Positions 1 to 64,000 of a stretch of 64,000 bases of DNA are shown piece after piece. Position numbers and translations under genes: made by a program. Where the stretch lies: positions 124,001 through 188,000 of the forward strand of contig NZ_FRYK01000003.1 of assembly GCF_900148835.1 (NCBI RefSeq), in the 5' to 3' direction. The DNA comes from Flavobacterium cucumis. Its GTDB lineage: Bacteria; Bacteroidota; Bacteroidia; Flavobacteriales; Flavobacteriaceae. Below the pieces are notes generated by a model. That model had not been told where the DNA came from. It saw only the letters and a program-made list of their open reading frames with translations, and searched no databases. Positions within the stretch are counted from its first letter, which is position 1, and each line of letters starts with the position of its first letter.

Positions 1-177
1 TTTGCTTTCGCCTCGATTGTAATGACGTATTTTGGTGTGAATTTTCATTTGAGCGGTTTACACAGTTATGCTTCAGGTGAAAAACAAAGTGTTACGTATT
101 ATATTTATATCGCTATTGTGGTTGCTATTATTTCAGCATTGGCTTATTTTCCCTATAAGAAGTATTACAAGAAATAA
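1..177 (+). CDS. ccsA: Cytochrome c biogenesis protein CcsA/CcsBA, C-terminal end (5' truncated)
   Basis: The window opens inside a reading frame that ends at TAA 175-177, so only the last 58 residues are visible. The segment MTYFGVNFHLSGLHSYASG matches the C-terminal end of the CcsA haem-handling protein, which in Bacteroidota is usually fused to ResB/CcsB. It is followed by one hydrophobic helix and a lysine-rich tail (PYKKYYKK), as expected for the last membrane segment. The protein would work in the System II pathway that delivers haem to apocytochromes c at the outer face of the inner membrane. The assignment rests on a short segment. The catalytic WWD motif lies outside the window, and a fused CcsBA cannot be told from a separate CcsA here. 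Confidence 0.72.
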   Translation, partial: FAFASIVMTYFGVNFHLSGLHSYASGEKQSVTYYIYIAIVVAIISALAYFPYKKYYKK

Positions 178-204
178 GATACTATGATACTATAATGAAG
201 AAAA

Positions 205-237
205 GAGGCTGTTCATAATTTGAACAGCCTCTTTTTT
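205..237. terminator. Bidirectional intrinsic terminator
   Basis: An 11-bp perfect stem (GAGGCTGTTCA, 205-215, with TGAACAGCCTC, 221-231) has a 5-nt loop, a T-run on the right and an A-run on the left. It sits between two convergent genes and can end both. Its T-run runs into the stop codon of the antiporter gene. Confidence 0.9.
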
Positions 238-1693
238 ATTTAAGAATCGTTTTGATTTTCTCTATTTCATTTTCATTGGATGAAATTACGTTTAGCAAGT
301 CTTTGGCCTTAATTTCAGTGGCACCACTTGGAGTCAAATATTTGTTATCTCTTTTAATCATGGTGATTACAGAAGTTTTAGGAAATGCTAAATCGACAAT
401 CTTTTTACCAATAATGGAACTGTTTGGTGAAATTTCAATTTGTTCGAAAACGTTTTTCGGAATTTCTAGGATTAAAGCTTCGTTTGGACGAATTGGTTTT
501 ATGTTTTCAGGCATAGATACTTTCAACCATTTAGCTACAACCGATAAAGTAGTTCCTTGAAATAAAATCGAACTTAACGAAATGAAAAATACGATGTTAA
601 AAATCATATCGGCTTTGTCAATTCCTGCAATTAGAGGATAAGTAGCAAATACAATTGGAACCGCACCTCTTAGACCTACCCAAGAAATATATAACTTTTG
701 TTTCAATCGCATTTTAAAAGGAATGGTACTTATGAAAACACTTAATGGTCGTGCGACAAGAATTAAGAATAATGAAATTAATAATCCTATTCCAAAAACA
801 TCATACACATGAGAAGGATAAACTAGTAATCCGAGTGTCAAGAATAATACAATTTGCATTAACCAAGCCAAACCATCAAACATTTTTAAAATAGCTTTTT
901 TGTGAATTAAATCTTGATTACCTAAGTAAACCGCACAAAAATAAATGGCCAAGAACCCATTTCCTCCAATAGCATCAGTTGCTGAGAACGTTAAAAACAT
1001 TAAGGCTATAACTAAAATAGGGTATAGTCCTTCGAAGTCTAAACTGATTTTGTTAATGATGAGTTTGCTTAATTTTCCAAATAAAAATCCGGCAATGGCT
1101 CCGATACTCATTTGTTTTAAAAATAGTGGAATCAAATCATACACTTCTTTATCCTGATTGACTACTAAACTCAAAAAGGCTATGGTTAAAACATATGCCA
1201 TTGGGTCGTTACTTCCGCTTTCTAATTCTAATGTAGGTCTCAAATTGTGCTTCAGTGCTAAACTTTTTGATCTTAAAATCGAAAATACGGCTGCTGCATC
1301 TGTTGAGGAGACAATAGAGCCTAATAATAAACTTTCGAAAATAGTAAAATCGGTAACTGCCCAAACAAAAGCTCCTAATGAAAAAGCAGTCAATAAAACC
1401 CCGACTGTGGAAAGCACCAAGCCCTCTTTTAGGATGGGTTTTACCGCTGTCCAGTTGGTGTCCAAACCACCCGAAAACAAGATAAAGTTAAGCGATACAA
1501 TCCCAATAAACTGTGCATATTCTGGATTATCAAAATGAATTCCTCCAATACCTTCCGAACCTGATAACATTCCGATTGCTAAGAATAAGACTAAGGTGGG
1601 AACCCCAAATTTATACGAAGTTTTACCAGCAAGAATACTTATCAATAAAAGAATCGAGCCTACAAACAAAAAATTTTCTATCGTTAAACTCAT
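236..1693 (-). CDS. Potassium/proton antiporter, CPA1 family, with C-terminal RCK_C domain
   Basis: This 485-aa inner-membrane protein has about twelve hydrophobic segments in residues 1-395, including the Na+/H+-exchanger-type stretch FILFSGGLDTNW near residue 70 and SSTDAAAVFSIL near 130. A soluble tail of about 90 residues looks like a TrkA-C (RCK_C) ligand-binding domain. The arrangement matches CvrA/NhaP2-type K+/H+ antiporters, which expel K+ or Na+ in exchange for protons. The gene is the second of a two-gene minus-strand unit: the Usp-like gene upstream ends 5 nt before this ATG. The ion specificity (K+ versus Na+) cannot be settled from sequence. The stop codon overlaps the terminator T-run. 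Confidence 0.88.
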   Translation of the reverse strand: MSLTIENFLFVGSILLLISILAGKTSYKFGVPTLVLFLAIGMLSGSEGIGGIHFDNPEYAQFIGIVSLNFILFSGGLDTNWTAVKPILKEGLVLSTVGVLLTAFSLGAFVWAVTDFTIFESLLLGSIVSSTDAAAVFSILRSKSLALKHNLRPTLELESGSNDPMAYVLTIAFLSLVVNQDKEVYDLIPLFLKQMSIGAIAGFLFGKLSKLIINKISLDFEGLYPILVIALMFLTFSATDAIGGNGFLAIYFCAVYLGNQDLIHKKAILKMFDGLAWLMQIVLFLTLGLLVYPSHVYDVFGIGLLISLFLILVARPLSVFISTIPFKMRLKQKLYISWVGLRGAVPIVFATYPLIAGIDKADMIFNIVFFISLSSILFQGTTLSVVAKWLKVSMPENIKPIRPNEALILEIPKNVFEQIEISPNSSIIGKKIVDLAFPKTSVITMIKRDNKYLTPSGATEIKAKDLLNVISSNENEIEKIKTILK

Positions 1694-1698
1694 GTGTA

Positions 1699-2505
1699 TT
1701 ATTTTGGAATTATTATTAAAGGAAAAGCGGCTTTTTTAATCAAATTATCGATGGATAATCTTCTGAAAAACAAATCAAAAAGATTTCTTGGTCCTTTTTG
1801 TACTACTAAAAAGCCAGAAGTAAAATCCATTTGGTTTTTGAAATCCGAATTGGCAAAATTTCCAACAATAATTTTTGTGGATGTATTGTATTTTTGATAT
1901 AACTCTTCTAATGATTTCAAGTGGGTTTCTATTTCAAAATAATCATCTTCGTCATCAATGTGAGTGAAAAAAACAATTTTTTTGACCTGATTTTTCAATG
2001 AGTTCAGTAAATGTTCTAGTTGCGAATGATTAATTTCAAACTTGGGATGCGAAGCAAAATATAAGGTTTCGGGCATGTTGTAGCTGAAATCTTGAGGTAA
2101 TGCAATCAAAAGCGAATTTGTTTCTTCAATAATTTTTAAGATGGTGCTTTTCGTGAAAAAACGCTCAAATTCTTCTTTTTCTTTTTGTTTTACAATTACC
2201 CAATCACAAACCGACGAATCATGAAGGCTTTCTAAGTAATTCACAACGTTTTTTTCCGTAATTTCACATTCAATATCATGAGTTTTTAAATCGATGATTT
2301 CGTTTATTTTTGCAATAGCTTCTTTTTTTTCAACTTCCAAAATTTTTTTTTTGGTTTCTGAATCGGTGAAAGAAGGAATCAAGCAATCGGTTTGATGGAC
2401 GAGGAGTAAATTACTGTTTATTTCAGTAGCTAAATTGTTACTAAAGTTTATTAGTTTTTCATTGTCCTCAGAAAATTCAAATAGTGTAATAGTTCTGTTT
2501 CGCAT
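1699..2505 (-). CDS. Universal-stress-protein-like protein (UspA fold)
   Basis: A 268-aa soluble protein. The N-terminal half resembles a Usp domain (start TITLFEFSEDNEKLINFSNNLA, then the core strand NLLLVHQ). The C-terminal half ends in AAFPLIIIPK, the usual final Usp strand, so it reads as a degenerate tandem Usp. No clear ATP-binding G-2x-G-9x-G(S/T) motif is visible, so it may not bind nucleotide. It starts the operon with the K+/H+ antiporter (5-nt gap), an association that suggests a role in ion or envelope stress. The ATG at 2505 is the first in-frame start. Family-level confidence is good; function is inferred only. Confidence 0.7.
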   Translation of the reverse strand: MRNRTITLFEFSEDNEKLINFSNNLATEINSNLLLVHQTDCLIPSFTDSETKKKILEVEKKEAIAKINEIIDLKTHDIECEITEKNVVNYLESLHDSSVCDWVIVKQKEKEEFERFFTKSTILKIIEETNSLLIALPQDFSYNMPETLYFASHPKFEINHSQLEHLLNSLKNQVKKIVFFTHIDDEDDYFEIETHLKSLEELYQKYNTSTKIIVGNFANSDFKNQMDFTSGFLVVQKGPRNLFDLFFRRLSIDNLIKKAAFPLIIIPK

Positions 2506-2601
2506 AGAATTTCAATTTGTTACAAAATACAAATTATTTCTTTTTTAACTTATGTTTAGCATGTTAAACTTAATTTAAAATTTAACTTTGAAATAAAAAA
2601 G

Positions 2602-3195
2602 ATGAAGAAATTAGTAACCTTGTTTTCAGTAGCAGCATTGTTTTTTAGCTGTCAAAATCAGGCACAAAAAAAACAAACGACTACTCAAACAGCAATCACA
2701 ACCCCTATGGCAAAAGAAACCATTTACCAGTTTAAAGTAGAAGATTTGAGTGGCGATACTTTTGATTTTTCCACCTTAAAAGGAAAGAAAATCTTAGTAG
2801 TTAACACCGCTTCTGAATGTGGTTTAACACCGCAATACGAACAATTACAAGCAATCTACGAGAAATACAAAGACAAAAACTTCGTAATTGTAGGTTTTCC
2901 AGCGAATAATTTTGGAGCACAAGAACCAGGAAGTAATGCTGAAATTGCTACTTTCTGTCAACAAAATTATGGTGTTTCGTTTCCTATGATGGCTAAAATT
3001 TCGGTAAAAGGAGGAGACATGCATCCGGTGTACCAATTCTTAACGCAAAAAGCTAAAAACGGATTAGAAGACAGTGAAGTACAATGGAATTTCCAAAAAT
3101 ACTTAATCAATGAAAATGGTGAATTAGCTAAAGTAGTTTCTCCAAGAACATTGCCAACCGATGCTGAAATCGTAAATTGGATTGAAGGGAAATAA
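2602..3195 (+). CDS. Glutathione peroxidase family lipoprotein (thioredoxin-dependent peroxidase type)
   Basis: This 197-aa protein begins with a lipoprotein signal (lipobox LFFSC, Cys17) and a Gln/Thr-rich linker, then a complete GPx domain. The catalytic tetrad is visible: Cys73 (NTASECGLTPQY), Gln107 (GAQEPG), Trp162 and Asn163 (QWNF). A second cysteine, Cys119 in TFCQQNYG, is at the position of the resolving cysteine of 2-Cys, thioredoxin-using GPx enzymes such as yeast Gpx3. Reduction by thioredoxin rather than glutathione is therefore likely. The lipoprotein anchor places it in the periplasm, where it would remove peroxides. A -7 element TAACTTTG lies at 2583-2590, only 11 nt before the ATG. 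Confidence 0.9.
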   Translation: MKKLVTLFSVAALFFSCQNQAQKKQTTTQTAITTPMAKETIYQFKVEDLSGDTFDFSTLKGKKILVVNTASECGLTPQYEQLQAIYEKYKDKNFVIVGFPANNFGAQEPGSNAEIATFCQQNYGVSFPMMAKISVKGGDMHPVYQFLTQKAKNGLEDSEVQWNFQKYLINENGELAKVVSPRTLPTDAEIVNWIEGK

Positions 3196-3226
3196 TTTAG
3201 TATTCAGTATTCAGTGTTCAGTATAT

Positions 3227-3270
3227 AGTGTTCAGTTTGTTCTTTTTTAGAATACTGAACACTTTTTTTA
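3227..3270. terminator. Terminator built from an inverted TTCAGT-type repeat
   Basis: AGTGTTCAGT (3227-3236) pairs with ACTGAACACT (3254-3263), followed by a T-run. Before it are two further partial copies of the TATTCAGT/GTTCAGT unit. It separates the convergent GPx and acetyltransferase genes. Confidence 0.75.
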
Positions 3271-3762
3271 TAATATCTTTTGAACAAATACCGAATGTAA
3301 CCATCTGTTAAACTTAAATCCTGTTTCTTTAAGGAATCCAACTTCTTCGAAACCAAATTTCTTATGAAAATCGATGCTATTCGTATTTTCAGAATCGATA
3401 ACACCAATCATCGTATGAAGGTTTTGTTTTTTTGCTCTTTCAATTAATTCGGTTAGTAGTAGCTTGCCAATGCCTTTGCCAATACAATTCTTATTCGCAT
3501 AAACCGAATGTTCTACTGTGAATTTATACGCTTCTCTAAATCGGAATTCACTATAAAAACCAAAACCTATTACTTCATTGTTCAATTCGGCTACAATTAC
3601 TGGGAAACCTTTTTGTAATTTTTCATCAAAAATAGCTTCTTGAGTGGCTAAGGTTCGCACGTTATAATCATATAAGGCAGTCGAATTCAAAATAGCATCA
3701 TTGATGATGTCTAAAATGGCTGGGCAATCTTGTGTTTGATAGTCTCTAATTTTTATCTCCAT
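3268..3762 (-). CDS. GNAT N-acetyltransferase, phosphinothricin acetyltransferase-like
   Basis: A 164-aa single-domain GNAT. It starts IRDYQTQDCPAILDIINDAI, typical of the PAT/YncA (MnaT) branch. The acetyl-CoA loop is read as GKGIGKLLLTELIERA, and the C-terminal half has NTNSIDFHKKFGFEEVGFLKETGFKF, the signature NxxSIxxHxxxGF of phosphinothricin/methionine-sulfoximine acetyltransferases. It would acetylate a small amine or amino-acid analogue in the cytoplasm; the natural substrate is unknown. The gene stands alone, convergent with the peroxidase gene and divergent from menD. Confidence 0.85.
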   Translation of the reverse strand: MEIKIRDYQTQDCPAILDIINDAILNSTALYDYNVRTLATQEAIFDEKLQKGFPVIVAELNNEVIGFGFYSEFRFREAYKFTVEHSVYANKNCIGKGIGKLLLTELIERAKKQNLHTMIGVIDSENTNSIDFHKKFGFEEVGFLKETGFKFNRWLHSVFVQKIL

Positions 3763-3812
3763 TTCGTTAAGAAATTATAAGGGTAAAAGTACTAAAAACC
3801 TTTTCAACTTCG

Positions 3813-3820
3813 TAACTTTG
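3813..3820 (+). promoter_or_regulatory. menD promoter, -7 element
   Basis: TAACTTTG matches the Bacteroidota -7 consensus TAnnTTTG and lies 24 nt before the menD ATG. No good TTG is seen at the -33 position. Confidence 0.5.
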
Positions 3821-3843
3821 TAGTTCAGTTATTTTTTTTAAAA

Positions 3844-5496
3844 ATGATGTATCCAAAAATTCCTTTAGCGCAAAGCATTATTGAAATTTGCCAACAAAAA
3901 GGAGTCCAACATATCGTAATTTCACCTGGTTCTCGTAATGCACCTTTGACTATTGGATTTACTAATAATCCATATTTTAAATGTTACAGTATAGCTGATG
4001 AGCGATGTGCTGCATTTTTTGCTTTGGGAATTGCCCAACAAATTCAGAAGCCTGTAGCTGTTGTTTGTACTTCAGGTTCTGCGGTGTTGAATTATTATCC
4101 TGCAGTGGCAGAAGCATTTTATAGTCAAATTCCTTTAGTCGTTGTTTCGGCAGATAGGCCTCAAAGTAAGATTGATATTGGCGACGGACAAACCATTCGT
4201 CAGGAAAATGTAATGGGAAATCATTGTTTATACAATGCTAATTTGCGAGAAGATGCTTCGGCTGAAAACGACCATCACATTCAAATGGCATTGCATGTTG
4301 CGGTTACCCAAAAAGGTCCAGTACACATCAATGCTCCTTTTGAAGAACCTTTGTATGAAACGGTTACGGAATTACAAGTAAACCCCGAAATTATCGAATT
4401 TATTACTGAAGACAAACATTTTTCTCTCGGTAATAACACAAAAGAAACTTGGAACAAAGCCACTAAGAAATTGGTTTTAGTAGGAGAGTTGTTTCCAAAT
4501 TCTTTAGAACAAAAGTATTTAGATATTTTAGCGCATGACCCAAGTGTGGTGGTATTGACTGAAAAAACATCGAATTTACATCATCCTACATTCATTAATC
4601 AAATTGATACGTTGATTACACCATTTGACGATGAAGATTTCAAAGCGTTTCAACCTGAAATTCTTTTAACTTTTGGAGGAATGGTCGTTTCGAAACGTAT
4701 CAAAGCGTTTTTACGAAAATATAAACCAGTACACCATTGGCATGTGGATGAATTACGTGCATATGATACTTTTGGGGCGCTTACCTTTCATTATGAAACT
4801 AAAATCAATACGTTTTTGAATCAGTTATTGACTGTAGATACAATGGAAAGTTCCTATAAATCAAGTATTGCCACCATTTGGAAAGATAGAGTAACGAAAC
4901 AGGAAGAATATACAGCAAAAATCCCGTTTTCGGATTTTAAAGTGTTTGATTTTATTTGTCAAAACCTGCCAACTAATAGTCAGTTACAAGTTAGTAATAG
5001 TTCGGCGATACGTTATTTGCAGTTGTTTGATTTAGACAGCAGTTTACAAGTTTTTTGCAACCGTGGTACCAGTGGAATTGATGGTAGTACTTCAACAGCC
5101 ATTGGAGCTGCTTTAGCGTCTGATTTGCCGACGATCTTGATTACAGGCGATATTAGTTTTTTGTACGACAGTAATGCTTTATGGAACAATTACATTCCAA
5201 AAAACTTCAAAATCATTTTGTTAAACAATAGTGGTGGTGGCATTTTCAGAATTCTACCAGGGCATCAAGAAACAGAAACGTTTAATAGGTATTTCGAAAC
5301 TTCGCATCAATTAAACGCCTCCCATTTAGCTAATATGTATGGATTGGATTATTTTGAAGCGAATGATGAAACTTCACTACAGCAACAATACTCAGCATTT
5401 CTAAACCAAAACGAAAAACCAAGTATTCTAGAAATTTTCACGCCTGAGAAAGTGAATAATGGAATTTTGTTGGCATTTTTTAGCCAATTAAGTTAA
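3844..5496 (+). CDS. menD: 2-succinyl-5-enolpyruvyl-6-hydroxy-3-cyclohexene-1-carboxylate synthase (MenD)
   Basis: A 550-aa thiamine-diphosphate enzyme that condenses isochorismate with 2-oxoglutarate in menaquinone synthesis. The N-terminal ISPGSRNAPLTIGF (residues 27-40), the PLVVVSADRP strand and GDGQTIRQENVMGNH are MenD signatures. The ThDP-binding motif starts at GDISFLYDSNAL (about residue 435) and ends in LLNNSGGGIFRILPG. Full length for the family. Two ATG codons are adjacent (3844 and 3847), so the first residue is uncertain by one. No other men gene is within reach. Menaquinone is the usual quinone of Flavobacterium and would feed the type II NADH dehydrogenase encoded at 9859. Confidence 0.96.
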   Translation: MMYPKIPLAQSIIEICQQKGVQHIVISPGSRNAPLTIGFTNNPYFKCYSIADERCAAFFALGIAQQIQKPVAVVCTSGSAVLNYYPAVAEAFYSQIPLVVVSADRPQSKIDIGDGQTIRQENVMGNHCLYNANLREDASAENDHHIQMALHVAVTQKGPVHINAPFEEPLYETVTELQVNPEIIEFITEDKHFSLGNNTKETWNKATKKLVLVGELFPNSLEQKYLDILAHDPSVVVLTEKTSNLHHPTFINQIDTLITPFDDEDFKAFQPEILLTFGGMVVSKRIKAFLRKYKPVHHWHVDELRAYDTFGALTFHYETKINTFLNQLLTVDTMESSYKSSIATIWKDRVTKQEEYTAKIPFSDFKVFDFICQNLPTNSQLQVSNSSAIRYLQLFDLDSSLQVFCNRGTSGIDGSTSTAIGAALASDLPTILITGDISFLYDSNALWNNYIPKNFKIILLNNSGGGIFRILPGHQETETFNRYFETSHQLNASHLANMYGLDYFEANDETSLQQQYSAFLNQNEKPSILEIFTPEKVNNGILLAFFSQLS

Positions 5497-5624
5497 TTTC
5501 TTTAAAGTTTATGTCTCAAATTGTTTTTATTAAATGGTATAAATTTAATGTGTCATCTTTACTGTAAAAGAAAAGAATTCATTAAAAAATAGCAAAAAAA
5601 ATATGTTTTTAAAAAAGAAAACTT

Positions 5625-5632
5625 TAAATTTG
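5625..5632 (+). promoter_or_regulatory. Promoter -7 element of the DUF2853 gene
   Basis: TAAATTTG matches TAnnTTTG and is 29 nt before the ATG at 5662. The -33 region is T-rich without a clear TTG. Confidence 0.45.
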
Positions 5633-5661
5633 AGTGTTAACAACTAAAAAATAATAAAATT

Positions 5662-6003
5662 ATGAGTAAAAGAGATGAATTAATTACCAAGTATGCCGCT
5701 GATTTGAAAGAAAAGTGTGGTGTTACTGCCGATATGGATTTTTTGACTAAGGTAGTAATTGGGTGTGGTCCTTCAATTTATAATCCAGATTCTTCAACAG
5801 TATCAGGTTCAGACTCTAAAGAATTGGAAACTGTAAAAAATAATTTTCTTATCAAGAAATTAGGATTAAAAGATAGTCCTGATTTAGATAAAGGAATTGA
5901 GGCTGTCATAGAGCAATATGGAAAATCGAATAAAAATAAGTATAGAGCCGTGGTTTATTATTTATTAGCTAAGCACTTTAAAAAAGAATCGGTATATAAA
6001 TAA
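5662..6003 (+). CDS. DUF2853 family protein
   Basis: A 113-aa soluble, charged protein starting MSKRDELITKYAADLKEK and ending in a helix with the motif KYRAVVYYLLAKHF. This matches the small DUF2853 family found across Bacteroidota and Proteobacteria, whose function is unknown. It has no signal peptide or membrane segment and a lysine-rich surface. The gene is monocistronic: a -7 element lies 29 nt before the ATG and a hairpin terminator follows at 6070-6102. The central stretch NPDSSTVSGSDSKELETVKNN looks like a flexible loop. Confidence 0.8.
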   Translation: MSKRDELITKYAADLKEKCGVTADMDFLTKVVIGCGPSIYNPDSSTVSGSDSKELETVKNNFLIKKLGLKDSPDLDKGIEAVIEQYGKSNKNKYRAVVYYLLAKHFKKESVYK

Positions 6004-6069
6004 AAAAATGTTTATTGCTCTTCATTAGAAGACTTTTATGAAATTTTCTATTGAAGAGTATTCCTATGT

Positions 6070-6102
6070 AAAGATGTAATGTTTTAATTGCATCTTTTTT
6101 TT
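6070..6102 (+). terminator. Intrinsic terminator of the DUF2853 gene
   Basis: AAAGATG (6070-6076) pairs with CATCTTT (6091-6097), closed by an AT-rich loop and followed by a long T-run. Confidence 0.75.
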
Positions 6103-6134
6103 ATGACTTAACTTAAAAAGAAAAGGGGGTAAAA

Positions 6135-6200
6135 GCAAAAAAGTCGAGGTGGAGCCCCCGACTTTTTAAATGAACGTGTAACCACATTTCTGTGTCGTTC
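6135..6200 (-). ncRNA. Candidate small RNA with two hairpins
   Basis: On the minus strand a promoter match (-33 TTG, + strand 6232-6234; 19-bp spacer; -7 TACATTTG, 6205-6212) predicts a start near 6198-6200. The transcript would begin with GAACG (6200-6196), which pairs with CGTTC (6176-6172). Inside is a CACA/TGTG stem closed by a GAAA tetraloop (6187-6190). A strong terminator follows: a stem of AAAAAGTCG with CGACTTTTT (6137-6167) and a T-run. Total length is about 65 nt. There is no reading frame. It does not match any RNA family I can name with certainty; the Flavo-1 motif is one to test. It could instead be a structured element of the opposite strand. Confidence 0.55.
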
Positions 6201-6204
6201 GGTG

Positions 6205-6234
6205 CAAATGTAAGTCCATTTCTGCAATAAACAA
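6205..6234 (-). promoter_or_regulatory. Promoter of the candidate small RNA
   Basis: On the minus strand, TTG at 6234-6232 and TACATTTG at 6212-6205 are separated by 19 bp, the same spacing as the SRP RNA and both receptor promoters in this window. Confidence 0.6.
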
Positions 6235-6296
6235 GTTTTTTTTTAAATTAATTTAAAAAGTTAGGATTTAACGTTCGTTAAAAAGTTTTTTCTTCC

Positions 6297-6304
6297 TATT
6301 TTTG
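6297..6304 (+). promoter_or_regulatory. Promoter -7 element of the oxoamine synthase gene
   Basis: TATTTTTG matches TAnnTTTG 28 nt before the ATG at 6332. Confidence 0.5.
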
Positions 6305-6331
6305 CTGCGTTTTTAACACCAATTATATATC

Positions 6332-7591
6332 ATGGTAAAAGATTTATTCGAAAGAATTCAAAACAATAAAGGTCCGTTAGGAAAATGGGCTTCACAAGCA
6401 GAAGGATATTATGTATTTCCAAAATTAGAAGGAGAATTAGGCCCAAGAATGATGTTTCATGGGAAAGAAATTTTAAATTGGAGTATTAATGATTATCTAG
6501 GATTAGCAAATCATCCAGAGGTTAGAAAAGCTGATGAAGAAGCAGCTAAGCAATTTGGAGCGGCCTATCCAATGGGGGCTCGTATGATGAGTGGTCATAC
6601 GAATTATCACGAACAATTAGAGAATGAATTAGCTGCTTTTGTTAATAAAGAGTCGGCTTATTTATTGAATTTTGGGTATCAAGGTATCATGTCTTGTATT
6701 GATGCATTAGTTACGAAAAATGATATTATTGTTTATGATGTAGATGCTCATGCTTGTATCATTGATGGAGTACGTTTGCATATGGGTAAACGATTTACTT
6801 ACAAGCACAATGATTTAGAGAGTATGGAGAAAAACCTACAACGTGCAACTAAAATGGCTGAAGAGACTGGAGGTGGTATTTTATTTATTACTGAAGGCGT
6901 TTTTGGAATGCGAGGGCAACAAGGTAAATTGAAAGAAATTGTAGCTTTAAAAGAAAAATACAATTTCCGTTTACTTGTAGACGATGCACATGGTTTTGGG
7001 ACACTTGGAAAAACTGGAGCAGGAGCAGGAGAAGAACAAGGATGTCAAGACGGAATAGATGTGTATTTTTCTACATTTGCTAAGTCAATGGCAAGTATTG
7101 GTGCTTTTCTAGCAGCAGATAAAGATGTGATTGATTATTTGAAATATAATTTACGTTCTCAAATGTTTGCAAAGGCATTGCCAATGATTCAAACTATTGG
7201 AGCTTTAAAGCGTCTTCAACTGTTGCGCGATAATCCAGGTTTAAAAGATAAATTATGGGAAAATGTTAATGCATTACAAAATGGATTAAAAGAGCGAGGC
7301 TTTAACATTGGAGATACTAATACTTGTGTAACTCCCGTATATTTAGAAGGTTCTATTCCAGAAGCTATGGTTATGGTGAATGATTTACGTGAAAATTATG
7401 GAATTTTCCTTTCTATTGTAGTGTATCCTGTAATTCCAAAGGGAATTATCTTATTGAGAATGATTCCTACTGCATCTCACACCATTGCTGATATCAATGA
7501 AACGTTATCCGCATTTGAAGCTATTCGTGAGAAATTAATTAACGGAACTTACAAGAAAATTGCAGAAGCTAACGTGCAAAATGTAGAGTAG
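6332..7591 (+). CDS. Alpha-oxoamine synthase (serine palmitoyltransferase / KBL / BioF family)
   Basis: A 419-aa PLP enzyme. It has the N-terminal NWSINDYLGLANHPEV, the aromatic/His region around DVDAHACIIDGVRLH, LLVDDAHGFGTLGKTGAG (Asp that holds the PLP pyridine nitrogen) and the Schiff-base lysine in YFSTFAKSMASIGAF. Enzymes of this family condense an acyl thioester with an amino acid, losing CO2. In Bacteroidota this form with the start KDLFERIQNNKGPLGKWASQAEGYYVFP is usually a serine palmitoyltransferase or the related cysteate acyltransferase of sulfonolipid synthesis; it is often mis-named glycine C-acetyltransferase. Which amino acid is used cannot be decided by eye. Monocistronic, with its own promoter and terminator. 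Confidence 0.85.
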   Translation: MVKDLFERIQNNKGPLGKWASQAEGYYVFPKLEGELGPRMMFHGKEILNWSINDYLGLANHPEVRKADEEAAKQFGAAYPMGARMMSGHTNYHEQLENELAAFVNKESAYLLNFGYQGIMSCIDALVTKNDIIVYDVDAHACIIDGVRLHMGKRFTYKHNDLESMEKNLQRATKMAEETGGGILFITEGVFGMRGQQGKLKEIVALKEKYNFRLLVDDAHGFGTLGKTGAGAGEEQGCQDGIDVYFSTFAKSMASIGAFLAADKDVIDYLKYNLRSQMFAKALPMIQTIGALKRLQLLRDNPGLKDKLWENVNALQNGLKERGFNIGDTNTCVTPVYLEGSIPEAMVMVNDLRENYGIFLSIVVYPVIPKGIILLRMIPTASHTIADINETLSAFEAIREKLINGTYKKIAEANVQNVE

Positions 7592-7610
7592 TTTGCAACT
7601 AAATTATATA

Positions 7611-7652
7611 AATATCCCCAAATTTCATTTGATATTTGGGGATATTTTTTTG
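7611..7652 (+). terminator. Intrinsic terminator after the oxoamine synthase gene
   Basis: ATATCCCCAAAT (7612-7623) pairs with ATTTGGGGATAT (7634-7645), followed by a T-run. Confidence 0.85.
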
Positions 7653-7665
7653 GTTACTTGTGATT

Positions 7666-8520
7666 TTATTTAACAGCTTCGACTTTAAAACCTTGTTTGC
7701 GCAATAATTTTATTACGCCTTTTTCACCTGCTAGATGTGCAGCACCCACCCCAAAAAAAGTAGGTTTTTCTTTCATGGTTTTTACCATTAACGGAATCCA
7801 ATTTTGGTTTCGGTTATTCAATAAAACGTCTTGATTTTCAGAAGTAATTTTATTTTCAGAATCGTCTAACATTTCAAGCATTCCTTCAATGTCTTTATTT
7901 TTATATACTTCCATCATTTTGGCTAATTCTGCTTTATCTTTTTCTAAATCACTTTTTGCCATTTTAACCAATTCTTGAGCTTGAATTTCATAGGATATGG
8001 TATCAAAAACGTTCATTTGATCTTCAACGGTTTCTAATCCGTAAATCTCTTCGTTTTGTTCTTTAGTTACTCGCATTAATTCGCTTTCAACCGATTGAAA
8101 CGAACAATCTATCATTTTTGGATACAGCATAGTACTAACAATAAAAGGTTTGAAACCATCAAACATTTTTGCCGACATGCTCATGTGTTTTTTTAAAAAA
8201 TCATCTACCGCTCTAAAATCGTCTTCATTTAGTAGTGTTGATAATTTGGTACCATCTTTCATCATCATGTATTTCATCATTTGCATTTGCATTGATTTAT
8301 CATCCATGTCTAATTCTAAATACAACTGTTGGGTTTTATCCAATGCTTTTATTGTATTTTCATCCAAAGAAGCATCGCATGTGATGTGAATAGTTCCATA
8401 CAAATAGGAATCGGCTTTTAGTCCGTTTCCAGAAATTTTCCACAATAAACTATTTTCTAACTTTTGAGAATAAGAAAATAAGGAAGTAAAAAGGGTCGTA
8501 ATTAAAATGATATATTTCAT
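7666..8520 (-). CDS. TraB/GumN family protein, secreted
   Basis: A 284-aa protein with a signal peptide (about residues 1-18, ending SLFSYSQ). The family's two GxxH motifs are present: GTIH at residues 42-45 and GVGAAH at 257-262. A central Glu lies in the motif GLETVEDQ. These are the metal-binding and catalytic residues proposed for TraB/GumN/Tiki proteins, a clan of predicted membrane-associated or secreted metalloproteases. The middle is Met-rich (residues 72-85). The start codon overlaps the stop of the upstream membrane-protein gene by one base (TAATG), so it is the third gene of the sigma-factor operon. Substrate unknown. Confidence 0.85.
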   Translation of the reverse strand: MKYIILITTLFTSLFSYSQKLENSLLWKISGNGLKADSYLYGTIHITCDASLDENTIKALDKTQQLYLELDMDDKSMQMQMMKYMMMKDGTKLSTLLNEDDFRAVDDFLKKHMSMSAKMFDGFKPFIVSTMLYPKMIDCSFQSVESELMRVTKEQNEEIYGLETVEDQMNVFDTISYEIQAQELVKMAKSDLEKDKAELAKMMEVYKNKDIEGMLEMLDDSENKITSENQDVLLNNRNQNWIPLMVKTMKEKPTFFGVGAAHLAGEKGVIKLLRKQGFKVEAVK

Positions 8521-9161
8521 TAAAAGTCAATTTTTTTCAGTTCGTTATAATTTTTTTGAAGTCTGTGTAATAAAATTCCGTAGAGTAATCGGTAGAATAA
8601 CCAAAATAATCCTATGAATATAATGATAACGGCAGCATAAACTAAAAGCATAATGCAGAAAAAAGTATTTGGGTCAACGTTTGAAGAGGCGTTGTCTATT
8701 ACTTTTTTTATAGATGGATCGTACAAGAATTGAAATATAAAAACAATTATCATTGAAATTGCAATCATTCCTAAATTGTACCAAACATAATACTTGACTG
8801 TTTTTCGAGTTTTTAAAATGTTTTGCATCAATTGTTTCACATTGTCTGTAGTGTTTATTGCTTTGTAGTTTTTGAAAAACAAAAAGATAAAAAAGATAAT
8901 TACGCCATAACTTATTATGGACATAATTGGCATAAATGTATCCAAATGATATAATTCAAGCGTTTCTAAATACTGATCGTCTGCAGTAAAAAAAGTGATA
9001 CTTAACCACAAAAGGAGTTCTAAAACACTAATTATCATGATCCACTTCACGATTGAAGACGACCCTTTATGTAGCATTCCATAAATTTCCTTTTCACTTA
9101 TTTGATGAAAAGAGCCTTCTCGCTTTTTCCAGTCTTTTTTTAATAATTCTAATTCATCCAT
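8520..9161 (-). CDS. Four-helix membrane protein downstream of an ECF sigma factor
   Basis: A 213-aa protein with a soluble N-terminal stretch of about 40 residues (MDELELLKKDWKKREGSFHQISEKEIYGMLH) and four hydrophobic segments. The short N-terminal helix containing LKKDWKK resembles the start of many Bacteroidota proteins encoded right behind ECF sigma factors, which are thought to act as anti-sigma factors or sensors. Here the gene starts 2 nt after the sigma-factor stop, so the two are almost certainly co-translated. No zinc-binding HxxxCxxC motif of classical ZAS anti-sigma factors is present. The anti-sigma role is inferred from context only. Confidence 0.6.
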   Translation of the reverse strand: MDELELLKKDWKKREGSFHQISEKEIYGMLHKGSSSIVKWIMIISVLELLLWLSITFFTADDQYLETLELYHLDTFMPIMSIISYGVIIFFIFLFFKNYKAINTTDNVKQLMQNILKTRKTVKYYVWYNLGMIAISMIIVFIFQFLYDPSIKKVIDNASSNVDPNTFFCIMLLVYAAVIIIFIGLFWLFYRLLYGILLHRLQKNYNELKKIDF

Positions 9162-9163
9162 AT

Positions 9164-9658
9164 TTACGGATTTAATATTTTTTTTAATTTCCCTTTTACA
9201 CGATTCATCTTTACTCGTGCATTCACTTCACTAATCCCCAACGTTTCTGAAATTTCGGTATAATCTTTATCTTCTAAATACAAGAAAACTAAGGCTTTTT
9301 CAATGTCGTTTAATTCACTTATAGCACTGTATAAAAGCTTTAATTTTTCTTCTTCTTCAAAGTTGTAATCATCTTGGGTTACCTTATGAAATGTACTATC
9401 AAACTCAATAGTGTCAATGGTTCGTTTCTTTTTTCGGTATAAAGTAATAGCGGTGTTTAATCCCACGCGATAGGCCCAAGTAGTAAATTTGGAATCCCCT
9501 CTAAAGTTGGGAAACGCCTTCCATAACTGAATCGTAATCTCCTGAAATAAATCGTTGTGCGCATCCTCATCAGAAGTATATAATCGACAAATTTTGTGAA
9601 TTATATTCTGATTCTCTTTGAGTTGTTTTACGAAAAGTGCTTCCGATTCTGATTTCAT
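9164..9658 (-). CDS. ECF-type RNA polymerase sigma-70 factor
   Basis: A 164-aa sigma factor with region 2 (DAHNDLFQEITIQLWKAFPNFRGDSKFTTWAYRVGLNTAITLYRKK) and region 4 (AISELNDIEKALVFLYLEDKDYTEISETLGISEVNARVKMNRVKGKLK), joined by an acidic linker. I place the start at the ATG at 9658 (MKSESEALFVKQ). A longer frame beginning at a TTG (9682) adds eight residues with no homology value. It heads a three-gene unit with the membrane protein and the TraB-like protein, which suggests an envelope-response regulon. No convincing promoter could be fixed upstream. Confidence 0.92.
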   Translation of the reverse strand: MKSESEALFVKQLKENQNIIHKICRLYTSDEDAHNDLFQEITIQLWKAFPNFRGDSKFTTWAYRVGLNTAITLYRKKKRTIDTIEFDSTFHKVTQDDYNFEEEEKLKLLYSAISELNDIEKALVFLYLEDKDYTEISETLGISEVNARVKMNRVKGKLKKILNP

Positions 9659-9708
9659 ATGCAATAAGTAGTTGTTTAGCAAATTTTGTTACAAGTTTAG
9701 CGAAAATG

Positions 9709-9831
9709 AAATTTAAGTACAAGGGCAAGTTCAAATATCAAAAGTCAAATTCAAAAATGATTTTTAAAATAAAGCAAATTGTACTCGTATTTGAATTTGT
9801 TCTTAATTTTGAACTTGAGCTTGAAATTTAT
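9709..9831. repeat. Long imperfect inverted repeat
   Basis: Two AT-rich arms, the outer ones CAAGTTCAAA (9726-9735) and TTTGAACTTG (9808-9817) and the inner ones GTCAAATTCAAA (from 9744) and TTTGAATTTG (from 9790), can form a stem of about 40 bp around a central loop. It fills the divergent gap between the sigma-factor operon and the NADH dehydrogenase gene. Confidence 0.6.
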
Positions 9832-9839
9832 TACCTTTG
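9809..9839 (+). promoter_or_regulatory. Promoter of the type II NADH dehydrogenase gene
   Basis: TTG (9809-9811), a 20-bp spacer and TACCTTTG (9832-9839). The -33 element lies inside the right arm of the long inverted repeat. The ATG is 20 nt beyond the -7 element. Confidence 0.6.
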
Positions 9840-9858
9840 AGGTACTAGAAAAGTAACA

Positions 9859-11163
9859 ATGAACATACCTCGTAGTAGTTTTCCAAGAATTGTCATCATA
9901 GGTGGTGGCTTTGCAGGAATATCTTTAGCGAAAAAACTTCGCAATAAAAACGTACAAGTTGTTTTATTAGACAAACACAATTATCATAATTTCCAACCTT
10001 TAATGTATCAAGTGGCAACGGGCGGTTTAGAACCCGATTCGATTGCTTATCCCATAAGGAAAATCGTTCAGGAATATAAAGATTTTTATTTCCGATTGGG
10101 TGAGGTTCGTGAAATTAATACCGAAAACAATACGATATATGCTGATATTGGGGAATTAAAATTTGATTATTTAGTCATTGCTACGGGTTCGAAAACCAAT
10201 TATTTTGGGAATAAAGAAATCGAGCGTAATAGTATGGCGATGAAAACGATTCCGCAATCGTTAAACATTCGCAGTTTGATTTTAGAGAATTTTGAACAAG
10301 CTTTGCTTACTAATGATATTGACGAACGTCATAGTTTGATGAATTTCGTTTTAGTAGGAGGTGGACCAACTGGAGTAGAGCTAGCAGGGGCTTTAGCCGA
10401 AATGAAAAAAGCCATATTGCCAAAAGATTATCCCGATTTAGATGTTCGAAAAATGGAAATCAATCTAGTTCAAGGAAGCAATCGTATTTTAGATTCGATG
10501 AGCGAAAATGCTTCAGAAAAAGCAGAAAATTTCCTTTTGGATTTGGGAGTAAGTGTTTGGAAAAACGTTCGTGTAACAGGTTACGATGGAAAAACCGTAA
10601 CCACCAATTCCGATTTATCGTTTGATTCTGCAACTGTGATTTGGACAGCTGGAGTACAAGGTGCCTTACCTCATGGTTTAAAAGCGGATAGTTTTATCAA
10701 AAATGTTAACCGTATCAAGGTGAACCAATATAATCAAGTAGAAGGTTATGATAATCTCTTTGCAATTGGCGATATTGCTGTAATGACTTCAGAACAATAT
10801 CCGCAAGGACATCCGATGATGGCACAACCTGCGATGCAACAAGGACGATTATTAGCCGATAACTTGATTAGAATTATTAATAAAAAAGCACCCAAACTTT
10901 TCGAATACAAAGATAAAGGTTCTATGGCTACTATAGGTAGAAATAAAGCCGTTGTCGATTTACCAAAATTCAAATTCAGTGGCGTTTTCGCCTGGTTTGT
11001 TTGGATGTTTGTGCATTTGTTTTCGTTAATCGGATTCAAAAATAAAGCGGTCGTATTCTTAAACTGGGTCTATAATTACATCCGTTTTGACAGAGAAGCG
11101 CGTTTGATTATGCGTCCTTACAAGAAGAGAAATCAAGTGAGTTTTACGAGTGATGAGTTATAA
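9859..11163 (+). CDS. ndh: Type II NADH:quinone oxidoreductase (NDH-2)
   Basis: A 434-aa flavoprotein with two Rossmann dinucleotide motifs: IVIIGGGFAGISLA (residues 11-24, FAD) and FVLVGGGPTGVELA (about 166, NADH). YDNLFAIGDIA is the conserved FAD-contact motif near residue 300. The C-terminal part has amphipathic/hydrophobic segments (FAWFVWMFVHLFSLIGF and VVFLNWVYNYIRFD) as in bacterial NDH-2, which sits on the cytoplasmic face of the inner membrane. It oxidises NADH and reduces menaquinone without pumping protons. Full length and monocistronic. The rhodopsin encoded at 62615 is another non-redox route to proton-motive force in the same cell. Confidence 0.92.
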   Translation: MNIPRSSFPRIVIIGGGFAGISLAKKLRNKNVQVVLLDKHNYHNFQPLMYQVATGGLEPDSIAYPIRKIVQEYKDFYFRLGEVREINTENNTIYADIGELKFDYLVIATGSKTNYFGNKEIERNSMAMKTIPQSLNIRSLILENFEQALLTNDIDERHSLMNFVLVGGGPTGVELAGALAEMKKAILPKDYPDLDVRKMEINLVQGSNRILDSMSENASEKAENFLLDLGVSVWKNVRVTGYDGKTVTTNSDLSFDSATVIWTAGVQGALPHGLKADSFIKNVNRIKVNQYNQVEGYDNLFAIGDIAVMTSEQYPQGHPMMAQPAMQQGRLLADNLIRIINKKAPKLFEYKDKGSMATIGRNKAVVDLPKFKFSGVFAWFVWMFVHLFSLIGFKNKAVVFLNWVYNYIRFDREARLIMRPYKKRNQVSFTSDEL

Positions 11164-11205
11164 GTGTCAGTGTTCAGTTTTTAGTGTTCAGTTACTGCCA
11201 ACTAA
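11164..11205. repeat. GTGTTCAGT-type repeats in a convergent gap
   Basis: The gap carries tandem partial copies of the unit AGTGTTCAGTT and a reversed part (GGAACACTG), the same unit as in the terminator at 3227-3263. No clear T-run is present. Confidence 0.5.
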
Positions 11206-12270
11206 TCACGGAACACTGCCAACTCCTTTATAACCAATCACTAATCCTACAAACTTACTATAGCCTTCCATACCGTCTTTTTGTTGGTTGGCTTTTAGGA
11301 AATTGTCGTAGAAATATTCAAAAAAGGTATTGATGGGCGTTTGGTATTCCTTCCAAAAGGCTCTGTTTTCTTCAAAGTTTTTCAAAACGCCTTTGTTGAT
11401 TCTTTTCAAATAAGATTCCGAACTTCCTTCTTGTATCATCTCCAAATTATGTAGCGCATAACGTAAGGCAAAACTATAAGCCGAATATTGGAAATACAAA
11501 TCTTCATTTTTGGCGGCCGTTACAAATCCGATGAAATTGCATTCGCTTTCGCTACCAATTCCGGTTTGATGTGCCATTTCGTGGCAAGTGGTTAATGGTG
11601 AAGTGTATTTCGGTTTTAAATAATTCACTTGCGCTTCATTGGTAAACGGATTCAAATAACCACCAAAACCCATATAACTCAACGGATAACTAAACAGCGA
11701 CGATTTAATACTTTTTACTTCGTAACGGAATTCTTGTAAATCACTCGGTATATTTTCATAGCCTTTCAAAGCCAAATTGTAAATCTCATCATGCGAATAC
11801 GGAATCACAACGGCAACCGAATCATTTTTAGTGATTTGTAATTGTAATGCATTGGTTTTTACCAACATTTTTTCAATAAATACTTTCAATTGATCTACCG
11901 AATATTCTTTTTCAATATTCAATTTTTCATGCAACGGAATGCGGTAATAGTTCATTCCCCAAAGCAAATGAAAGAAAAAGTAAAACACCGAAACCCAACT
12001 CAAAATTGCTAATCCGTTATCCTTCCATTCCTTGAAAAAGCCGATTCGGTGTTTCCAAATCCAACGGAATAAAAGTAAAATCAGAATAAAATAAATGACA
12101 TCACCAAATGAAAACGGCAACCAACCTAACACTTTTCTCGATACAAAAGCCAATTTTGGATAAAAACCTTTGCTGTACCCATTTTCTACAAAATCAGGAA
12201 ACAAACCAATCGTTTTCACAACGATGATTTGAATAAGTAAGAATACAGGAAGGATGAATTTTCTTTTCAC
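11206..12270 (-). CDS. DUF3810 family membrane protein with HExxH motif
   Basis: A 354-aa protein with three hydrophobic segments in the first 110 residues, then a large soluble domain. His230-Glu231-x-x-His234 (CHEMAHQ) and a downstream Glu in ESECNF are arranged like a zincin metalloprotease site, as seen in DUF3810 proteins of Bacteroidota. The conserved FGGYLNPFTNEAQVN precedes the motif. Membrane-anchored peptidase activity is inferred; no substrate is known. The only available start is GTG (12268-12270). The first 20 residues form a membrane segment, so I accept it. It is convergent with ndh and divergent from the toxin-antitoxin pair. Confidence 0.82.
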   Translation of the reverse strand: MKRKFILPVFLLIQIIVVKTIGLFPDFVENGYSKGFYPKLAFVSRKVLGWLPFSFGDVIYFILILLLFRWIWKHRIGFFKEWKDNGLAILSWVSVFYFFFHLLWGMNYYRIPLHEKLNIEKEYSVDQLKVFIEKMLVKTNALQLQITKNDSVAVVIPYSHDEIYNLALKGYENIPSDLQEFRYEVKSIKSSLFSYPLSYMGFGGYLNPFTNEAQVNYLKPKYTSPLTTCHEMAHQTGIGSESECNFIGFVTAAKNEDLYFQYSAYSFALRYALHNLEMIQEGSSESYLKRINKGVLKNFEENRAFWKEYQTPINTFFEYFYDNFLKANQQKDGMEGYSKFVGLVIGYKGVGSVP

Positions 12271-12354
12271 GCATTAATATTTGCCATAAAATTAACTAAT
12301 AATATAGAATCGCACATTTCTTTTTTTGTAAATTTGTTATTTAAATGAGGAATA

Positions 12355-12567
12355 ATGACAAAAATAACTTTAAATATTCCGGATAACGAGTTGGCTTTCT
12401 TTATGAAACTGATTGAAAAATTTAATTACGAAACGGTAGTTAATGATGTTACTGTTTCTGAAGAAATGAAAGTAGTTTTAGATGAAAGAAGAGCGACCTC
12501 AAAAAAGGAAAATTTTGTTCCTTGGGAAGAGGCGAAAAAGCAAATTCGTTTGAAAACTAATAAATGA
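12355..12567 (+). CDS. Antitoxin of a ParE-type toxin-antitoxin pair
   Basis: A 70-aa protein, MTKITLNIPDNELAFFMKLIEKFNYETV at the start, then a charged C-terminal half (EERRATSKKENFVPWEEAKKQIRLK). The first part reads as a beta strand plus helix like a ribbon-helix-helix or RelB/DUF2683-type dimerisation unit; the VPWEEAKKQI segment is typical of antitoxins that wrap ParE/RelE toxins. The TGA overlaps the toxin ATG (ATGA), so the two are translationally coupled, antitoxin first, the usual type II order. Such antitoxins normally repress their own promoter. Confidence 0.75.
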   Translation: MTKITLNIPDNELAFFMKLIEKFNYETVVNDVTVSEEMKVVLDERRATSKKENFVPWEEAKKQIRLKTNK

Positions 12568-12857
12568 GTTATAAAATCGTAATTGAACCTCGAGCAATTG
12601 TTGATATTCAAGAAGCAGTTGAATATTATGAATCAAAGAGAGAAGATTTAGGAGCTTATTTCTTTCAGATTGTGGATGAATATAGTGAATCAATTGCAAA
12701 GAATCCCTTTTTTCAAATTCGATATAAAGATTATCACGGATTACCCATTAAAATTTTTGCTTATATCATTCTTTATTGCATTGATGAAAAAGAGAAAACG
12801 GTTTATGTTTTATCCGTTTTCAATACCTCACAGAATACAACTAAATATCCCAAATAA
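12564..12857 (+). CDS. RelE/ParE family toxin
   Basis: A 97-aa protein with the ParE/RelE fold pattern: N-terminal YKIVIEPRAIVDIQEAVEYYESKREDLGAYF, the conserved YxxR segment in FFQIRYKDYHGLPIKIF and the final strands AYIILYCIDEKEKTVYVLSVFNTSQNTTKYP. In this family toxins either poison gyrase (ParE) or cut mRNA on the ribosome (RelE). The residues for mRNA cleavage are not obvious, so ParE-like is slightly preferred. Coupled to the antitoxin gene by a 4-nt overlap. No terminator is seen before pepD, which has its own promoter. Confidence 0.85.
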   Translation: MSYKIVIEPRAIVDIQEAVEYYESKREDLGAYFFQIVDEYSESIAKNPFFQIRYKDYHGLPIKIFAYIILYCIDEKEKTVYVLSVFNTSQNTTKYPK

Positions 12858-12872
12858 TTTTAAAAGTCTGAC

Positions 12873-12880
12873 TATATTTG
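12873..12880 (+). promoter_or_regulatory. pepD promoter, -7 element
   Basis: TATATTTG matches TAnnTTTG, 50 nt before the pepD ATG. Confidence 0.5.
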
Positions 12881-12929
12881 TGCTGTGTAATATTTAACAC
12901 AAACATGAAACTTTAAACCTGAAACAAAA

Positions 12930-14396
12930 ATGAGCCAAGAAATAAGAAATTTAGAGCCAAAAGCACTTTGGAACAAATTTGCCGATTTGAATGCCGTACC
13001 GCGTCCGTCTAAGAAAGAAGAGCGTGTGATTGCGTTCATGATGGAATTCGGACAAAAATTAGGATTGCCAACAGTGAAAGATCATGTTGGGAATGTGATT
13101 ATCAAAAAACCTGCGACTCCAGGAATGGAAAACCGCAAAACTATCGTAATGCAATCGCATTTGGATATGGTACACCAAAAAAACAACGATACTAATTTCG
13201 ATTTCGATACACAAGGCATTGAAATGTATGTTGATGGTGACTGGGTTCGTGCTAAAGGTACTACGCTTGGTGCTGATAACGGTTTAGGAGTAGCAACAAT
13301 CATGGCGATTTTAGAAAGTACTGATATTCCTCATCCAGCAATTGAAGCGTTATTCACAATTGACGAAGAAACTGGAATGACAGGAGCAATGGGCTTACAA
13401 GGCGGCATGTTGGACGGAGAAATTTTATTGAATTTAGATACCGAAGAAGACGATGAAATCGACATCGGATGTGCGGGTGGAGTAGATGTAACGGCTACAA
13501 GAAGCTATAATGAAGAAGAAACGCCAGAAGGTTCGGTGGGTTATACCATTACCGTGAAAGGCTTAAAAGGCGGTCACTCGGGAATGGATATTCATAAAGG
13601 ATTAGGAAATGCAAACAAAATCATGAACCGTTTGTTATTTGACGGATTTGAGAATTTTGGTTTACAAATTTCTGAAATTTCTGGTGGAAGTTTACGTAAT
13701 GCGATTCCAAGAGAAAGTGTTGCAAAAGTTATTATCGCTGCGATTTATGACGAAGCTTTTGTTTTTGATATGCAAGAAATCATCAACGAAATCAAAGCCG
13801 AGTTCAAAACAATGGAACCGAATTTAACGATTGAGATTGTTAAAAGCGATTCTACACCAGCAAAAGTGATGGATTTAGGTGTTCAAGAAGGCTTGTTAAG
13901 AGCGATTTATACTGCGCACAACGGTGTTTACAGAATGTCAGCTGATATGGCGGATTTAGTAGAAACATCAAATAATATTGCGCGAGTAATTGTAAAAGAT
14001 GGCGAAATTTCGATTCAGAATTTAACGCGTTCGTCTGTGGAGACTTCTAAATTTGATTTAGCAAACGCTTTGCGTTCGGCTTACGAATTGTTTGGTTGCG
14101 AAGTAGAATTTGGAGGAAGTTACCCAGGTTGGACACCCAACGTAAACTCTGAAATTTTAGATGTATTGACCTCTATTTACGAAAAACAAAACGGTGCAAA
14201 ACCAAATGTGGTAGCTTGTCACGCTGGATTAGAATGTGGTATTTTAGGAACCAATTATCCTAACATGGACATGATTTCTTTTGGACCTACCATTCACGGT
14301 GCACACAGCCCAGATGAAAGAGCTAGTATTTCTTCTGCTCAAAAATATTGGAAGTTTGTATTGGAAATTTTACAAAATATTCCGGTTAAGAAATAA
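12930..14396 (+). CDS. pepD: Aminoacyl-histidine dipeptidase (PepD, M20 family)
   Basis: A 488-aa cytoplasmic zinc dipeptidase. The metal and catalytic motifs are intact: SHLDMVHQ (His and Asp, about residue 77), GADNGLGVA (bridging Asp, about 117), DEETGMTGA (catalytic Glu pair, about 149), LDTEEDDEIDIGCAGG, and the C-terminal GPTIHGAHSPDE with the last His ligand. A lid/dimerisation domain spans about residues 200-390 (KGLKGGHSGMDIHKG). The enzyme releases amino acids from Xaa-His and related dipeptides. Length fits the family. It is monocistronic and ends in a strong terminator. Confidence 0.95.
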   Translation: MSQEIRNLEPKALWNKFADLNAVPRPSKKEERVIAFMMEFGQKLGLPTVKDHVGNVIIKKPATPGMENRKTIVMQSHLDMVHQKNNDTNFDFDTQGIEMYVDGDWVRAKGTTLGADNGLGVATIMAILESTDIPHPAIEALFTIDEETGMTGAMGLQGGMLDGEILLNLDTEEDDEIDIGCAGGVDVTATRSYNEEETPEGSVGYTITVKGLKGGHSGMDIHKGLGNANKIMNRLLFDGFENFGLQISEISGGSLRNAIPRESVAKVIIAAIYDEAFVFDMQEIINEIKAEFKTMEPNLTIEIVKSDSTPAKVMDLGVQEGLLRAIYTAHNGVYRMSADMADLVETSNNIARVIVKDGEISIQNLTRSSVETSKFDLANALRSAYELFGCEVEFGGSYPGWTPNVNSEILDVLTSIYEKQNGAKPNVVACHAGLECGILGTNYPNMDMISFGPTIHGAHSPDERASISSAQKYWKFVLEILQNIPVKK

Positions 14397-14404
14397 TAAA
14401 GAAG

Positions 14405-14431
14405 AATCCCGAGTTAGCTCGGGATTTTTTT
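14405..14431 (+). terminator. Intrinsic terminator of pepD
   Basis: ATCCCGAG (14406-14413) pairs with CTCGGGAT (14418-14425), TTAG loop, then TTTTTT. Confidence 0.9.
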
Positions 14432-14523
14432 ATGGTTGGCGTGAGCATATTGCATTTGACCGTTGTATTATTAGCTTTGCTTTGTATTTATGAGCGTGAT
14501 ACTCGTGTTGGTAAAGTAATTTT

Positions 14524-15342
14524 TTATTTATTCGTTGTTTCAATACTAGTTTCCCAGCCATCGTAACTTCCGTTATATTTTGGAGCGAGTTTCCAAAGTT
14601 GGATAACGTATTGATTAACACTTTCTTCATCAACTTTGTCAACACGTTTAATTTGTAATTGAAAAGGAAAAGCATCTTTTATTTTACTTTTTGTAACAAT
14701 ACTAAAATTCAATTTTTCAATTTCTTTAATAAAATTTTCTCTATCGTTTTCGGTTTTAAAGTATATCCAATGAAATACTTCTCGTTCTAGAGTTAAATTG
14801 TCACCACCTTCCTCTAAATTATCTAACACGCTTCTGTTTCCAATCTTTTGAAACTCTTCCTCATTTGGATATAAAAGTTGAAAATATTTATTCCAATTTT
14901 CGTCAACTTCAAAATTGATAGTGTATTTAAATTGATTGTATTTCTTTAAAATTTCTTCAAAAGTTGCTTGAATTTTATTGTCTTTAGTGTAAAAATAAAA
15001 ATCTCTAAGTCCATTTGAAGTTATTCGACCTACAAATAATTCGTCTTTGGTTAGTTTTTCAATTAATTTATCTTCAATTTCTCCAAAAACGTTAAGTTCT
15101 TCCTTTGAGGAAGACAGTCCCGCTTCATTTACCCGCTTCATTTGAAATGAAATTTTTAAAATATTTGGTTTAGAATTGATTGGTGCAATTTCATTTAATC
15201 CTATGTCCACGACAATGAATTGTATAATTTCATTCTCATTCCTATTGAAAAATTCAAAATTTTCTATGTGTTTGTTTTGCCCAAATAAGTTTCCAAATAT
15301 TCCCATGACAAGTGTTAAAATTATTGTTTTTAATTTTTTCAT
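14524..15342 (-). CDS. DUF695 / RraB-like domain protein, exported
   Basis: A 272-aa protein with a signal peptide (MKKLKTIILTLVMGIFGNLFGQ). Residues about 25-175 look like a DUF695 domain, and about 185-265 look like an RraB (regulator of RNase E) domain: REVFHWIYFKTENDRENFIKEIEKL, then a paired strand set ending YNGSYDGWETSIE. DUF695-RraB fusions occur in several bacteria. The signal peptide makes a role on RNase E unlikely here; the fold may serve another purpose outside the cytoplasm. The gene stands alone next to the nonsense-interrupted gene at 15502, in a stretch with little conserved context. Confidence 0.62.
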   Translation of the reverse strand: MKKLKTIILTLVMGIFGNLFGQNKHIENFEFFNRNENEIIQFIVVDIGLNEIAPINSKPNILKISFQMKRVNEAGLSSSKEELNVFGEIEDKLIEKLTKDELFVGRITSNGLRDFYFYTKDNKIQATFEEILKKYNQFKYTINFEVDENWNKYFQLLYPNEEEFQKIGNRSVLDNLEEGGDNLTLEREVFHWIYFKTENDRENFIKEIEKLNFSIVTKSKIKDAFPFQLQIKRVDKVDEESVNQYVIQLWKLAPKYNGSYDGWETSIETTNK

Positions 15343-15501
15343 TTTTTTCTACAGTGTTTAGAGTTCACGAGTTAGATACATATGTGCGAAACTATTTAAC
15401 TAGCATATTTGCAAGATTGGCTAAAGCTTAGCTAGCTTCTATTTAAAAAATATTCATAATTTCTGTGACAAATAAGCGCACTTTCGTAAAACTATCTTAT
15501 A

Positions 15502-16122
15502 TCATTCTGTACAAAAATCATTATAAAAAATAATGGCATCTTCAAGTTCAGCAAAAGTGTATTTATGTTTTTTGAGGTCATGTACTAATGTTTCACAATT
15601 TGAAAGATATTCAGAAACTTGTTTTGCCCAACTTTTTAAAGGATAGCAATCAATACAAGTTGCAATTTCTTCATTATCTCTTTTTAAATAATTGCTTTGT
15701 ACAATTTTTTCAGAAGTTTTAGGGAAAGGGTTTTTGCTTAGATCATTATTTTCAAAATATTATTTATAGGTGATAGTTTCTGGACTTCGATAAAGTTTAA
15801 CTTCGCCATCAACTAAAATTTCTAGTAATTTAGGATATTCGTATTTGCTTGTTTTTATATATTCAAAAGTTTTAGTCATTTCAAAGCCAATAAAAGTAAT
15901 TTTAGAAATATCTTCGAAATCCCAAAAATCACCTTTTTCTTCTTTTGTCAATCTAAATTTTATTTTTTCTTTAGGATCTAAAATATTAACAATTTTAAGC
16001 ATTCCGTATCCTTCAATAGCAGTTCCATCCTTAAAATATAAAATACATTCTTGATCTTGCGAAAATGAGAAAAAGCTATTAAGTGATAAAAAAAGTAGTA
16101 GTTTAAAGGAGAATAATTTCAT
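15502..16122 (-). pseudogene. Exported hypothetical protein split by one in-frame stop codon
   Basis: The frame from ATG 16122 encodes a signal peptide (MKLFSFKLLLFLSLNSFFSFSQ) and a beta-rich domain (ECILYFKDGTAIEGYGMLKI...) and stops at TAA 15762-15760 after 120 residues. The same frame then continues for 85 codons without another stop to TGA 15504-15502, with protein-like content (KTSEKIVQSNYLKRDNEEIATC and AELEDAIIFYNDFCTE) and no start codon of its own. I recall this second half, with its ending on the pattern YNDFCxE, as the normal C-terminal part of a Bacteroidota family of about 200 residues. The gene is therefore read as one 206-codon gene with a premature stop. A sequencing error or a shortened but working N-terminal product remain possible. 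Confidence 0.72.
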
Positions 16123-16184
16123 TTTTGTTTGATTTTTCTAGCTTCAAAGATACTATGTTTAATCATTTATGGAATAATTATTAA

Positions 16185-16213
16185 AAACAAAAAAGGCTCA
16201 CTTTCGTGAACCT
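16185..16213 (-). terminator. Intrinsic terminator of the receptor/PepSY operon
   Basis: On the minus strand AGGTTCAC pairs with GTGAGCCT around a GAAA tetraloop, followed by TTTTTTG. It lies just after the stop of the PepSY-like gene. Confidence 0.82.
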
Positions 16214-16222
16214 TTTCGTTTG

Positions 16223-16774
16223 TTAACTCAAAATAATTAAAACTAAGATAGGGAAAATAATTCCAGCAACGGCTAGTTTCCAACCTCGCTTCTTAAAGGT
16301 GTTTTTGCCGTGAGTAACCATTAAAGTTCCCGTAATGGCAATTAATATTAAGGAGATTCCAAAAATGTCAGAGTAGTAAATCCACCAGTTGGATGTAGTT
16401 TTATGCAACTTCATCGTTTGGCTGATAATCGGTGTTTTTTTGAAAGCTACAATTTCGCCTTTTCCCGTTTTCATGTCGATTTCTACATCGTGCTTTTCAA
16501 ATGAAATTTTAAACGTGCCTTTCTTTACATTGTGGCGACGTATTTTATCATCGATGCCTAATTGTTTTCCTAAGTTTTCAGCAAATTCTTCTGTAATTTG
16601 GCTTTCTTCGGGCAATTGTACTTTGATGTTTTTGGTTTCGATGGTGTATTTTTCAGGATGCCAATGTTCTCTGTGGTTCATTAAAATTCCAGAAAAGGCA
16701 AACGAAATAATCAATCCTACATAGAAGTAGCCAAAATCGCGGTGAATGTCTCTAACTAATTTTTGTTGTTTCAT
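16223..16774 (-). CDS. PepSY-associated transmembrane protein (short form)
   Basis: A 183-aa membrane protein with a first helix at residues 15-32 (FGYFYVGLIISFAFSGILMNHREHW), a periplasmic domain of about 90 residues with a PepSY-like strand pattern (GTFKISFEKHDVEIDMKTGKGEIVAF) and two C-terminal helices. His30, His33 and the LHKTT segment are typical of the PepSY_TM-like family found beside TonB-dependent siderophore receptors and thought to take part in siderophore-iron reduction at the inner membrane. The gene follows the receptor gene by 20 nt and precedes a terminator, so it is the last gene of that operon and should share its iron control. Confidence 0.82.
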   Translation of the reverse strand: MKQQKLVRDIHRDFGYFYVGLIISFAFSGILMNHREHWHPEKYTIETKNIKVQLPEESQITEEFAENLGKQLGIDDKIRRHNVKKGTFKISFEKHDVEIDMKTGKGEIVAFKKTPIISQTMKLHKTTSNWWIYYSDIFGISLILIAITGTLMVTHGKNTFKKRGWKLAVAGIIFPILVLIILS

Positions 16775-16794
16775 TTTTTGTTCTAATTGAATGC

Positions 16795-18996
16795 TTAAAA
16801 TTTATAACGTAGCGAAGTTAAAATCTGTCTAGGTGCAATTGGATTTACACTGTAATTTTCGTGCAAGGTGTAGTTTAACTCGTTTGTGATATTCGATAAT
16901 TTGCAAAGAAACGAAAACTGCTTCCAGTTGTAACCTAATGACAAATCAATAGTTGTGTACCCATTTACTGGAATCTCTCTATCCCAAATTCCATTTGGTC
17001 GTGTTGGATCTATTTGATTGTTCCAACCACCAAATCTGTCTCCAATATAATTTCCAATAGCACCAATAGCTACATTCTTGAATATTCCTGTTGGAACGGT
17101 ATAAAAGAAACTTAAGTTAGCCGTATGTTGTGGTGTTCTTGCTAAACGATCCCATTCGATAAAGCTTCCCGTTAACCCTGTTGTTTTGGTATAACGCATG
17201 TCGTTGTAGCTGTAACCTGCCATAATGTTGAAATCGGCCATAGGCTTGTACGTAATATCCAATTCGATTCCTTTGCTGGTAGTTTCTCCGCTTAATGCTT
17301 TAAGGTTTGGATTTGTGTTGATGTTTCCGTTGGCGTCAAATTCTGCCGTTTGCACTAAATTGCTGTTTACGATTTGATATAGTGTTACGTTTGTTGTTAA
17401 TTTTCCTTTCCAGAATTCGTTTTTAATTCCGGCTTCAATTTGGTCAATGATTGATGGTTCTAAAGCTTCGTTATTGATGTCTATTCCATTATTTGGTGTA
17501 AACGAGTTGGAGTAACTTGAGAATAAAGTAATGCTTTTTGTAGGTTGGTAAATCAATCCTACTTTTGGTGAGAAAGCTCTGTCGTTTTTGATGATTCCTT
17601 CAGTTTCTGTACCACCAGCATAAGTTACAGGTTTAGCTTCTTGGTACGAATAGCGAATTCCTAACAAGGCTTTGAATTTTTCATTGAAAGAAATCAAATC
17701 TTGTGCATAAATTCCAAAACGAGTGGTTTCTGTTTTTACGATTCGGGTTATTTCCGAGGGTAAAACGGGACCATCATAAGTGGAGTCGTATAAAGAAGGA
17801 TCAAAGATGTTTACAGGATCTCCATATGTTGTTACCGTTGCTCCAGTAGTTGGATTGAAAAAGCGAAATGTATACGCATCGGTATATGAAATTTCAGTAT
17901 CGATACCCGTAAACAATTGATGTTTGATTTTACCGGTTTTAAAGTTGCCTTGTAAACTAATTTGGTTCGCAAAAATTTGTTCTACGGCTTTATTTCTTCC
18001 ATACGGACGGTTCCAATCGCCATTTGCTGCAGGTTGAATGCGTTCTGTTCCAATAGACTCTCGGTCGTAATCCTGGAAAGAAGAATTAAAATTAAGTTTC
18101 CAGTCTTCGTTGAGTTCATGATTTACTAATATAGAAGCGGTAGCTTGTTTCGTGCTTCCGTTTGACCATTTTGCGCCTAAATAAGCGTTTCTTGGTACAT
18201 CAGCAATTTCTTTTCCAATAGATCCTGTCCCAAAATCGGGTGTCCAATCGTCGCTTAAATAATCGGCTTGAAGCGTAATTTCGGTTTCTTCACTCAGTTT
18301 AAAAAGTAAAGATGGGTTTACGTAGTAGCGTTCTTTGGTTACATAGGCTCTAAAACTTTCTGAATTTTCATATGAACCATTAAAACGATATGCAATCGAA
18401 TTATTAAAAGCACCATACACATCAGCCGAAGGTTTGAAGAAATTATAACTTCCCGCTTGCATAGTGAATTCGCCACCGGTTTTGAAATTTGGCGATTTGG
18501 TTACCATGTTCATAATTCCACCAGGAGCTACATTTCCATATAAAAGTGCAGCACTTCCTTTTAGAATTTCCACTTTTTCTAATGAAGAAACTTCTGGAAT
18601 AGAACCGCTGTTGAAACGAAAACCGTTTTTAAACATGTTGTTGGCCGACATATCGTAACCTCTTGACCAAAAAGATTCCTGAGCGCCACCACGAGCTGAA
18701 CCCACGTAAACGCCATTAGCATTTTTAACCACATCACTCAAACGAACCGATTGTTGTTGTTGGATAATTTCTGTTCCAATAACTTGAATGGCTTGCGGTA
18801 AGTCTTTTTCTTTGATTCCAGCTCTGTTTACGGAAGATTTTGAAGGTGTGTTTTTGGCTTCGATAACTACTTCTTTTAATTTTTTTACAGTATCGTTTTC
18901 TGTAAAGTTATATTCACTTACATCGTTAAGATTTTCTTGTGAAACAGCCTGAAGTGCAGACAATAGAACTATAGTTTTTAAAATGTGCTTATACAT
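16795..18996 (-). CDS. TonB-dependent siderophore receptor (first)
   Basis: A 733-aa outer-membrane receptor. After a signal peptide (to about residue 19), a plug domain starts near residue 45 (VVIEAKNTPSKSSVNRAGIKEKDLPQAIQVIG) and includes SVRLSDVVKNANGVYVG and KVEILKGSAALLYGNVAPGGIMNMVTK, the hallmark of siderophore receptors of the FhuA/FpvA class. The 22-strand barrel ends in the aromatic terminus SLRYKF. There is no N-terminal carboxypeptidase-like or signalling (STN) domain, so no FecI-type control is expected. The first residues after the signal carry a TonB-box-like stretch. Two palindromes flank the promoter. Ligand unknown; hydroxamate or catecholate siderophore is likely. Confidence 0.92.
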   Translation of the reverse strand: MYKHILKTIVLLSALQAVSQENLNDVSEYNFTENDTVKKLKEVVIEAKNTPSKSSVNRAGIKEKDLPQAIQVIGTEIIQQQQSVRLSDVVKNANGVYVGSARGGAQESFWSRGYDMSANNMFKNGFRFNSGSIPEVSSLEKVEILKGSAALLYGNVAPGGIMNMVTKSPNFKTGGEFTMQAGSYNFFKPSADVYGAFNNSIAYRFNGSYENSESFRAYVTKERYYVNPSLLFKLSEETEITLQADYLSDDWTPDFGTGSIGKEIADVPRNAYLGAKWSNGSTKQATASILVNHELNEDWKLNFNSSFQDYDRESIGTERIQPAANGDWNRPYGRNKAVEQIFANQISLQGNFKTGKIKHQLFTGIDTEISYTDAYTFRFFNPTTGATVTTYGDPVNIFDPSLYDSTYDGPVLPSEITRIVKTETTRFGIYAQDLISFNEKFKALLGIRYSYQEAKPVTYAGGTETEGIIKNDRAFSPKVGLIYQPTKSITLFSSYSNSFTPNNGIDINNEALEPSIIDQIEAGIKNEFWKGKLTTNVTLYQIVNSNLVQTAEFDANGNINTNPNLKALSGETTSKGIELDITYKPMADFNIMAGYSYNDMRYTKTTGLTGSFIEWDRLARTPQHTANLSFFYTVPTGIFKNVAIGAIGNYIGDRFGGWNNQIDPTRPNGIWDREIPVNGYTTIDLSLGYNWKQFSFLCKLSNITNELNYTLHENYSVNPIAPRQILTSLRYKF

Positions 18997-18997
18997 C

Positions 18998-19020
18998 TTA
19001 TTTGGATTTAATTAAAATAA
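18998..19020. promoter_or_regulatory. Putative iron-box operator, proximal copy, first receptor
   Basis: A 23-bp imperfect palindrome, TTATTTGGA, five central bases, TTAAAATAA, lying between the predicted transcription start (about 19019) and the ATG. Confidence 0.6.
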
Positions 19021-19025
19021 CGATA

Positions 19026-19055
19026 CAAATGTATAGTGTGAAAATGAAACCACAA
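19026..19055 (-). promoter_or_regulatory. Core promoter of the first siderophore receptor gene
   Basis: On the minus strand, TTG (19055-19053), a 19-bp spacer and TACATTTG (19033-19026). It is flanked on both sides by the operator palindromes. Confidence 0.72.
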
Positions 19056-19058
19056 AGT

Positions 19059-19081
19059 TTATTTAGATTTATTTTAAATAA
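19059..19081. promoter_or_regulatory. Putative iron-box operator, distal copy, first receptor
   Basis: TTATTTAGA, five central bases, TTTAAATAA: a 23-bp palindrome with one mismatch per arm, directly upstream of the -33 element. The identical 23-bp sequence occurs at 24585-24607. Confidence 0.68.
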
Positions 19082-19162
19082 AATTTATAACGAATTGAAA
19101 TTCAAATGGTAGGTTGAAAAGTTTTTTTAAGAGATAAGAGAAAGGAGAATGGAATAAAGAGT

Positions 19163-19189
19163 AAATCCCGAGGGAAATCGGGATTTTTT
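19163..19189 (+). terminator. Orphan hairpin terminator
   Basis: AATCCCGA (19164-19171) pairs with TCGGGATT (19178-19185), followed by a T-run on the plus strand. No plus-strand gene ends here. Confidence 0.6.
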
Positions 19190-19351
19190 ATGCTTTAGTA
19201 TTGGCGAGTAGTAGTGAATAACTTTTTTACGATTTGCCGGCTTTGCTAGGTTTGGGTTTATATTGCCCTAAACCATTCCATTTGGACTTAAGCTAAATAT
19301 ACAGAAATATCTTTCCATTAAACACTTAAGCCATATTCCGCAAAACTGCAG

Positions 19352-20452
19352 TTATGTTTTTTTTCTTTTTTTATTATCTTTTTCCAACTCAATTTGAAAC
19401 TTATCCAATGCTTCTTTAAGCGCTTTGACTGTTCCAAAGCTACGGGTCCTGTCATCTTCAGCTCTTACTTCTATTTTGCCAATAGGAGGCAACCATAAGA
19501 TATCATTATCACCTAATGGTAAGCCATCTCGTCGTAACGGTTGTGCATTTAAATTAGTATTGTTCCATATTTCCAGCGCTCTATTTTTTGCGGTATTTAA
19601 ATTGACTAATGCGGGAAGGTTGTCACCGTTAATTAAGTTAGCTAAATCCTTTGATTCGGGTAGGGGAATTCCTTTCCAAGCATTTATAGTTTTTGTAAAG
19701 TAATCCCAAGCTTTACCTGTGTAACTTTTTGTGGCAATAATTCTTGATAATTCTTTCAATTTAAGTTTTGCACTTTCTCGAGTTAATGGAGAAGATAACT
19801 CAGTAATGGAATCAGAATATAACAAATAGTTTTCATCATTTATTAGCTTATCAAATATAGTCATCAATTCCGATGGTAAATCATTTTTTTGCGGACCAAA
19901 TGATTCAAACTCTACTTTTTCATAGTAATTTAGAATAGCTTCTAGTTGTGCAAGTATTATTCTAGAAGTTGAGTCATAAATTTTTGTTCGTAGAAAAGAT
20001 AAAGATTTTAAGGATAACTCATGGTTTAACGGAATTTGAATATTGTGATTAAATTCCATGGCTAATCTTTTAATATCTAGGTGAATTCTATCGATGTGCG
20101 TAATGATTTCTCTAGAAGTGTTTTTGGGAAATTTGAGAAAGTTTGTTTCTTCGGTTATTTCAACACGAAACTCTTTGCGTAAGTTATGTAGAAGTCTATT
20201 TACAGTTTCTATTTCTTTTTCATCATTAACAATCTTAATTCTTTTACTCAAGAGTATTGGCATTTGATTTAAAGTCGAAATTTCTGGTGATGAACTTGGC
20301 ATTATAATTTTCGTTGCTCCTAAACAAATATATTCTTCAAGCATTTGTGCAAAACCTGAAAAGTCATTTGTGATAATAACTTCTTCAGTGCTTTTTTTTA
20401 TTCCAATTCTGCCAATTGGCAACGGTTCATATAATATTTCAGATTTACCCAT
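19352..20452 (-). CDS. Unrecognised 366-aa soluble protein
   Basis: I do not recognise this protein. It has no signal peptide or membrane segment. The first 80 residues contain short hydrophobic strands (EVIITNDFSGFAQMLEEY, ATKIIMPSS), the middle (about 90-260) is mostly helical, and the C-terminal end has a proline-containing segment (DNDILWLPPIGKIEVRAEDD) followed by a lysine-rich tail (KDNKKRKKT). It lies alone between the two iron-receptor operons, with no operon partner, no clear promoter and 3' flanking DNA that is not conserved-looking. This is the pattern of a recently gained single gene. An antiphage or mobile-element role is possible, but nothing in the sequence shows it. Confidence 0.6.
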   Translation of the reverse strand: MGKSEILYEPLPIGRIGIKKSTEEVIITNDFSGFAQMLEEYICLGATKIIMPSSSPEISTLNQMPILLSKRIKIVNDEKEIETVNRLLHNLRKEFRVEITEETNFLKFPKNTSREIITHIDRIHLDIKRLAMEFNHNIQIPLNHELSLKSLSFLRTKIYDSTSRIILAQLEAILNYYEKVEFESFGPQKNDLPSELMTIFDKLINDENYLLYSDSITELSSPLTRESAKLKLKELSRIIATKSYTGKAWDYFTKTINAWKGIPLPESKDLANLINGDNLPALVNLNTAKNRALEIWNNTNLNAQPLRRDGLPLGDNDILWLPPIGKIEVRAEDDRTRSFGTVKALKEALDKFQIELEKDNKKRKKT

Positions 20453-20582
20453 TTTAAGTAGTTAATGGTTTGTAATAAGGCATAACTCGTTTATTTGTCT
20501 GACAAATATCAGATTTATCTTCTTCCAAAAATAATAAAAAAATCTTACAAGTTATCAAATGAAATTTTAATCGGTTAAATAA

Positions 20583-20609
20583 CAAAAAAAGCCCACCTAA
20601 GTGAGCTTT
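20583..20609 (-). terminator. Intrinsic terminator after the DUF6686-like gene
   Basis: On the minus strand AAAGCTCAC (20609-20601) pairs with GTGGGCTTT (20596-20588) with one G-T pair, followed by a T-run. It overlaps the stop codon of the gene at 20608. Confidence 0.82.
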
Positions 20610-20955
20610 AATTCCAAAATATTCCATTTTTTAAATCGTTATAACTTAACATTTCGTTTGTGTTTTCGAAGTTGATGAGTACGAGTAATTCATACAATTC
20701 TAATCGATTAATGAGAATGATGAAATTGCTTTGCAACGTTGGTATGGGAATTTTCTTTTTATAAATGGAGTGTTCGTATTCCTTTTCCCAATAGTCGATA
20801 TCAATACGTTTTAGGTAATTTGCAAACGCAATTAATTCGTCTTCGGTAAGGCTAAAGTTGAGGTTATTGAAGGTTAATTGGTAATTGCCACAACCTTTCA
20901 AGAAAATCAGCATGCCGTTTTGGGTTTGTTTTAAAATGGAATAATTGCAACACAT
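20608..20955 (-). CDS. DUF6686-like small protein
   Basis: A 115-aa protein starting MCCNYSILKQTQNGMLIFLKGCGNYQLTFNNLNFSLTEDELIAF. The cysteines Cys2, Cys3 and Cys22 and the GxYQLxFNNLxF pattern fit the small Bacteroidota family DUF6686, commonly found beside PepSY-type iron genes. I set the start at the ATG 20955. A longer frame from a GTG inside the upstream gene adds 21 residues that are only the overlapping frame of that gene. It begins 4 nt after the stop of the PepSY gene, so it is co-transcribed with it. Function unknown; the clustered cysteines could bind a metal or an iron-sulfur group. Confidence 0.7.
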   Translation of the reverse strand: MCCNYSILKQTQNGMLIFLKGCGNYQLTFNNLNFSLTEDELIAFANYLKRIDIDYWEKEYEHSIYKKKIPIPTLQSNFIILINRLELYELLVLINFENTNEMLSYNDLKNGIFWN

Positions 20956-20959
20956 AACT

Positions 20960-22132
20960 TTATTTTTTATTTCGTTTTCCCCACCAAATAAAGAATCCTG
21001 TAACCGGTAATGACGCACAAACTAAACTAATTATCAACGCTAAAATCTTGCTCCAAATGCCAAAAATAGCGCCAATGTGAATATCGTAATTTGCAGCTAC
21101 GGCTTTTTCGCCCAAGTTTTTATCGTGATGCGAATGTTGGTGCAACAATTCTCCCGAGTTTTCATCAAAAATCAAACTGTGATTCACATGATAGGAGTAG
21201 GAGAGTTGCTTCACAAATACATCATAATTCGGATGTTCGTGGTCGTCTAAATGTTCATAGCCAAAATCCAAACTGTATTGAAATGCATCTGGGTATAATT
21301 CTTCGACCTTTTTACCAATTTTATCTAATGTGTGTTCATTACGCATTTCGATAGGCGCTTTGGTTTGTATGTGCGAAAAATCAGGATACGTTGTGCTTCC
21401 GCCCGAAAAGACGAAGTATAAAATCGCTTGAATGAAGAAAAAGGCATAGAATAATCCCGTAAAGGCAACCACAAAAGCTAATGACGAAACGTAAAATCCT
21501 AAAATATTATGCAAATCGTAGTTTTTGCGTTTCCAACTTTTTACGTTTTTCCAATTAAAAGCAAAACGTTGTTTTCTGGCGTTTTTGTTTTTAGGCCACC
21601 ACAAAATAATCCCCGAAATCAGCATGAATAAGAAAATCAATGTTGGGATGCCACAAACATACGTTCCCCAATCGGTTTTCAGCATAAAACTGAAGTGAAT
21701 CGATTTGATGATGTTGAAAAAATCAGCTGTTTCATCGTAAACGCCACGGATTTCGCCCGTAAACGGATTCACATACACCGATTTGTAAACGACATACTCT
21801 TCGTAAAAATTCCAACCTTCTGGATTTCTTTCGTAGTAATAGAAAATGTAGCTTCGGCTTTTATCAATAGGAACCGTTACCCAGTGAATGGGATATTTTT
21901 CATTGGTAAAAGCATCTACTTTTTGCTCTAACACTTTAAGCGAAAGCGGTTGTTTGTTAGCGATATTGGATTCGTGATGGTAAATAGCATCTTTTCGAAG
22001 GTAATTCGTAATTTCTTCTTGAAACACATAAATAGCACCTGTAATCGAAATGATAAAAACAATTAAACCTGTGGATAAACCTAACCAAAGATGTAATTTT
22101 AGAATCCCTTTTTTGAAACTTGATTTTTTCAT
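20960..22132 (-). CDS. PepSY-associated transmembrane protein (long form, iron-reductase-like)
   Basis: A 390-aa inner-membrane protein with four strong hydrophobic segments: residues about 14-36 (LGLSTGLIVFIISITGAIYVF), about 155-180, about 205-235 and about 355-380. Conserved His residues lie in KLHLWLG, SIHFSF, YDLHNILGFY and YDIHIGAIFG, as in PepSY_TM proteins proposed to reduce ferric siderophores. PepSY-like periplasmic domains lie between the helices, with a His-rich loop (HQHSHHD). I use the ATG at 22132 (MKKSSFKKGI). An ATG 24 nt upstream lies inside a terminator hairpin and is unlikely to be used. It follows the second receptor gene in the same direction, separated by that hairpin. 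Confidence 0.85.
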   Translation of the reverse strand: MKKSSFKKGILKLHLWLGLSTGLIVFIISITGAIYVFQEEITNYLRKDAIYHHESNIANKQPLSLKVLEQKVDAFTNEKYPIHWVTVPIDKSRSYIFYYYERNPEGWNFYEEYVVYKSVYVNPFTGEIRGVYDETADFFNIIKSIHFSFMLKTDWGTYVCGIPTLIFLFMLISGIILWWPKNKNARKQRFAFNWKNVKSWKRKNYDLHNILGFYVSSLAFVVAFTGLFYAFFFIQAILYFVFSGGSTTYPDFSHIQTKAPIEMRNEHTLDKIGKKVEELYPDAFQYSLDFGYEHLDDHEHPNYDVFVKQLSYSYHVNHSLIFDENSGELLHQHSHHDKNLGEKAVAANYDIHIGAIFGIWSKILALIISLVCASLPVTGFFIWWGKRNKK

Positions 22133-22143
22133 GTGATAACGAT

Positions 22144-22168
22144 AAAAACTCCTCATCGAAATGAGGAG
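22144..22168 (-). terminator. Terminator or attenuator just upstream of the PepSY gene
   Basis: On the minus strand CTCCTCAT, a UUCG tetraloop, ATGAGGAG and TTTTT. It ends 11 nt before the PepSY start codon, so it could attenuate read-through from the receptor gene or end it altogether. Confidence 0.8.
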
Positions 22169-22238
22169 CTTGCTTTAAACTAAACAGAAAATAAACTAAA
22201 ATGATTTTTAATCTACGTAATACATATTCTTATTAAGT

Positions 22239-22266
22239 CACAGATTACAAAGATTTTCACGGATTA
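22239..22266. repeat. Copy of a common intergenic repeat
   Basis: The stretch around CACAGATTACAAAGATTTTC resembles a sequence often scattered in Flavobacterium intergenic DNA (forms of 'cacagattacacagattttcac'). Seen once here. Confidence 0.4.
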
Positions 22267-22344
22267 TTATTTTTAAAATTTTTAAAAAACCTTTATAATC
22301 CTTTAATCAACGGCAATAATTTTAACATAATAATATAACAGCCA

Positions 22345-24522
22345 CTAAAATTTGTATGTCACACCAGCAGTAATACTACGTAAACGTTGTGGCGTAACCG
22401 TTGACCAACCTGAATAATATTTTTCATTTAATAGATTATTCAATTTTAGAGTCACATTAAATGTATCATTATCATAAGATAGTGCCGAGTTTAATACGGT
22501 ATAATCTGGTAATGCGAAGGTGCCTATATTGGCTCTGTTTAACGTTTTGTATTCACTAGCATAATTCCCACCAAAGCCAATACCAAAACCTTTTAATTCG
22601 CCTTCTGAAATCGTATAGTTTGCCCAAAAATTCACTAAAGTTTCAGGACCTGCTTCTTCTGGGCGAAGTCCTAAATAGCCAGCGTTAAGTGTTTCTCTAG
22701 TTACTTTAGCTTTGTTTTGACTGAAACCAGCAATAACATTTAATACTTTAAATGGATTTGCTACAACACTCACTTCAACTCCTTTACTTTCTACTTCCCC
22801 CCCTTGAATCGAGTTGTTAATGTTATTTGGATCAGTAATTACGCGGTCTTTCACACGAATGTCGTAGTAACTTACCGAAGCTGAAATAATGTCTTTATAT
22901 AAACTTGTTTTCAAACCTACCTCAATCTGATTGGCTTGTTCTGGATCAAACTCTTTTATTCTTGGATTGCTACCATCAACATTAGCCACAGTTGTTGGAG
23001 CCACGTTTTGGAAACCATTCATATAATTACCAAATACTGAAACTTTATTTTCAACAATTTGATAAACAGCACCAAATTTTGGAGATAAAGCAACTTGTCC
23101 TTCCGTTTTATTACTATCGTATTGTGATGTTTTTCCGTCAAAATAATCCAAACGCAAACTTCCCATTACCGATAATTTATTAGTTATATTGAGTACATCA
23201 GAAACATAAGCACTCATGACTTCTTGGTTGGCTTCAGTATTTCCAGCAAAACTTCCTACAAGAGCATTATCAACACCAGCTTGAGTTAAAACGGTTGCAA
23301 TTGGATTACCGTTTGTATCAACTCCATTTGTATCGGTTCCATTAATCAAAGATACAACACCATAGTCTGTCCAACCTGTTCCTCCATTCAACAACCTTGA
23401 ATTGTAGTAATCTACACCGGCTACTAAACGGTTTCTCATGTTCCCTATTTTGAAATCACCTATGAAATTTTGTTGGATATCGGTGGTATAAAATGTACCG
23501 TCTGCTTTAGAAATATAACGCGTGAATTCATCACCATTTGCAGCATCAAATAAATATTGGTAGTAACCATTTGTTTTTGTAGTACTTTTTGATAAAACGG
23601 TTTGAGAAGTCCAATTTTCAGAAAGCTTGTACAAGGCTTGCATTTGCATGTTGAACGAGTCATTGTTTATGATTAAATCATTTGAAGTAAAAGATTTTTT
23701 ATAATTTTTATCAAATAAACTCATGCTATCAAATGAAAGCGGTAGGTTTCGAGTTAAGAACAACATGCTTTGTTTTGCTGATGTATTCTTAAAAAACTCT
23801 GTATTTACAAGAAAAGTTAATTTATCACTAACTTCATATTTTAGAGAAGGAGCAAGAAAGAAGGAGTTTGAAAATCCGGCATCTTGGAACGATTCTTCTG
23901 TTGTGTAAGCAGAATTTATTCTAACGGCAGCTTTATTCTTTAAAGGAATATTTATGTCAGTAGTAACACGATTACTACCATAGGTTCCATTGTTATAGCT
24001 AATTTCGCCACCAAAAGTTTGATAAGGTTTTTTTGTAACCACATTAATTAACCCACCATAAGAAATAACACTGCTTCCGAAAAGGGTTCCTGAAGGACCT
24101 TTAATTACCTCTACATTGTCAATATTTATTGGGTCAATTGTTGTGTTTGTCAATGATGGTAAACCGTTTGTCATTGTTGGTTGCACTGCAAAACCACGCA
24201 TTGCATAATATTCAGCTCCATCACCATTTCTTCCAGTAGATTCCCAAAGGCGAGTTACACCAGTAGCGTTTTTAATGGCATCATTAAAGTTGGTAACTAC
24301 TTGTTCTTTCAATAGATTGGCTGGAATAGAATTGTATACTTGTGGATTCTCAATGTCTTTTAAAGGCATTTTTGAAACTGTGGTACTACTTTCTCTTTTG
24401 TATTTGTTTTCGCGAATTGCTTCAACAGTATACTCTTTTAAAACTTTAGTTGAATCTGTCTTTTCTTGACTAAATCCAACCCATGAAGATAATACGATTA
24501 GTGGTAATACTATTTTATGCAT
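22345..24522 (-). CDS. TonB-dependent siderophore receptor (second)
   Basis: A 725-aa outer-membrane receptor with a signal peptide (to about residue 18, WVGFSQ), a plug that contains QVVTNFNDAIKNATGVTRLWESTGRNGDG and NVEVIKGPSGTLFGSSVISYGGLINVVTKKP, and a barrel that ends ITAGVTYKF. The plug residues are those of FhuA/FpvA-type siderophore receptors. No signalling (STN) domain is present. It differs strongly from the first receptor, so it probably takes a different siderophore. Its promoter has the same layout as the first receptor's promoter. The PepSY and DUF6686-like genes follow downstream. Full length by family standards. Confidence 0.92.
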   Translation of the reverse strand: MHKIVLPLIVLSSWVGFSQEKTDSTKVLKEYTVEAIRENKYKRESSTTVSKMPLKDIENPQVYNSIPANLLKEQVVTNFNDAIKNATGVTRLWESTGRNGDGAEYYAMRGFAVQPTMTNGLPSLTNTTIDPINIDNVEVIKGPSGTLFGSSVISYGGLINVVTKKPYQTFGGEISYNNGTYGSNRVTTDINIPLKNKAAVRINSAYTTEESFQDAGFSNSFFLAPSLKYEVSDKLTFLVNTEFFKNTSAKQSMLFLTRNLPLSFDSMSLFDKNYKKSFTSNDLIINNDSFNMQMQALYKLSENWTSQTVLSKSTTKTNGYYQYLFDAANGDEFTRYISKADGTFYTTDIQQNFIGDFKIGNMRNRLVAGVDYYNSRLLNGGTGWTDYGVVSLINGTDTNGVDTNGNPIATVLTQAGVDNALVGSFAGNTEANQEVMSAYVSDVLNITNKLSVMGSLRLDYFDGKTSQYDSNKTEGQVALSPKFGAVYQIVENKVSVFGNYMNGFQNVAPTTVANVDGSNPRIKEFDPEQANQIEVGLKTSLYKDIISASVSYYDIRVKDRVITDPNNINNSIQGGEVESKGVEVSVVANPFKVLNVIAGFSQNKAKVTRETLNAGYLGLRPEEAGPETLVNFWANYTISEGELKGFGIGFGGNYASEYKTLNRANIGTFALPDYTVLNSALSYDNDTFNVTLKLNNLLNEKYYSGWSTVTPQRLRSITAGVTYKF

Positions 24523-24523
24523 T

Positions 24524-24546
24524 TTATTTAGATTTAATTAAAATAA
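24524..24546. promoter_or_regulatory. Putative iron-box operator, proximal copy, second receptor
   Basis: TTATTTAGA, five central bases, TTAAAATAA; differs at one base from the copy at 18998-19020. Lies between the transcription start and the ATG. Confidence 0.62.
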
Positions 24547-24551
24547 TAATG

Positions 24552-24581
24552 CAAATTTATAAAGTGATTTGTAAAACACAA
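24552..24581 (-). promoter_or_regulatory. Core promoter of the second siderophore receptor gene
   Basis: On the minus strand, TTG (24581-24579), a 19-bp spacer and TAAATTTG (24559-24552), between two operator palindromes. Confidence 0.72.
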
Positions 24582-24584
24582 AAC

Positions 24585-24607
24585 TTATTTAGATTTATTT
24601 TAAATAA
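24585..24607. promoter_or_regulatory. Putative iron-box operator, distal copy, second receptor
   Basis: TTATTTAGA, five central bases, TTTAAATAA; identical over 23 bp to 19059-19081, and at the same distance from the -33 element. Confidence 0.68.
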
Positions 24608-24690
24608 AATAACTAACTCTTTGTTTTTCAGTGTAAATGCTTTACATCTAACTTTGTAAATTTAAACTTTTATACTTAAAACTAAAATTG

Positions 24691-24698
24691 TAACTTTG
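24691..24698 (+). promoter_or_regulatory. prfA promoter, -7 element
   Basis: TAACTTTG, 24 nt before the prfA ATG; a T-rich -33 region lies 20 bp upstream. Confidence 0.55.
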
Positions 24699-24721
24699 CA
24701 CGCCAAAAATAAATAACAGCT

Positions 24722-25795
24722 ATGTTAGATAGATTACAATATGTAAAACAACGTTTTGACGAAGTGTCGGATTTGATTATTCAGCCTGATGTTATTGCTG
24801 ATCAAAAACGTTATGTACAATTAAATAAAGAATACAAAGATCTTAAAGCTTTGGTTGAAAAGCGTGAAGAATACATTAATCTTGACGGTAATATCAAAGA
24901 AGCGAACGAAATTATAGCGGATGGTTCGGATGCCGAAATGGTGGAGATGGCCAAAATGCAATTGGACGAAGCAAAAGAACGTTTGCCTCAGTTAGAAGAG
25001 GAAATCAAATATATGTTGATTCCTAAAGATCCAGAAGATGCGAAAAACGTAATGGTGGAAATCCGTGCGGGTACAGGTGGTGATGAAGCTTCTATTTTTG
25101 CTGGAGATTTGTATCGTATGTATACTAAATATTGTGACGCTAAAGGCTGGAGAACATCTGTAGTGGATGTAAGTGAAGGAACGTCTGGAGGTTTCAAAGA
25201 GGTAATTTTTGAAGTAACAGGGGAGGATGTTTACGGGACTTTAAAATACGAAGCAGGAGTACACCGTGTACAACGTGTTCCACAAACCGAAACTCAAGGT
25301 CGAGTACATACTTCAGCAGCAACGGTAATGGTATTGCCAGAAGCAGAAGAATTTGACGTACAAATCGACATGAATGACGTTCGAATTGACTTTTTCTGTT
25401 CGTCTGGACCTGGCGGACAATCGGTAAATACTACGAAATCAGCGGTTCGTATGACGCACATTCCAACTGGTTTGGTGGCACAATGTCAGGACGAAAAATC
25501 GCAACATAAAAACAAAGACAAAGCCTTAACCGTTTTACGTTCGCGCTTGTATGAAATGGAATTAGCAAAAAAGCAAGAAGAAGATGCGAAAACGCGAAAT
25601 TCACAGGTTAGTTCGGGTGACCGTTCAGCTAAAATTCGTACTTACAACTACGCTCAAGGAAGAATTACTGATCATAGAATTGGTTTAAGTATCTTTGATT
25701 TAGATGGTTTTATGAATGGAAATCTTCACAAAATGATTGAAGAATTACAATTGGTAGCCAATACCGAAAAATTAAAAGAAAGCGAAGTTTTCTAA
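24722..25795 (+). CDS. prfA: Peptide chain release factor 1 (RF1)
   Basis: A 357-aa class I release factor. The peptidyl-tRNA-hydrolysis GGQ motif is at [17 protein letters not shown] (about residue 230), where the glutamine is methylated by PrmC. The stop-codon recognition loop lies at [19 protein letters not shown] (about 185-200), where RF1 proteins carry the PxT motif, here PQT. The N-terminal helical domain ([18 protein letters not shown]) is complete. It reads UAA and UAG. Promoter -7 element at 24691 and a strong terminator after the gene show a single-gene unit. prmC is not adjacent. Confidence 0.96.
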
Positions 25796-25800
25796 GATAT

Positions 25801-25827
25801 AAGCCTCATTTATTGAGGCTTTTTTTA
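25801..25827 (+). terminator. Intrinsic terminator of prfA
   Basis: AAGCCTCA (25801-25808) pairs with TGAGGCTT (25814-25821), then a T-run. Confidence 0.9.
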
Positions 25828-25876
25828 TGATCTAAATCAAAAATATTTTGCAATTTTGCGTCTAAACAACAACAAC

Positions 25877-26689
25877 ATGACAACAGAACAACTAACTACT
25901 CAAATCCGAACTAAAAAATCATTTCTTTGCATTGGTTTGGATGTCGATTTAAATAAAATTCCCGAACATTTACTACAAACCGAAGATCCTATATTCGAAT
26001 TCAACAAAGCTATAATCGATGCGACTCATGATTTATGTGTTTCGTACAAACCAAACACAGCTTTTTACGAAGCTTATGGCATCAAAGGTTGGCAATCGCT
26101 AGAAAAAACGATTAATTATATCAACAAAAGATATCCTGAAATTTTCACTATTGCAGATGCCAAACGTGGCGATATTGGCAATACTTCTTCGATGTATGCA
26201 AGAGCTTTTTTTAAGGATTTAAATTTCGATTCGGTAACGGTGGCGCCTTATATGGGAAAAGATTCGGTTGAACCTTTTCTAGCTTTTGAGGACAAGCACA
26301 CGATTATGTTGGCCTTAACTTCAAACGAAGGCGCTTTCGATTTCCAAACGCAAAATGTGGAAGGAAAAGAGCTGTATAAAGTAGTTTTAGAAACTTCAAA
26401 ACTTTGGAAAAACGCGCATAATTTAATGTACGTAGTGGGTGCAACTAAAGCCGAATATTTCACGGAAATTCGAAAAATAGTTCCTGATAGTTTCTTTTTA
26501 GTTCCCGGTGTTGGCGCTCAAGGCGGAAGTTTAGCAGAAGTTTGCAAATATGGCATGAATACTAATGTTGGCTTGTTGATTAATTCTTCAAGAGGAGTTA
26601 TTTACGCTTCTAACGGAGTGAATTTTGCAGAAAAGGCTAGGGAAGAAGCGTTGAAATTGCAACAAGAAATGCAAACCATTTTAGGGTAA
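25877..26689 (+). CDS. pyrF: Orotidine 5'-phosphate decarboxylase (PyrF, long subfamily)
   Basis: A 270-aa TIM-barrel enzyme that makes UMP from OMP. The catalytic Asp-Lys-Asp region is [18 protein letters not shown] (about residue 95), preceded by [13 protein letters not shown], and the phosphate-binding end has [13 protein letters not shown] (about residue 212) and [12 protein letters not shown]. The long form of about 270 residues is the subfamily typical of Bacteroidota. I start at ATG 25877 (MTTEQLTTQ); the frame is open further upstream from a TTG at 25856 but adds only seven asparagine-rich residues. It lies directly after the prfA terminator. Confidence 0.95.
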
Positions 26690-26721
26690 ATTTTGAATAT
26701 TGAACGCTGAATTTTGAAAAC

Positions 26722-27516
26722 ATGCAACTCGCCGATCAATTAGGAACCCAACACACTTTCAAAAAAACACCTTTACGAATCGTTTCGTTGGTGCCTTCGC
26801 AAACCGAATTGTTATATGATTTAGGTTTAGAGGAGCATATTGTTGGAATTACTAAATTCTGTATGCATCCGTTTCATTTAAAAGCACTAAAGACGATTGT
26901 AGGCGGTACCAAAACCATCAAATTCGATAAAATAAAAGCACTTCAACCCGATATAATCATTTGTAATAAAGAGGAAAACACCAAAGAAATCGTTGAAGAA
27001 TTATCCCAAATTTGTCCGGTTTGGGTTACGGATATTCTCACCATTGAAGACAACTTACAAATGATTCATGATTTTGGTCAACTTTTCAACAAAAGAACCG
27101 AATCCCGTAAATGGATCGATAAGATCAATTTCGCTTACCAAGATTTTCAACAGTTTATCAAAGATAAACCCGTAAAGAAAGCCGCTTATTTTATTTGGGC
27201 CAACCCACACATGGTGGCAGGAAATGATACTTTTATTAATGAATTATTGCAATTGAATCATTTCGAGAATATTTATACAAGCAAAGAAGAGCGTTATCCT
27301 GAAGTCGAGTTAAAGAAAATTCGTTTAGAAGGTGATCCTGATTATGTGTTTTTGTCATCCGAACCCTTTCCGTTTAAAGACGAACATGCTTTTGAAATAG
27401 GACGTTTTACCCATCATGCCAAAACGGTTTTTGTGGATGGCGAAATGTTTTCTTGGTATGGAAGCCGTTTGTTAAAAGCATTTGATTATTTCAAATTACT
27501 ACACTCCAAAATTTAA
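26722..27516 (+). CDS. BtuF/FepB-like metal-cofactor-binding protein without signal peptide
   Basis: A 264-aa protein of the helical-backbone metal receptor family (class III periplasmic binding proteins): LRIVSLVPSQTELLYDLGLEEHIVGITKFC at the start, then the GGTKTIKFDKIKALQPDIIICNKEENTKE helix-strand region and the C-terminal lobe with ADEYVFLSSEP-like DPDYVFLSSEPFPFKDEH. Members bind cobalamin or siderophores for ABC importers. Unusually, the protein starts at MQLADQLGTQHTF with no signal peptide or lipobox, so it is predicted to stay in the cytoplasm unless the start is mis-set; the region upstream gives no in-frame signal sequence. No ABC permease is nearby. It lies 32 nt after pyrF. Confidence 0.82.
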   Translation: MQLADQLGTQHTFKKTPLRIVSLVPSQTELLYDLGLEEHIVGITKFCMHPFHLKALKTIVGGTKTIKFDKIKALQPDIIICNKEENTKEIVEELSQICPVWVTDILTIEDNLQMIHDFGQLFNKRTESRKWIDKINFAYQDFQQFIKDKPVKKAAYFIWANPHMVAGNDTFINELLQLNHFENIYTSKEERYPEVELKKIRLEGDPDYVFLSSEPFPFKDEHAFEIGRFTHHAKTVFVDGEMFSWYGSRLLKAFDYFKLLHSKI

Positions 27517-27550
27517 AATTTGTTTAGTTTTTTGGTGGAATGAAATGTAG

Positions 27551-27558
27551 TACATTTG
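27551..27558 (+). promoter_or_regulatory. Promoter -7 element of the alpha/beta hydrolase gene
   Basis: TACATTTG, 15 nt before the TTG start codon, predicting a leader of under 10 nt. Confidence 0.5.
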
Positions 27559-27573
27559 ATAAAATTTTAATTT

Positions 27574-28359
27574 TTGATTTCATATACAATTTATAAAAAC
27601 GAAACCAGTACCGAATGGGTGACTTTTGTTCATGGAGCAGGAGGAAGTTCGTCTATTTGGTTCAAGCAAATTCGTGATTTTCAAAAGCATTTTAACGTGT
27701 TACTTTTGGATTTAAGGGGGCATGGCGGCTCAAAGGAACAATTAAAGACAGCTTTCAAACAAAAATATACGTTTAAAGCAATTGCGGAGGATATTGTTGA
27801 GGTAATTGATTTTCTAAAAATTGAAAATGCTCATTTCGTAGGAATTTCTCTAGGTTCTATCGTTATTCGTCAATTAGCAGAAATACATCCCGAACGTGTG
27901 AAAAGTATGATTTTAGGGGGGGCTATTTTAAAAATGAACTTCCGTTCGCAAATCTTGATGCGATTGGGAAATCTGTTTAAATATGTTTTGCCGTATTTGG
28001 TTTTGTATCGTTTTTTTGCTTTTGTGATCATGCCGAAAAAAAACCACAAACAATCCCGTTTGTTATTCATCAACGAAGCCAAAAAACTGTATCAGAAAGA
28101 ATTTATTAAATGGTTCAAACTTACTGCTGAAATCAATCCCGTATTAAGGTGGTTCCGTCAAAAAGAATTGAATATTCCTACCCTATATGTTATGGGGGAG
28201 GAGGATTATATGTTTTTACCCTCGGTAAAACAAGTCGTTGCCAACCATGTTAAAACCGCCGAACTTTTCGTTATTCAAAACTGTGGACATGTGGTGAATG
28301 TGGACCAGCCAGTTGTTTTTAATGAAACGGTTATTGGGTATTTGAAGAAACGAATCTAA
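27574..28359 (+). CDS. Alpha/beta hydrolase
   Basis: A 261-aa alpha/beta-hydrolase-fold protein. Oxyanion loop VHGAGGSS (about residue 19), strand VLLLDLRGHGGS (about 45), nucleophile elbow GISLGS with the serine near residue 91, catalytic Asp region YVMGEEDYMFLP (about 210), and catalytic His in NCGHVVNVDQP (about 235). A helical cap lies between about 120 and 195. Likely an esterase or C-C hydrolase; MenH-like enzymes share this layout, but substrate cannot be assigned. The only start that includes the first strand is TTG at 27574; a TAA lies two codons upstream and the next Met is far inside the fold. Confidence 0.86.
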   Translation: MISYTIYKNETSTEWVTFVHGAGGSSSIWFKQIRDFQKHFNVLLLDLRGHGGSKEQLKTAFKQKYTFKAIAEDIVEVIDFLKIENAHFVGISLGSIVIRQLAEIHPERVKSMILGGAILKMNFRSQILMRLGNLFKYVLPYLVLYRFFAFVIMPKKNHKQSRLLFINEAKKLYQKEFIKWFKLTAEINPVLRWFRQKELNIPTLYVMGEEDYMFLPSVKQVVANHVKTAELFVIQNCGHVVNVDQPVVFNETVIGYLKKRI

Positions 28360-28373
28360 ATTTTTTAAAACAA

Positions 28374-28442
28374 AAAACTCCGATTTACATCGGAGTGATT
28401 TTTTTAACTAACCCTAACCAAATGAGAATCTCTCAACTTATT
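28374..28442 (-). ncRNA. Weak candidate small RNA
   Basis: On the minus strand TTG (28477-28475), an 18-bp spacer and GATATTTG (28456-28449, one mismatch to TAnnTTTG) predict a start near 28442. A TGAGA/TCTCA hairpin follows, and the transcript would end at the terminator at 28377-28396, which has a T-run on this strand too. The layout is like that of the RNA at 6135-6200. The evidence is only a near-match promoter plus a terminator. Confidence 0.28.
28376..28405. terminator. Bidirectional terminator
   Basis: ACTCCGAT (28377-28384), TTAC loop, ATCGGAGT (28389-28396), with a T-run on both strands. Confidence 0.85.
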
Positions 28443-28560
28443 ACTTTGCAAATATCGTGCGATTTTCTGTAATGCAATGTTAAGTTTATGTTATACTTAT
28501 GTTATTGATTATTAAATTTTTACGAAAACGTTTTCTTTGTAAATAATGAGTGACAAAAAA

Positions 28561-29271
28561 TTATTTTTTATCTTGTAAAGCAAAGACTCTTCTTAATAAA
28601 TCAGAACTTCTTGCAGTTAAATTTGTTCGAATATTTTTTTCTTCTACCGATATCATCTTGAAAACACCATCCATTGCTTTGTTAGTTGTATAATCTGTTA
28701 AATCAGGATTCACCTTTTTAACCAATGGAATAGCATTGTATCTGGTGATCATTTGATTCCATATTTTATCCGCTCCAACTTTAGTGTATGAGTTTTTAAT
28801 CACGGGATTAAATTTTGCATACAACGAGGTAGAAGTGGTGTTTTGTAAATACGTAGTTGCCGAATTTTCATTACCCATCAAAATGTTTTTAGCATCGTTA
28901 AACGTCATTTGTTTAACAGCATCAACGAAAATTGGAGTTGCTTCTTTAACGGCATCTTCGGCAGCACGATTCATCAGTTTCAGACCTTCGTCAGCTAATT
29001 TACTCATACCTATTTGACGCAGTTTTTTATCGACGGTTTGTAATTCTTCAGGTAATAAAATTTTTACTGCTTCATTTTTAAAAAAACCATCGGTAGCGGT
29101 TAACTTCGAAACTTGTTTAGTAATTCCATTATTTAAAGCTTCTTTTAAACCATTTCCAATTTCAGCCTGACTCAAAATTCCTGTTCCTTGAGGTAGTTGA
29201 TCTAATACTTGTTGCATTTCGGCACATCCGAATACACCAAAAACAATTAAACTTAATACGATTTTTTTCAT
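28561..29271 (-). CDS. DUF4197 lipoprotein
   Basis: A 236-aa lipoprotein (signal MKKIVLSLIVFGVFGC, lipobox Cys16) of the DUF4197 family. Recognisable segments are GLKEALNNGITKQVSKL near the start, IGMSKLADEGLKLMNRAAEDAVKEATPIFVDAVKQMTFNDAKNILMG in the middle and the C-terminal YTTNKAMDGVFKMISVEEKNIR. The mature protein is mostly helical. The family is widespread in Gram-negative bacteria and has no established function; the anchor places it in the periplasm or outer membrane. It is transcribed alone, divergent from icmF. Confidence 0.85.
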   Translation of the reverse strand: MKKIVLSLIVFGVFGCAEMQQVLDQLPQGTGILSQAEIGNGLKEALNNGITKQVSKLTATDGFFKNEAVKILLPEELQTVDKKLRQIGMSKLADEGLKLMNRAAEDAVKEATPIFVDAVKQMTFNDAKNILMGNENSATTYLQNTTSTSLYAKFNPVIKNSYTKVGADKIWNQMITRYNAIPLVKKVNPDLTDYTTNKAMDGVFKMISVEEKNIRTNLTARSSDLLRRVFALQDKK

Positions 29272-29398
29272 GTTTTCTATTTTGCTTACGAATAGACAAA
29301 GATAGTGCCAATTTTTATCACAATTAATTCAAAAATTTGAACGAAATAAAATTATTAAATTCGTAAATTGCACCCTTTAAAACGAACAAAAATTACAT

Positions 29399-32300
29399 AT
29401 GGAACTACAAACTCCTTATATTCCTAAAAATAAAGTAAGAATTGTGACCGCAGCGTCACTTTTTGATGGACACGATGCGGCCATTAATATCATGCGTAGA
29501 ATTATTCAAGCTACGGGTGTTGAGGTGATTCACCTTGGACATGATAGAAGTGTGGAAGAAGTTGTAAATACCGCTATTCAAGAAGATGCAAATGCCATTG
29601 CGATGACTTCTTATCAAGGGGGGCATAATGAATATTTTAAATACATGTATGATTTGCTTAAAGAAAAAGGAGCGGCTCATATCAAAATATTTGGTGGTGG
29701 AGGTGGAGTAATTCTTCCTTCTGAAATTGAAGAGTTACATGCCTACGGAATCACTAAAATTTATTCGCCAGACGATGGTCGTGCCATGGGATTACAAGGT
29801 ATGATTAACGACTTAGTTCAAAAAGCAGATTTTCCTGTGGGAGATGTGTTGAATGGAGAAGCCGATCATTTAGAAGAGAAAAATCCAAGAGCGATTGCTC
29901 GTGTAATTTCGGCAGCTGAAAACTTTCCTGAAATTGCAAAAGAAACTTTAGATAAAATTCACACTGCTAATGAAACTTCTAAGATTCCCGTATTAGGTAT
30001 CACCGGAACAGGTGGAGCAGGAAAATCATCTTTAGTAGACGAATTAGTGCGTCGTTTCTTAATAGATTTCCCTGAAAAAACTATCGGATTAATTTCAGTG
30101 GATCCATCAAAACGTAAAACAGGTGGCGCTTTGTTAGGAGATAGAATTCGTATGAATGCGATTAACAATTCTCGTGTTTATATGCGTTCGTTAGCGACTC
30201 GTCAATCAAATTTAGCGTTATCAAAATATGTAGCCGAAGCGATTCAAGTGTTGAAAGCAGCTAAATATGATTTAATCATTTTAGAAACTTCAGGAATTGG
30301 ACAATCGGATACTGAAATCCTTGACCATTCAGACGTTTCTTTGTATGTAATGACGCCTGAATTTGGTGCGGCAACACAGTTAGAGAAAATCGATATGTTG
30401 GATTTCGCTGATTTAGTAGCGTTAAATAAATTCGATAAACGTGGGGCTTTAGATGCGATTCGCGATGTGAAAAAACAATACCAACGCAATCATAATCTTT
30501 GGGATGTAGATACCGATAAGATGCCAATTTTTGGTACTATCGCTTCCCAATTCAATGATCCAGGAATGAATACGCTTTACAAATCTATCATGGATAAGAT
30601 TGTAGCCAAAACAGGAGCGGATTTAAAATCGACTTTCGAAATCACGCGTGAAATGAGTGAGAAGATCTTCGTTATTCCACCACACAGAACCCGTTATTTA
30701 TCGGAAATTGCAGAAAACAATAGAAAATATGACGAAACTGCTTTAACGCAAGTAGAAGTAGCGCAAAAATTATACGGAATTTTCAAAACCATCGAGTCAG
30801 TGAATGGTAATTTACCTCAAATTGATAAAGTTGGAATTATTGAAAGTTCTTTACAGATTAACGAAAACAACAAAGAGTTTTTAGGCTTATTATTAAAAGA
30901 ATTCGACCGAGTAAAAATGAATTTAGACCCATACAATTGGGAAATTTTATTGACTTGGGAAGAAAAAGTAAATAAATATAAAAATCCGGTATACTCTTTT
31001 AAAGTTCGTGATAAAGAAATCAAAATTGAAACGCATACCGAATCATTATCACATTCTCAAATTCCAAAAGTGGCGTTACCAAAATACCAAGCTTGGGGTG
31101 ATATCTTAAAATGGAATTTACAAGAAAACGTACCAGGAGAATTCCCATTTGCGTCTGGATTATATCCATTTAAACGTGAAGGTGAAGACCCAACGCGTAT
31201 GTTTGCAGGAGAAGGTGGTCCAGAAAGAACGAATCGTCGTTTCCATTATGTTTCTTTGGGAATGCCAGCAAAACGTTTGTCAACCGCTTTCGACTCGGTA
31301 ACGTTATATGGAAATGACCCAGACCACAGACCAGATATTTATGGCAAAATCGGAAATGCAGGAGTTTCGATTTGTTGTTTAGATGATGCTAAGAAATTAT
31401 ATTCAGGTTTCGATTTGAGTCACCCAGCGACCTCAGTTTCCATGACCATCAATGGTCCTGCACCAATGTTGTTAGGATTTTTTATGAATGCGGCTATTGA
31501 CCAAAACTGTGAGAAATATATCAAAGAGAACGGTTTAGTAGCGGAAGTTGAGAAAAAGAAAAAAGAACTTTACGACGATAAAGGTTTAGAAAGGCCAAGA
31601 TACAATGGTGAATTACCAGAAGGAAATGATGGTTTAGGTTTATTATTGTTAGGTCTAACAGGAGACCAAGTATTGCCAGCTGCTATATATCAAGATATTA
31701 AAGTAAAAACTTTAGCACAAGTTCGTGGTACTGTTCAAGCGGATATTTTAAAAGAAGATCAAGCGCAAAATACGTGTATTTTCTCGACAGAATTTGCATT
31801 GCGTTTAATGGGAGATGTTCAAGAATATTTCATTCAACAAAATGTGCGTAACTTCTATTCAGTTTCAATTTCAGGTTACCACATAGCAGAGGCAGGAGCC
31901 AATCCAATCACGCAGTTAGCGTTTACATTAGCAAATGGATTTACTTACGTAGAATATTATCTAAGTAGAGGAATGAATATCAACGACTTCGGTCCGAATT
32001 TATCATTCTTCTTCTCTAACGGAATTGATCCTGAATATGCGGTTATTGGTCGTGTGGCACGTAAGATTTGGGCAAAAGCCTTAAAAAACAAATACGGTGC
32101 CAACGAAAGAGCCCAAATGTTGAAATACCACATTCAAACATCAGGACGTTCGTTACATGCTCAAGAGATTGATTTCAATGATATTCGTACGACTTTACAA
32201 GCGTTATATGCGATTTACGATAACTGTAATTCGTTACACACGAATGCTTATGATGAAGCCATTACGACTCCAACAGAAGAATCAGTGCGTCGTGCAATGG

Positions 32301-32824
32301 CGATTCAGTTGATTATCAATAAAGAATTAGGTTTAGCGAAAAACGAAAATCCAATCCAAGGTTCTTTCATTATTGAAGAATTAACCGATTTAGTGGAAGA
32401 AGCGGTTTTACAAGAATTTGATAGAATTACCGAAAGAGGCGGAGTTCTCGGTGCAATGGAAACGATGTACCAAAGAAGTAAAATTCAAGAAGAATCGTTG
32501 TATTACGAAACGTTGAAGCATACAGGAGAATTCCCAATAATTGGAGTTAATACCTTCTTAAGTTCAAAAGGTTCGCCAACCGTTATTCCAGCAGAAGTGA
32601 TTCGTGCAACAGAAGAGGAGAAGCAATTCCAAATCAAAACATTAGAGAATTTACATCAAGCCAAAGCAAAAGAGGTTGAAAATCAAATTTCAATTATTCA
32701 AGAAGCTGCGATTCAAAATCAGAATATTTTTGAAAAATTGATGGATGCCGCTAAAGTATGTTCGTTAGGACAAATCACCAGCGCATTATTCGAGGTGGGC
32801 GGCCAGTACCGAAGAAATATGTAA
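29399..32824 (+). CDS. icmF: Fused isobutyryl-CoA mutase (IcmF)
   Basis: An 1141-aa adenosylcobalamin enzyme with three parts in IcmF order. Residues about 12-145 are the B12-binding domain ([10 protein letters not shown] near 23, [12 protein letters not shown]). Residues about 195-430 are the MeaI-type G-protein chaperone with the P-loop GTGGAGKSS (about 203-211) and NKFDKRG. The rest is the (beta/alpha)8 substrate domain with [20 protein letters not shown] and [18 protein letters not shown]. The enzyme interconverts isobutyryl-CoA and n-butyryl-CoA and can act on pivalyl/isovaleryl-CoA. The fusion of the chaperone excludes an ordinary methylmalonyl-CoA mutase. A REP palindrome after the stop codon serves as terminator. 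Confidence 0.93.
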
Positions 32825-32846
32825 TATTTTAAAAAATATATCCTGT

Positions 32847-32877
32847 AGAGACGCGATTTATCGCGTCTCTTTTTTTT
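32847..32877 (+). repeat. REP palindrome acting as the icmF terminator
   Basis: AGAGACGCGAT (32847-32857) pairs with ATCGCGTCTCT (32860-32870), followed by a T-run. It shares the core AGACGCGAT with the two copies inside the transposase gene downstream. Confidence 0.85.
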
Positions 32878-32960
32878 GAATGTATTCAAAAAAAATCAAA
32901 ATCATTTCGATTTTTCAAAATATTTTCTTTATTTCGTTAAACGATATACTATTATATGCC

Positions 32961-33566
32961 ATGCAAAATAAATTTCAAAACAAATACCGCATTCCTGCTG
33001 CGCGTCTACAAATATGGGATTATTCCAATAACGGAGCCTATTTTATCACCATTTGCACCCAAAACCGACACCATTTTTTTGGACAAATTCAAAATCAAAA
33101 AATGCAATTATCCGAAATCGGAAAATTGGCAGAGAAATTTTGGTGTGAAATTCCCAATCATTTTCCAATGGTTCAATTGGGAAATTTTGTGGTGATGCCA
33201 AATCATGTTCATGGGGTTTTGATTATTGATAATTCCCAAACATCCGTAGAGACGCGATTAATCGCGTCTGATAATCATAATGTAAACAATAATATAGTAG
33301 AGACGCGATTAATCGCGTCTCTACAGGGTGGAACGGGTGGATTTTCAGGTGATAAAAATCCGATGTTGTGCAATTCGATCTCAAAAATCATTCGTTGGTA
33401 CAAAGGGCGATGTTCATTCGAATGCAGACAAATCAATCCCAATTTCGCTTGGCAATCCCGATTTCATGATCACATTATTAGGAATTCAAAATCATTTGAT
33501 ACCATTCAAAATTATATAGAACAAAATCCATTAAAATGGAAAGAAGATACATTTTATAAAATATGA
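32961..33566 (+). CDS. REP-associated tyrosine transposase (RAYT, IS200-like Y1)
   Basis: A 201-aa Y1 HUH transposase-like protein. It starts YRIPAARLQIWDYSNNGAYFITICTQNRHHFFG, has the HUH motif in MPNHVHGVLII (His82, His84) and a candidate catalytic tyrosine in TIQNYIEQNPLKW (Tyr185). I use ATG 32961 (MQNKFQNKYRIP); the ATG at 32880 adds 27 hydrophobic residues that do not fit the family. Between the HUH motif and the tyrosine the protein carries the peptide ETRLIAS twice (97-103 and 114-120), encoded by two REP palindromes. RAYTs are single-copy domesticated transposases that move or maintain REP elements. The TGA overlaps the ATG of the next gene. Confidence 0.87.
   Translation: MQNKFQNKYRIPAARLQIWDYSNNGAYFITICTQNRHHFFGQIQNQKMQLSEIGKLAEKFWCEIPNHFPMVQLGNFVVMPNHVHGVLIIDNSQTSVETRLIASDNHNVNNNIVETRLIASLQGGTGGFSGDKNPMLCNSISKIIRWYKGRCSFECRQINPNFAWQSRFHDHIIRNSKSFDTIQNYIEQNPLKWKEDTFYKI
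33250..33269 (+). repeat. REP palindrome inside the transposase gene, copy 1
   Basis: AGACGCGATTAATCGCGTCT, a 20-bp perfect palindrome, translated in frame as part of ETRLIAS. Confidence 0.9.
33297..33324 (+). repeat. REP palindrome inside the transposase gene, copy 2
   Basis: The same 20-bp core (33301-33320) extended by GTAG and CTAC to a 28-bp perfect palindrome, 27 bp larger in offset than copy 1 and in the same reading frame. Confidence 0.9.
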
Positions 33567-34039
33567 AACCAATAATCAAAACCTTTCCAACTACAAAATT
33601 CATCGGAATGAATAGTCGATTTTCGTATTCTGATTATCGAATAGGTGAATTATGGGAAAAATTTATGCCTAGGCGATATGAAATTCAAAATGTGATAGGT
33701 GCGGATTTGTTTAATATTCAAATCAATCCAGAAAATTTTGATTTCAATCCCCAAACCGAATTTGTAAAATGGGCTGCAATTCCTGTTTCAAATTTTGATT
33801 TTGTTCCTGAAGGAATGCAAACATTATTTGTAGAAGAAGGTTTGTATGCTGTTTTTAATCATGTAGGTGATGCTTCTAAAGCAAGAGAAACTTTTGCTTA
33901 TATTTTTGGTGTTTGGTTGCCTAATTCGGAATATGAATTAGATAATCGACCACATTTTGAAATTTTAGGGGAAAAGTATAAAAGCAATAGTCCTGATTCT
34001 GAAGAAGAAATTCGGATTCCAATTAAGAAAACAATTTAA
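33563..34039 (+). CDS. GyrI-like / AraC effector-binding domain protein
   Basis: A 158-aa stand-alone SHS2-type effector-binding domain of the GyrI/SOUL-like superfamily: TFPTTKFIGMNSRFSYSDYRIGELWEKFMPRR, then FVKWAAIPVSNFDFVPEGMQTLFVEEGLYAVFNHVGD (the strand of the conserved GxYxxF pattern) and the C-terminal DNRPHFEILGEKY. Such domains bind small hydrophobic or drug-like ligands; without a DNA-binding region it may act as a ligand sink or as a cyclopropanoid-type hydrolase. The start codon overlaps the stop of the transposase gene, and the 3' end overlaps by 4 nt the convergent YchJ-like gene. Confidence 0.82.
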   Translation: MKPIIKTFPTTKFIGMNSRFSYSDYRIGELWEKFMPRRYEIQNVIGADLFNIQINPENFDFNPQTEFVKWAAIPVSNFDFVPEGMQTLFVEEGLYAVFNHVGDASKARETFAYIFGVWLPNSEYELDNRPHFEILGEKYKSNSPDSEEEIRIPIKKTI

Positions 34040-34407
34040 TATTCTCCATCCACGTAAAACCATTTATCATTTTCGAATTTAAAAGTTGAATGTTCATAAT
34101 GCACTTGTGCTTTTAAATTTTCGTCTAAAAAATACGCTTTGAAAGTTACTGTAGTTTTGGTTGAAGCTAAAACTTCTAATTTTAGCCATTTGTTAGCTTG
34201 ACTCCAAGCTAAAATGTCTTTTTTGTTGTGGTAGCGTCTTTTTGAAATATGAGTAGTGTTTACTAAATAATCAGCGTCACCTGTTGCAAAAGCGCTGTAA
34301 CGAGAACGCATTAATTTTTCGGCAGTTGGAGCATTTGTTACTCCTTTGATAAAAGGTTCACAACAATCTTGAAAGAGAGCAGCATTTCCACAGTAGCAAT
34401 TCGACAT
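34036..34407 (-). CDS. YchJ-family SEC-C motif protein
   Basis: A 123-aa protein with the N-terminal cysteine motif MSNCYCGNAALFQDCCEPFIKG (a SEC-C-type zinc site) followed by TAEKLMRSRYSAFATGDADYLVNTTH and the beta-rich YchJ domain to the end FENDKWFYVDGEY. YchJ proteins (UPF0225) are cytoplasmic and of unknown function, with a fold related to NTF2. It lies 3 nt downstream of a 46-aa gene, with which it probably forms a small operon. The stop codon overlaps that of the convergent GyrI-like gene by 4 nt. Confidence 0.88.
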   Translation of the reverse strand: MSNCYCGNAALFQDCCEPFIKGVTNAPTAEKLMRSRYSAFATGDADYLVNTTHISKRRYHNKKDILAWSQANKWLKLEVLASTKTTVTFKAYFLDENLKAQVHYEHSTFKFENDKWFYVDGEY

Positions 34408-34410
34408 AAA

Positions 34411-34551
34411 TTACGATTTAGATTCGTTGAATTTTCTGGTGATTTCTTTTAATTTTTCGGCACGAGTATTCTTTTTTGCTTTTTCTTTTGCCTGTTCTTT
34501 GTGTAATTTATCGTTATGCGCTTTGATGTTTTTTGGATTATTTCTTCCCAT
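34411..34551 (-). CDS. Small lysine-rich protein, 46 aa
   Basis: Starts at ATG 34551 and encodes MGRNNPKNIKAHNDKLHKEQ and then a Lys/Ala/Glu-rich helix (EKAKKNTRAEKLKEITRKF), ending at TAA 34411. It is strongly basic and predicted to be one long amphipathic helix, with no membrane segment. It lies 3 nt before the YchJ-like start codon. Codon use is like that of the neighbours, so I take it as a real gene too short to be listed by size filters. I believe similar short proteins occur in other flavobacteria, but cannot prove it here. RNA or ribosome binding would fit its charge but is not shown. Confidence 0.68.
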   Translation of the reverse strand: MGRNNPKNIKAHNDKLHKEQAKEKAKKNTRAEKLKEITRKFNESKS

Positions 34552-34658
34552 TTTTGTTGTCTTTTTGGAGATTCAAAGATACAAATTTAAAATTGGATTA
34601 AAGTTTGGCACAACAATTGGTATTTAGGTAATAAGAAATAATATAAACTATAAAAATC

Positions 34659-35168
34659 ATGAAAAAAATTACCCTATTGATAGCTTTTATCGGGATGATA
34701 ACACTACAAAGTTGTACAGTTAACGAAGTTAGAGATGATATTGATAATGATACAATAAGTGAAGTTTTTGAAGTTACTCGTTCCTTTAGTACAGGCAATG
34801 GATTTAGTACTTTTGTTGATCTTGGTACTCCAATTTATGCGTCTGACATGATTTTAGTTTACCATCTATATGATGTAGTTGGTGGTCAAGATGTTTGGCG
34901 ATTAATGCCTCAAACGTATTATTTTGATAATGGAGGCGAATTAGATTACAACTTTGATTTTACACAAAATGATGTTACTCTTTTTCTAGATGCTAATTTC
35001 CCATTAACAAACTTAGATTTTAGTTGGACACAAAATCAAACGTTCAGAATTGTAATTATTCCAGGCTATTTATCTAATAGAATGTCAACCCAAGTTGATT
35101 TTAGTGATTTTGATGCAGTTTTGAAAATGAATAACCTTAAGGAATCAAACATAAAAAAAATACCTTAA
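34659..35168 (+). CDS. Exported hypothetical lipoprotein
   Basis: A 169-aa lipoprotein (MKKITLLIAFIGMITLQSC, lipobox Cys19) with a beta-rich mature part. FSTFVDLGTPIYASDMILVYHLYD, DVWRLMPQTYYFDNGGELDYNFDFTQNDVTLFLDANF and FRIVIIPGYLSNR are the strongest segments. The pattern is that of a conserved but unnamed Flavobacteriaceae lipoprotein; I do not know its function. The gene has its own terminator (35180-35212). Confidence 0.7.
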   Translation: MKKITLLIAFIGMITLQSCTVNEVRDDIDNDTISEVFEVTRSFSTGNGFSTFVDLGTPIYASDMILVYHLYDVVGGQDVWRLMPQTYYFDNGGELDYNFDFTQNDVTLFLDANFPLTNLDFSWTQNQTFRIVIIPGYLSNRMSTQVDFSDFDAVLKMNNLKESNIKKIP

Positions 35169-35179
35169 ATAAATAATGC

Positions 35180-35212
35180 AAAGCCCTATAAATTAAACTT
35201 ATAGGGCTTTTT
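35180..35212. terminator. Bidirectional terminator
   Basis: AAAGCCCTATAA (35180-35191) pairs with TTATAGGGCTTT (35199-35210), 7-nt loop, between convergent genes. Confidence 0.85.
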
Positions 35213-35221
35213 AATTTTTAG

Positions 35222-36340
35222 TTAAATGTTTTTCATGTATGTTCTTCTTCTCTTCGTGATTTTAGAATTAAAATGTTTCCACAAATTATGGATGGCATGA
35301 TTTTCCTCTAACTCAGGAGTTCTAATGCAGGTTTCAATTCCTTTTGCTAAACATATTTTATAATATTCGTCAAAAATGATCGCTGTTACCCCTTTACTTT
35401 GATATTCGGGTGTTATTCCAATTAGATAAAAAACCACCTCTTTTGAGTGCTTGCGAGCTTGTAATAAATGATAAAACCCAAAAGGAAATAACTTACCATT
35501 AGCCTTTTTAAGAGCTTTAGCAAAACCAGGCATTACAATAGCAAATGCAATCATATTGTCATTTTTATCTAAAATGAATTTGATGAACTCTGGATTGATA
35601 AAACTAATATACTTCTTTTTAAAATACGCTTTTTGTATATCGTTTATGGGAACAAAAGACTGTAGTTTCGAATACGTTTCATTAAACAAATCAAACATCT
35701 TGTCTACATAAGGCATAATGTCTTTTGTTTTGGTAAAGTTTAAACTTCGAAGTTCATATCTTTTTTTTATTAATTGACTCGCTTTCTGAAAAGGTTCTGG
35801 GTTTATCCCTTGAAAAGAAAAATCACTTTCAATGTATTCCTTTTCTTTTTTAAAGCCCAGTTGTTCAAAGTGTGTAATATAATAAGGCAAACTATACCAA
35901 GTTATCATATTACCAATTTGGTCAAATCCTTCGCTTAAAATTCCTACTTTGTCTAAGTTAGAAAACCCCATTGGGCCTTCCATGTGATTCATATGGTGTT
36001 TTTGGCCTAATTCTTCTACTTTAAGTAATAGTGCTTTAGTGACTTCGATATCATCAATAACGTCAAACCAACCAAATCTAACTTTTCTCTTTTCAAGTAA
36101 GTTAACCTCTTCCCAGTTTATTATAGCGGCCACTTTTCCTACTATTTTATTGTTTCTATAAGCAAGGTAGAAATGGGCTTCCGCTGTTTGAAAGGCAGGG
36201 TTTTTAGTTTTGTCAAACGTTTCTAGTTCATCTGCAATTATGGGGGGGATCCAATACGGATTATTTTTATACAATTCGAAAGAAAACATGATGAATTCTT
36301 TCATCTCTTTTTTGGTAACAGCTTCTCTTATTTCAATCAT
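35222..36340 (-). CDS. GNAT-like acetyltransferase (large Bacteroidota form)
   Basis: A 372-aa protein with an N-terminal GNAT-type domain: KEFIMFSFELYKNNPYWIPPIIADELETFDKTKNPAF (family signature), AHFYLAYRNNKIVGKVAAIINWEE and a C-terminal second domain ending VVFYLIGITPEYQSKGVTAIIFDEYYKICLAKGIETC, which holds the acetyl-CoA-binding loop YQSKGV. The family is widespread in Bacteroidota and uncharacterised. I start it at ATG 36340 (MIEIREAV); the frame opens at a TTG at 36349, but that would overlap the stop of the upstream gene. With ATG 36340 there is a 1-nt gap to the upstream stop codon, so it is the second gene of an operon with an outer-membrane protein. Confidence 0.8.
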   Translation of the reverse strand: MIEIREAVTKKEMKEFIMFSFELYKNNPYWIPPIIADELETFDKTKNPAFQTAEAHFYLAYRNNKIVGKVAAIINWEEVNLLEKRKVRFGWFDVIDDIEVTKALLLKVEELGQKHHMNHMEGPMGFSNLDKVGILSEGFDQIGNMITWYSLPYYITHFEQLGFKKEKEYIESDFSFQGINPEPFQKASQLIKKRYELRSLNFTKTKDIMPYVDKMFDLFNETYSKLQSFVPINDIQKAYFKKKYISFINPEFIKFILDKNDNMIAFAIVMPGFAKALKKANGKLFPFGFYHLLQARKHSKEVVFYLIGITPEYQSKGVTAIIFDEYYKICLAKGIETCIRTPELEENHAIHNLWKHFNSKITKRRRTYMKNI

Positions 36341-36341
36341 T

Positions 36342-37307
36342 TTATTCAACGGTATCTTTTCTTTTTTTTGCTTCTTTTTCGGCTTTTTTATTCATTTTTT
36401 TATCCATTTTACTGCCATTATTTTTCATGATTTTTACTTCTTCATATTGATCTGCAAATCGCCATGAAAAACCTATTCCGGCATTAAATAACCCAGGGGT
36501 GTCTTTGATGTTTTTTCCTATTGAGGCATCCACTTGCATATGATTATCAAACAAAAATGCAGCACCTAATCTAAAGACACTGTCACTGTAATAATCTCCT
36601 TTGTAGCCTTGGTTTTCAATAAATCCAGACCATTTTGAATTGAAACCTCTAATTAAAGTTATGATGTAATTTAAACTTGCAAAATCAGTTCCTATTTTGT
36701 CATAGGTTAAATTGGTAACAAATACCCATCTTCCTCCAAAGTGATTTTGAGCAATTGCTGTTACTTTTGGACTCACTGTAGGTTCTTCTATGGTAGCTGG
36801 GGCATAGTTAAATGGGTTCTCTCCAACATTAAAATTAGCTCCTGCATATAATGAGAACGCTGGAATAAATTGACGCCATTTGAATTTTTGATTGGCTTTC
36901 CAACTGTAAATGTTAACTTTTTCTTCATAGTTCTTGAAAGGGTCGTAAATTAAATATTTCGCTCCTAAGGTGAGTTGTTTGAAACCATTTCTCTTTTCTT
37001 CAAAAAAGCCTGAAGTTAATTTGTCATTTTGATATTGAAGTTCTCCAATTATTTCTAATTCTTCCTTCCAAACGCCATAACGAAGTACTAGTTCCCCCAT
37101 GAAACCATTTGATTTGTAACCTAAAATTTCATGGTCTTCTGAAACATAATTTACACCTGTTTCAACTTGGAAAATTTTTTTTCCAACAGCAAATGCCATC
37201 ATCGACTTTCCAGGACGATTGGAGTTAATTTCATCGGTAAATTGTCCAAATGAAGTTTGTGAAGTAGTACCTAAAAGTAGTATAAGAAATACCTGAATTG
37301 ATTTCAT
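36342..37307 (-). CDS. Outer-membrane transporter-like protein (MetA-pathway phenol family)
   Basis: A 321-aa protein with a signal peptide (to about TSFGQ, residue 22), then a beta-strand-rich barrel pattern: NRPGKSMMAFAVGKKIFQVETGVNY, ELVLRYGVWKEELEIIGELQYQ, RWVFVTNLTYDKIG, VFRLGAAFLFDNHMQVDASIGKNI and GLFNAGIGFSWRF. This fits the phenol_MetA_deg-like family of outer-membrane proteins, common in Bacteroidota and usually called 'transporter'. The C-terminal 40 residues are extremely lysine-rich (KMDKKMNKKAEKEAKKRKD), unusual for a barrel end, and should lie outside the barrel. Start at ATG 37307. Confidence 0.72.
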   Translation of the reverse strand: MKSIQVFLILLLGTTSQTSFGQFTDEINSNRPGKSMMAFAVGKKIFQVETGVNYVSEDHEILGYKSNGFMGELVLRYGVWKEELEIIGELQYQNDKLTSGFFEEKRNGFKQLTLGAKYLIYDPFKNYEEKVNIYSWKANQKFKWRQFIPAFSLYAGANFNVGENPFNYAPATIEEPTVSPKVTAIAQNHFGGRWVFVTNLTYDKIGTDFASLNYIITLIRGFNSKWSGFIENQGYKGDYYSDSVFRLGAAFLFDNHMQVDASIGKNIKDTPGLFNAGIGFSWRFADQYEEVKIMKNNGSKMDKKMNKKAEKEAKKRKDTVE

Positions 37308-37387
37308 AAAAAAAGATTTATGTCCAAAAATAGTTATTTTATCATAATTTTATGAAACAATTTTGAAGTTTTCCCAACCAATATCAG

Positions 37388-37395
37388 TATTTTTG
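37388..37395 (+). promoter_or_regulatory. Promoter -7 element of the DUF4834 gene
   Basis: TATTTTTG, 20 nt before the ATG. Confidence 0.5.
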
Positions 37396-37414
37396 AATTT
37401 TAAATTTTATTAGC

Positions 37415-37669
37415 ATGGAGATGGCTTCACTTACAGGTTTTATAAAAACACTCTTTTATATTATTCTGTTTTATTATTTGTTTAAGTTTTTAATGCGAAT
37501 TTTTGCCCCAATTTTAATGCAAAAGGCGGTCAATAAAATGCAAGAAAAAATGCAAGAACAGTACAGACAACAACAAGAACAATACAATAACACTTCTCAA
37601 TCGACAAAAAATACACCAAAACCCAAAAAGGAAGTAGGAGAATACATCGATTATGAAGAGGTGAAATAA
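37415..37669 (+). CDS. DUF4834 family small membrane protein
   Basis: An 84-aa protein with one hydrophobic segment (FIKTLFYIILFYYLFKFLMRIFAPIL, residues 8-33), then a Gln-rich helical stretch (KMQEKMQEQYRQQQEQYNN) and the C-terminal motif KKEVGEYIDYEEVK, which is the family signature. Distributed throughout Bacteroidota; function unknown. The soluble part should be in the cytoplasm and could act as a scaffold. Own promoter (37388) and terminator; followed by the YfhO gene. Confidence 0.85.
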   Translation: MEMASLTGFIKTLFYIILFYYLFKFLMRIFAPILMQKAVNKMQEKMQEQYRQQQEQYNNTSQSTKNTPKPKKEVGEYIDYEEVK

Positions 37670-37692
37670 TTCTACGTTTATCAACATTACCC

Positions 37693-37722
37693 AAAAGGAT
37701 ATTATTACAATATCCTTTTTTT
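37693..37722 (+). terminator. Intrinsic terminator after the DUF4834 gene
   Basis: AAAAGGATATT (37693-37703) pairs with AATATCCTTTT (from 37709), followed by a T-run. Confidence 0.82.
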
Positions 37723-37756
37723 AGTTACTTTAGCACCTTTATTTATTAACAATAAT

Positions 37757-40192
37757 ATGAAGAACATAAAAGCATTTTATCCCCATTTATTAGTTGTTGT
37801 TGGATTTATCTTAGTTTCGTTGTTTTATTTTTATCCCGTTTTAAAAGGAGATAAAATTTTCCAATCCGATATCGTGCAATACACCGGAATGGCAAAAGAA
37901 CAAATTGATTTTAGAAAAGAAACTAGTGAGGAACCCTATTGGACGAATAGCGCTTTTGGTGGAATGCCAACCTATCAATTAGGAGCTAAATATCCAAATG
38001 ATGTTATTGGAATGCTCGATGATGCTTTACGTTTTTTACCAAGACCAGCAGATTATTTATTTCTTTATTTCTTAGGTTTTTATGTGTTGTTAATGGTTTT
38101 GAAAGTAGATCCATTAAAAGCCTTTTTTGGTGCATTAGCTTTTGGATTATCAACCTATTTGATTATTATTTTAGGTGTTGGACACAATGCTAAAGCCCAT
38201 GCTATTGCTTACATGCCAATGGTTGTGGCTGGAGTTTTATTGGTGTTTCAAAGAAAGTATATTATTGGAGGTGCGTTAACCATGGTGGCAGCAGCTTTAG
38301 AAATCAATGCCAATCACTTCCAAATGACCTATTATTTACTGTTATTGTTAGTCATTATTGCAGTTTATTATGTAGTAATTGCAATCAAAAATAAAGAATT
38401 CAAAGAGTTAGGTAAAGGAATTGGGGTATTTATTATTGCTGCAATTTTAGCTATCGGTGCTAATGCAACCAACTTGATGGCAACATCAGAATATGCTAAA
38501 TTTTCTACCAGAAGTAACAGCGAATTAACTTTTAATCCTGACGGTTCCCCTAAAACGGATAGCAATGCGATGTCGTATGAATATATCACGGAATATAGTT
38601 ACGGAATTGCAGAAAGTTTAAACTTGATTGCACCAGGACTTTTTGGAGGTTCTAACAATGAAAATTTGGGAATTGAATCGGAAACGTATCAAAACTTTGT
38701 GGCGCAAGGTTATCCAGCTGACCAAGTTCAAGGTTTTGTGGAACACGCTCCAGCGTATTGGGGAGCACAGCCTATTGTTGCGGCACCAGCTTACATAGGA
38801 GTAGTAGTGTTTTTCTTATTCGTAATGGCATTTTTTGTGGAAAAACGAAATATCAAATACTTATTTTTAGCTGGAGCAGTATTTTCATTATTACTTTCTT
38901 GGGGTAAGAATTTCAGTATTTTGACGGATTTCTTTATTAATTATGTTCCATTATATGACAAATTTAGAGCGGTTTCGTCTATTCAAGTGATTTTAGAATT
39001 GTGTGTTCCTGCTTTAGCTATTATTGGATTGTACCAATTTTTCAAACAAGATGAAAAAGCAAAATGGAACGCCCTTTGGAAATCAGGAGCTATCACTTTC
39101 GGACTTTTAGTCGTATTATTCCTCATTAAAGGAATGTTTAATTTCTCATCTGCAAACGATGCAGTGTATGCGCAAGCCTATGGAGACGAATTCATCCGAA
39201 CTTTAAAATTAGACCGTGAAGCACTATATACCTCGGATGTTTTGCGTTCGATGTTGTTCGTGGAATTAACTTTTGCTGTTTTATTCCTTTTCGTAAAAAA
39301 TATGATGAAGGAAACTACGGCGATTATTGCGGTTGGAGTTTTAATGGTTTTCGATTTGTTTATGGTAGACAAACGTTATGTAAACAACAATCCCGATCAA
39401 TTCAAAAGCGCAAGAGAAGTCGATATGCCATTTGAACCAACAGAAGCCGACCAAAGAATTCTAGCCGATACAACACATTTCCGAGTTTTTGAAGTAGAAG
39501 GAGGAATGAGCAGCGCTAGAACATCGTATTTCCATAAATCGATTGGAGGTTATCATGCTGCGAAACCAAGAAGAATGCAACAATTGTTCGACTACCAAAT
39601 CGCTAAAAATAACGTTCGTGTATTAAACATGTTAAACGTTAAATACGTTATCCAATCCGATGAAAACGGACAAAAATTAGCTTTAGCAAATCCTGCAGCG
39701 AATGGAAATGCTTGGTTTGTAGAGAAAATTAGGTTTGTGAATTCTGCCAATGAAGAAATGAAAGCTTTGGATAGTTTGGATAATAAAAAAGAGGCTGTAA
39801 TTAGTAATTATGATTTTGGAACATTTTTTAAACCAGTATTTAAAAAAGATTATGTAGTTGATTCACTTGCTCAAATTAAATTAGTAAGCTATAAGCCTAA
39901 TTATTTAAAATATATTTCAAATAATTTTAATGAAGGAATAGCTATTTTCTCTGAAATGTATTACGAAAATGGATGGAATGTCTATATTAATGGGGAAAAA
40001 GATTCAATGTTAAGAGCAAACTACGTTCTAAGAGGTTTGCAAATTCCAGCAGGAAAACACACTATCGAATTCAAATTTGAACCTCAAGTGGTAAAAACAG
40101 GTAGCACCATCGCATTAATGAGTTCAATCGGAATGCTTTTATTGATTGGAGCTGGAGTTTATTTTGAGCTAAAGAAAAAGATTCAAGATTAA
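37757..40192 (+). CDS. YfhO family membrane protein
   Basis: An 811-aa protein with about 12-13 transmembrane segments in residues 8-540 and a periplasmic/C-terminal domain, closed by a last helix at residues about 785-805 (STIALMSSIGMLLLIGAGVYF). The conserved start DIVQYTGMAKEQIDFRKETSEEPYWTNSAFGGMPTYQLG, with acidic residues after the first helix, is typical of GT-C-type enzymes. The C-terminal soluble part resembles YfhO of Bacillus (VYINGEKDSMLRANYVLRGLQIPAGKHTIEFKF). YfhO proteins glycosylate lipoteichoic acid in Gram-positives; in Bacteroidota they sit beside glycosyltransferase genes, as here, so a lipid-linked sugar transfer to a surface polymer is likely. The first helix starts at residue 10. 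Confidence 0.85.
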   Translation: MKNIKAFYPHLLVVVGFILVSLFYFYPVLKGDKIFQSDIVQYTGMAKEQIDFRKETSEEPYWTNSAFGGMPTYQLGAKYPNDVIGMLDDALRFLPRPADYLFLYFLGFYVLLMVLKVDPLKAFFGALAFGLSTYLIIILGVGHNAKAHAIAYMPMVVAGVLLVFQRKYIIGGALTMVAAALEINANHFQMTYYLLLLLVIIAVYYVVIAIKNKEFKELGKGIGVFIIAAILAIGANATNLMATSEYAKFSTRSNSELTFNPDGSPKTDSNAMSYEYITEYSYGIAESLNLIAPGLFGGSNNENLGIESETYQNFVAQGYPADQVQGFVEHAPAYWGAQPIVAAPAYIGVVVFFLFVMAFFVEKRNIKYLFLAGAVFSLLLSWGKNFSILTDFFINYVPLYDKFRAVSSIQVILELCVPALAIIGLYQFFKQDEKAKWNALWKSGAITFGLLVVLFLIKGMFNFSSANDAVYAQAYGDEFIRTLKLDREALYTSDVLRSMLFVELTFAVLFLFVKNMMKETTAIIAVGVLMVFDLFMVDKRYVNNNPDQFKSAREVDMPFEPTEADQRILADTTHFRVFEVEGGMSSARTSYFHKSIGGYHAAKPRRMQQLFDYQIAKNNVRVLNMLNVKYVIQSDENGQKLALANPAANGNAWFVEKIRFVNSANEEMKALDSLDNKKEAVISNYDFGTFFKPVFKKDYVVDSLAQIKLVSYKPNYLKYISNNFNEGIAIFSEMYYENGWNVYINGEKDSMLRANYVLRGLQIPAGKHTIEFKFEPQVVKTGSTIALMSSIGMLLLIGAGVYFELKKKIQD

Positions 40193-40223
40193 CGATTTTT
40201 GATTTTTGAACTTGAATATTTTG

Positions 40224-40231
40224 TAAATTTG
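40224..40231 (+). promoter_or_regulatory. Promoter -7 element of the 54-aa / nucleotidyltransferase pair
   Basis: TAAATTTG, 29 nt before the ATG at 40253. A TTG at 40199-40201 gives a 22-bp spacer. Confidence 0.45.
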
Positions 40232-40252
40232 AAAGAATATCTGTCAAAGAAA

Positions 40253-40417
40253 ATGGAGGCAAAATTGAATCACGATAAACCCGAAAAGTTAGAAGCTAAG
40301 CGAATAGCTGAAGTAAAATCGCTCTCTTACATAGAACGATTAGAACGATTGATGGCTATTATTGAGCTTTCTTATTCTTTAAAAAATGCTCCCAAAATTT
40401 ATCCCATTAAGAAATGA
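40253..40417 (+). CDS. Small protein upstream of a nucleotidyltransferase (possible antitoxin partner)
   Basis: A 54-aa protein, MEAKLNHDKPEKLEAKRIAE at the start, then SLSYIERLERLMAIIELSYSLKNAP. It is charged and predicted helical, and does not resemble a DNA-binding fold. Start chosen as ATG 40253; the longer frame opens with TTG at 40199 and would include the promoter region. Its TGA overlaps the ATG of the nucleotidyltransferase gene (ATGA at 40414-40417), so the two are translationally coupled. Similar short gene / nucleotidyltransferase pairs occur in many Bacteroidota. Whether the pair is a toxin-antitoxin module is an inference. Confidence 0.55.
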   Translation: MEAKLNHDKPEKLEAKRIAEVKSLSYIERLERLMAIIELSYSLKNAPKIYPIKK

Positions 40418-40881
40418 TTGCACAAATTTTAAATATTTGGAAATCTTTTCAAAAGCATAAGGTAAAGTACATCACCATTGGTGGTTTTGCGGTTAACATT
40501 TATGGATATAACCGAAATACCGGAGATTTAGATATTTTAATAGAAGATTCGATTGAAAATAGAAAAAATCTTAGAAAAGCGTTTGTTGAAATTGGTATAG
40601 GAGATTTTGAATCTATTGAAACGATGCAATTTATTCCAGGCTGGACCGATTTTACATTAGACTTTGGACTTCGTTTAGATGTCATGACTTCCATTAAGGG
40701 TTTGGAGGATAAATCATTTGATTCTCTTTTGTCTGATGCTACAATTGTAATGTTAGGCGACATTCCTGTTAGTTTTATTGATTATAAAAATCTAGTCATT
40801 GCAAAAAAAGCAACGAACAGACTCAAGGATCAACTAGATTTAGAAGAATTAGGAAAATTAAATGACAATATTGAATCATAA
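40414..40881 (+). CDS. Nucleotidyltransferase-fold protein (DUF6036/AbiEii-like)
   Basis: A 155-aa single-domain nucleotidyltransferase: YITIGGFAVNIYGYNRNTGDLDILIEDSIENRKNL (GG near residue 24, then the metal-binding DLDILI near 40). A third acidic residue probably lies in LDFGLRLDVMTS (about residue 90). The C-terminal part has IPVSFIDYKNLVIAKKATNRLKDQLDLEEL, the DxxxLxxxK-type helix of AbiEii/DUF6036 and related enzymes. These are minimal nucleotidyltransferases often acting on tRNA or protein in toxin-antitoxin systems. Coupled to the 54-aa gene upstream and 7 nt before the glycosyltransferase gene. Confidence 0.8.
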   Translation: MIAQILNIWKSFQKHKVKYITIGGFAVNIYGYNRNTGDLDILIEDSIENRKNLRKAFVEIGIGDFESIETMQFIPGWTDFTLDFGLRLDVMTSIKGLEDKSFDSLLSDATIVMLGDIPVSFIDYKNLVIAKKATNRLKDQLDLEELGKLNDNIES

Positions 40882-40888
40882 CTGAATT

Positions 40889-42181
40889 TTGAAAACCAAA
40901 AAAATACTCATCATATCGTATTACTGGCCACCAGCAGGAGGTCCAGGCGTACAGCGTTGGTTAAAATTCGTTAAATATTTACCCGATTTTAACATTGAAC
41001 CTCACGTTTATATTCCAGAAAATCCTACATATCCTTTGCTTGATGAGAAATTATTGAGTGATGTTTCTGATAAAGCGATTATCATCAAACAACCCATTTT
41101 TGAACCCTATGGATTGGCTTCGGTTTTTTCAAAAAATAAGACTAAAAAAATCAGTTCTGGAATCATTCCAAATCAGAAAAAGCAGTCGTTTGTTGAAAAA
41201 GCAATGCTTTGGATTCGTGGTAATGTTTTTATTCCAGATGCGAGAGTATTTTGGGTGAAACCTTCGGTTAAGTTTTTGAAACAATATCTTCAAGAACATC
41301 AAATCGATACGATAATAACGACTGGTCCGCCACATAGTTTGCATTTGATTGGTTTGCAATTGAAAAAAGAGCTCAACATCACTTGGATGGCTGATTTTCG
41401 AGATCCTTGGACAACGATTGGCTATCATAAACAATTAAAATTGAGTTCGTGGGCTGCCAAAAAGCATAAAGATTTGGAGAAAGAAGTTATGACGACTTGC
41501 GACCAACTTATAGTAACTTCTCCGACGACAAAAGCCGAATTTGAAACAATTACATCAAAACCTATTGAAGTAATTACAAATGGTTATGACGTGGAAAGAG
41601 TAATCAAAAAGCCTTTGGATGAAAAATTCACTTTGGCACACATCGGTTCGTTTTTATCGGCTAGAAATCCAAGAATTTTATGGAAAGCTTTGAAAGAATT
41701 AACCAAAGAAAATCCAGAATTCAAAAAACAGTTCCAATTAAAATTGATAGGAGCGGTAAGTGCTGAGGTACTTCAGGCAATTAAAGAATTTAGGTTGGAG
41801 CGATATGTAAATCATTTAGGTTATCTGCCTCACGATGAAGCTATAATTGAACAAAGAAGTTCACAAGTATTGTTATTAATTGAAATTGATTCAGAAGAGA
41901 CCAAGTGTATTATTCCTGGAAAATTATTCGAATATATGGTTTCAGAGCGACCAATTATCGCCATCGGACCAGAAAAAGCTGATTTTGCTCAAATAATTAA
42001 AGAAACAAATACCGGAACTTTCTTCAAATATGATGAATTAGAAGCTTTAAAAGCACAAATTCTGACTTTTTTCGAGCAATATCAACAAAATAATTTGAAA
42101 GTGTATCCGGTTGGTTTACAACAATACAGTAGAAAATCATTGACCGAAAAATTAGCCAAACGGCTAATCACGAATCACTAA
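40889..42181 (+). CDS. GT4-family glycosyltransferase
   Basis: A 430-aa cytoplasmic glycosyltransferase of the GT-B fold. It begins ILIISYYWPPAGGPGVQRWLKFVKYLPDF (acceptor-side loop), has TTGPPHSLHLIGLQLKKELNITWMADFRDPW and, in the second half, HIGSFLSARNPRILWKALKEL, LGYLPHDEAIIEQRSSQVLLLI and the donor-binding CIIPGKLFEYMVSERPIIAIGPEKADFAQII (E-x7-E type). The start is TTG at 40889, which gives the normal beginning of the family; no ATG is available. It precedes a flippase gene (17-nt gap), so the two probably build a surface polysaccharide or glycolipid. Confidence 0.88.
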   Translation: MKTKKILIISYYWPPAGGPGVQRWLKFVKYLPDFNIEPHVYIPENPTYPLLDEKLLSDVSDKAIIIKQPIFEPYGLASVFSKNKTKKISSGIIPNQKKQSFVEKAMLWIRGNVFIPDARVFWVKPSVKFLKQYLQEHQIDTIITTGPPHSLHLIGLQLKKELNITWMADFRDPWTTIGYHKQLKLSSWAAKKHKDLEKEVMTTCDQLIVTSPTTKAEFETITSKPIEVITNGYDVERVIKKPLDEKFTLAHIGSFLSARNPRILWKALKELTKENPEFKKQFQLKLIGAVSAEVLQAIKEFRLERYVNHLGYLPHDEAIIEQRSSQVLLLIEIDSEETKCIIPGKLFEYMVSERPIIAIGPEKADFAQIIKETNTGTFFKYDELEALKAQILTFFEQYQQNNLKVYPVGLQQYSRKSLTEKLAKRLITNH

Positions 42182-42198
42182 TCACTTTTCACTAAAAC

Positions 42199-43662
42199 AT
42201 GGGAATTGTCATCAAGCAATCGATTAAAAACACCATCATAACCTATATCGGTTTTGGAATTGGCGCGATTAATACGTTATTTATGTATGGACAATTTTTG
42301 GGGGATACCTTTTATGGTTTGGTCGGTTTCATTTTGTCAGCAGCCAATATTATGATGCCTTTGATGGCGTTTGGAGTTCATAATACCTTGGTGAAATTTT
42401 ATAATGAGTATGAAACGGAAGAGAAAAAATCACAATTTCTAACCTTTGTTTTGGTTTTACCTTTATTAATTGTACTTCCCATAAGTTTGATTGGCTATTT
42501 AGGCTATCATCAAATTGCCGAATTATTATCGCAGAAAAATTCAATTGTTTACGATTATGTGTGGCAAATTCCTGTAATCGGGCTTTGTATGGGTTATTTT
42601 GAGATTTTTTATGCTTGGGTAAAAGTACATATGCAATCGGTTTATGGGAGTTTTGTAAAAGAAGTGCTACTTCGAATCCTGATTTCTATCTTTTTATTCG
42701 CGGTTTATTTTAATGTGATTTCGCCACAACAATTTGTTTTTGCTTTGATGGGAATTTACTTTTTATCGCTTTTAACCATGTTTTTTTACGCAATGAAAGT
42801 GAAATTACCACATTTAAAATTGGTTTTTCCAGACAATTACAAAGCAATTCTAACGTATTGTTTTTTTATTATCTTGTCTGGAAGTGTTGCTAATATGTTG
42901 TTAGATGTCGATAAATTCATGCTGAATTTTTACATCAATATCGATAATATCGCTTTTTATTCGGTTGCTATATTTATTGCAACAGTGATTGCAGTACCAA
43001 GTCGCGCCATGCACCAGATTACTTATCCCATTACAGCAAAATTAATGAGTGAAAATAAGCATGAGGAATTAAACGAATTGTATAAAAAGTCTTCGATTAC
43101 GCTTCAGGTTATTGGTGGTTTGATTTTAGTTGGGATTTTAGTTAATAGCAATCAATTGTACACGGTTTTGCCGAAAGGATATAGCGAAGGAATTGCTGTC
43201 GTTTTCTTAATCGGAATTTCTAAGTATTTCGATTTGATTTTAGGAAATAACAATTCGATTATTTTTAATTCGAAATATTATAGAGCAGTATTGTTTTTAG
43301 GATTGTTCCTAGTTTTTCTTACGGTTTCCTTAAATATGATTTTTATTCCGTTATACGGCTTGAATGGAGCAGCTATAGCAACCTTAATTTCCATTACGTT
43401 ATATAGTTTGTCTAAATTACTGTTTGTTGTGCTTAAAATGAGGCTATTTCCGTTTACTAGAAATACGATTGTCTCGTTAGTTTTGGCAATAATTACTTTT
43501 GGAGTGTTTTATTATTGGGATTTCAATTTTCATCCTTTTGTAAATATAATCTTGAAATCCATTTTAGTGACTATTTTCTACTTAGGATTGAGTTATTATT
43601 TGAAGATTTCTTCAGATATTAATTTTGTAATGATGTCTGTTTTTAAGAGAATATTCAAATAA
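42199..43662 (+). CDS. Polysaccharide biosynthesis flippase (Wzx-like, MOP superfamily)
   Basis: A 487-aa membrane protein with about 12-14 hydrophobic helices spread over the full length. It opens IKQSIKNTIITYIGFGIGAINTLFMYG, the usual start of polysaccharide exporters of the PST/MOP family, and has RAMHQITYPITAKLMSENKHEELNELYKKSSITLQVIGG in the middle. Such proteins turn lipid-linked oligosaccharides from the cytoplasmic to the periplasmic side. Gene order glycosyltransferase-flippase, 17 nt apart, supports the assignment. The substrate is unknown. Confidence 0.88.
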   Translation: MGIVIKQSIKNTIITYIGFGIGAINTLFMYGQFLGDTFYGLVGFILSAANIMMPLMAFGVHNTLVKFYNEYETEEKKSQFLTFVLVLPLLIVLPISLIGYLGYHQIAELLSQKNSIVYDYVWQIPVIGLCMGYFEIFYAWVKVHMQSVYGSFVKEVLLRILISIFLFAVYFNVISPQQFVFALMGIYFLSLLTMFFYAMKVKLPHLKLVFPDNYKAILTYCFFIILSGSVANMLLDVDKFMLNFYINIDNIAFYSVAIFIATVIAVPSRAMHQITYPITAKLMSENKHEELNELYKKSSITLQVIGGLILVGILVNSNQLYTVLPKGYSEGIAVVFLIGISKYFDLILGNNNSIIFNSKYYRAVLFLGLFLVFLTVSLNMIFIPLYGLNGAAIATLISITLYSLSKLLFVVLKMRLFPFTRNTIVSLVLAIITFGVFYYWDFNFHPFVNIILKSILVTIFYLGLSYYLKISSDINFVMMSVFKRIFK

Positions 43663-43864
43663 TAATTGCACACAAAGACGCTATGGCACATTTTTTTTAA
43701 AACCAATAAGTTATTCAAGTTTGTTTTCTATGTTTATTATGTAAAGTTAAACGACTAAAATTACTCACAAAGTATAGCTATTAATCTATGTCTTTAAAAA
43801 AGTTTAAAAGTTCAGTTAAGTTATTTTTTTAAATTGATTTTTGAATTTGACTTTACGTTTGAAC

Positions 43865-43905
43865 ATAAAAAATCCTGCATCATCTTCTTAGAATCCGCAG
43901 GATTT
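43865..43905 (-). terminator. Intrinsic terminator of the YD-like repeat gene
   Basis: AATCCTGC (43871-43878) pairs with GCAGGATT (43897-43904), with a T-run on the minus strand. The plus-strand gap before it (43663-43864) shows nothing else I can support. Confidence 0.7.
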
Positions 43906-43930
43906 AAAAACAAACTTAACCAACCAATTT

Positions 43931-44623
43931 TTATTTTTTCTTCATTTCAAAAATTTCTTTTTTGATTTCTTTTACATCATCATCAGACATTTTCGCTTTA
44001 GAACCGTCTTTTCTGTAGTAATAATAGTCTTCGTCGCTTCCGAAATCATCATCGTAATCGTCTCCGTAGTCATAACCACCGTTTCCGCCATTATAATGAG
44101 TACCTCTTGGGTTGTAAAGATAGCCGTTGTTTCCATGGTTAATAAAACCATATACATTTACTATTCGTCCTCTTCTGTCGTAAACAATTCGCATGTTACC
44201 CACTTTTGTTACCGCAAAACTATTGTAAGTCATGTAAATCGTTCCAATGCGTTTTACTCTACCAAAAGCATCATAGTTGATATACACATTTCCTACGCGT
44301 CTTACTCTACCAAAGTTATCGTGCTCAATGCGAACCCCTCTCTCAGATGGACCATAATATTCTCGAGTTCTTGGAGCGCCATTAGTTCTGTTTACATGAT
44401 ATCTTATACCAGTAGGTCTTGTGTTGAAATCAAATTCTCCATTTGGAAACAACATAAACTCAATACCTCGTTCTTTAAAAATGATAGGTTCGGCATCTCG
44501 ATAATCGATGTAATACCCTCTTCTGTTTGTATTGTCAGAAAAAACAGAGCTTTCTGACGCTAATGCCAAGTTTCCTACCAGAACGATACTGGCTACTACT
44601 AAAAGTGTAATTTTTTTACTCAT
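43931..44623 (-). CDS. Exported protein with short YD-like repeats
   Basis: About 230 aa after the preferred start (MSKKITLLVVASIVLVGNLALAS, a signal peptide). After residue 40, IEFMLFPNGEFDFNTRPTG leads into four tandem units of about 17 residues: IEHDNFGRVRRVGNV, INYDAFGRVKRIGTI, MTYNSFAVTKVGNM and IVYDRRGRIVNVYG, a short YD/RHS-like repeat. The C-terminal part is Gly/Asp/Tyr-rich (GGNGGYDYGDDYDDDFGSDEDYYYYRKDG) and ends in a Lys-rich helix. I do not recognise a named family; similar proteins are annotated as hypothetical in Flavobacterium. An upstream ATG at 44668 extends the frame by 15 residues that would spoil the signal peptide. The repeats may form a small beta layer on the cell surface. 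Confidence 0.6.
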   Translation of the reverse strand: MSKKITLLVVASIVLVGNLALASESSVFSDNTNRRGYYIDYRDAEPIIFKERGIEFMLFPNGEFDFNTRPTGIRYHVNRTNGAPRTREYYGPSERGVRIEHDNFGRVRRVGNVYINYDAFGRVKRIGTIYMTYNSFAVTKVGNMRIVYDRRGRIVNVYGFINHGNNGYLYNPRGTHYNGGNGGYDYGDDYDDDFGSDEDYYYYRKDGSKAKMSDDDVKEIKKEIFEMKKK

Positions 44624-44809
44624 GAAATACAGATTTAGTTTTCGGAATTCGTGAATCATCGATTTCATAATACAACAATTTAAAAGTTGGGCAACTTCAT
44701 TTTAAAATTCGTTTCCAAAACGGTTGCTTGATTATGGAATTTCAATTGCTGTGCCAAACTCAAAAAAAGTGTTGTAAACGAGTTGTTAATGAGTTGTTAT
44801 TAAATAAAA

Positions 44810-44842
44810 AAAGAACGCTAACTGTTTGATAGCGTTCTTTTT
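44810..44842 (-). terminator. Intrinsic terminator of the CCC-motif operon
   Basis: AAAGAACGCTA (44810-44820) pairs with TAGCGTTCTTT (44830-44840). Its A-run on the left gives a T-run on the minus strand. Confidence 0.82.
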
Positions 44843-44867
44843 AAATTGTAGATTTTATTCGATAGTA

Positions 44868-45191
44868 TTAACTTCCGTATCTTCTCATCATTTCTTGTTG
44901 CATTTGTTCAATACCCTCCATTCCTAAAGTTGAGAATAAAAAGATTACATAAATTAAATAAATAACTCCTAATGCAATTCCGATAATACTTAAGATTTTT
45001 CCTATTTTTAAATTGTTGTAGTTAGTGTATACACTTGGGTTTTCAGCATATAGTTTAGCATCTTTATTGGCTAAAACTAATCCAATAGCTCCAAGGATAA
45101 TACTAATGATTCCATAACAACAACAGGTTAAAATAGAGAAGATTCCTAAAATTAGGACAGCGGTAGCATTAGGTAATTTTTGATTTTCCAT
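44868..45191 (-). CDS. CCC-motif membrane protein
   Basis: A 107-aa protein with two transmembrane segments (VLILGIFSILTCCCYGIISIILGAIGLVLA and LSIIGIALGVIYLIYVIFLF) separated by a soluble loop of about 28 residues. The CCC triplet at residues 23-25 with following Y-G-I defines the Bacteroidota family of CCC-motif membrane proteins, related to DUF4190. Function unknown. It begins 12 nt after the stop of the DUF2752 gene on the same strand, and the two are usually neighbours, so they are likely to work in the same process. Confidence 0.88.
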   Translation of the reverse strand: MENQKLPNATAVLILGIFSILTCCCYGIISIILGAIGLVLANKDAKLYAENPSVYTNYNNLKIGKILSIIGIALGVIYLIYVIFLFSTLGMEGIEQMQQEMMRRYGS

Positions 45192-45203
45192 AAAATATAA
45201 AGT

Positions 45204-45494
45204 TTAATTGGTTACGGTATTAGAATATATTTTGATAAAATAAGCTATTAGTAATACGGCTCCATTTAAAACGGCGCTTGCAATAACTAATTTATAGTAG
45301 TTTCTTTTTTTATCAAAAAGATGAAATCCCAAAAGAATAAAAAACAAACCTAATGTATAAATCGCAGGAAACATTTTAAAAGCTTCCCAAAATTCACCTT
45401 CTAATAAAAAAGCAATGGCTCTTTGTGTTCCGCAACCTGGACATTCAACTCCAAAAAGTTGTTTGTTCATACAAGGTAACATGTGTTCTTCCAT
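45204..45494 (-). CDS. DUF2752 membrane protein
   Basis: A 96-aa protein with the conserved ECPGCGTQRAIAFLLEGEFWEAFKMFP near the N-terminus (Cys-x2-Cys, PGCGxxRA signature) followed by two hydrophobic segments (AIYTLGLFFILLGFHLF and VIASAVLNGAVLLIAYFIKIY). DUF2752 proteins are small inner-membrane proteins of unknown function. The CPGC pair could bind a metal or form a redox pair, which I infer only. Co-transcribed with the CCC-motif gene. Confidence 0.85.
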   Translation of the reverse strand: MEEHMLPCMNKQLFGVECPGCGTQRAIAFLLEGEFWEAFKMFPAIYTLGLFFILLGFHLFDKKRNYYKLVIASAVLNGAVLLIAYFIKIYSNTVTN

Positions 45495-45572
45495 AATGCT
45501 TTTTTGTGGTTAAAAATTGTTCCACAAGTTTACAAAAAAAAGTTCAAAAACAAATACTAATTTTAAAAGCAC

Positions 45573-45580
45573 TACTTTTG
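45573..45580 (+). promoter_or_regulatory. Promoter -7 element of the 45605-46340 unit
   Basis: TACTTTTG, 25 nt before the ATG at 45605. Confidence 0.5.
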
Positions 45581-45604
45581 AAAACTTTATTTAAAGAGAA
45601 AATT

Positions 45605-45802
45605 ATGAAACAATTTTTATACATTTTGGTGTTCGCAGCGGTCGGAATTTTTGCCATGATGGAACAATCAAAACCAGCTCCAAATCGATTTATTATGATA
45701 GGAGCAATGGCTGTTTTTATGTTTGGATTATTTAGATTAATGAAGAAAATTCCATCTAAAAATGATGGAGAAAACGAAGAAGAAAATGGCACAGAAATTT
45801 GA
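45605..45802 (+). CDS. Small membrane protein, 65 aa
   Basis: MKQFLYILVFAAVGIFAMME is a membrane helix, followed by a second (FIMIGAMAVFMFGLFRLM) and an acidic tail (NDGENEEENGTEI). I start at ATG 45605 because the promoter's -7 element lies at 45573-45580; a longer frame from a GTG at 45506 would begin upstream of the promoter. It overlaps the next gene by 17 nt, so the two are coupled. Conserved small proteins of this layout are found next to Smr genes in flavobacteria, but I know no function. Confidence 0.68.
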   Translation: MKQFLYILVFAAVGIFAMMEQSKPAPNRFIMIGAMAVFMFGLFRLMKKIPSKNDGENEEENGTEI

Positions 45803-46340
45803 AATAGGAGATAAGGTTGCGGTTTTAGACGACGACATCTCCGGAGTAGTAATTAAGGTTCAAAACAATGAAATTTCAGTGGAAACAACTGATAAATTTG
45901 TGATGACATTTTTTGTCAACGAATTAGTTAAAATAAATAATTCCAATGAGTTAAGTGGTTTTTTCTCTACTCAAAGTTTAGGTTCTGTTTTAAAAGATAA
46001 AGAAGAGCCAAAAAAGCGCAATTTTGTCAAGGAAAAGCGTTCTCGTAAGGATGAATTTGTCTTAGAAGTGGATTTGCACATTGAAAAGTTAGTGCCTTCA
46101 AAACGTGGAATGAGCAACTATGATATTTTAACGTTACAAGTAGAAACAGCAAAACGGCAACTCGATTTTGCAATCAAAAATCGGTTGCCAAAAGTGGTAC
46201 TTATTCATGGCGTAGGTGAAGGTGTTTTGAAAGCCGAATTAGATTTTATGTTGGGGCGATATGATACCATTTCGTTCCAAGATGCGAACTATCAAAAATA
46301 TGGTTTGGGAGCTACTGAAGTTTATATTAAACAAAAGTAG
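45786..46340 (+). CDS. Smr-domain protein (MutS2-like C-terminal domain, DUF2027 type)
   Basis: A 184-aa protein with an N-terminal SH3-like beta domain (FEIGDKVAVLDDDISGVVIKVQNNEISVETTDKFVMTFF), a linker (EEPKKRNFVKEKRSRKDEF) and an Smr domain from about residue 105: LEVDLHIEKLVPSKRGMSNYDIL (DLH motif), then LPKVVLIHGVGEGVLKAEL (HGxGxG). Smr domains nick or bind branched DNA or act on stalled ribosomes. The Bacteroidota form without MutS2's ATPase matches the DUF2027-Smr layout. I use ATG 45786 (MAQKFEIGDK); a start 24 nt upstream adds eight residues of the overlapping gene's frame. Confidence 0.85.
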   Translation: MAQKFEIGDKVAVLDDDISGVVIKVQNNEISVETTDKFVMTFFVNELVKINNSNELSGFFSTQSLGSVLKDKEEPKKRNFVKEKRSRKDEFVLEVDLHIEKLVPSKRGMSNYDILTLQVETAKRQLDFAIKNRLPKVVLIHGVGEGVLKAELDFMLGRYDTISFQDANYQKYGLGATEVYIKQK

Positions 46341-46486
46341 GAACTAGAAATTGTTATGATTTTTGGTCATGTAATTTAAGTAGCTTTCTCAAAAACTGAT
46401 TTTCTATTTTTTACGTAAGTACATATACATTGTTATAAATAATTGTTAAACAGTGTATCAGGCTTTTTAATTAGGTAGTTAAGGTT

Positions 46487-46494
46487 TAATTTTG
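46487..46494 (+). promoter_or_regulatory. Promoter -7 element of the YadA-head-like gene
   Basis: TAATTTTG, 16 nt before the ATG at 46510. Confidence 0.45.
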
Positions 46495-46509
46495 CAAAAA
46501 AAATAAAAT

Positions 46510-47934
46510 ATGATTAAGAAATTACTTCTGTTTTTTGTATTTACTTCAATTGTTTCTCATGCTCAAATAGGAATTGGTACAACTGCTCCAGATCCCTCTT
46601 CAATGTTAGATATTAGAAGTACTAATGCTGGTTTGTTGATTCCTAGAGTCAATCTAACATCAACTACAGACAATGTTACGATTCCAAACCCAGCCTTAAG
46701 CTTAATGGTTTACAACTTGGCTACTCAAAATGATGTAACTCCTGGATTCTATTTTTGGCAAGGAGGTTCTTGGAGTGCTTTGTCACAATCCACTATTCCG
46801 ACTACACCCACTTCAGGATGGGGTTTAAATGGAAATACTTTAACAACGGGAAGTGAATTTCTTGGAAGTACAAATTATCAACCCTTGCATTTTAGAGTGA
46901 ATAACCAACAAGTTGGTAGATTCCATCCAAATGGGGGCATCGCTTTCGGAGTAGGTGCTCTTGCAAATGATAATCATTCAATTGCAATTGGTTCAGGAGC
47001 AAGATCTTCAACCAGTAATCAAGCAATTGCTATTGGACAGGCTTCTAACGCTTCAGGTTTTCAAGCTACAGCTATAGGTTTTCAATCTAGCGCAACAGCT
47101 AACAACACATTATCTTTTGGAACCAATGCAGCCGCATCAGGTTTTCAATCCTACAGTTTTGGGGTAAATTCTGTTTCGAATACAAACAATGCTTTAGCAC
47201 TCGGAACAAGTTCAAGAGCAACAGGTCAACAAGCGACTGCTTTAGGAAATGAAGCGAATGCAAGTGCACAAAATGCAACTGCTATTGGATATCAAGCAAT
47301 TGCAACACAATCCAATTCTATAATTTTAGGAAGTTCAACAAATACTAACAATAGAGTGGGTATAGGAACAAATACTCCAGATGAACGTTTGCACATTAAC
47401 GGTTCTGTTAAAATAGTAGATGGTACACAAGGCGCTGGTAGAGTGTTAACTTCTGACGCAACTGGTAGAGCTAGTTGGACAAATTCTCCAGGTCTAAAAG
47501 CATATGCTGATATTTATAATAATGTAAATCGTATTATTTCAAACGGAACAAATAGTGTTTCATTTGGTTCAACTAATGCATCATCAAATATTACAGTTAG
47601 TAATACAGGTTTTACAATTTTAACCACTGGAAGATATAGAATCTCATATAGATTAACTTTATTGAACAATAGTAATAGAGAGGTTGATTTAACATATAAT
47701 TTACTTCTAGGTAATAATGTAATACCAGCTTCATTGAGTGTCACAAGGTTAAATCCAAATGTAAACGAGAGAATTTCTTTGAGTGCTAATGTTATTGTGA
47801 ATTTGACAGCTGGTCAGACAGTATCTCTTGCAGGTACCCCGGTCTATTTTCAAAATGGTGGTGGAAATGGGAATGGAAACAGTGCTTTTCTTATTGCTAA
47901 CGGATGTAATATGACAATAGAGTTGATTGATTAA
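46510..47934 (+). CDS. Surface protein with YadA-like head repeats
   Basis: A 474-aa exported protein. Signal peptide to about residue 19 (IVSHAQ), then the common flavobacterial N-domain IGIGTTAPDPSSMLDIRSTNAGLLIPRV. Residues about 155-280 carry about nine repeats of 14-15 residues on the pattern (A/S)xAIGxxAxAxGxxA, as in trimeric-autotransporter (YadA) heads. RVGIGTNTPDERLHINGSVKI follows, and the last 140 residues (from PGLKAYADIYNNVNRII) form a C1q/TNF-like beta sandwich. There is no membrane anchor of YadA and no obvious type IX sorting domain. The whole suggests a trimeric fibre, possibly an adhesin, but export beyond the periplasm is not shown. Confidence 0.8.
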   Translation: MIKKLLLFFVFTSIVSHAQIGIGTTAPDPSSMLDIRSTNAGLLIPRVNLTSTTDNVTIPNPALSLMVYNLATQNDVTPGFYFWQGGSWSALSQSTIPTTPTSGWGLNGNTLTTGSEFLGSTNYQPLHFRVNNQQVGRFHPNGGIAFGVGALANDNHSIAIGSGARSSTSNQAIAIGQASNASGFQATAIGFQSSATANNTLSFGTNAAASGFQSYSFGVNSVSNTNNALALGTSSRATGQQATALGNEANASAQNATAIGYQAIATQSNSIILGSSTNTNNRVGIGTNTPDERLHINGSVKIVDGTQGAGRVLTSDATGRASWTNSPGLKAYADIYNNVNRIISNGTNSVSFGSTNASSNITVSNTGFTILTTGRYRISYRLTLLNNSNREVDLTYNLLLGNNVIPASLSVTRLNPNVNERISLSANVIVNLTAGQTVSLAGTPVYFQNGGGNGNGNSAFLIANGCNMTIELID

Positions 47935-47950
47935 GAATTTAAAAAAAAAA

Positions 47951-47985
47951 GAAAACCCATTCGAAAGAATGGGTTTTCTTTTAAG
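47951..47985 (+). terminator. Intrinsic terminator after the YadA-like gene
   Basis: GAAAACCCATTC (47951-47962), GAAA loop, GAATGGGTTTTC (47967-47978), then a T-run. Confidence 0.92.
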
Positions 47986-47996
47986 ATTTAATGTCG

Positions 47997-48004
47997 TATT
48001 TTTG
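47997..48004 (+). promoter_or_regulatory. pabB promoter, -7 element
   Basis: TATTTTTG, 19 nt before the TTG start codon of pabB. Confidence 0.5.
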
Positions 48005-48023
48005 ATTTCTTAATTTATTAACC

Positions 48024-49310
48024 TTGAGAGCCATATTTTCTAAGAAAATCACTAATGCGTTAGTTTTTAAAAAACAACTTTTAATTTGGGCCAACCAATA
48101 CAGAGAAGTTGTTTTTTTAGATTCGAACCAGTATCATCAAAAGTATTCGAGTTACGATGCAGTTTTAGCAGTTGATGCTTTTACTTCAATTAAAACTGAT
48201 TACGAAAATGCCTTTCAAGATTTGTATCAGTATCAAAGTCAAGCCAAAGATTGGTTGTTTGGCTATTTATCTTATGATTTAAAAAACGATACCGAAGCTT
48301 TACATTCTAACAATTTCGACGGATTAGAATTCCCAGATTTGTTTTTCTTTCAACCCAAAAAGTTGTTTTTAATAAAAGATAATGAAGTCGAAATCCAGTA
48401 TTTGAGATTGTGTGATGATGAAATAGAAACGGATTTCAATGCTATTATTTCAACAGAACTTTGCGACTTTGCGATTTTGCGAGAAATTACAATAAATCAG
48501 AGAATTTCAAAAGAAAATTACCTTTCCAAAGTTTCCAAAATGCTCGAACACATTCACCGTGGCGACATCTATGAAGCGAATTTCTGCATGGAATTTTTTG
48601 CCGAAAATGCTCAAATCGAACCTTTGGAAATCTATCAAAAACTGAATGCAATTTCCGATTCACCATTTGCGGTGTATTTCAAGAATAATGTTCACTATTT
48701 ACTTTCCGCTTCACCTGAACGTTATTTAAGAAAAGAAGGAAATAAAGTCATTTCCCAACCCATTAAAGGCACGGCCAGAAGAAGTTTCGATTTAGAGCAA
48801 GACAAACAATTAAAATTTGATTTAGCTCAAAACGAAAAAGAGCGTTCTGAAAACATCATGATTGTCGATTTAGTTCGAAATGATTTATCGCATACCGCAA
48901 CAAAAGGAAGCGTTCAAGTAGAAGAATTGTGTGCGATTTATACTTTTAAGCAAGTACATCAAATGATTTCTACAGTTGTATCCGAAGTAGAAAATACAAC
49001 ATCTCCCATTGAAATTCTAAGAACTACTTTTCCTATGGGGAGCATGACGGGTGCGCCAAAGATCTCAGCCATGCAAATCATAGAAACATTGGAAGAAACA
49101 AAACGCGGATTGTACAGTGGAGCAGTGGGTTATTTTACTCCAAATGGCGATTTTGATTTTAATGTAGTCATTCGAAGTATTTTATACAATTCAAAAAAGC
49201 AGTATTTGTCTTTTTCAGTAGGTAGTGCCATAACATCTCAAGCCTTTCCTGAGAATGAGTATGAAGAATGTTTGTTGAAAGCAAAAGCGATGTTTGAGGT
49301 TTTAAGCTAA
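48024..49310 (+). CDS. pabB: Aminodeoxychorismate synthase component I (PabB)
   Basis: A 428-aa chorismate-using enzyme that makes 4-amino-4-deoxychorismate for folate. The C-terminal catalytic domain begins near residue 165 (ISKENYLSKVSKMLEHIHRGDIYEANFCMEF). SPERYLRKEGNKVISQPIKGTARR (about residue 235-258) holds the PIKGT lysine that marks aminodeoxychorismate synthase rather than anthranilate synthase. ENIMIVDLVRNDLSHTA and FPMGSMTGAPKISAMQIIE are also present. The N-terminal domain is short, so the Bacteroidota form, not the TrpE form. No ATG precedes the fold; the TTG at 48024 is the only sensible start and lies 19 nt after the -7 element. Confidence 0.9.
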   Translation: MRAIFSKKITNALVFKKQLLIWANQYREVVFLDSNQYHQKYSSYDAVLAVDAFTSIKTDYENAFQDLYQYQSQAKDWLFGYLSYDLKNDTEALHSNNFDGLEFPDLFFFQPKKLFLIKDNEVEIQYLRLCDDEIETDFNAIISTELCDFAILREITINQRISKENYLSKVSKMLEHIHRGDIYEANFCMEFFAENAQIEPLEIYQKLNAISDSPFAVYFKNNVHYLLSASPERYLRKEGNKVISQPIKGTARRSFDLEQDKQLKFDLAQNEKERSENIMIVDLVRNDLSHTATKGSVQVEELCAIYTFKQVHQMISTVVSEVENTTSPIEILRTTFPMGSMTGAPKISAMQIIETLEETKRGLYSGAVGYFTPNGDFDFNVVIRSILYNSKKQYLSFSVGSAITSQAFPENEYEECLLKAKAMFEVLS

Positions 49311-49353
49311 CGAAAAGTTATAAGGGATTATGGAAAAGTAAAAAACAATAAAC

Positions 49354-49709
49354 ATGAAAAGTTATAGAGATTTAATAGTTTGGCAAAAATCGATGAGTTG
49401 GGTTACATCGGTTTATTCTCCAACATCAAAAATCCCTAAAAGTGAAAAGTTTGGGTTAATTTCACAAATTAGGAAAAGTTTAGTCGCTATTCCTTCAAAT
49501 AGAGCTGAAGGTATGGCAGAAATTATAAAAAAGATTATTCAAGATTTTTGCAGATTTCAAGAGGTTCTTTGTTTGAATGTCAAACCCAAATAGAAATCGC
49601 AATAAATTTAGTTTTTATTTCAAGGGAAGATTGTAAAGAAATTAATAATTTGACTATTGAAATCGAAAAAATGCTAAATTTATTAATGAATAAATTATCA
49701 GAAAACTAA
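49354..49709 (+). pseudogene. Four-helix-bundle protein (S23/IVP family), frameshifted
   Basis: The frame starting MKSYRDLIVWQKSMSWVTSV matches the start of the four-helix-bundle (23S rRNA intervening-sequence, IVP) family but loses homology after RAEG and ends early at 49593. A second frame continues the family exactly: KDYSRFLQISRGSLFECQTQIEIAINLVFISREDCKEINNLTIEIEKML..KLSEN, to TAA 49707-49709. Restoring one T at about position 49513 (GGT TAT GGC AGA) would join AEG-YGRN-YKKDYSRF and give a normal 118-aa protein, so one base has been lost. The family is often found inside rRNA genes and as a free gene; its function is unknown. Confidence 0.85.
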
Positions 49710-49742
49710 TCCCTATTCCCTTTTTACTAATTACTTTTGATA

Positions 49743-51050
49743 ATGCTTACAAAACTCCAAAATCATATCACACAAAATTTTCCTCAACTAAAAGGAAAAA
49801 AAATGCTCTTAGCGGTTAGTGGCGGCATTGATAGTATGGTTTTGTTGGATTTGTTTTATAAGTTGAGGTTTACTATTGGCGTAGTACATTGCAATTTCCA
49901 ACTGCGAGGAAAAGAAAGTGATGGAGATGAAATGTTAGTTAGAGAAATATGTCAAGATAGCGACATTCCTTATTTTATCAAGACGTTTGATACAATCGAT
50001 TTTGCTAAAGAAAATAAACTATCCATTCAATTAGCCGCTCGAAAGTTGCGTTATGATTGGTTTCAAGAAATTATTTCATTTGGATTTGATTATGTTTTAA
50101 CGGCACATCATTTGGATGATAACGTAGAAACGTTTTTAATCAATTTTACTAGAGGAACTGGCTTAGAAGGATTAACGGGAATTCCAGCTCAAAATGAAAA
50201 CATTATTCGTCCGTTGTTGCCTTTTTCACGTGAAGAAATTGAAAATTATGCTAAAGAAAATAACATTAAATGGCGAGAGGATTCCACCAATACATCGGAT
50301 AAGTATTTTAGAAATAAATTGCGTCACGACATTGTTCCCATATTAAAAGAATTGAATACGGGATTTTTAGATTCTTTTCAAAATACCTTACACCATTTGC
50401 AAGAATCAGAGCGTTTGGTTGAAGATGCTTCAAACATGGTTTATGAAAAGGTTGTTGAAAAGAAGGAAAGTCAATTGGTAATTCATTTGAAACCATTGCT
50501 TCAATTCCAAAATCACAAAGCGTATTTGTACCAATGGCTTAAAAATTATGGCTTTTCGGCTTGGAATGATCTTTATGATTTGGTGCATGCACAATCAGGA
50601 AAGCAAGTGTTTTCAGAGACCCATGTTGTGTTGAAAGACCGTGAGAAATTAATCCTTTCCGAGAGAAAACCAACAGATAAGGCTGTAGTTTTTAGTATTG
50701 AATCTTTGGATAGTAAAGTTAATATTCCCTTAAAACTTAGGTTTTATAAAGGAGTTAACACAATGGAACGACATTCCAATTGTATATTTGTAGATGAAAG
50801 CAAACTTAAGTTTCCATTGACCATTCGAAAGTGGAAAGAAGGAGATTATTTTTATCCCTCTGGAATGAATGGAAAAAAGAAATTGAGTAAGTATTTCAAA
50901 GATGAAAAATATTCACTTTTAGATAAAAAAAGCCAATGGTTATTATGTTCGGAAGACCAAATTGTTTGGGTAATTGGAAAGCGAGCTGATAATCGATTTT
51001 TATTAAAAGAAAAAACACAAAACTGTATTAAAATCACCTTAGAAGAATGA
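49743..51050 (+). CDS. tilS: tRNA(Ile)-lysidine synthase (TilS)
   Basis: A 435-aa N-type ATP pyrophosphatase with the P-loop-like motif AVSGGIDSMVLLDL (about residues 24-37). Also visible are VVHCNFQLRGKESDGDE, VLTAHHLDDNVETFLINFTRGTGLEGLTGIP (about residue 120-150) and IKWREDSTNTSDKYFRNKLRHDIVPIL. These are the TilS-specific motifs. The C-terminal domains (residues about 300-435) that bind the tRNA end with ADNRFLLKEKTQNCIKITLEE. The enzyme converts C34 of tRNA-Ile2 to lysidine. Start at ATG 49743; the TTG at 49737 lies in the promoter-like TACTTTTG (49732-49739). The stop overlaps the dsbD start (ATGA). Confidence 0.95.
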   Translation: MLTKLQNHITQNFPQLKGKKMLLAVSGGIDSMVLLDLFYKLRFTIGVVHCNFQLRGKESDGDEMLVREICQDSDIPYFIKTFDTIDFAKENKLSIQLAARKLRYDWFQEIISFGFDYVLTAHHLDDNVETFLINFTRGTGLEGLTGIPAQNENIIRPLLPFSREEIENYAKENNIKWREDSTNTSDKYFRNKLRHDIVPILKELNTGFLDSFQNTLHHLQESERLVEDASNMVYEKVVEKKESQLVIHLKPLLQFQNHKAYLYQWLKNYGFSAWNDLYDLVHAQSGKQVFSETHVVLKDREKLILSERKPTDKAVVFSIESLDSKVNIPLKLRFYKGVNTMERHSNCIFVDESKLKFPLTIRKWKEGDYFYPSGMNGKKKLSKYFKDEKYSLLDKKSQWLLCSEDQIVWVIGKRADNRFLLKEKTQNCIKITLEE

Positions 51051-53053
51051 GAAAATATTTTGCCTTAATCGCCTTAATTTTTGGATTTTTTGGAAATGCA
51101 CAAATTTTAAATCCAGTTCAATGGAAGACGAAAGTTGTTCAAAAATCTGCCACTGAATTTGAATTGATTATGGATGCTACTATCGAAAATGAGTGGCACA
51201 TGTATTCGCAATTTACACCAGAAAACGGACCACTTCCAACAGTCTTTGATTACAAAAATGCTAAGGGTAACTTTGATTTAGTTGGGAAAACCAAAGAAAG
51301 TCCCTATAAAAAAGTATACAACGATATTTTTGAAGTTGACGAATATTACTTTGCTAAAACGGCTCAGTTCAAACAAATCATAAAAGTTACCAATCCCAAA
51401 CTAAAAGAGGTAAAAGTTTATGTGGAATACCAAGTTTGTAAGGAACAATGTATTCAGCAAGATGCTACGTTTACTTTTAAACTGCCTGAAATTAAGGTAG
51501 AAGAAGTTGTGCCATCAAATGTTGTTACAGCCGATACAGCAACTGTTATTATTGATACAACAACCGCTTCAGTAGTAGTACCAGAAAAACCAACAAAAGA
51601 AATTACGACAACTTCGACTCCAAAAACGGAAGAAAAAGGATTATGGTCTATTTTCTTTTTGGCTTTCTTAGGGGGATTTGCAGCTTTGTTAACACCCTGC
51701 GTTTTTCCAATGATTCCAATGACGGTAAGTTTCTTTACCAAGCAAAGCAAAACTAAGGCTGAAGGAAAGAAAAATGCAATTTTATACGGTATATCAATTA
51801 TACTAATTTATGTAATTTTAGGGTCTTTAGTAACTGGAATTTTTGGAGCAGATTCTTTAAACGCGCTTTCTACAAACGTTTGGTTTAATTTAATTTTCTT
51901 CGGATTATTAGTGTTCTTTGCAGCTTCATTTTTAGGAGCGTTTGAAATTGTTTTACCAAATTCTTGGGCCAATAAGGTTGACCAACAAGCGGATAGAGGA
52001 GGATTTATAGGAATCTTGTTTATGGCATTGGCACTGGCAATTGTATCGTTCTCATGTACAGGTCCAATTGTAGGTACTTTATTAGTAGAAGCAGCATCCA
52101 AAGGAGGTTTAGCGCCAATTATTGGAATGTTAGGATTCTCGTCAGCTTTAGCTTTACCGTTTATGTTGTTTGCAATGTTCCCAGGCTGGATGAATTCATT
52201 GCCAAAATCAGGTGGCTGGTTAAATACCGTTAAAGTTTCATTAGGATTTTTGGAGTTAGCATTAGCGTTTAAATTTTTGTCGAATGCCGATTTGGTAGTG
52301 CAAGCCCATTTATTAGAAAGAGAAGTGTTTTTGGCTATTTGGATTGCTATTTTTGGAGCTTGGGCATTGTATTTGTTTGGAAAATTAACGCTACCACATG
52401 ATAGTCCAATGACTCATTTATCTGTTGGAAGATTGTTTATGGCAATTTTTGTATCGATATTTACGATTTATCTAATTCCAGGGTTATGGGGTGCTCCTTT
52501 AAAAATTATTTCAGGATTTCCGCCACCAATGACCTATAGTGAAAGTCCGAATGGAGTAGGAGCTTCTGTAGGTAATACCACAGCAGCTGTTGCACTTCCA
52601 GAGAATGCTCATTCAGGACCACATGGAATTATCGCTTTTCATGACTATGAACACGGTTTAGCCTATGCAAAGAAAGTTGGAAAACCTATTTTATTAGATT
52701 TCACGGGTCATGCTTGCGTAAATTGTAGAAAAATGGAAGATTTTGTTTGGTCGAAGCCAGAAATCTTAGCTATTTTAAAGGATAAAGTAGTTTTAGTTTC
52801 GTTGTACGTTGATGACAAACGCGAATTACCTAAAGAAGAACAATACGTTTCCAAAGAAACAGGTAAAGAAATAGTGACCATTGGTAACAAATGGAGTGAT
52901 TATCAAATTACACGATATAAAAATAACGCACAACCTTATTACATTATTTTAGATAGTGACGGAAAGGATATCACGCAGCAAATTGGTTATACACCAAATG
53001 TTGATGAATACAAAAAATGGTTAGAAGAAGGAATTTCTAATTTTAAAAAATAA
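51047..53053 (+). CDS. dsbD: Protein-disulfide reductase DsbD-type protein with thioredoxin domain
   Basis: A 668-aa inner-membrane protein in three parts. A signal peptide (MRKYFALIALIFGFFGNAQ) and a periplasmic DsbD-alpha-like domain carry Cys131 and Cys135 (EYQVCKEQCIQQ). The membrane domain from about residue 200 contains the CcdA-type cysteines in LLTPCVFPMIPMTVSFF and IVSFSCTGPIVGTLL. The C-terminal thioredoxin domain has CVNC (Cys557, Cys560) in FTGHACVNCRKMEDFVWSKPE. It passes electrons from cytoplasmic thioredoxin to periplasmic proteins, including cytochrome c maturation. Overlaps tilS by 4 nt. Confidence 0.92.
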   Translation: MRKYFALIALIFGFFGNAQILNPVQWKTKVVQKSATEFELIMDATIENEWHMYSQFTPENGPLPTVFDYKNAKGNFDLVGKTKESPYKKVYNDIFEVDEYYFAKTAQFKQIIKVTNPKLKEVKVYVEYQVCKEQCIQQDATFTFKLPEIKVEEVVPSNVVTADTATVIIDTTTASVVVPEKPTKEITTTSTPKTEEKGLWSIFFLAFLGGFAALLTPCVFPMIPMTVSFFTKQSKTKAEGKKNAILYGISIILIYVILGSLVTGIFGADSLNALSTNVWFNLIFFGLLVFFAASFLGAFEIVLPNSWANKVDQQADRGGFIGILFMALALAIVSFSCTGPIVGTLLVEAASKGGLAPIIGMLGFSSALALPFMLFAMFPGWMNSLPKSGGWLNTVKVSLGFLELALAFKFLSNADLVVQAHLLEREVFLAIWIAIFGAWALYLFGKLTLPHDSPMTHLSVGRLFMAIFVSIFTIYLIPGLWGAPLKIISGFPPPMTYSESPNGVGASVGNTTAAVALPENAHSGPHGIIAFHDYEHGLAYAKKVGKPILLDFTGHACVNCRKMEDFVWSKPEILAILKDKVVLVSLYVDDKRELPKEEQYVSKETGKEIVTIGNKWSDYQITRYKNNAQPYYIILDSDGKDITQQIGYTPNVDEYKKWLEEGISNFKK

Positions 53054-53072
53054 TTTTTAATAGCCTACAATA

Positions 53073-53104
53073 AAAAAGGGATAACTGAAATGTTATCCCT
53101 TTTT
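53073..53104. terminator. Bidirectional terminator
   Basis: AAAAAAGGGATAAC (53073-53086) pairs with GTTATCCCTTTTT (from 53092), with T-runs on both strands, between convergent genes. Confidence 0.88.
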
Positions 53105-53125
53105 GTTGTTTATTAATATCCTAAA

Positions 53126-55663
53126 TTATTTAGGCTTCATTGCATTTTCAATTCTTGCTACTAAATCATTTAAATGGAATTTAGTTAAACGATCTGTAGA
53201 AACTGCCGCAGCTGTTTTTAACTGATTTTTTAACTCGTTTAATTGACCACGAGCAATAGATGGGATATCGGTATCTGCTAAAACAATTCTTCTTCCACCA
53301 AAGAAAGTTACATTTGTTTTTTCGCTAGACATGGTTTCGATTAATTTTGAAACAAACAGTTTTTGTAAATTTCTACGATAAATATCAACAGCTGTGTTAC
53401 TTCTCAATTCAGAGAAAATACCTCTTCTCAAATCGCTCATCAATTCGTCTACAGAATAGTTTGCTTTGTTTTGAGACGAAGTTTCTAACAATCTAACTAA
53501 TCGATCTCCAGCTAACAAGCTAGAAAGTGTTCCATCTTGAATAGATTTAATTGCTTCAACACCATTTTCAGGTTTAATTTTTGACAAAACATTTTGATCC
53601 AATAACCACATTGGTGTTTTAAACAATTGATCGTTTAAGAAAGCTACTGCTTCATTTTGAATTGTAGAAGGGACCACTTCATATTTATTTCCTTCCATGT
53701 CATATGTTTTTGGTGTTTCGTAGATACCACCCACATTTTTAGTAACATGCCCCATATAACGTCTGAACTGACCTGTTAATGAGTTATACAATCCGTTCAA
53801 TTCATCATAATCTTCCCCGTTTTCCTTACTCCAAACGATAAGATTAGGTAAAATTCTTTTTAAGTTTTTGATTCCGTATTCAGAAGCTTTCATCGCATTA
53901 TCTCCTAAGTCTTCTGTTTGATAACGAGGATCGTATGGATTTGTTTCGGTACCAAACCACAAACGACGATTTTTATAAGCGTCTTTGGTCATTTCATTTA
54001 ACAAGGCTTTCTCACTATCTTCATCTTTTGCATCTTTGAAGTAAGAATAACCCCATTTAATAGCCCATTTGTCATAATCTCCAATTTTAGGAAATAAATC
54101 TTTAACGCCATCTTCTGGTTGTGCAACATAGTTGAAACGAGCATAATCCATGATAGAAGAGGTGTGACCGTTTTTCTTTTGGAATTCAGGATCTCTTAAC
54201 ATTTCTACTGGAGTAGCAAAACTTGCACCCATATTGTGACGTAATCCCAAAGTATGTCCCACTTCGTGAGCCGCAACGAAACGAATTAATTCGCCCATTA
54301 GTTTATCATCAAACTTGATATTTCTTGCAGCAGGATCTACAGCTGCAGTTTGTATCAGGTACCAATCACGCAATAAACTCATGATGTTATGATACCATCC
54401 AATGTGACTTTCTAAAATTTCTCCCGTTCTAGGGTCGTGTACATTTGGTCCGTATGCATTTTGTATATCAGCAGCAAAATAACGTAACACTGAAAAACGA
54501 GCATCTTCTAAACTCATTTCTGGATTATTTTCAGGCCAATATTCACCACGAATAGCGTTTTTCCAACCTGCAAATTCAAAAGCTTCTTGCCAATCATCAA
54601 TACCTTGTTTGATGTAAGGTTTCCATTTATCTGGTGTTGCAGGATCTAAATAATAAACAATTGGTTTTTTAGGCTCAATTAATTCACCTCTTTTTTGTTT
54701 TTCTGCATCTTCTTCGTTTTTAGGCTCTAATCGCCATCTTACAGCAAAAACTTCTTTGTCTGCTTTTTGAGAATCCTCCTCAAATACATCATAATCATTA
54801 GCAAAATAACCAACACGCTTATCAAAAGCTCTCTTTCTCATTGGTTTTTGTGGTAACAAAATCATAGAAGTATTAAATTCAAAAGTAACTACACCAGCAT
54901 CTACACCAGCAGGTAAATCAGTCCCAATTCTTGGTGTTGGCGTTAGCGAAATTTGTCTCGGAACTGTGGTATATGTTTTTACAGTTCTGATTTCGGTATT
55001 AATTGGGAAACTTTTAATGGTTTGAATAAAAGAGCGGTCTTTTTGGAAGGCCTGAACTTTAAGCATTTGTTTATCAATTGATCCAAGAGAAAAAGTTTGT
55101 AAATCAGAATCAAAAGCAGCAGTCATATCAATAACATATCCTACATTCTCTTTTCCGTTTGCATCTTTTTTGTATGCTAAAACATCATAATTACCAATGA
55201 TAGGATCAGCGCTTGAATTTTTTACAGCTTTCGTAATAGGTTTGTCTTCATCTGGAGTTGCAATAACATAAGTAACGGAACGCACTAAGATGTTGTGATT
55301 TAAACCTTTTTCAAATTTTATCACTTGACGATTTACTTCCTCGCCTCCAAAAATCCCACCTCCTGCTGGAGTTTTAGAATAACGGGTAATTGTCATAATT
55401 TCTTTACCAATCAAAGAATCGGCAATTTCAAATAAGTATTTGTCACCTACTTTGTGAACATCAATTAAACCGTTTTGTGTAACAGCAGTAGTGTCAATGA
55501 CTTTTTTGTAAGGTTTTGGTTCCTTTTTGTTGTCAGGTTTTTTTGCCTCTGCAGGAGCTTCTGTTACCTGACCTTTCTTAACTTTTTTCTTTCTTTGAGC
55601 AGTAACATCACTTGCACTAAAGAGTAAAAGCAAACAACTTAATAAGGTTAATTTTTTTATCAT
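53126..55663 (-). CDS. Zinc-dependent metalloprotease (DUF5117/DUF5118/DUF4953 type)
   Basis: An 845-aa secreted protease-like protein. Signal peptide to about residue 22, then a basic linker (QRKKKVKKGQVTEAPAEAKKPDNKKEPKPYKK), a DUF5118/DUF5117 beta-rich region (about residues 60-330), and a metzincin-like catalytic domain. The zinc site is HEVGHTLGLRHN (His466, Glu467, His470, His476). The C-terminal region of about 200 residues (from LNDQLFKTPMWLLDQNVLSKI) is the DUF4953 part. Family members occur in outer membranes of Bacteroidota; the substrates are unknown. The gene is monocistronic and convergent with dsbD. Confidence 0.9.
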   Translation of the reverse strand: MIKKLTLLSCLLLLFSASDVTAQRKKKVKKGQVTEAPAEAKKPDNKKEPKPYKKVIDTTAVTQNGLIDVHKVGDKYLFEIADSLIGKEIMTITRYSKTPAGGGIFGGEEVNRQVIKFEKGLNHNILVRSVTYVIATPDEDKPITKAVKNSSADPIIGNYDVLAYKKDANGKENVGYVIDMTAAFDSDLQTFSLGSIDKQMLKVQAFQKDRSFIQTIKSFPINTEIRTVKTYTTVPRQISLTPTPRIGTDLPAGVDAGVVTFEFNTSMILLPQKPMRKRAFDKRVGYFANDYDVFEEDSQKADKEVFAVRWRLEPKNEEDAEKQKRGELIEPKKPIVYYLDPATPDKWKPYIKQGIDDWQEAFEFAGWKNAIRGEYWPENNPEMSLEDARFSVLRYFAADIQNAYGPNVHDPRTGEILESHIGWYHNIMSLLRDWYLIQTAAVDPAARNIKFDDKLMGELIRFVAAHEVGHTLGLRHNMGASFATPVEMLRDPEFQKKNGHTSSIMDYARFNYVAQPEDGVKDLFPKIGDYDKWAIKWGYSYFKDAKDEDSEKALLNEMTKDAYKNRRLWFGTETNPYDPRYQTEDLGDNAMKASEYGIKNLKRILPNLIVWSKENGEDYDELNGLYNSLTGQFRRYMGHVTKNVGGIYETPKTYDMEGNKYEVVPSTIQNEAVAFLNDQLFKTPMWLLDQNVLSKIKPENGVEAIKSIQDGTLSSLLAGDRLVRLLETSSQNKANYSVDELMSDLRRGIFSELRSNTAVDIYRRNLQKLFVSKLIETMSSEKTNVTFFGGRRIVLADTDIPSIARGQLNELKNQLKTAAAVSTDRLTKFHLNDLVARIENAMKPK

Positions 55664-55850
55664 AATTTAATTTAACAATGGTTATGAACCAAATTTATTT
55701 AAATTCGTAGTGATTGTATAATAATTAAGTTTTTATTATGATTTTTAACAAATGTTTTCACAAAATAGCGTTTGTAGAACAAAATAATAATTTTTATATG
55801 CATGCATAGTATTTTTTACTATATTTGAAATTCAAAAAAGATATAATATA

Positions 55851-56801
55851 ATGAAAAAACAAGCACTTACTTCGCTTTTGCAAATTACACATCCAGTAAT
55901 CATGGCACCTATGTTTTTAGTTTCCAATACTAGAATGGTTATTGAAGGGATGAAAAGTGGTGTTGCAGGTTGTATTCCTGCTTTAAATTATAGAACTTTA
56001 GAAGAATTAAAAACTGCAATACAAGAATTAAAAGCCGCTAAAGTTTCAGGAGGAAGTTTCGGATTCAATTTAATAGTCAATAAATCCAATGTAAAATACA
56101 AAGAACAATTGCGTATTTTGTGTGAAGAAAAAGTGGATTTTATCCTGACATCATTGGGTTCTCCAGAAGAAACAATCATAGAAGCTCATAAAGCAGGAAT
56201 CAAAGTTTTTTGTGATGTTACGGATTTAGCTTTCGCCAAAAAAGTAGAAAGTTTAGGTGCGGATGCACTTGTAGCAGTGAACAATCAAGCTGGTGGACAT
56301 CGAGGTAATATTGATCCGGAAACTTTAATTAAGCAATTAAATGAAAACACATCATTACCCGTAATTTCTGCTGGTGGAGTAGGTAGTAAGACCGATTTAG
56401 ATAAAATGTTAAGTTTCGGGGCTGTAGGCGTTTCTGTAGGAAGTCCGTTTATTGCATCAATTGAATCTGGTGTTTCACAAGATTACAAGCAAGCATGCGT
56501 CGATTATGGTGCAAAAGATATTGTAATGACAGAACGTATCTCAGGTACGCCTTGTACGGTGATTAACACCCCTTATGTTCAAAAAGTAGGAACCAAACAA
56601 ACGTGGTTAGAAACACTTCTAAATAAAAATAAGAGTCTTAAAAAATGGGTCAAAATGATTCGCTTTTATATTGGAATGAAAGCTACCGAAAAAGCAGCTA
56701 CACAAGTAACTTATAAAACCGTTTGGGTAGCTGGACCAAGTATTGAAGATACCAAAGCTATTTTGCCCGTTTCTGAAATTGTATCTAAATTAGTTAAGTA
56801 G
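55851..56801 (+). CDS. Nitronate monooxygenase (2-nitropropane dioxygenase family)
   Basis: A 316-aa FMN-dependent TIM-barrel protein. The start is LLQITHPVIMAPMFLVSNTRMVIEGMKSGVAGCIPAL; the FMN phosphate site is AVNNQAGGHRGNI (near residue 148) and LPVISAGGVGSKTDLDKMLSFGAVGVSVGSPFIAS. Catalytic His is in AGGHRG. The C-terminal extension (VGTKQTWLETLLNKNKSLKKWVKMIRFYIG) is longer than in the smallest class of NMOs. It oxidises alkyl nitronates such as propionate-3-nitronate and protects the cell from them; an enoyl-ACP reductase (FabK) reading is less likely. Start at ATG 55851, no operon partner before it. Confidence 0.88.
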   Translation: MKKQALTSLLQITHPVIMAPMFLVSNTRMVIEGMKSGVAGCIPALNYRTLEELKTAIQELKAAKVSGGSFGFNLIVNKSNVKYKEQLRILCEEKVDFILTSLGSPEETIIEAHKAGIKVFCDVTDLAFAKKVESLGADALVAVNNQAGGHRGNIDPETLIKQLNENTSLPVISAGGVGSKTDLDKMLSFGAVGVSVGSPFIASIESGVSQDYKQACVDYGAKDIVMTERISGTPCTVINTPYVQKVGTKQTWLETLLNKNKSLKKWVKMIRFYIGMKATEKAATQVTYKTVWVAGPSIEDTKAILPVSEIVSKLVK

Positions 56802-56813
56802 TTCATTTATATT

Positions 56814-56821
56814 TACATTTG
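56814..56821 (+). promoter_or_regulatory. Promoter -7 element of the 129-aa gene
   Basis: TACATTTG, 14 nt before the TTG start codon. Confidence 0.45.
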
Positions 56822-56835
56822 CAAAAATAAACCAA

Positions 56836-57225
56836 TTGAAAAGAGTCGCTCATTATATTGTTACCGCTTTAACCATTTTCGTATTCGGTTATCTGTTGTT
56901 ACATAGTAATGATACTTCGGCTATTTCTCAACCGATAAAAAAGGAATCTACAAAAGAAATTTCGCTTCATTTTAGTCAAGGAAAAATTGATTTTAATCAA
57001 GAAGGAATTCAAAAAGAATCGATTTCATTAAAAACGAGTCAAAATTATTCGGGTTCAACGGAAATTGCTAGAAAACAAATTCCTTCGTTTTTATTACCAA
57101 CTTCCTTCGTTCAATTAGAAATATTTAATAAAAATAGTTTTGAAGTTTTCTTTGTTAAGAAGAACCTTTTACATCTGTTTTTAAACACATCTAGAATCAT
57201 TTTTCCGTTTCATTATTTTTGGTAA
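56836..57225 (+). CDS. Unrecognised 129-aa exported or membrane-anchored protein
   Basis: TTG start at 56836; MKRVAHYIVTALTIFVFGYLLLHSNDTS is an N-terminal helix with no clear cleavage site, so it may stay as an anchor. The rest (SLHFSQGKIDFNQEGIQKESISLKTSQNYSGSTEIARKQIPSFLL) is polar, followed by two short hydrophobic stretches at the C-terminus. I do not recognise a family. The -7 element ends 14 nt before the TTG, so the leader would be short. The coding frame has AT-rich composition like its neighbours. It could be a small secreted protein or partly a chance frame; I rate it moderately. Confidence 0.45.
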   Translation: MKRVAHYIVTALTIFVFGYLLLHSNDTSAISQPIKKESTKEISLHFSQGKIDFNQEGIQKESISLKTSQNYSGSTEIARKQIPSFLLPTSFVQLEIFNKNSFEVFFVKKNLLHLFLNTSRIIFPFHYFW

Positions 57226-57308
57226 AATTTATTTTAAGTTTCGTTAATCCCTTGTAAATAGTATACTTGGGAAATCTTATTATACACTTAATTTAAAATA
57301 AATTCAAA

Positions 57309-57779
57309 ATGGATATTACCAACACTCTAATAGGAATCGTATTTTTTTCATTAATCATTATTCCTATTTTCATCATCAATAACAATGTTAGAAAAAGAAA
57401 AAATCAATTATTAAATACCTTAAACGAATTATCATCAGATAAAAATACTAAGTTCTCAGATACCGATTTTTGGGCAAACAATTCAGGAATTGGATTAAAA
57501 GGCGATATGTTAGCATACTTTAGAAAAGCAGACGATAAGCAAGTTAATGAGGTTGTTGATTTAAGAGAAGTTAAAAAATGTACTTTAGTTCAGTTTGACA
57601 AACATGGAAATACTCCTAAAAACAACCATGAAATCAACAAATTAGCATTGTACTTAACATTAAGCAATCATAGAGAAATTAATTTGGTATTCTTTCATGC
57701 CGATGCAAAAAATTTCATCATCGGAGAAGAATTTAGAATTGCTAAAAAATGGTTCGAAATTATTACGAGTAAAATTTAA
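57309..57779 (+). CDS. Unrecognised 156-aa protein with N-terminal membrane anchor
   Basis: MDITNTLIGIVFFSLIIIPIFIINNNVRKRKN is one membrane helix followed by a basic stop-transfer stretch, so the soluble part should be cytoplasmic. Residues about 40-156 form a mixed alpha/beta domain (DLREVKKCTLVQFDKHGNTPKNNHEINKLALYLTLSNHREINLVFFHADAKNF). I do not recognise it; similar membrane-anchored proteins are annotated as hypothetical in Flavobacteriaceae. Start at ATG 57309; no partner gene in the same direction. Confidence 0.65.
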   Translation: MDITNTLIGIVFFSLIIIPIFIINNNVRKRKNQLLNTLNELSSDKNTKFSDTDFWANNSGIGLKGDMLAYFRKADDKQVNEVVDLREVKKCTLVQFDKHGNTPKNNHEINKLALYLTLSNHREINLVFFHADAKNFIIGEEFRIAKKWFEIITSKI

Positions 57780-57787
57780 AAATAAAA

Positions 57788-57820
57788 ATGCCCCAAATAG
57801 TATCTAACTTTTTGGGGCAT
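57788..57820 (-). terminator. Intrinsic terminator of the glutaminyl cyclase gene
   Basis: ATGCCCCAAA (57788-57797) pairs with TTTGGGGCAT (57811-57820), with a T-run on the minus strand. Confidence 0.78.
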
Positions 57821-57857
57821 ATTCAAATTGAGACTTTTTTATAAACTTTGAGTAAAT

Positions 57858-58901
57858 TTACTCAACAATAATTTCAAAAGTTTTATCCCAATTTTTACCC
57901 GTTACAAAATACGTTTTTGTTGCAGGATTGTAAGCAATTCCATTTAAAACATCTATTTCTGCATGTTTTGTAACCTTTGTTTTTAATTCGCTTAGATTAA
58001 TAATAGCTTCGATAGAACCATTCTTAGGATTTATAATAGCAATAGCATCTTTTTGATACACATTTGCCCAAATTTTTCCATTAACCCATTCCAATTCATT
58101 AACGGCTTCAATCTTAGCACCATTTGTATAAACGTTAATATAATCTTCAACTTTTAAGGTTTCTGGATTTAAAATGTAGATTTTTTCAGTTCCATCACTC
58201 ATGTATAATTTTTCTCCGTCATTGGTAATTCCCCATCCTTCGGTTTCAAATGAAAACGTTTTTTCTAATTTAAAAGTTTTCGCATCATAAACGAAACCTG
58301 TTTTTTCTTGCCATGTTAGTTGATAGATTTTGTCTTTTAAAACTGTAATTCCTTCGCCAAAATATTTGTCTTCTAACTTAATTTGTTCGGTTACTTTTCC
58401 AGTTTTATAATCGGTTTTTCTTAAAGTTGATTCTTTGTATTGACCAGTTCCTTCTAATAATACGCCATTATAAAATTCAAAACCTTGCGTGTAAGCATTA
58501 ATGTCATGCGGATATGTATTGACAATTTTATAATTCAAAATCTTTGGTTCGGCATTAGCGTAAATTGAAAATCCAGAAGTGATATCAATATTTTGTCCTT
58601 CAAAATAAACTAAAGCCTTAATCGTTTGGTTGCCTAATTTCTGATTGTTTAATGCAAAAGATAATTTTTCATTTCCTTTTACCGAACCAATTTTAACTTC
58701 GTTAATATAGTAAACAACAGAATCGATTGTTTTATTTTCTTTGTTTTGAAGAACCAAATCAATGCTTTCTTCTAGCTTAAGAATAGGTTTTATAGTAGGA
58801 TTTTCAATTGAAAATAAATTTTTTAATGCATTTTCATCGTCTTTACATGAGGTAGAAACAATTCCTAATACTATGAAAGCGAATAGCTTAACTTTTAACA
58901 T
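57858..58901 (-). CDS. Glutaminyl-peptide cyclotransferase (glutamine cyclotransferase, beta-propeller type)
   Basis: A 347-aa lipoprotein (lipobox in IVSTSC, Cys19) with an N-terminal Ig-like region to about residue 110 and a five-bladed beta-propeller of the plant-type glutaminyl cyclase family: TYPHDINAYTQGFEFYNGVLLEGTGQYKESTLRK, then YFGEGITVLKDKIYQLTWQEKTGFVYD, EGWGITNDGEKLYMSDGTEKIY and EAVNELEWVNGKIWANVYQKDAIAIINPK. The Glu in EGITVL and the DELEWV-like Glu are the likely catalytic residues. It forms N-terminal pyroglutamate on exported proteins, which is relevant to the many secreted proteins of these bacteria. Divergent from the SRP RNA gene. Confidence 0.9.
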   Translation of the reverse strand: MLKVKLFAFIVLGIVSTSCKDDENALKNLFSIENPTIKPILKLEESIDLVLQNKENKTIDSVVYYINEVKIGSVKGNEKLSFALNNQKLGNQTIKALVYFEGQNIDITSGFSIYANAEPKILNYKIVNTYPHDINAYTQGFEFYNGVLLEGTGQYKESTLRKTDYKTGKVTEQIKLEDKYFGEGITVLKDKIYQLTWQEKTGFVYDAKTFKLEKTFSFETEGWGITNDGEKLYMSDGTEKIYILNPETLKVEDYINVYTNGAKIEAVNELEWVNGKIWANVYQKDAIAIINPKNGSIEAIINLSELKTKVTKHAEIDVLNGIAYNPATKTYFVTGKNWDKTFEIIVE

Positions 58902-58956
58902 GGTTGAATTATTTTATATCGTAAATATACAATCATTTTTTATACTCACAATTGCC

Positions 58957-58986
58957 TTGCAGAAATATAAAAAGGTTGTATATTTG
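58957..58986 (+). promoter_or_regulatory. Promoter of the SRP RNA gene
   Basis: TTG (58957-58959), a 19-bp spacer and TATATTTG (58979-58986). The RNA starts a few nucleotides later. Confidence 0.75.
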
Positions 58987-58987
58987 C

Positions 58988-59088
58988 ACCGGCAAGTCCT
59001 ACACGACCAGCTCCTGCAGACTCCTCCAGGGTGGGAACACAGCAAAGGTATGTGGTTGTAGCGGTGCGATGTAGGTCGCTTGCCATTT
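58988..59088 (+). ncRNA. ffs: Signal recognition particle RNA, small bacterial type (4.5S-like)
   Basis: The ends GGCAAG (58991-58996) and CTTGCC (59079-59084) pair, followed by a long stem (TCCTACACGACC with GGTTGTAGCGGTGCGATGTAGG). The tip carries the SRP54-binding domain IV with the symmetric loop pattern CAGGGTGGGAACACAGCAAAGGTA, in which a GGAA tetraloop is visible. Size is about 100 nt. The promoter has a perfect TTG-19-TATATTTG arrangement. It binds Ffh and targets membrane proteins to the translocon. The exact 5' and 3' ends are estimated. Confidence 0.92.
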
Positions 59089-59107
59089 TTTGTTTCTTAT
59101 GAATTGT

Positions 59108-59132
59108 AGTCCCGATTGTTCGGGATTTTTTA
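59108..59132 (+). terminator. Intrinsic terminator downstream of the SRP RNA
   Basis: TCCCGA (59110-59115), TTGT loop, TCGGGA (59120-59125), then a T-run. Confidence 0.8.
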
Positions 59133-59155
59133 TTTTTACTCCAATTCTAATTCCT

Positions 59156-60154
59156 ATGCAAATCACTTGGCAAATTGTTCGCTTACAATTAAAAGAAACA
59201 TTTTCAATTAGTTATGGAAGTTACTCGTTTAGAGAAGCCTTAATTATATCGCTTTCCAAAAACGGAAAGACAGGTTATGGCGAATGCACCGCAATTGATT
59301 ACTACGGAATTAATTTAGCCGATTTCACTCAGAAATTAGTCGAAATTCAAGCTCAAATCGAAAAACAATCCATAAAGCATCCTTCCGAATTTTATGCTTT
59401 TTTAGAAAGTTTAAAGCTACATTCTTTTTTACGCTCTGCTTTAGATTGTGCGTATTGGGATTTATTTGGGAAGTTAGAAAATAAGAGTTTCTTAGAATTA
59501 AATTCGATTAAAATAAAGCAATTAACCGAATCTTCCATCACGATAAGTGTTGCACCAATTGAAGAACAATTGCAAAAAATCGCAAAATCAGATTGGAATA
59601 AATTCAAAGTAAAATGGAATCATTACGATGAAAAAGCGTTGGATGTATTGTTGAATTGCGAAAAAGAAATCGCTTTAGATGCGAATGGAAGCTTCTCTAT
59701 TTCCGAATGTCAGAAATTGGAAGAAAATCCGTTATCAGCTCAATTTACTTATATGGAACAACCCATGAAAACTGGAATTTCAAATTATTCTCATTTGAAT
59801 GCTTCCAAATTTGCGAATTGGATGGCAGATGAAGATTACCAAGAAAAAACAAAACTTTCCGATTTAAAATCGCATTATAAAACTATCAACATTAAATTAG
59901 TCAAAACGGGTGGATTGACTCCAGCTTTACAACTAATCAAAGAAGCTCGAGCAAACGATTTCAAAATCATGATAGGCTGCATGACGGAATCTACCGTTGG
60001 AATTTCAGCTGGAGCTGTTTTGGTTCCGTTAGTGGATTATGTAGATTTAGATGGCGCGAATTTAATTGCTAACGACATCGCTTTTGGAAGTACCATCGAA
60101 AAAGGAAAAGTATTGCTTTCGGAGAAAGTTGGGTTAGGAATTTCCTTGAAATAA
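59156..60154 (+). CDS. Dipeptide (L-Ala-D/L-Glu) epimerase, enolase superfamily
   Basis: A 332-aa protein. The capping domain is residues 1-115 (QLKETFSISYGSYSFREALIISLSKNGKTGYGECTAIDYYG). The barrel has the KxK motif in FKVKWNHYD (about residue 155), the metal ligands ALDANGSF (Asp, about 180), YMEQPM (Glu, about 205) and MADEDY (Asp, about 228), and the base lysine in INIKLVKTGG (about 250). This residue set is that of the MLE subgroup, and the family in Bacteroidota is annotated as L-Ala-D/L-Glu epimerase, used in recycling of cell-wall peptides. I use ATG 59156; a longer frame from 59090 would start inside the SRP RNA end. Confidence 0.85.
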   Translation: MQITWQIVRLQLKETFSISYGSYSFREALIISLSKNGKTGYGECTAIDYYGINLADFTQKLVEIQAQIEKQSIKHPSEFYAFLESLKLHSFLRSALDCAYWDLFGKLENKSFLELNSIKIKQLTESSITISVAPIEEQLQKIAKSDWNKFKVKWNHYDEKALDVLLNCEKEIALDANGSFSISECQKLEENPLSAQFTYMEQPMKTGISNYSHLNASKFANWMADEDYQEKTKLSDLKSHYKTINIKLVKTGGLTPALQLIKEARANDFKIMIGCMTESTVGISAGAVLVPLVDYVDLDGANLIANDIAFGSTIEKGKVLLSEKVGLGISLK

Positions 60155-60191
60155 TATAAAGCCGTATTTTCGCACTATAATTCACAGAAAA

Positions 60192-60995
60192 ATGAGTAAA
60201 GTAGTATTAATTACAGGTGGTTCATCAGGAATTGGAAAATCAATTGGCGAGTTTTTGCACCAGAAAGGTTTTGTGGTATATGGCACAAGCCGAAATCCTG
60301 AAAAAATCACGAATTCAATATTTCCATTAGTAGCTTTAGATGTTCGCGATAAGCAAAGTATTTTTAATTGTGTAGCTGAAGTTATCCAGAAATCTGGACG
60401 ATTGGATATTGTAATTAATAATGCAGGAGTAGGAATTACGGGACCAATTGAAGAAATCCCAACAGAAGAAATCAGAAACAATTTTGAGACGAATTTATTT
60501 GGTCCAATTGAAGTGATGAAAGCAGTTTTACCTCAAATGCGAGAACAAAAATCGGGTTTAATCATTAATATTACTTCAATTGCTGGTTATATGGGATTGC
60601 CTTATCGTGGCATTTATTCCGCTTCAAAAGGCGCTCTTGAATTAATTACTGAAGCTTTACGAATGGAAGTAAAATCCTTTGGAATCCAAATTACCAATGT
60701 GGCTCCAGGTGATTTCGCAACGAACATTGCTGCAGGTCGTTATCATGCGCCAGTGGTAAAAGGTTCAGCTTATGAAGTTCCTTACGGAAACACCTTAAAA
60801 GAAATGGATTCGCACGTGGATAGCGGAAGTAATCCAAACGAAATGGCAGAAGCAATTTTTGCTATTATTCAAACAGAAAAACCAAAAGTGCATTATAAAG
60901 TTGGGGCTTTCATGCAAAAGTTTTCTATTGTTTTAAAACGCATTTTGCCGGATACGGTGTATGAAAAAATGTTGATGAATCATTATAAGTTGTAG
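60192..60995 (+). CDS. Short-chain dehydrogenase/reductase (SDR)
   Basis: A 267-aa classical SDR. The NAD(P)-binding motif is TGGSSGIGKSIG (residues 7-18), the structural NNAGVG is near residue 78, and the catalytic set is Ser in INITSIAGYMG (about 131), Tyr in YRGIYSASKGALE (about 145) and Lys four residues later. An Arg in TSRNPE after the second strand suggests NADPH preference. Substrate not determined. Monocistronic, with a promoter-like TATTTTCG just upstream. Confidence 0.9.
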   Translation: MSKVVLITGGSSGIGKSIGEFLHQKGFVVYGTSRNPEKITNSIFPLVALDVRDKQSIFNCVAEVIQKSGRLDIVINNAGVGITGPIEEIPTEEIRNNFETNLFGPIEVMKAVLPQMREQKSGLIINITSIAGYMGLPYRGIYSASKGALELITEALRMEVKSFGIQITNVAPGDFATNIAAGRYHAPVVKGSAYEVPYGNTLKEMDSHVDSGSNPNEMAEAIFAIIQTEKPKVHYKVGAFMQKFSIVLKRILPDTVYEKMLMNHYKL

Positions 60996-61033
60996 ATTGG
61001 TAAAAGGGGATGGGTGAAGGGTGAAAGAAGTTG

Positions 61034-61058
61034 TCAACCTGAACTTGTTTCAGCTTCT
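61034..61058. repeat. Degenerate palindromic repeat
   Basis: CTGAACTTGTTTCAG (61039-61053) inside GTCAACCTG...CAGC is a degenerate form of the palindrome often seen in Bacteroidota as 'CCTGAACTTGTTTCAGG'. Confidence 0.45.
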
Positions 61059-61090
61059 AAATTAATATCGTTCTCATAAAATATTTAATC

Positions 61091-61615
61091 ATGCTAAACA
61101 TCTCTATCATAAAAGCCGAATTACAAGACATTGAAAAGCTTCAAAAAATTGGAAGAAAAACTTTTTTTGAAACTTTTTCGGAAAGTAATTCAGAAGAAAA
61201 CATGCAAAAATATTTGGAGGAAAGCTTTTCTGTCGAAAGATTAATAACGGAACTCAGTAATAAAAATTCGGTATTTTATTTTGCGATTTTTGATCAGGAA
61301 GTAATTGGTTATTTGAAACTTAATTATGGCGATTCGCAAACCGAATTAAAAGACAATAAAGCGTTAGAAATAGAACGAATTTATGTTTCCAAAGAGTTTC
61401 ACGGTAAAATCGTAGGACAATTGTTGTTCGATAAGGCTATTGATGTAGCCAAGCAGAAAAAAGTTGATTATGTTTGGTTGGGCGTTTGGGAAGAAAACCT
61501 ACGGGCAATCCGTTTCTATAAGAAAAATGGTTTTGAAGCATTTGATAGACATTTTTTTAAATTAGGAGATGATGAGCAAACAGATATCTTGATGAAATTG
61601 AATTTGAAGAATTAA
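61091..61615 (+). CDS. GNAT N-acetyltransferase
   Basis: A 174-aa GNAT of the RimI/PaiA-like type. It begins ISIIKAELQDIEKLQKIGRKTFFETFSESNSEENMQKYL, which is typical of PaiA-like spermidine/spermine acetyltransferases in Bacteroidota, followed by EVIGYLKLNYGDSQTE, ALEIERIYVSKEFHGKIVGQLLFDKAI (acetyl-CoA loop HGKIVG, with an unusual Ile-Val in place of Gly) and WLGVWEENLRAIRFYKKNGFEAFDRHFFKLGDDEQTDILM. The substrate is probably an amine. It is convergent with the blh gene, 11 nt apart. Confidence 0.85.
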   Translation: MLNISIIKAELQDIEKLQKIGRKTFFETFSESNSEENMQKYLEESFSVERLITELSNKNSVFYFAIFDQEVIGYLKLNYGDSQTELKDNKALEIERIYVSKEFHGKIVGQLLFDKAIDVAKQKKVDYVWLGVWEENLRAIRFYKKNGFEAFDRHFFKLGDDEQTDILMKLNLKN

Positions 61616-61626
61616 ATCAAACCGTT

Positions 61627-62505
61627 TTATTTTTCATACATTTTTACAATTACCAATACATGTGGAAACGTTATTGAGGCCAAGAATGAGAAAAATAAAG
61701 CATCAAAGATGATCATATCTTTCGCTGTAAAGAATAATATTCCTATACCCATGATAGAAAATAACCAATAAAAAAAAGCGGTTTTTAAGTATCTTACAAA
61801 ATTTTGAAGGTTATACTTTCCATATAAGAACACAATTTGTTCATAAATAGATGGGATACTATGCCAAAAAATAAAGTAAATGGCAAAACTCCATATTAAA
61901 TTCGAGGATTTAAATAGAATACATAGTAAGAAAAGATAAAATAATTGCTCCACACCCCACTTTTTTATTAAATGCGATTTCCTATAAATTATTACAGTAG
62001 TTACTAGTAATAAGGTTGTTATAATAAGGAATGCATTAATAATTAAATTATTTGATAGTTTAACTTGAGCTATCTTATTGATAATCTCAATTACTTCCTC
62101 CTGATTAAAAACAAATAATAACATTAGAATTTCAAGTCCATATACTAACTGAAACATTTTAATTAGTTTTTTATTACAATCCTTAATTAAATGATGCCAG
62201 TGTTGTTCTCCAAAGTGATAAGCACTTACTAATATAAATAATAGCAATGCTAATATTGGAATTTTAGTAAACAGAAATACAGAAATCAAGACTACTGTTA
62301 CGTAGGAAGTCAATATTTTTATGAAAGTATACTTTTTTTTAGTTTCCAAATGATTTATTAACACCAAATCATTAGCTCCATGTAAAATTCCAAAGGTAAA
62401 AATTAGTAAAAATCCCAGAATAACTTGGTTATCGTCTGATAAATAAGATGTTAGCCAAAGTGCTAAAAAGCTTGTCAAGACCGATATTTGCTGTACTTTA
62501 TACAT
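61627..62505 (-). CDS. blh: Beta-carotene 15,15'-dioxygenase, Brp/Blh family
   Basis: A 292-aa membrane protein with about nine hydrophobic segments. The conserved iron-ligand histidines and acids of Brp/Blh are visible: FGILHGANDLVLI (about residue 42), AYHFGEQHW (about 101), FWHSIPSIYEQ (about 215) and ITFPHVLVI (about 280). The enzyme cleaves beta-carotene into two retinal molecules, the chromophore of microbial rhodopsins. It is divergently arranged with the rhodopsin gene, 109 bp away, so both can be controlled from the shared region 62506-62614. It is followed by no other gene on its strand within the window. Confidence 0.93.
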   Translation of the reverse strand: MYKVQQISVLTSFLALWLTSYLSDDNQVILGFLLIFTFGILHGANDLVLINHLETKKKYTFIKILTSYVTVVLISVFLFTKIPILALLLFILVSAYHFGEQHWHHLIKDCNKKLIKMFQLVYGLEILMLLFVFNQEEVIEIINKIAQVKLSNNLIINAFLIITTLLLVTTVIIYRKSHLIKKWGVEQLFYLFLLCILFKSSNLIWSFAIYFIFWHSIPSIYEQIVFLYGKYNLQNFVRYLKTAFFYWLFSIMGIGILFFTAKDMIIFDALFFSFLASITFPHVLVIVKMYEK

Positions 62506-62614
62506 TTTTTTATTTTTTTGTTCAATATTTTTTTTAAAAATTTAAACAAAATATTTTTTATTTCGTTTAATCTTTAGTAAATTTACTTAAACAAATCAAT
62601 AAAAACTATTTATT
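62506..62614. promoter_or_regulatory. Divergent promoter region of blh and the rhodopsin gene
   Basis: AT-rich, with no perfect TAnnTTTG on either strand (TAAATTTA at 62578-62585 is the nearest). It contains a 12-bp perfect palindrome AGTAAATTTACT (62576-62587) and two copies of TTAAACAAA (62542-62550 and 62587-62595). These could bind a light- or carotenoid-responsive regulator; none is encoded nearby. Confidence 0.45.
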
Positions 62615-63349
62615 ATGTCAAATTTTATGTTTTTTTCAGCTAGTGTAGCTAAGATGCTACCAAATGATTATGTTGGTTTTACATTCTTTATTGGGAGTAT
62701 GGCTATGATGGCTGCTTCTGCATTTTTCTTTTTATCATTAAGTCAATTTGATAAAAAGTGGCGCACATCAGTATTAGTGTCAGGTTTGATTACTTTTATT
62801 GCCGCGGTTCATTATTTCTACATGCGTGATTATTGGAATGCTTTTCAAGAATCACCAACTTTTTTTAGATATGTTGATTGGGTATTAACGGTACCATTAA
62901 TGTGTCTTGAGTTTTATTTAATTTTAAAAGTTGCAGGTGCAAAACAGAATTTATTGTGGAAAATGATTTTTCTATCAATTATTATGTTAGTTACCGGTTA
63001 TTTTGGGGAAACAATTTTTAGTAATCAGGCTGCATTATGGGGATTCATCTCAGGTGTTGCTTATTTTTGGATTGTTTATGAAATTTGGTTAGGTGAAGCA
63101 TCAAAATTAGCAGTTGCTGCAGGTGGTGATGTTTTAGCTTCTCATAAAATTTTGTGTTGGTTTGTACTAGTGGGATGGGCTATCTACCCATTAGGTTACA
63201 TGTTAGGAACAGAGGGATGGTATACAAGCTTCTTGGGTAAAGGAAGTGTGGATGTTGCCTACAACATTGCAGATGCTATTAATAAAATTGGATTTGGATT
63301 GGTTATTTACAATTTGGCTGTTAAATCAACTTCAAATGTAAAAGCGTAA
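62615..63349 (+). CDS. Proteorhodopsin, light-driven outward proton pump
   Basis: A 244-aa seven-helix rhodopsin. Helix C reads RYVDWVLTVPLMCLEFYLIL with Asp88, Thr92 and Glu99, the DTE set of proton pumps (acceptor, Thr, donor), not the NDQ set of sodium pumps. His66 (AAVHYFYMR) is the partner of the acceptor, and Lys224 in INKIGFGLVIYNLAV is the retinal Schiff-base lysine, with Asp220 as second counter-ion. The tuning position (GPR residue 105) is Met96, usually seen in green-absorbing flavobacterial pumps. It would raise proton-motive force under light. Paired with blh; the polyene supply genes (crt) are not in the window. Confidence 0.96.
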   Translation: MSNFMFFSASVAKMLPNDYVGFTFFIGSMAMMAASAFFFLSLSQFDKKWRTSVLVSGLITFIAAVHYFYMRDYWNAFQESPTFFRYVDWVLTVPLMCLEFYLILKVAGAKQNLLWKMIFLSIIMLVTGYFGETIFSNQAALWGFISGVAYFWIVYEIWLGEASKLAVAAGGDVLASHKILCWFVLVGWAIYPLGYMLGTEGWYTSFLGKGSVDVAYNIADAINKIGFGLVIYNLAVKSTSNVKA

Positions 63350-63367
63350 TCTCTTTTTGCTTCTACT

Positions 63368-63397
63368 AAACCGCTTCATTTTTGGAGCGGTTTTTTT
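63368..63397 (+). terminator. Intrinsic terminator of the rhodopsin gene
   Basis: AAACCGCT (63368-63375) pairs with AGCGGTTT (63386-63393), followed by a T-run. Confidence 0.85.
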
Positions 63398-63428
63398 ATT
63401 TTATCATTTTAATGTGGTTTTGATTTCT

Positions 63429-63436
63429 TACTTTTG
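63429..63436 (+). promoter_or_regulatory. Promoter -7 element of the transaldolase gene
   Basis: TACTTTTG, 39 nt before the ATG at 63476. Confidence 0.5.
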
Positions 63437-63475
63437 CATTTCAAAACAACACACAATACTTAAAATTTAAAAAAG

Positions 63476-64000
63476 ATGAAATTTTTTATTGACACAGCTA
63501 ATTTAGAACAAATTAAAGAAGCACAAGAATTAGGAATTTTAGATGGCGTTACTACAAACCCATCGCTAATGGCTAAAGAAGGCATTACCGGAAAAAACAA
63601 TATCCTAAAACACTACGTAGACATTTGTAACATTGTTGACGGTGATGTAAGTGCAGAAGTTAATGCAATGGATTTAGAAGGAATGATTAGAGAAGGTGAA
63701 GAGTTAGCAGAATTGCATGAGCAAATTGTAGTGAAATTGCCTATGACTAAAGAAGGGGTTAAAGCTTGTAAATATTTTTCTGATAAAGGAATTAAAACTA
63801 ATGTTACTTTGATTTTCTCTGCTGGACAAGCTTTATTGGCTGCAAAAGCGGGAGCAACTTATTGTTCTCCTTTCTTAGGAAGATTAGATGATGTTTCTAC
63901 AGACGGTTTAAATTTAATTGATGAAATTCGTCAAATTTATGATAACTACGGATTTGAAACTCAAATTTTAGCGGCTTCTGTGCGTCACACAATGCATGTG
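63476..64000 (+). CDS. Transaldolase / fructose-6-phosphate aldolase family (3' truncated)
   Basis: The open frame from ATG 63476 runs to the window end (175 codons visible of about 217). [36 protein letters not shown] is the class start of the short (TalC/MipB, FSA) subfamily. The Schiff-base lysine is in [17 protein letters not shown] (Lys near residue 86), and [35 protein letters not shown] follows, with [11 protein letters not shown] at the edge. It is a 10-strand barrel enzyme of the pentose phosphate pathway. The stop and the C-terminal helix lie outside. Transaldolase activity is more likely than fructose-6-phosphate aldolase activity. Confidence 0.93.

Follow-up and report, generated by a model that had tools for sequence, protein, structure and literature searches.

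The gap between two plus-strand genes of Flavobacterium cucumis almost certainly contains a real RNA gene, which lies on the minus strand and specifies a structured RNA of 64–70 nucleotides. This RNA is very probably regulatory and undescribed, a judgement for which the Rfp1–89 RNAs of F. psychrophilum were compared by description alone. The window analysed here is a 64,000-nucleotide stretch of the F. cucumis genome, and the features of the locus, in window coordinates, are as follows.

5662–6003, plus strand: DUF2853 gene, a neighbour convergent to the small RNA gene.
6131–6142, minus strand: two T tracts after the hairpin stem, 6142–6137 and 6134–6131, the first overlapping the 3′ arm of the stem (sequence, relatives).
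6131–6200, minus strand: small RNA, 64–70 nt (covariance models, covariation, fold).
6138–6167, minus strand: terminator hairpin of 12 bp, 6167–6156 paired with 6149–6138, loop GCUCCA at 6155–6150 (terminator scan, covariation, fixed loop).
6172–6200, minus strand: 5′ hairpin, with helix 1 at 6200–6196/6176–6172, helix 2 at 6194–6191/6186–6183, a GAAA tetraloop at 6190–6187 and a 3′ bulge GUUACA at 6182–6177 (covariation, fixed GUUAC).
6205–6234, minus strand: sigma-A-type promoter, with TTG at 6234–6232, a 19-bp spacer and TACATTTG at 6212–6205 (sequence, position of TAnnTTTG in relatives, layout of the SRP RNA promoter).
6332–7591, plus strand: alpha-oxoamine synthase gene (BioF/Kbl/serine palmitoyltransferase type), a neighbour divergent from the small RNA gene.

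The intergenic gap runs from 6004 to 6331 (328 bp), and the genes on either side have signals of their own: a TATTTTTG box at 6297 for the oxoamine synthase gene, and a hairpin followed by a T run at about 6070–6105, 3′ of the DUF2853 gene. The best NCBIfam match of the synthase was a serine palmitoyltransferase, with a score of 298 below the cut-off of 640. The small RNA had been proposed to be non-coding, and this held: no open reading frame of at least 60 amino acids spans the locus, and 55 of 100 distinct loci have a member without any ATG.

The promoter box in F. psychrophilum is reported to lie at −12 to −5 (PMC9723704), and placing the box of the small RNA in the same way predicts a transcriptional start at G6200, the first base of helix 1. 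The original prediction had credited this promoter with the architecture of the SRP RNA promoter. TTG, the 19-bp spacer and TAnnTTTG are all present, and the layout is that of the promoter of the SRP RNA in the window (58983, plus strand; TTG-N19-TATATTTG-CACCG), but the TTG element was not kept in the family. TTG at −33 with a spacing of 18 or 19 was found in just 26 of 99 loci and is not a family feature. TAnnTTTG, on the other hand, occupied the same upstream position in 99 of 100 distinct loci, the sole exception having TACATTTA; this count leaves aside two loci (L163 and L138) that lie too close to an end. Because TAnnTTTG by itself is common (136 occurrences on both strands of the window), the promoter evidence rests on its conserved position. 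A sigma-70 promoter scan did not list the small RNA promoter, an omission to be expected from a scan with an E. coli-type consensus. The small SRP RNA itself (RF04183) occupies 58983–59089 on the plus strand, with a promoter and initial bases (TATATTTG CACCG) very similar to those of the new RNA.

Read along the minus strand, the RNA consists of GAACG, A, CACA, GAAA, UGUG, GUUACA and CGUUC, a 4-nt linker, the 12-bp hairpin and U6-GC-U4. The predicted GAACG/CGTTC stem around CACA-GAAA-TGTG is thus present at 6200–6172, with CACA-GAAA-TGTG at 6194–6183, and the predicted intrinsic terminator was recovered as a 12-bp hairpin with T tracts that was listed by the terminator scan (2 sites in 1.5 kb, against 0.5 expected) and is conserved in relatives. 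Folding of the 66-nt RNA gave a z score of −4.35 relative to dinucleotide shuffles, none of 200 shuffles being as good, and single-sequence folds of four divergent members matched the model fold (z −4.1 to −5.6). In the predicted fold the bases of the GCUCCA loop are unpaired with a probability of 0.99–1.00. The second T tract is kept in relatives, and for this reason the 3′ end of the RNA may be near 6131 rather than 6135.

Conservation in relatives, the next element of the prediction, was borne out within the genus. A BLASTN search of 150 Flavobacterium genomes with a 116-base query returned 13 clear homologues (E ≤ 3.9e-7, own genome included). A MAFFT alignment (A1) misplaced helix 1 in those members missing a particular A; the first covariance model (R1) was therefore limited to the nine sequences bearing that A, the window included, and the remaining members were fitted to it. 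A second model (R2) was built from 70 matches, and both models were run on 398 Flavobacterium genomes. R2 gave 71 matches in 70 of the 398 sampled genomes, own genome included, all with E ≤ 3.6e-14, the next match standing at 5.4e-6. The RNA is single-copy in 69 of these 70 genomes; the other (G068) has two matches, both near contig ends. Strong matches were confined to the own genome among 249 genomes from the family, and to four Flavobacterium genomes, own included, among 196 from the order. Matches beyond the genus were weak (about 23–36 bits), and the ten displayed were terminator hairpins sharing little else; these searches score the best candidates per genome under strict filters, so that divergent members may escape them. 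Collections of plasmids and phages gave no match to the small RNA.

A pattern that recovers 69 of the 70 model-found members was scanned against 84,980 species, each represented by one genome, and returned 105 stretches. Ten of these (L120, L137, L139, L140, L173, L178, L181, L185, L191 and L217) were rejected as chance stretches, none matching R2. The remaining 95 come from Flavobacterium, from bins labelled Flavobacteriaceae, Flavobacteriia, Flavobacteriales or Bacteroidetes, or from two oddly labelled bins (L128 and L145, with the metagenome labels Bifidobacterium and Nitrotoga), which were retained. Carriers include F. aquatile, F. saliperosum, F. terrae, F. enshiense, F. gelidilacus, F. 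limnosediminis, F. cauense, F. suncheonense, F. macrobrachii and F. dankookense; F. psychrophilum, F. columnare and F. johnsoniae are absent among the pattern-scan stretches. R2 found no copy beside the oxoamine synthase gene (30 loci) or lpxD (25 loci, 22 RNA-negative genomes) in a set of home sites drawn mostly from RNA-negative genomes, the best score being 12.9 bits (E 0.51). RNA-negative species are interspersed with positive ones in a single-gene tree, which is too weak for dating the gain or loss of the RNA. Three contigs of F. paronense CECT 8460 (L146, L169 and L201) carry identical copies of the RNA together with its surroundings, either as assembly duplicates or as a real repeat.

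Merging of identical copies left 102 distinct loci, of which 100 (67 distinct rows) were placed in alignment A4; L163 and L214 were omitted, though both match R2. The absence of compensatory changes had been set beforehand as one of the findings that would speak against the RNA, and such changes were found in all three helices. Substitutions in both partners were seen for 13 of the 19 base pairs: four of five in helix 1, all four in helix 2 and 5 of the 10 counted in the terminator stem. Of 1236 cells, 95.9% pair. The covariation score was 0.498, compared with 0.178 (sd 0.010) in shuffles, none of 500 being as high, and fell to at most 0.098 when the structure was slid; all five covariation measures lay above all 500 shuffles. 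A4 was fitted to the structure. When 32 members were aligned by MAFFT without structural guidance, RNAalifold recovered helix 2 and the terminator, and 10 of the 15 pairs it predicted covary; it did not predict helix 1, which differs in length by one pair between members. In relatives the terminator stem extends with covariation to pair 12, which is paired in 79 of 84 against a mean of 56.5 and a maximum of 65 in shuffles. Pair 13, at 64, does no better than the highest of its shuffles, also 64, and 46 of 84 have a U-U mismatch at pair 9. The three helices comprise 10, 11 and 23 haplotypes, and the related sequences among them are not independent.

The RNA is encoded on the minus strand. In addition to the promoter position in 99 of 100 loci, G-U pairs, which would not pair on the opposite strand, make up 56 of the 906 paired cells. 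The T tract is invariant on the minus-strand 3′ side, whereas the A tract on the 5′ side is interrupted in many relatives.

Two unpaired elements are fixed. The GCUCCA terminator loop and the GUUAC bulge are unchanged in 70 of 70 members amid varying helices. These 70 members were found by the covariance models, not by the pattern, and the models were built from members sharing both elements, so that deviating members may be missed. Most members have GAAA or GCAA in the small apical loop, and a few have five bases there. The best match outside this set, at another place in the F. gelidilacus genome (35 bits), has GCUACA and lacks GUUAC. This site (L320:1440–1640, minus strand) may encode a second RNA of the same build, with a TATATTTG promoter, a GAAGC/GCTTC stem and the terminator loop GCTACA. 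Its flanking genes presumably resemble those of HigA-type antitoxins.

The genes around the RNA differ between species. They were tabulated as gene families seen at least twice, plus DUF2853. Among 40 loci with a GAACG/CACA-type RNA, the nearest upstream gene family was a divergent oxoamine synthase in 31, and the synthase lay behind a small open reading frame in 5 more; rdgB follows the RNA on the same strand in 22 of these 40, typically about 42 nt downstream. Among the other 62 loci the upstream gene was lpxD in 23 and prfB in 15, and a convergent dienelactone hydrolase gene lay downstream in 29. Over all 102 loci the nearest downstream gene was on the opposite strand in 64 and on the same strand in 32, and none was found in 6. 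That the RNA serves as the leader of a single gene is unlikely, because different genes lie downstream, usually in the opposite orientation, and the expectation that it is not the leader of either neighbour was upheld. More broadly, the locus might act in cis, as an rdgB leader or attenuator or as a bidirectional terminator whose RNA is itself functionless. The position of rdgB (22 of 102 loci overall) would agree with this, as would the A and T runs on both sides of the hairpin in the window, which could terminate transcription both ways. We regard this explanation as highly improbable: the gene orientations above argue against it, a mere terminator needs no conserved promoter, 5′ hairpin, bulge and loop, and the interruptions of the 5′ A tract indicate that termination in the reverse direction is not kept.

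No family of Rfam 15 matched the small RNA at the gathering score, in a search of the whole window and 12 loci, and below threshold the locus gave only E values of 1.3 or higher. Flavo-1 (RF01705) had been singled out for this comparison. It resembles the new RNA in being a structured RNA motif of Flavobacteriaceae that some genomes carry upstream of the oxoamine synthase gene, but it is described as occurring indifferently sense or antisense of transcripts (PMC9723704), whereas the new RNA has its own promoter. Identity with Flavo-1 was rejected, since the Rfam model does not match at the gathering score and the same searches detect Flavo-1 elsewhere in two of the loci (L099 and L117). A scan of 20 RNA-negative loci placed Flavo-1 upstream of the oxoamine synthase gene in 8 (L238, L240, L245, L246, L248, L251, L254 and L256); in this intergenic region RNA-positive species carry the new RNA where those RNA-negative loci carry Flavo-1.

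Descriptions available from the F. psychrophilum transcriptome (PMC9723704) and from a 2010 motif survey (PMC2864571) include none that matches the new RNA, the Rfp1–89 series being compared by description and not by sequence. The RNA could be a divergent member of that series, for instance of Rfp18, and hence already described. Rfp11, 13, 15 and 18 are reported to be structured and conserved outside F. psychrophilum (PMC9723704), and Rfp18 is, like the new RNA, a structured Flavobacterium small RNA conserved in the genus. By its description, however, Rfp18 occurs in F. psychrophilum and F. columnare, and its reported pairing site is a third stem-loop (PMC9723704), whereas the new RNA has two hairpins. 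Neither species has a record in the 105 pattern stretches, and by these descriptions the series is an unlikely home for the RNA.

The transcript is probably a trans-acting small RNA, expressed from its own gene. The housekeeping sigma factor would start transcription of a stand-alone gene at about 6200 on the minus strand, an intrinsic terminator would end the transcript 64–70 nt after the start, and the RNA would then act in trans. The GCUCCA terminator loop would serve as the seed, pairing with UGGAGC-like sites in target mRNAs, while the 5′ hairpin, which carries a GNRA-like loop and the fixed GUUAC bulge, might shield the 5′ end, bind a protein or touch a second site. We lean towards this loop-seed mechanism as the leading explanation, because the promoter is of the housekeeping type and the loop is fixed while its stem varies. 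Two precedents bear on the putative seed. RepG of Helicobacter pylori (PMC8295292) is also a small intergenic RNA whose terminator loop is the conserved part, and there the loop is also the pairing site; in RepG, likened here by its description, the loop is C/U-rich and has a known G-repeat target, whereas the new loop is GCUCCA. LhrC of Listeria (PMC4132741) shares a C-rich motif in the terminator loop, which in LhrC takes part in target pairing, but LhrC is described as multicopy, with three redundant UCCC-type sites, and as blocking a Shine-Dalgarno site, while the new RNA has one copy in each of 69 of the 70 strongly matching genomes and belongs to a genus in which such sites are seldom used. 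A seed of 6 nt is short, which counts against the loop-seed mechanism.

A possible but less likely explanation is that the RNA binds protein, as a sponge or as part of a small RNP: the GUUAC-bulge hairpin, and perhaps the GCUCCA loop, would be recognised by a protein that is titrated or guided, and no mRNA would be paired. The asymmetric GUUAC bulge and the GNRA-like loop, present in 70 of 70 model-found members amid changing helices, suit such a role, but the presence of two distinct fixed elements, of which one lies in the terminator loop, fits pairing at least equally well. More doubtful is a new functional class of housekeeping RNA, in which the two invariant unpaired elements, GUUAC and GCUCCA, would be positioned by the freely changing helices and would dock on one conserved partner (the ribosome, another stable RNA or a global RNA-binding protein) instead of many mRNAs.

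Under the loop-seed mechanism, targets would be expected to carry UGGAGC. In Flavobacteriales, rpsU is the best-known exception to the rarity of Shine-Dalgarno sites. As a target it was not supported, TGGAGC being found near the start in 0 of 30 genomes, 18 of them RNA-positive. The leaders of rpsU have GGAG in 24 of the 30 genomes and GGGGG instead in 6, one of these RNA-positive. The strong Shine-Dalgarno sequence of rpsU (L325–L354) reads AGGAGGTG in the 24 and AGGGGGTG in the 6, a difference that may bear on autoregulation of bS21.

Flavobacteriales mRNAs are reported to use Shine-Dalgarno sites seldom (PMC9976891), and because such sites are rare the usual logic of a C-rich loop, the blocking of a Shine-Dalgarno site, would seldom be applicable in Flavobacterium. 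Few small RNAs have been studied in this genus. The covariance model can be used for annotating Flavobacterium genomes, in which the RNA has a patchy range (70 of 398 sampled species). With its small size, single copy, patchy range and two short invariant elements, this RNA makes the role of a C-rich loop without Shine-Dalgarno targets directly testable.
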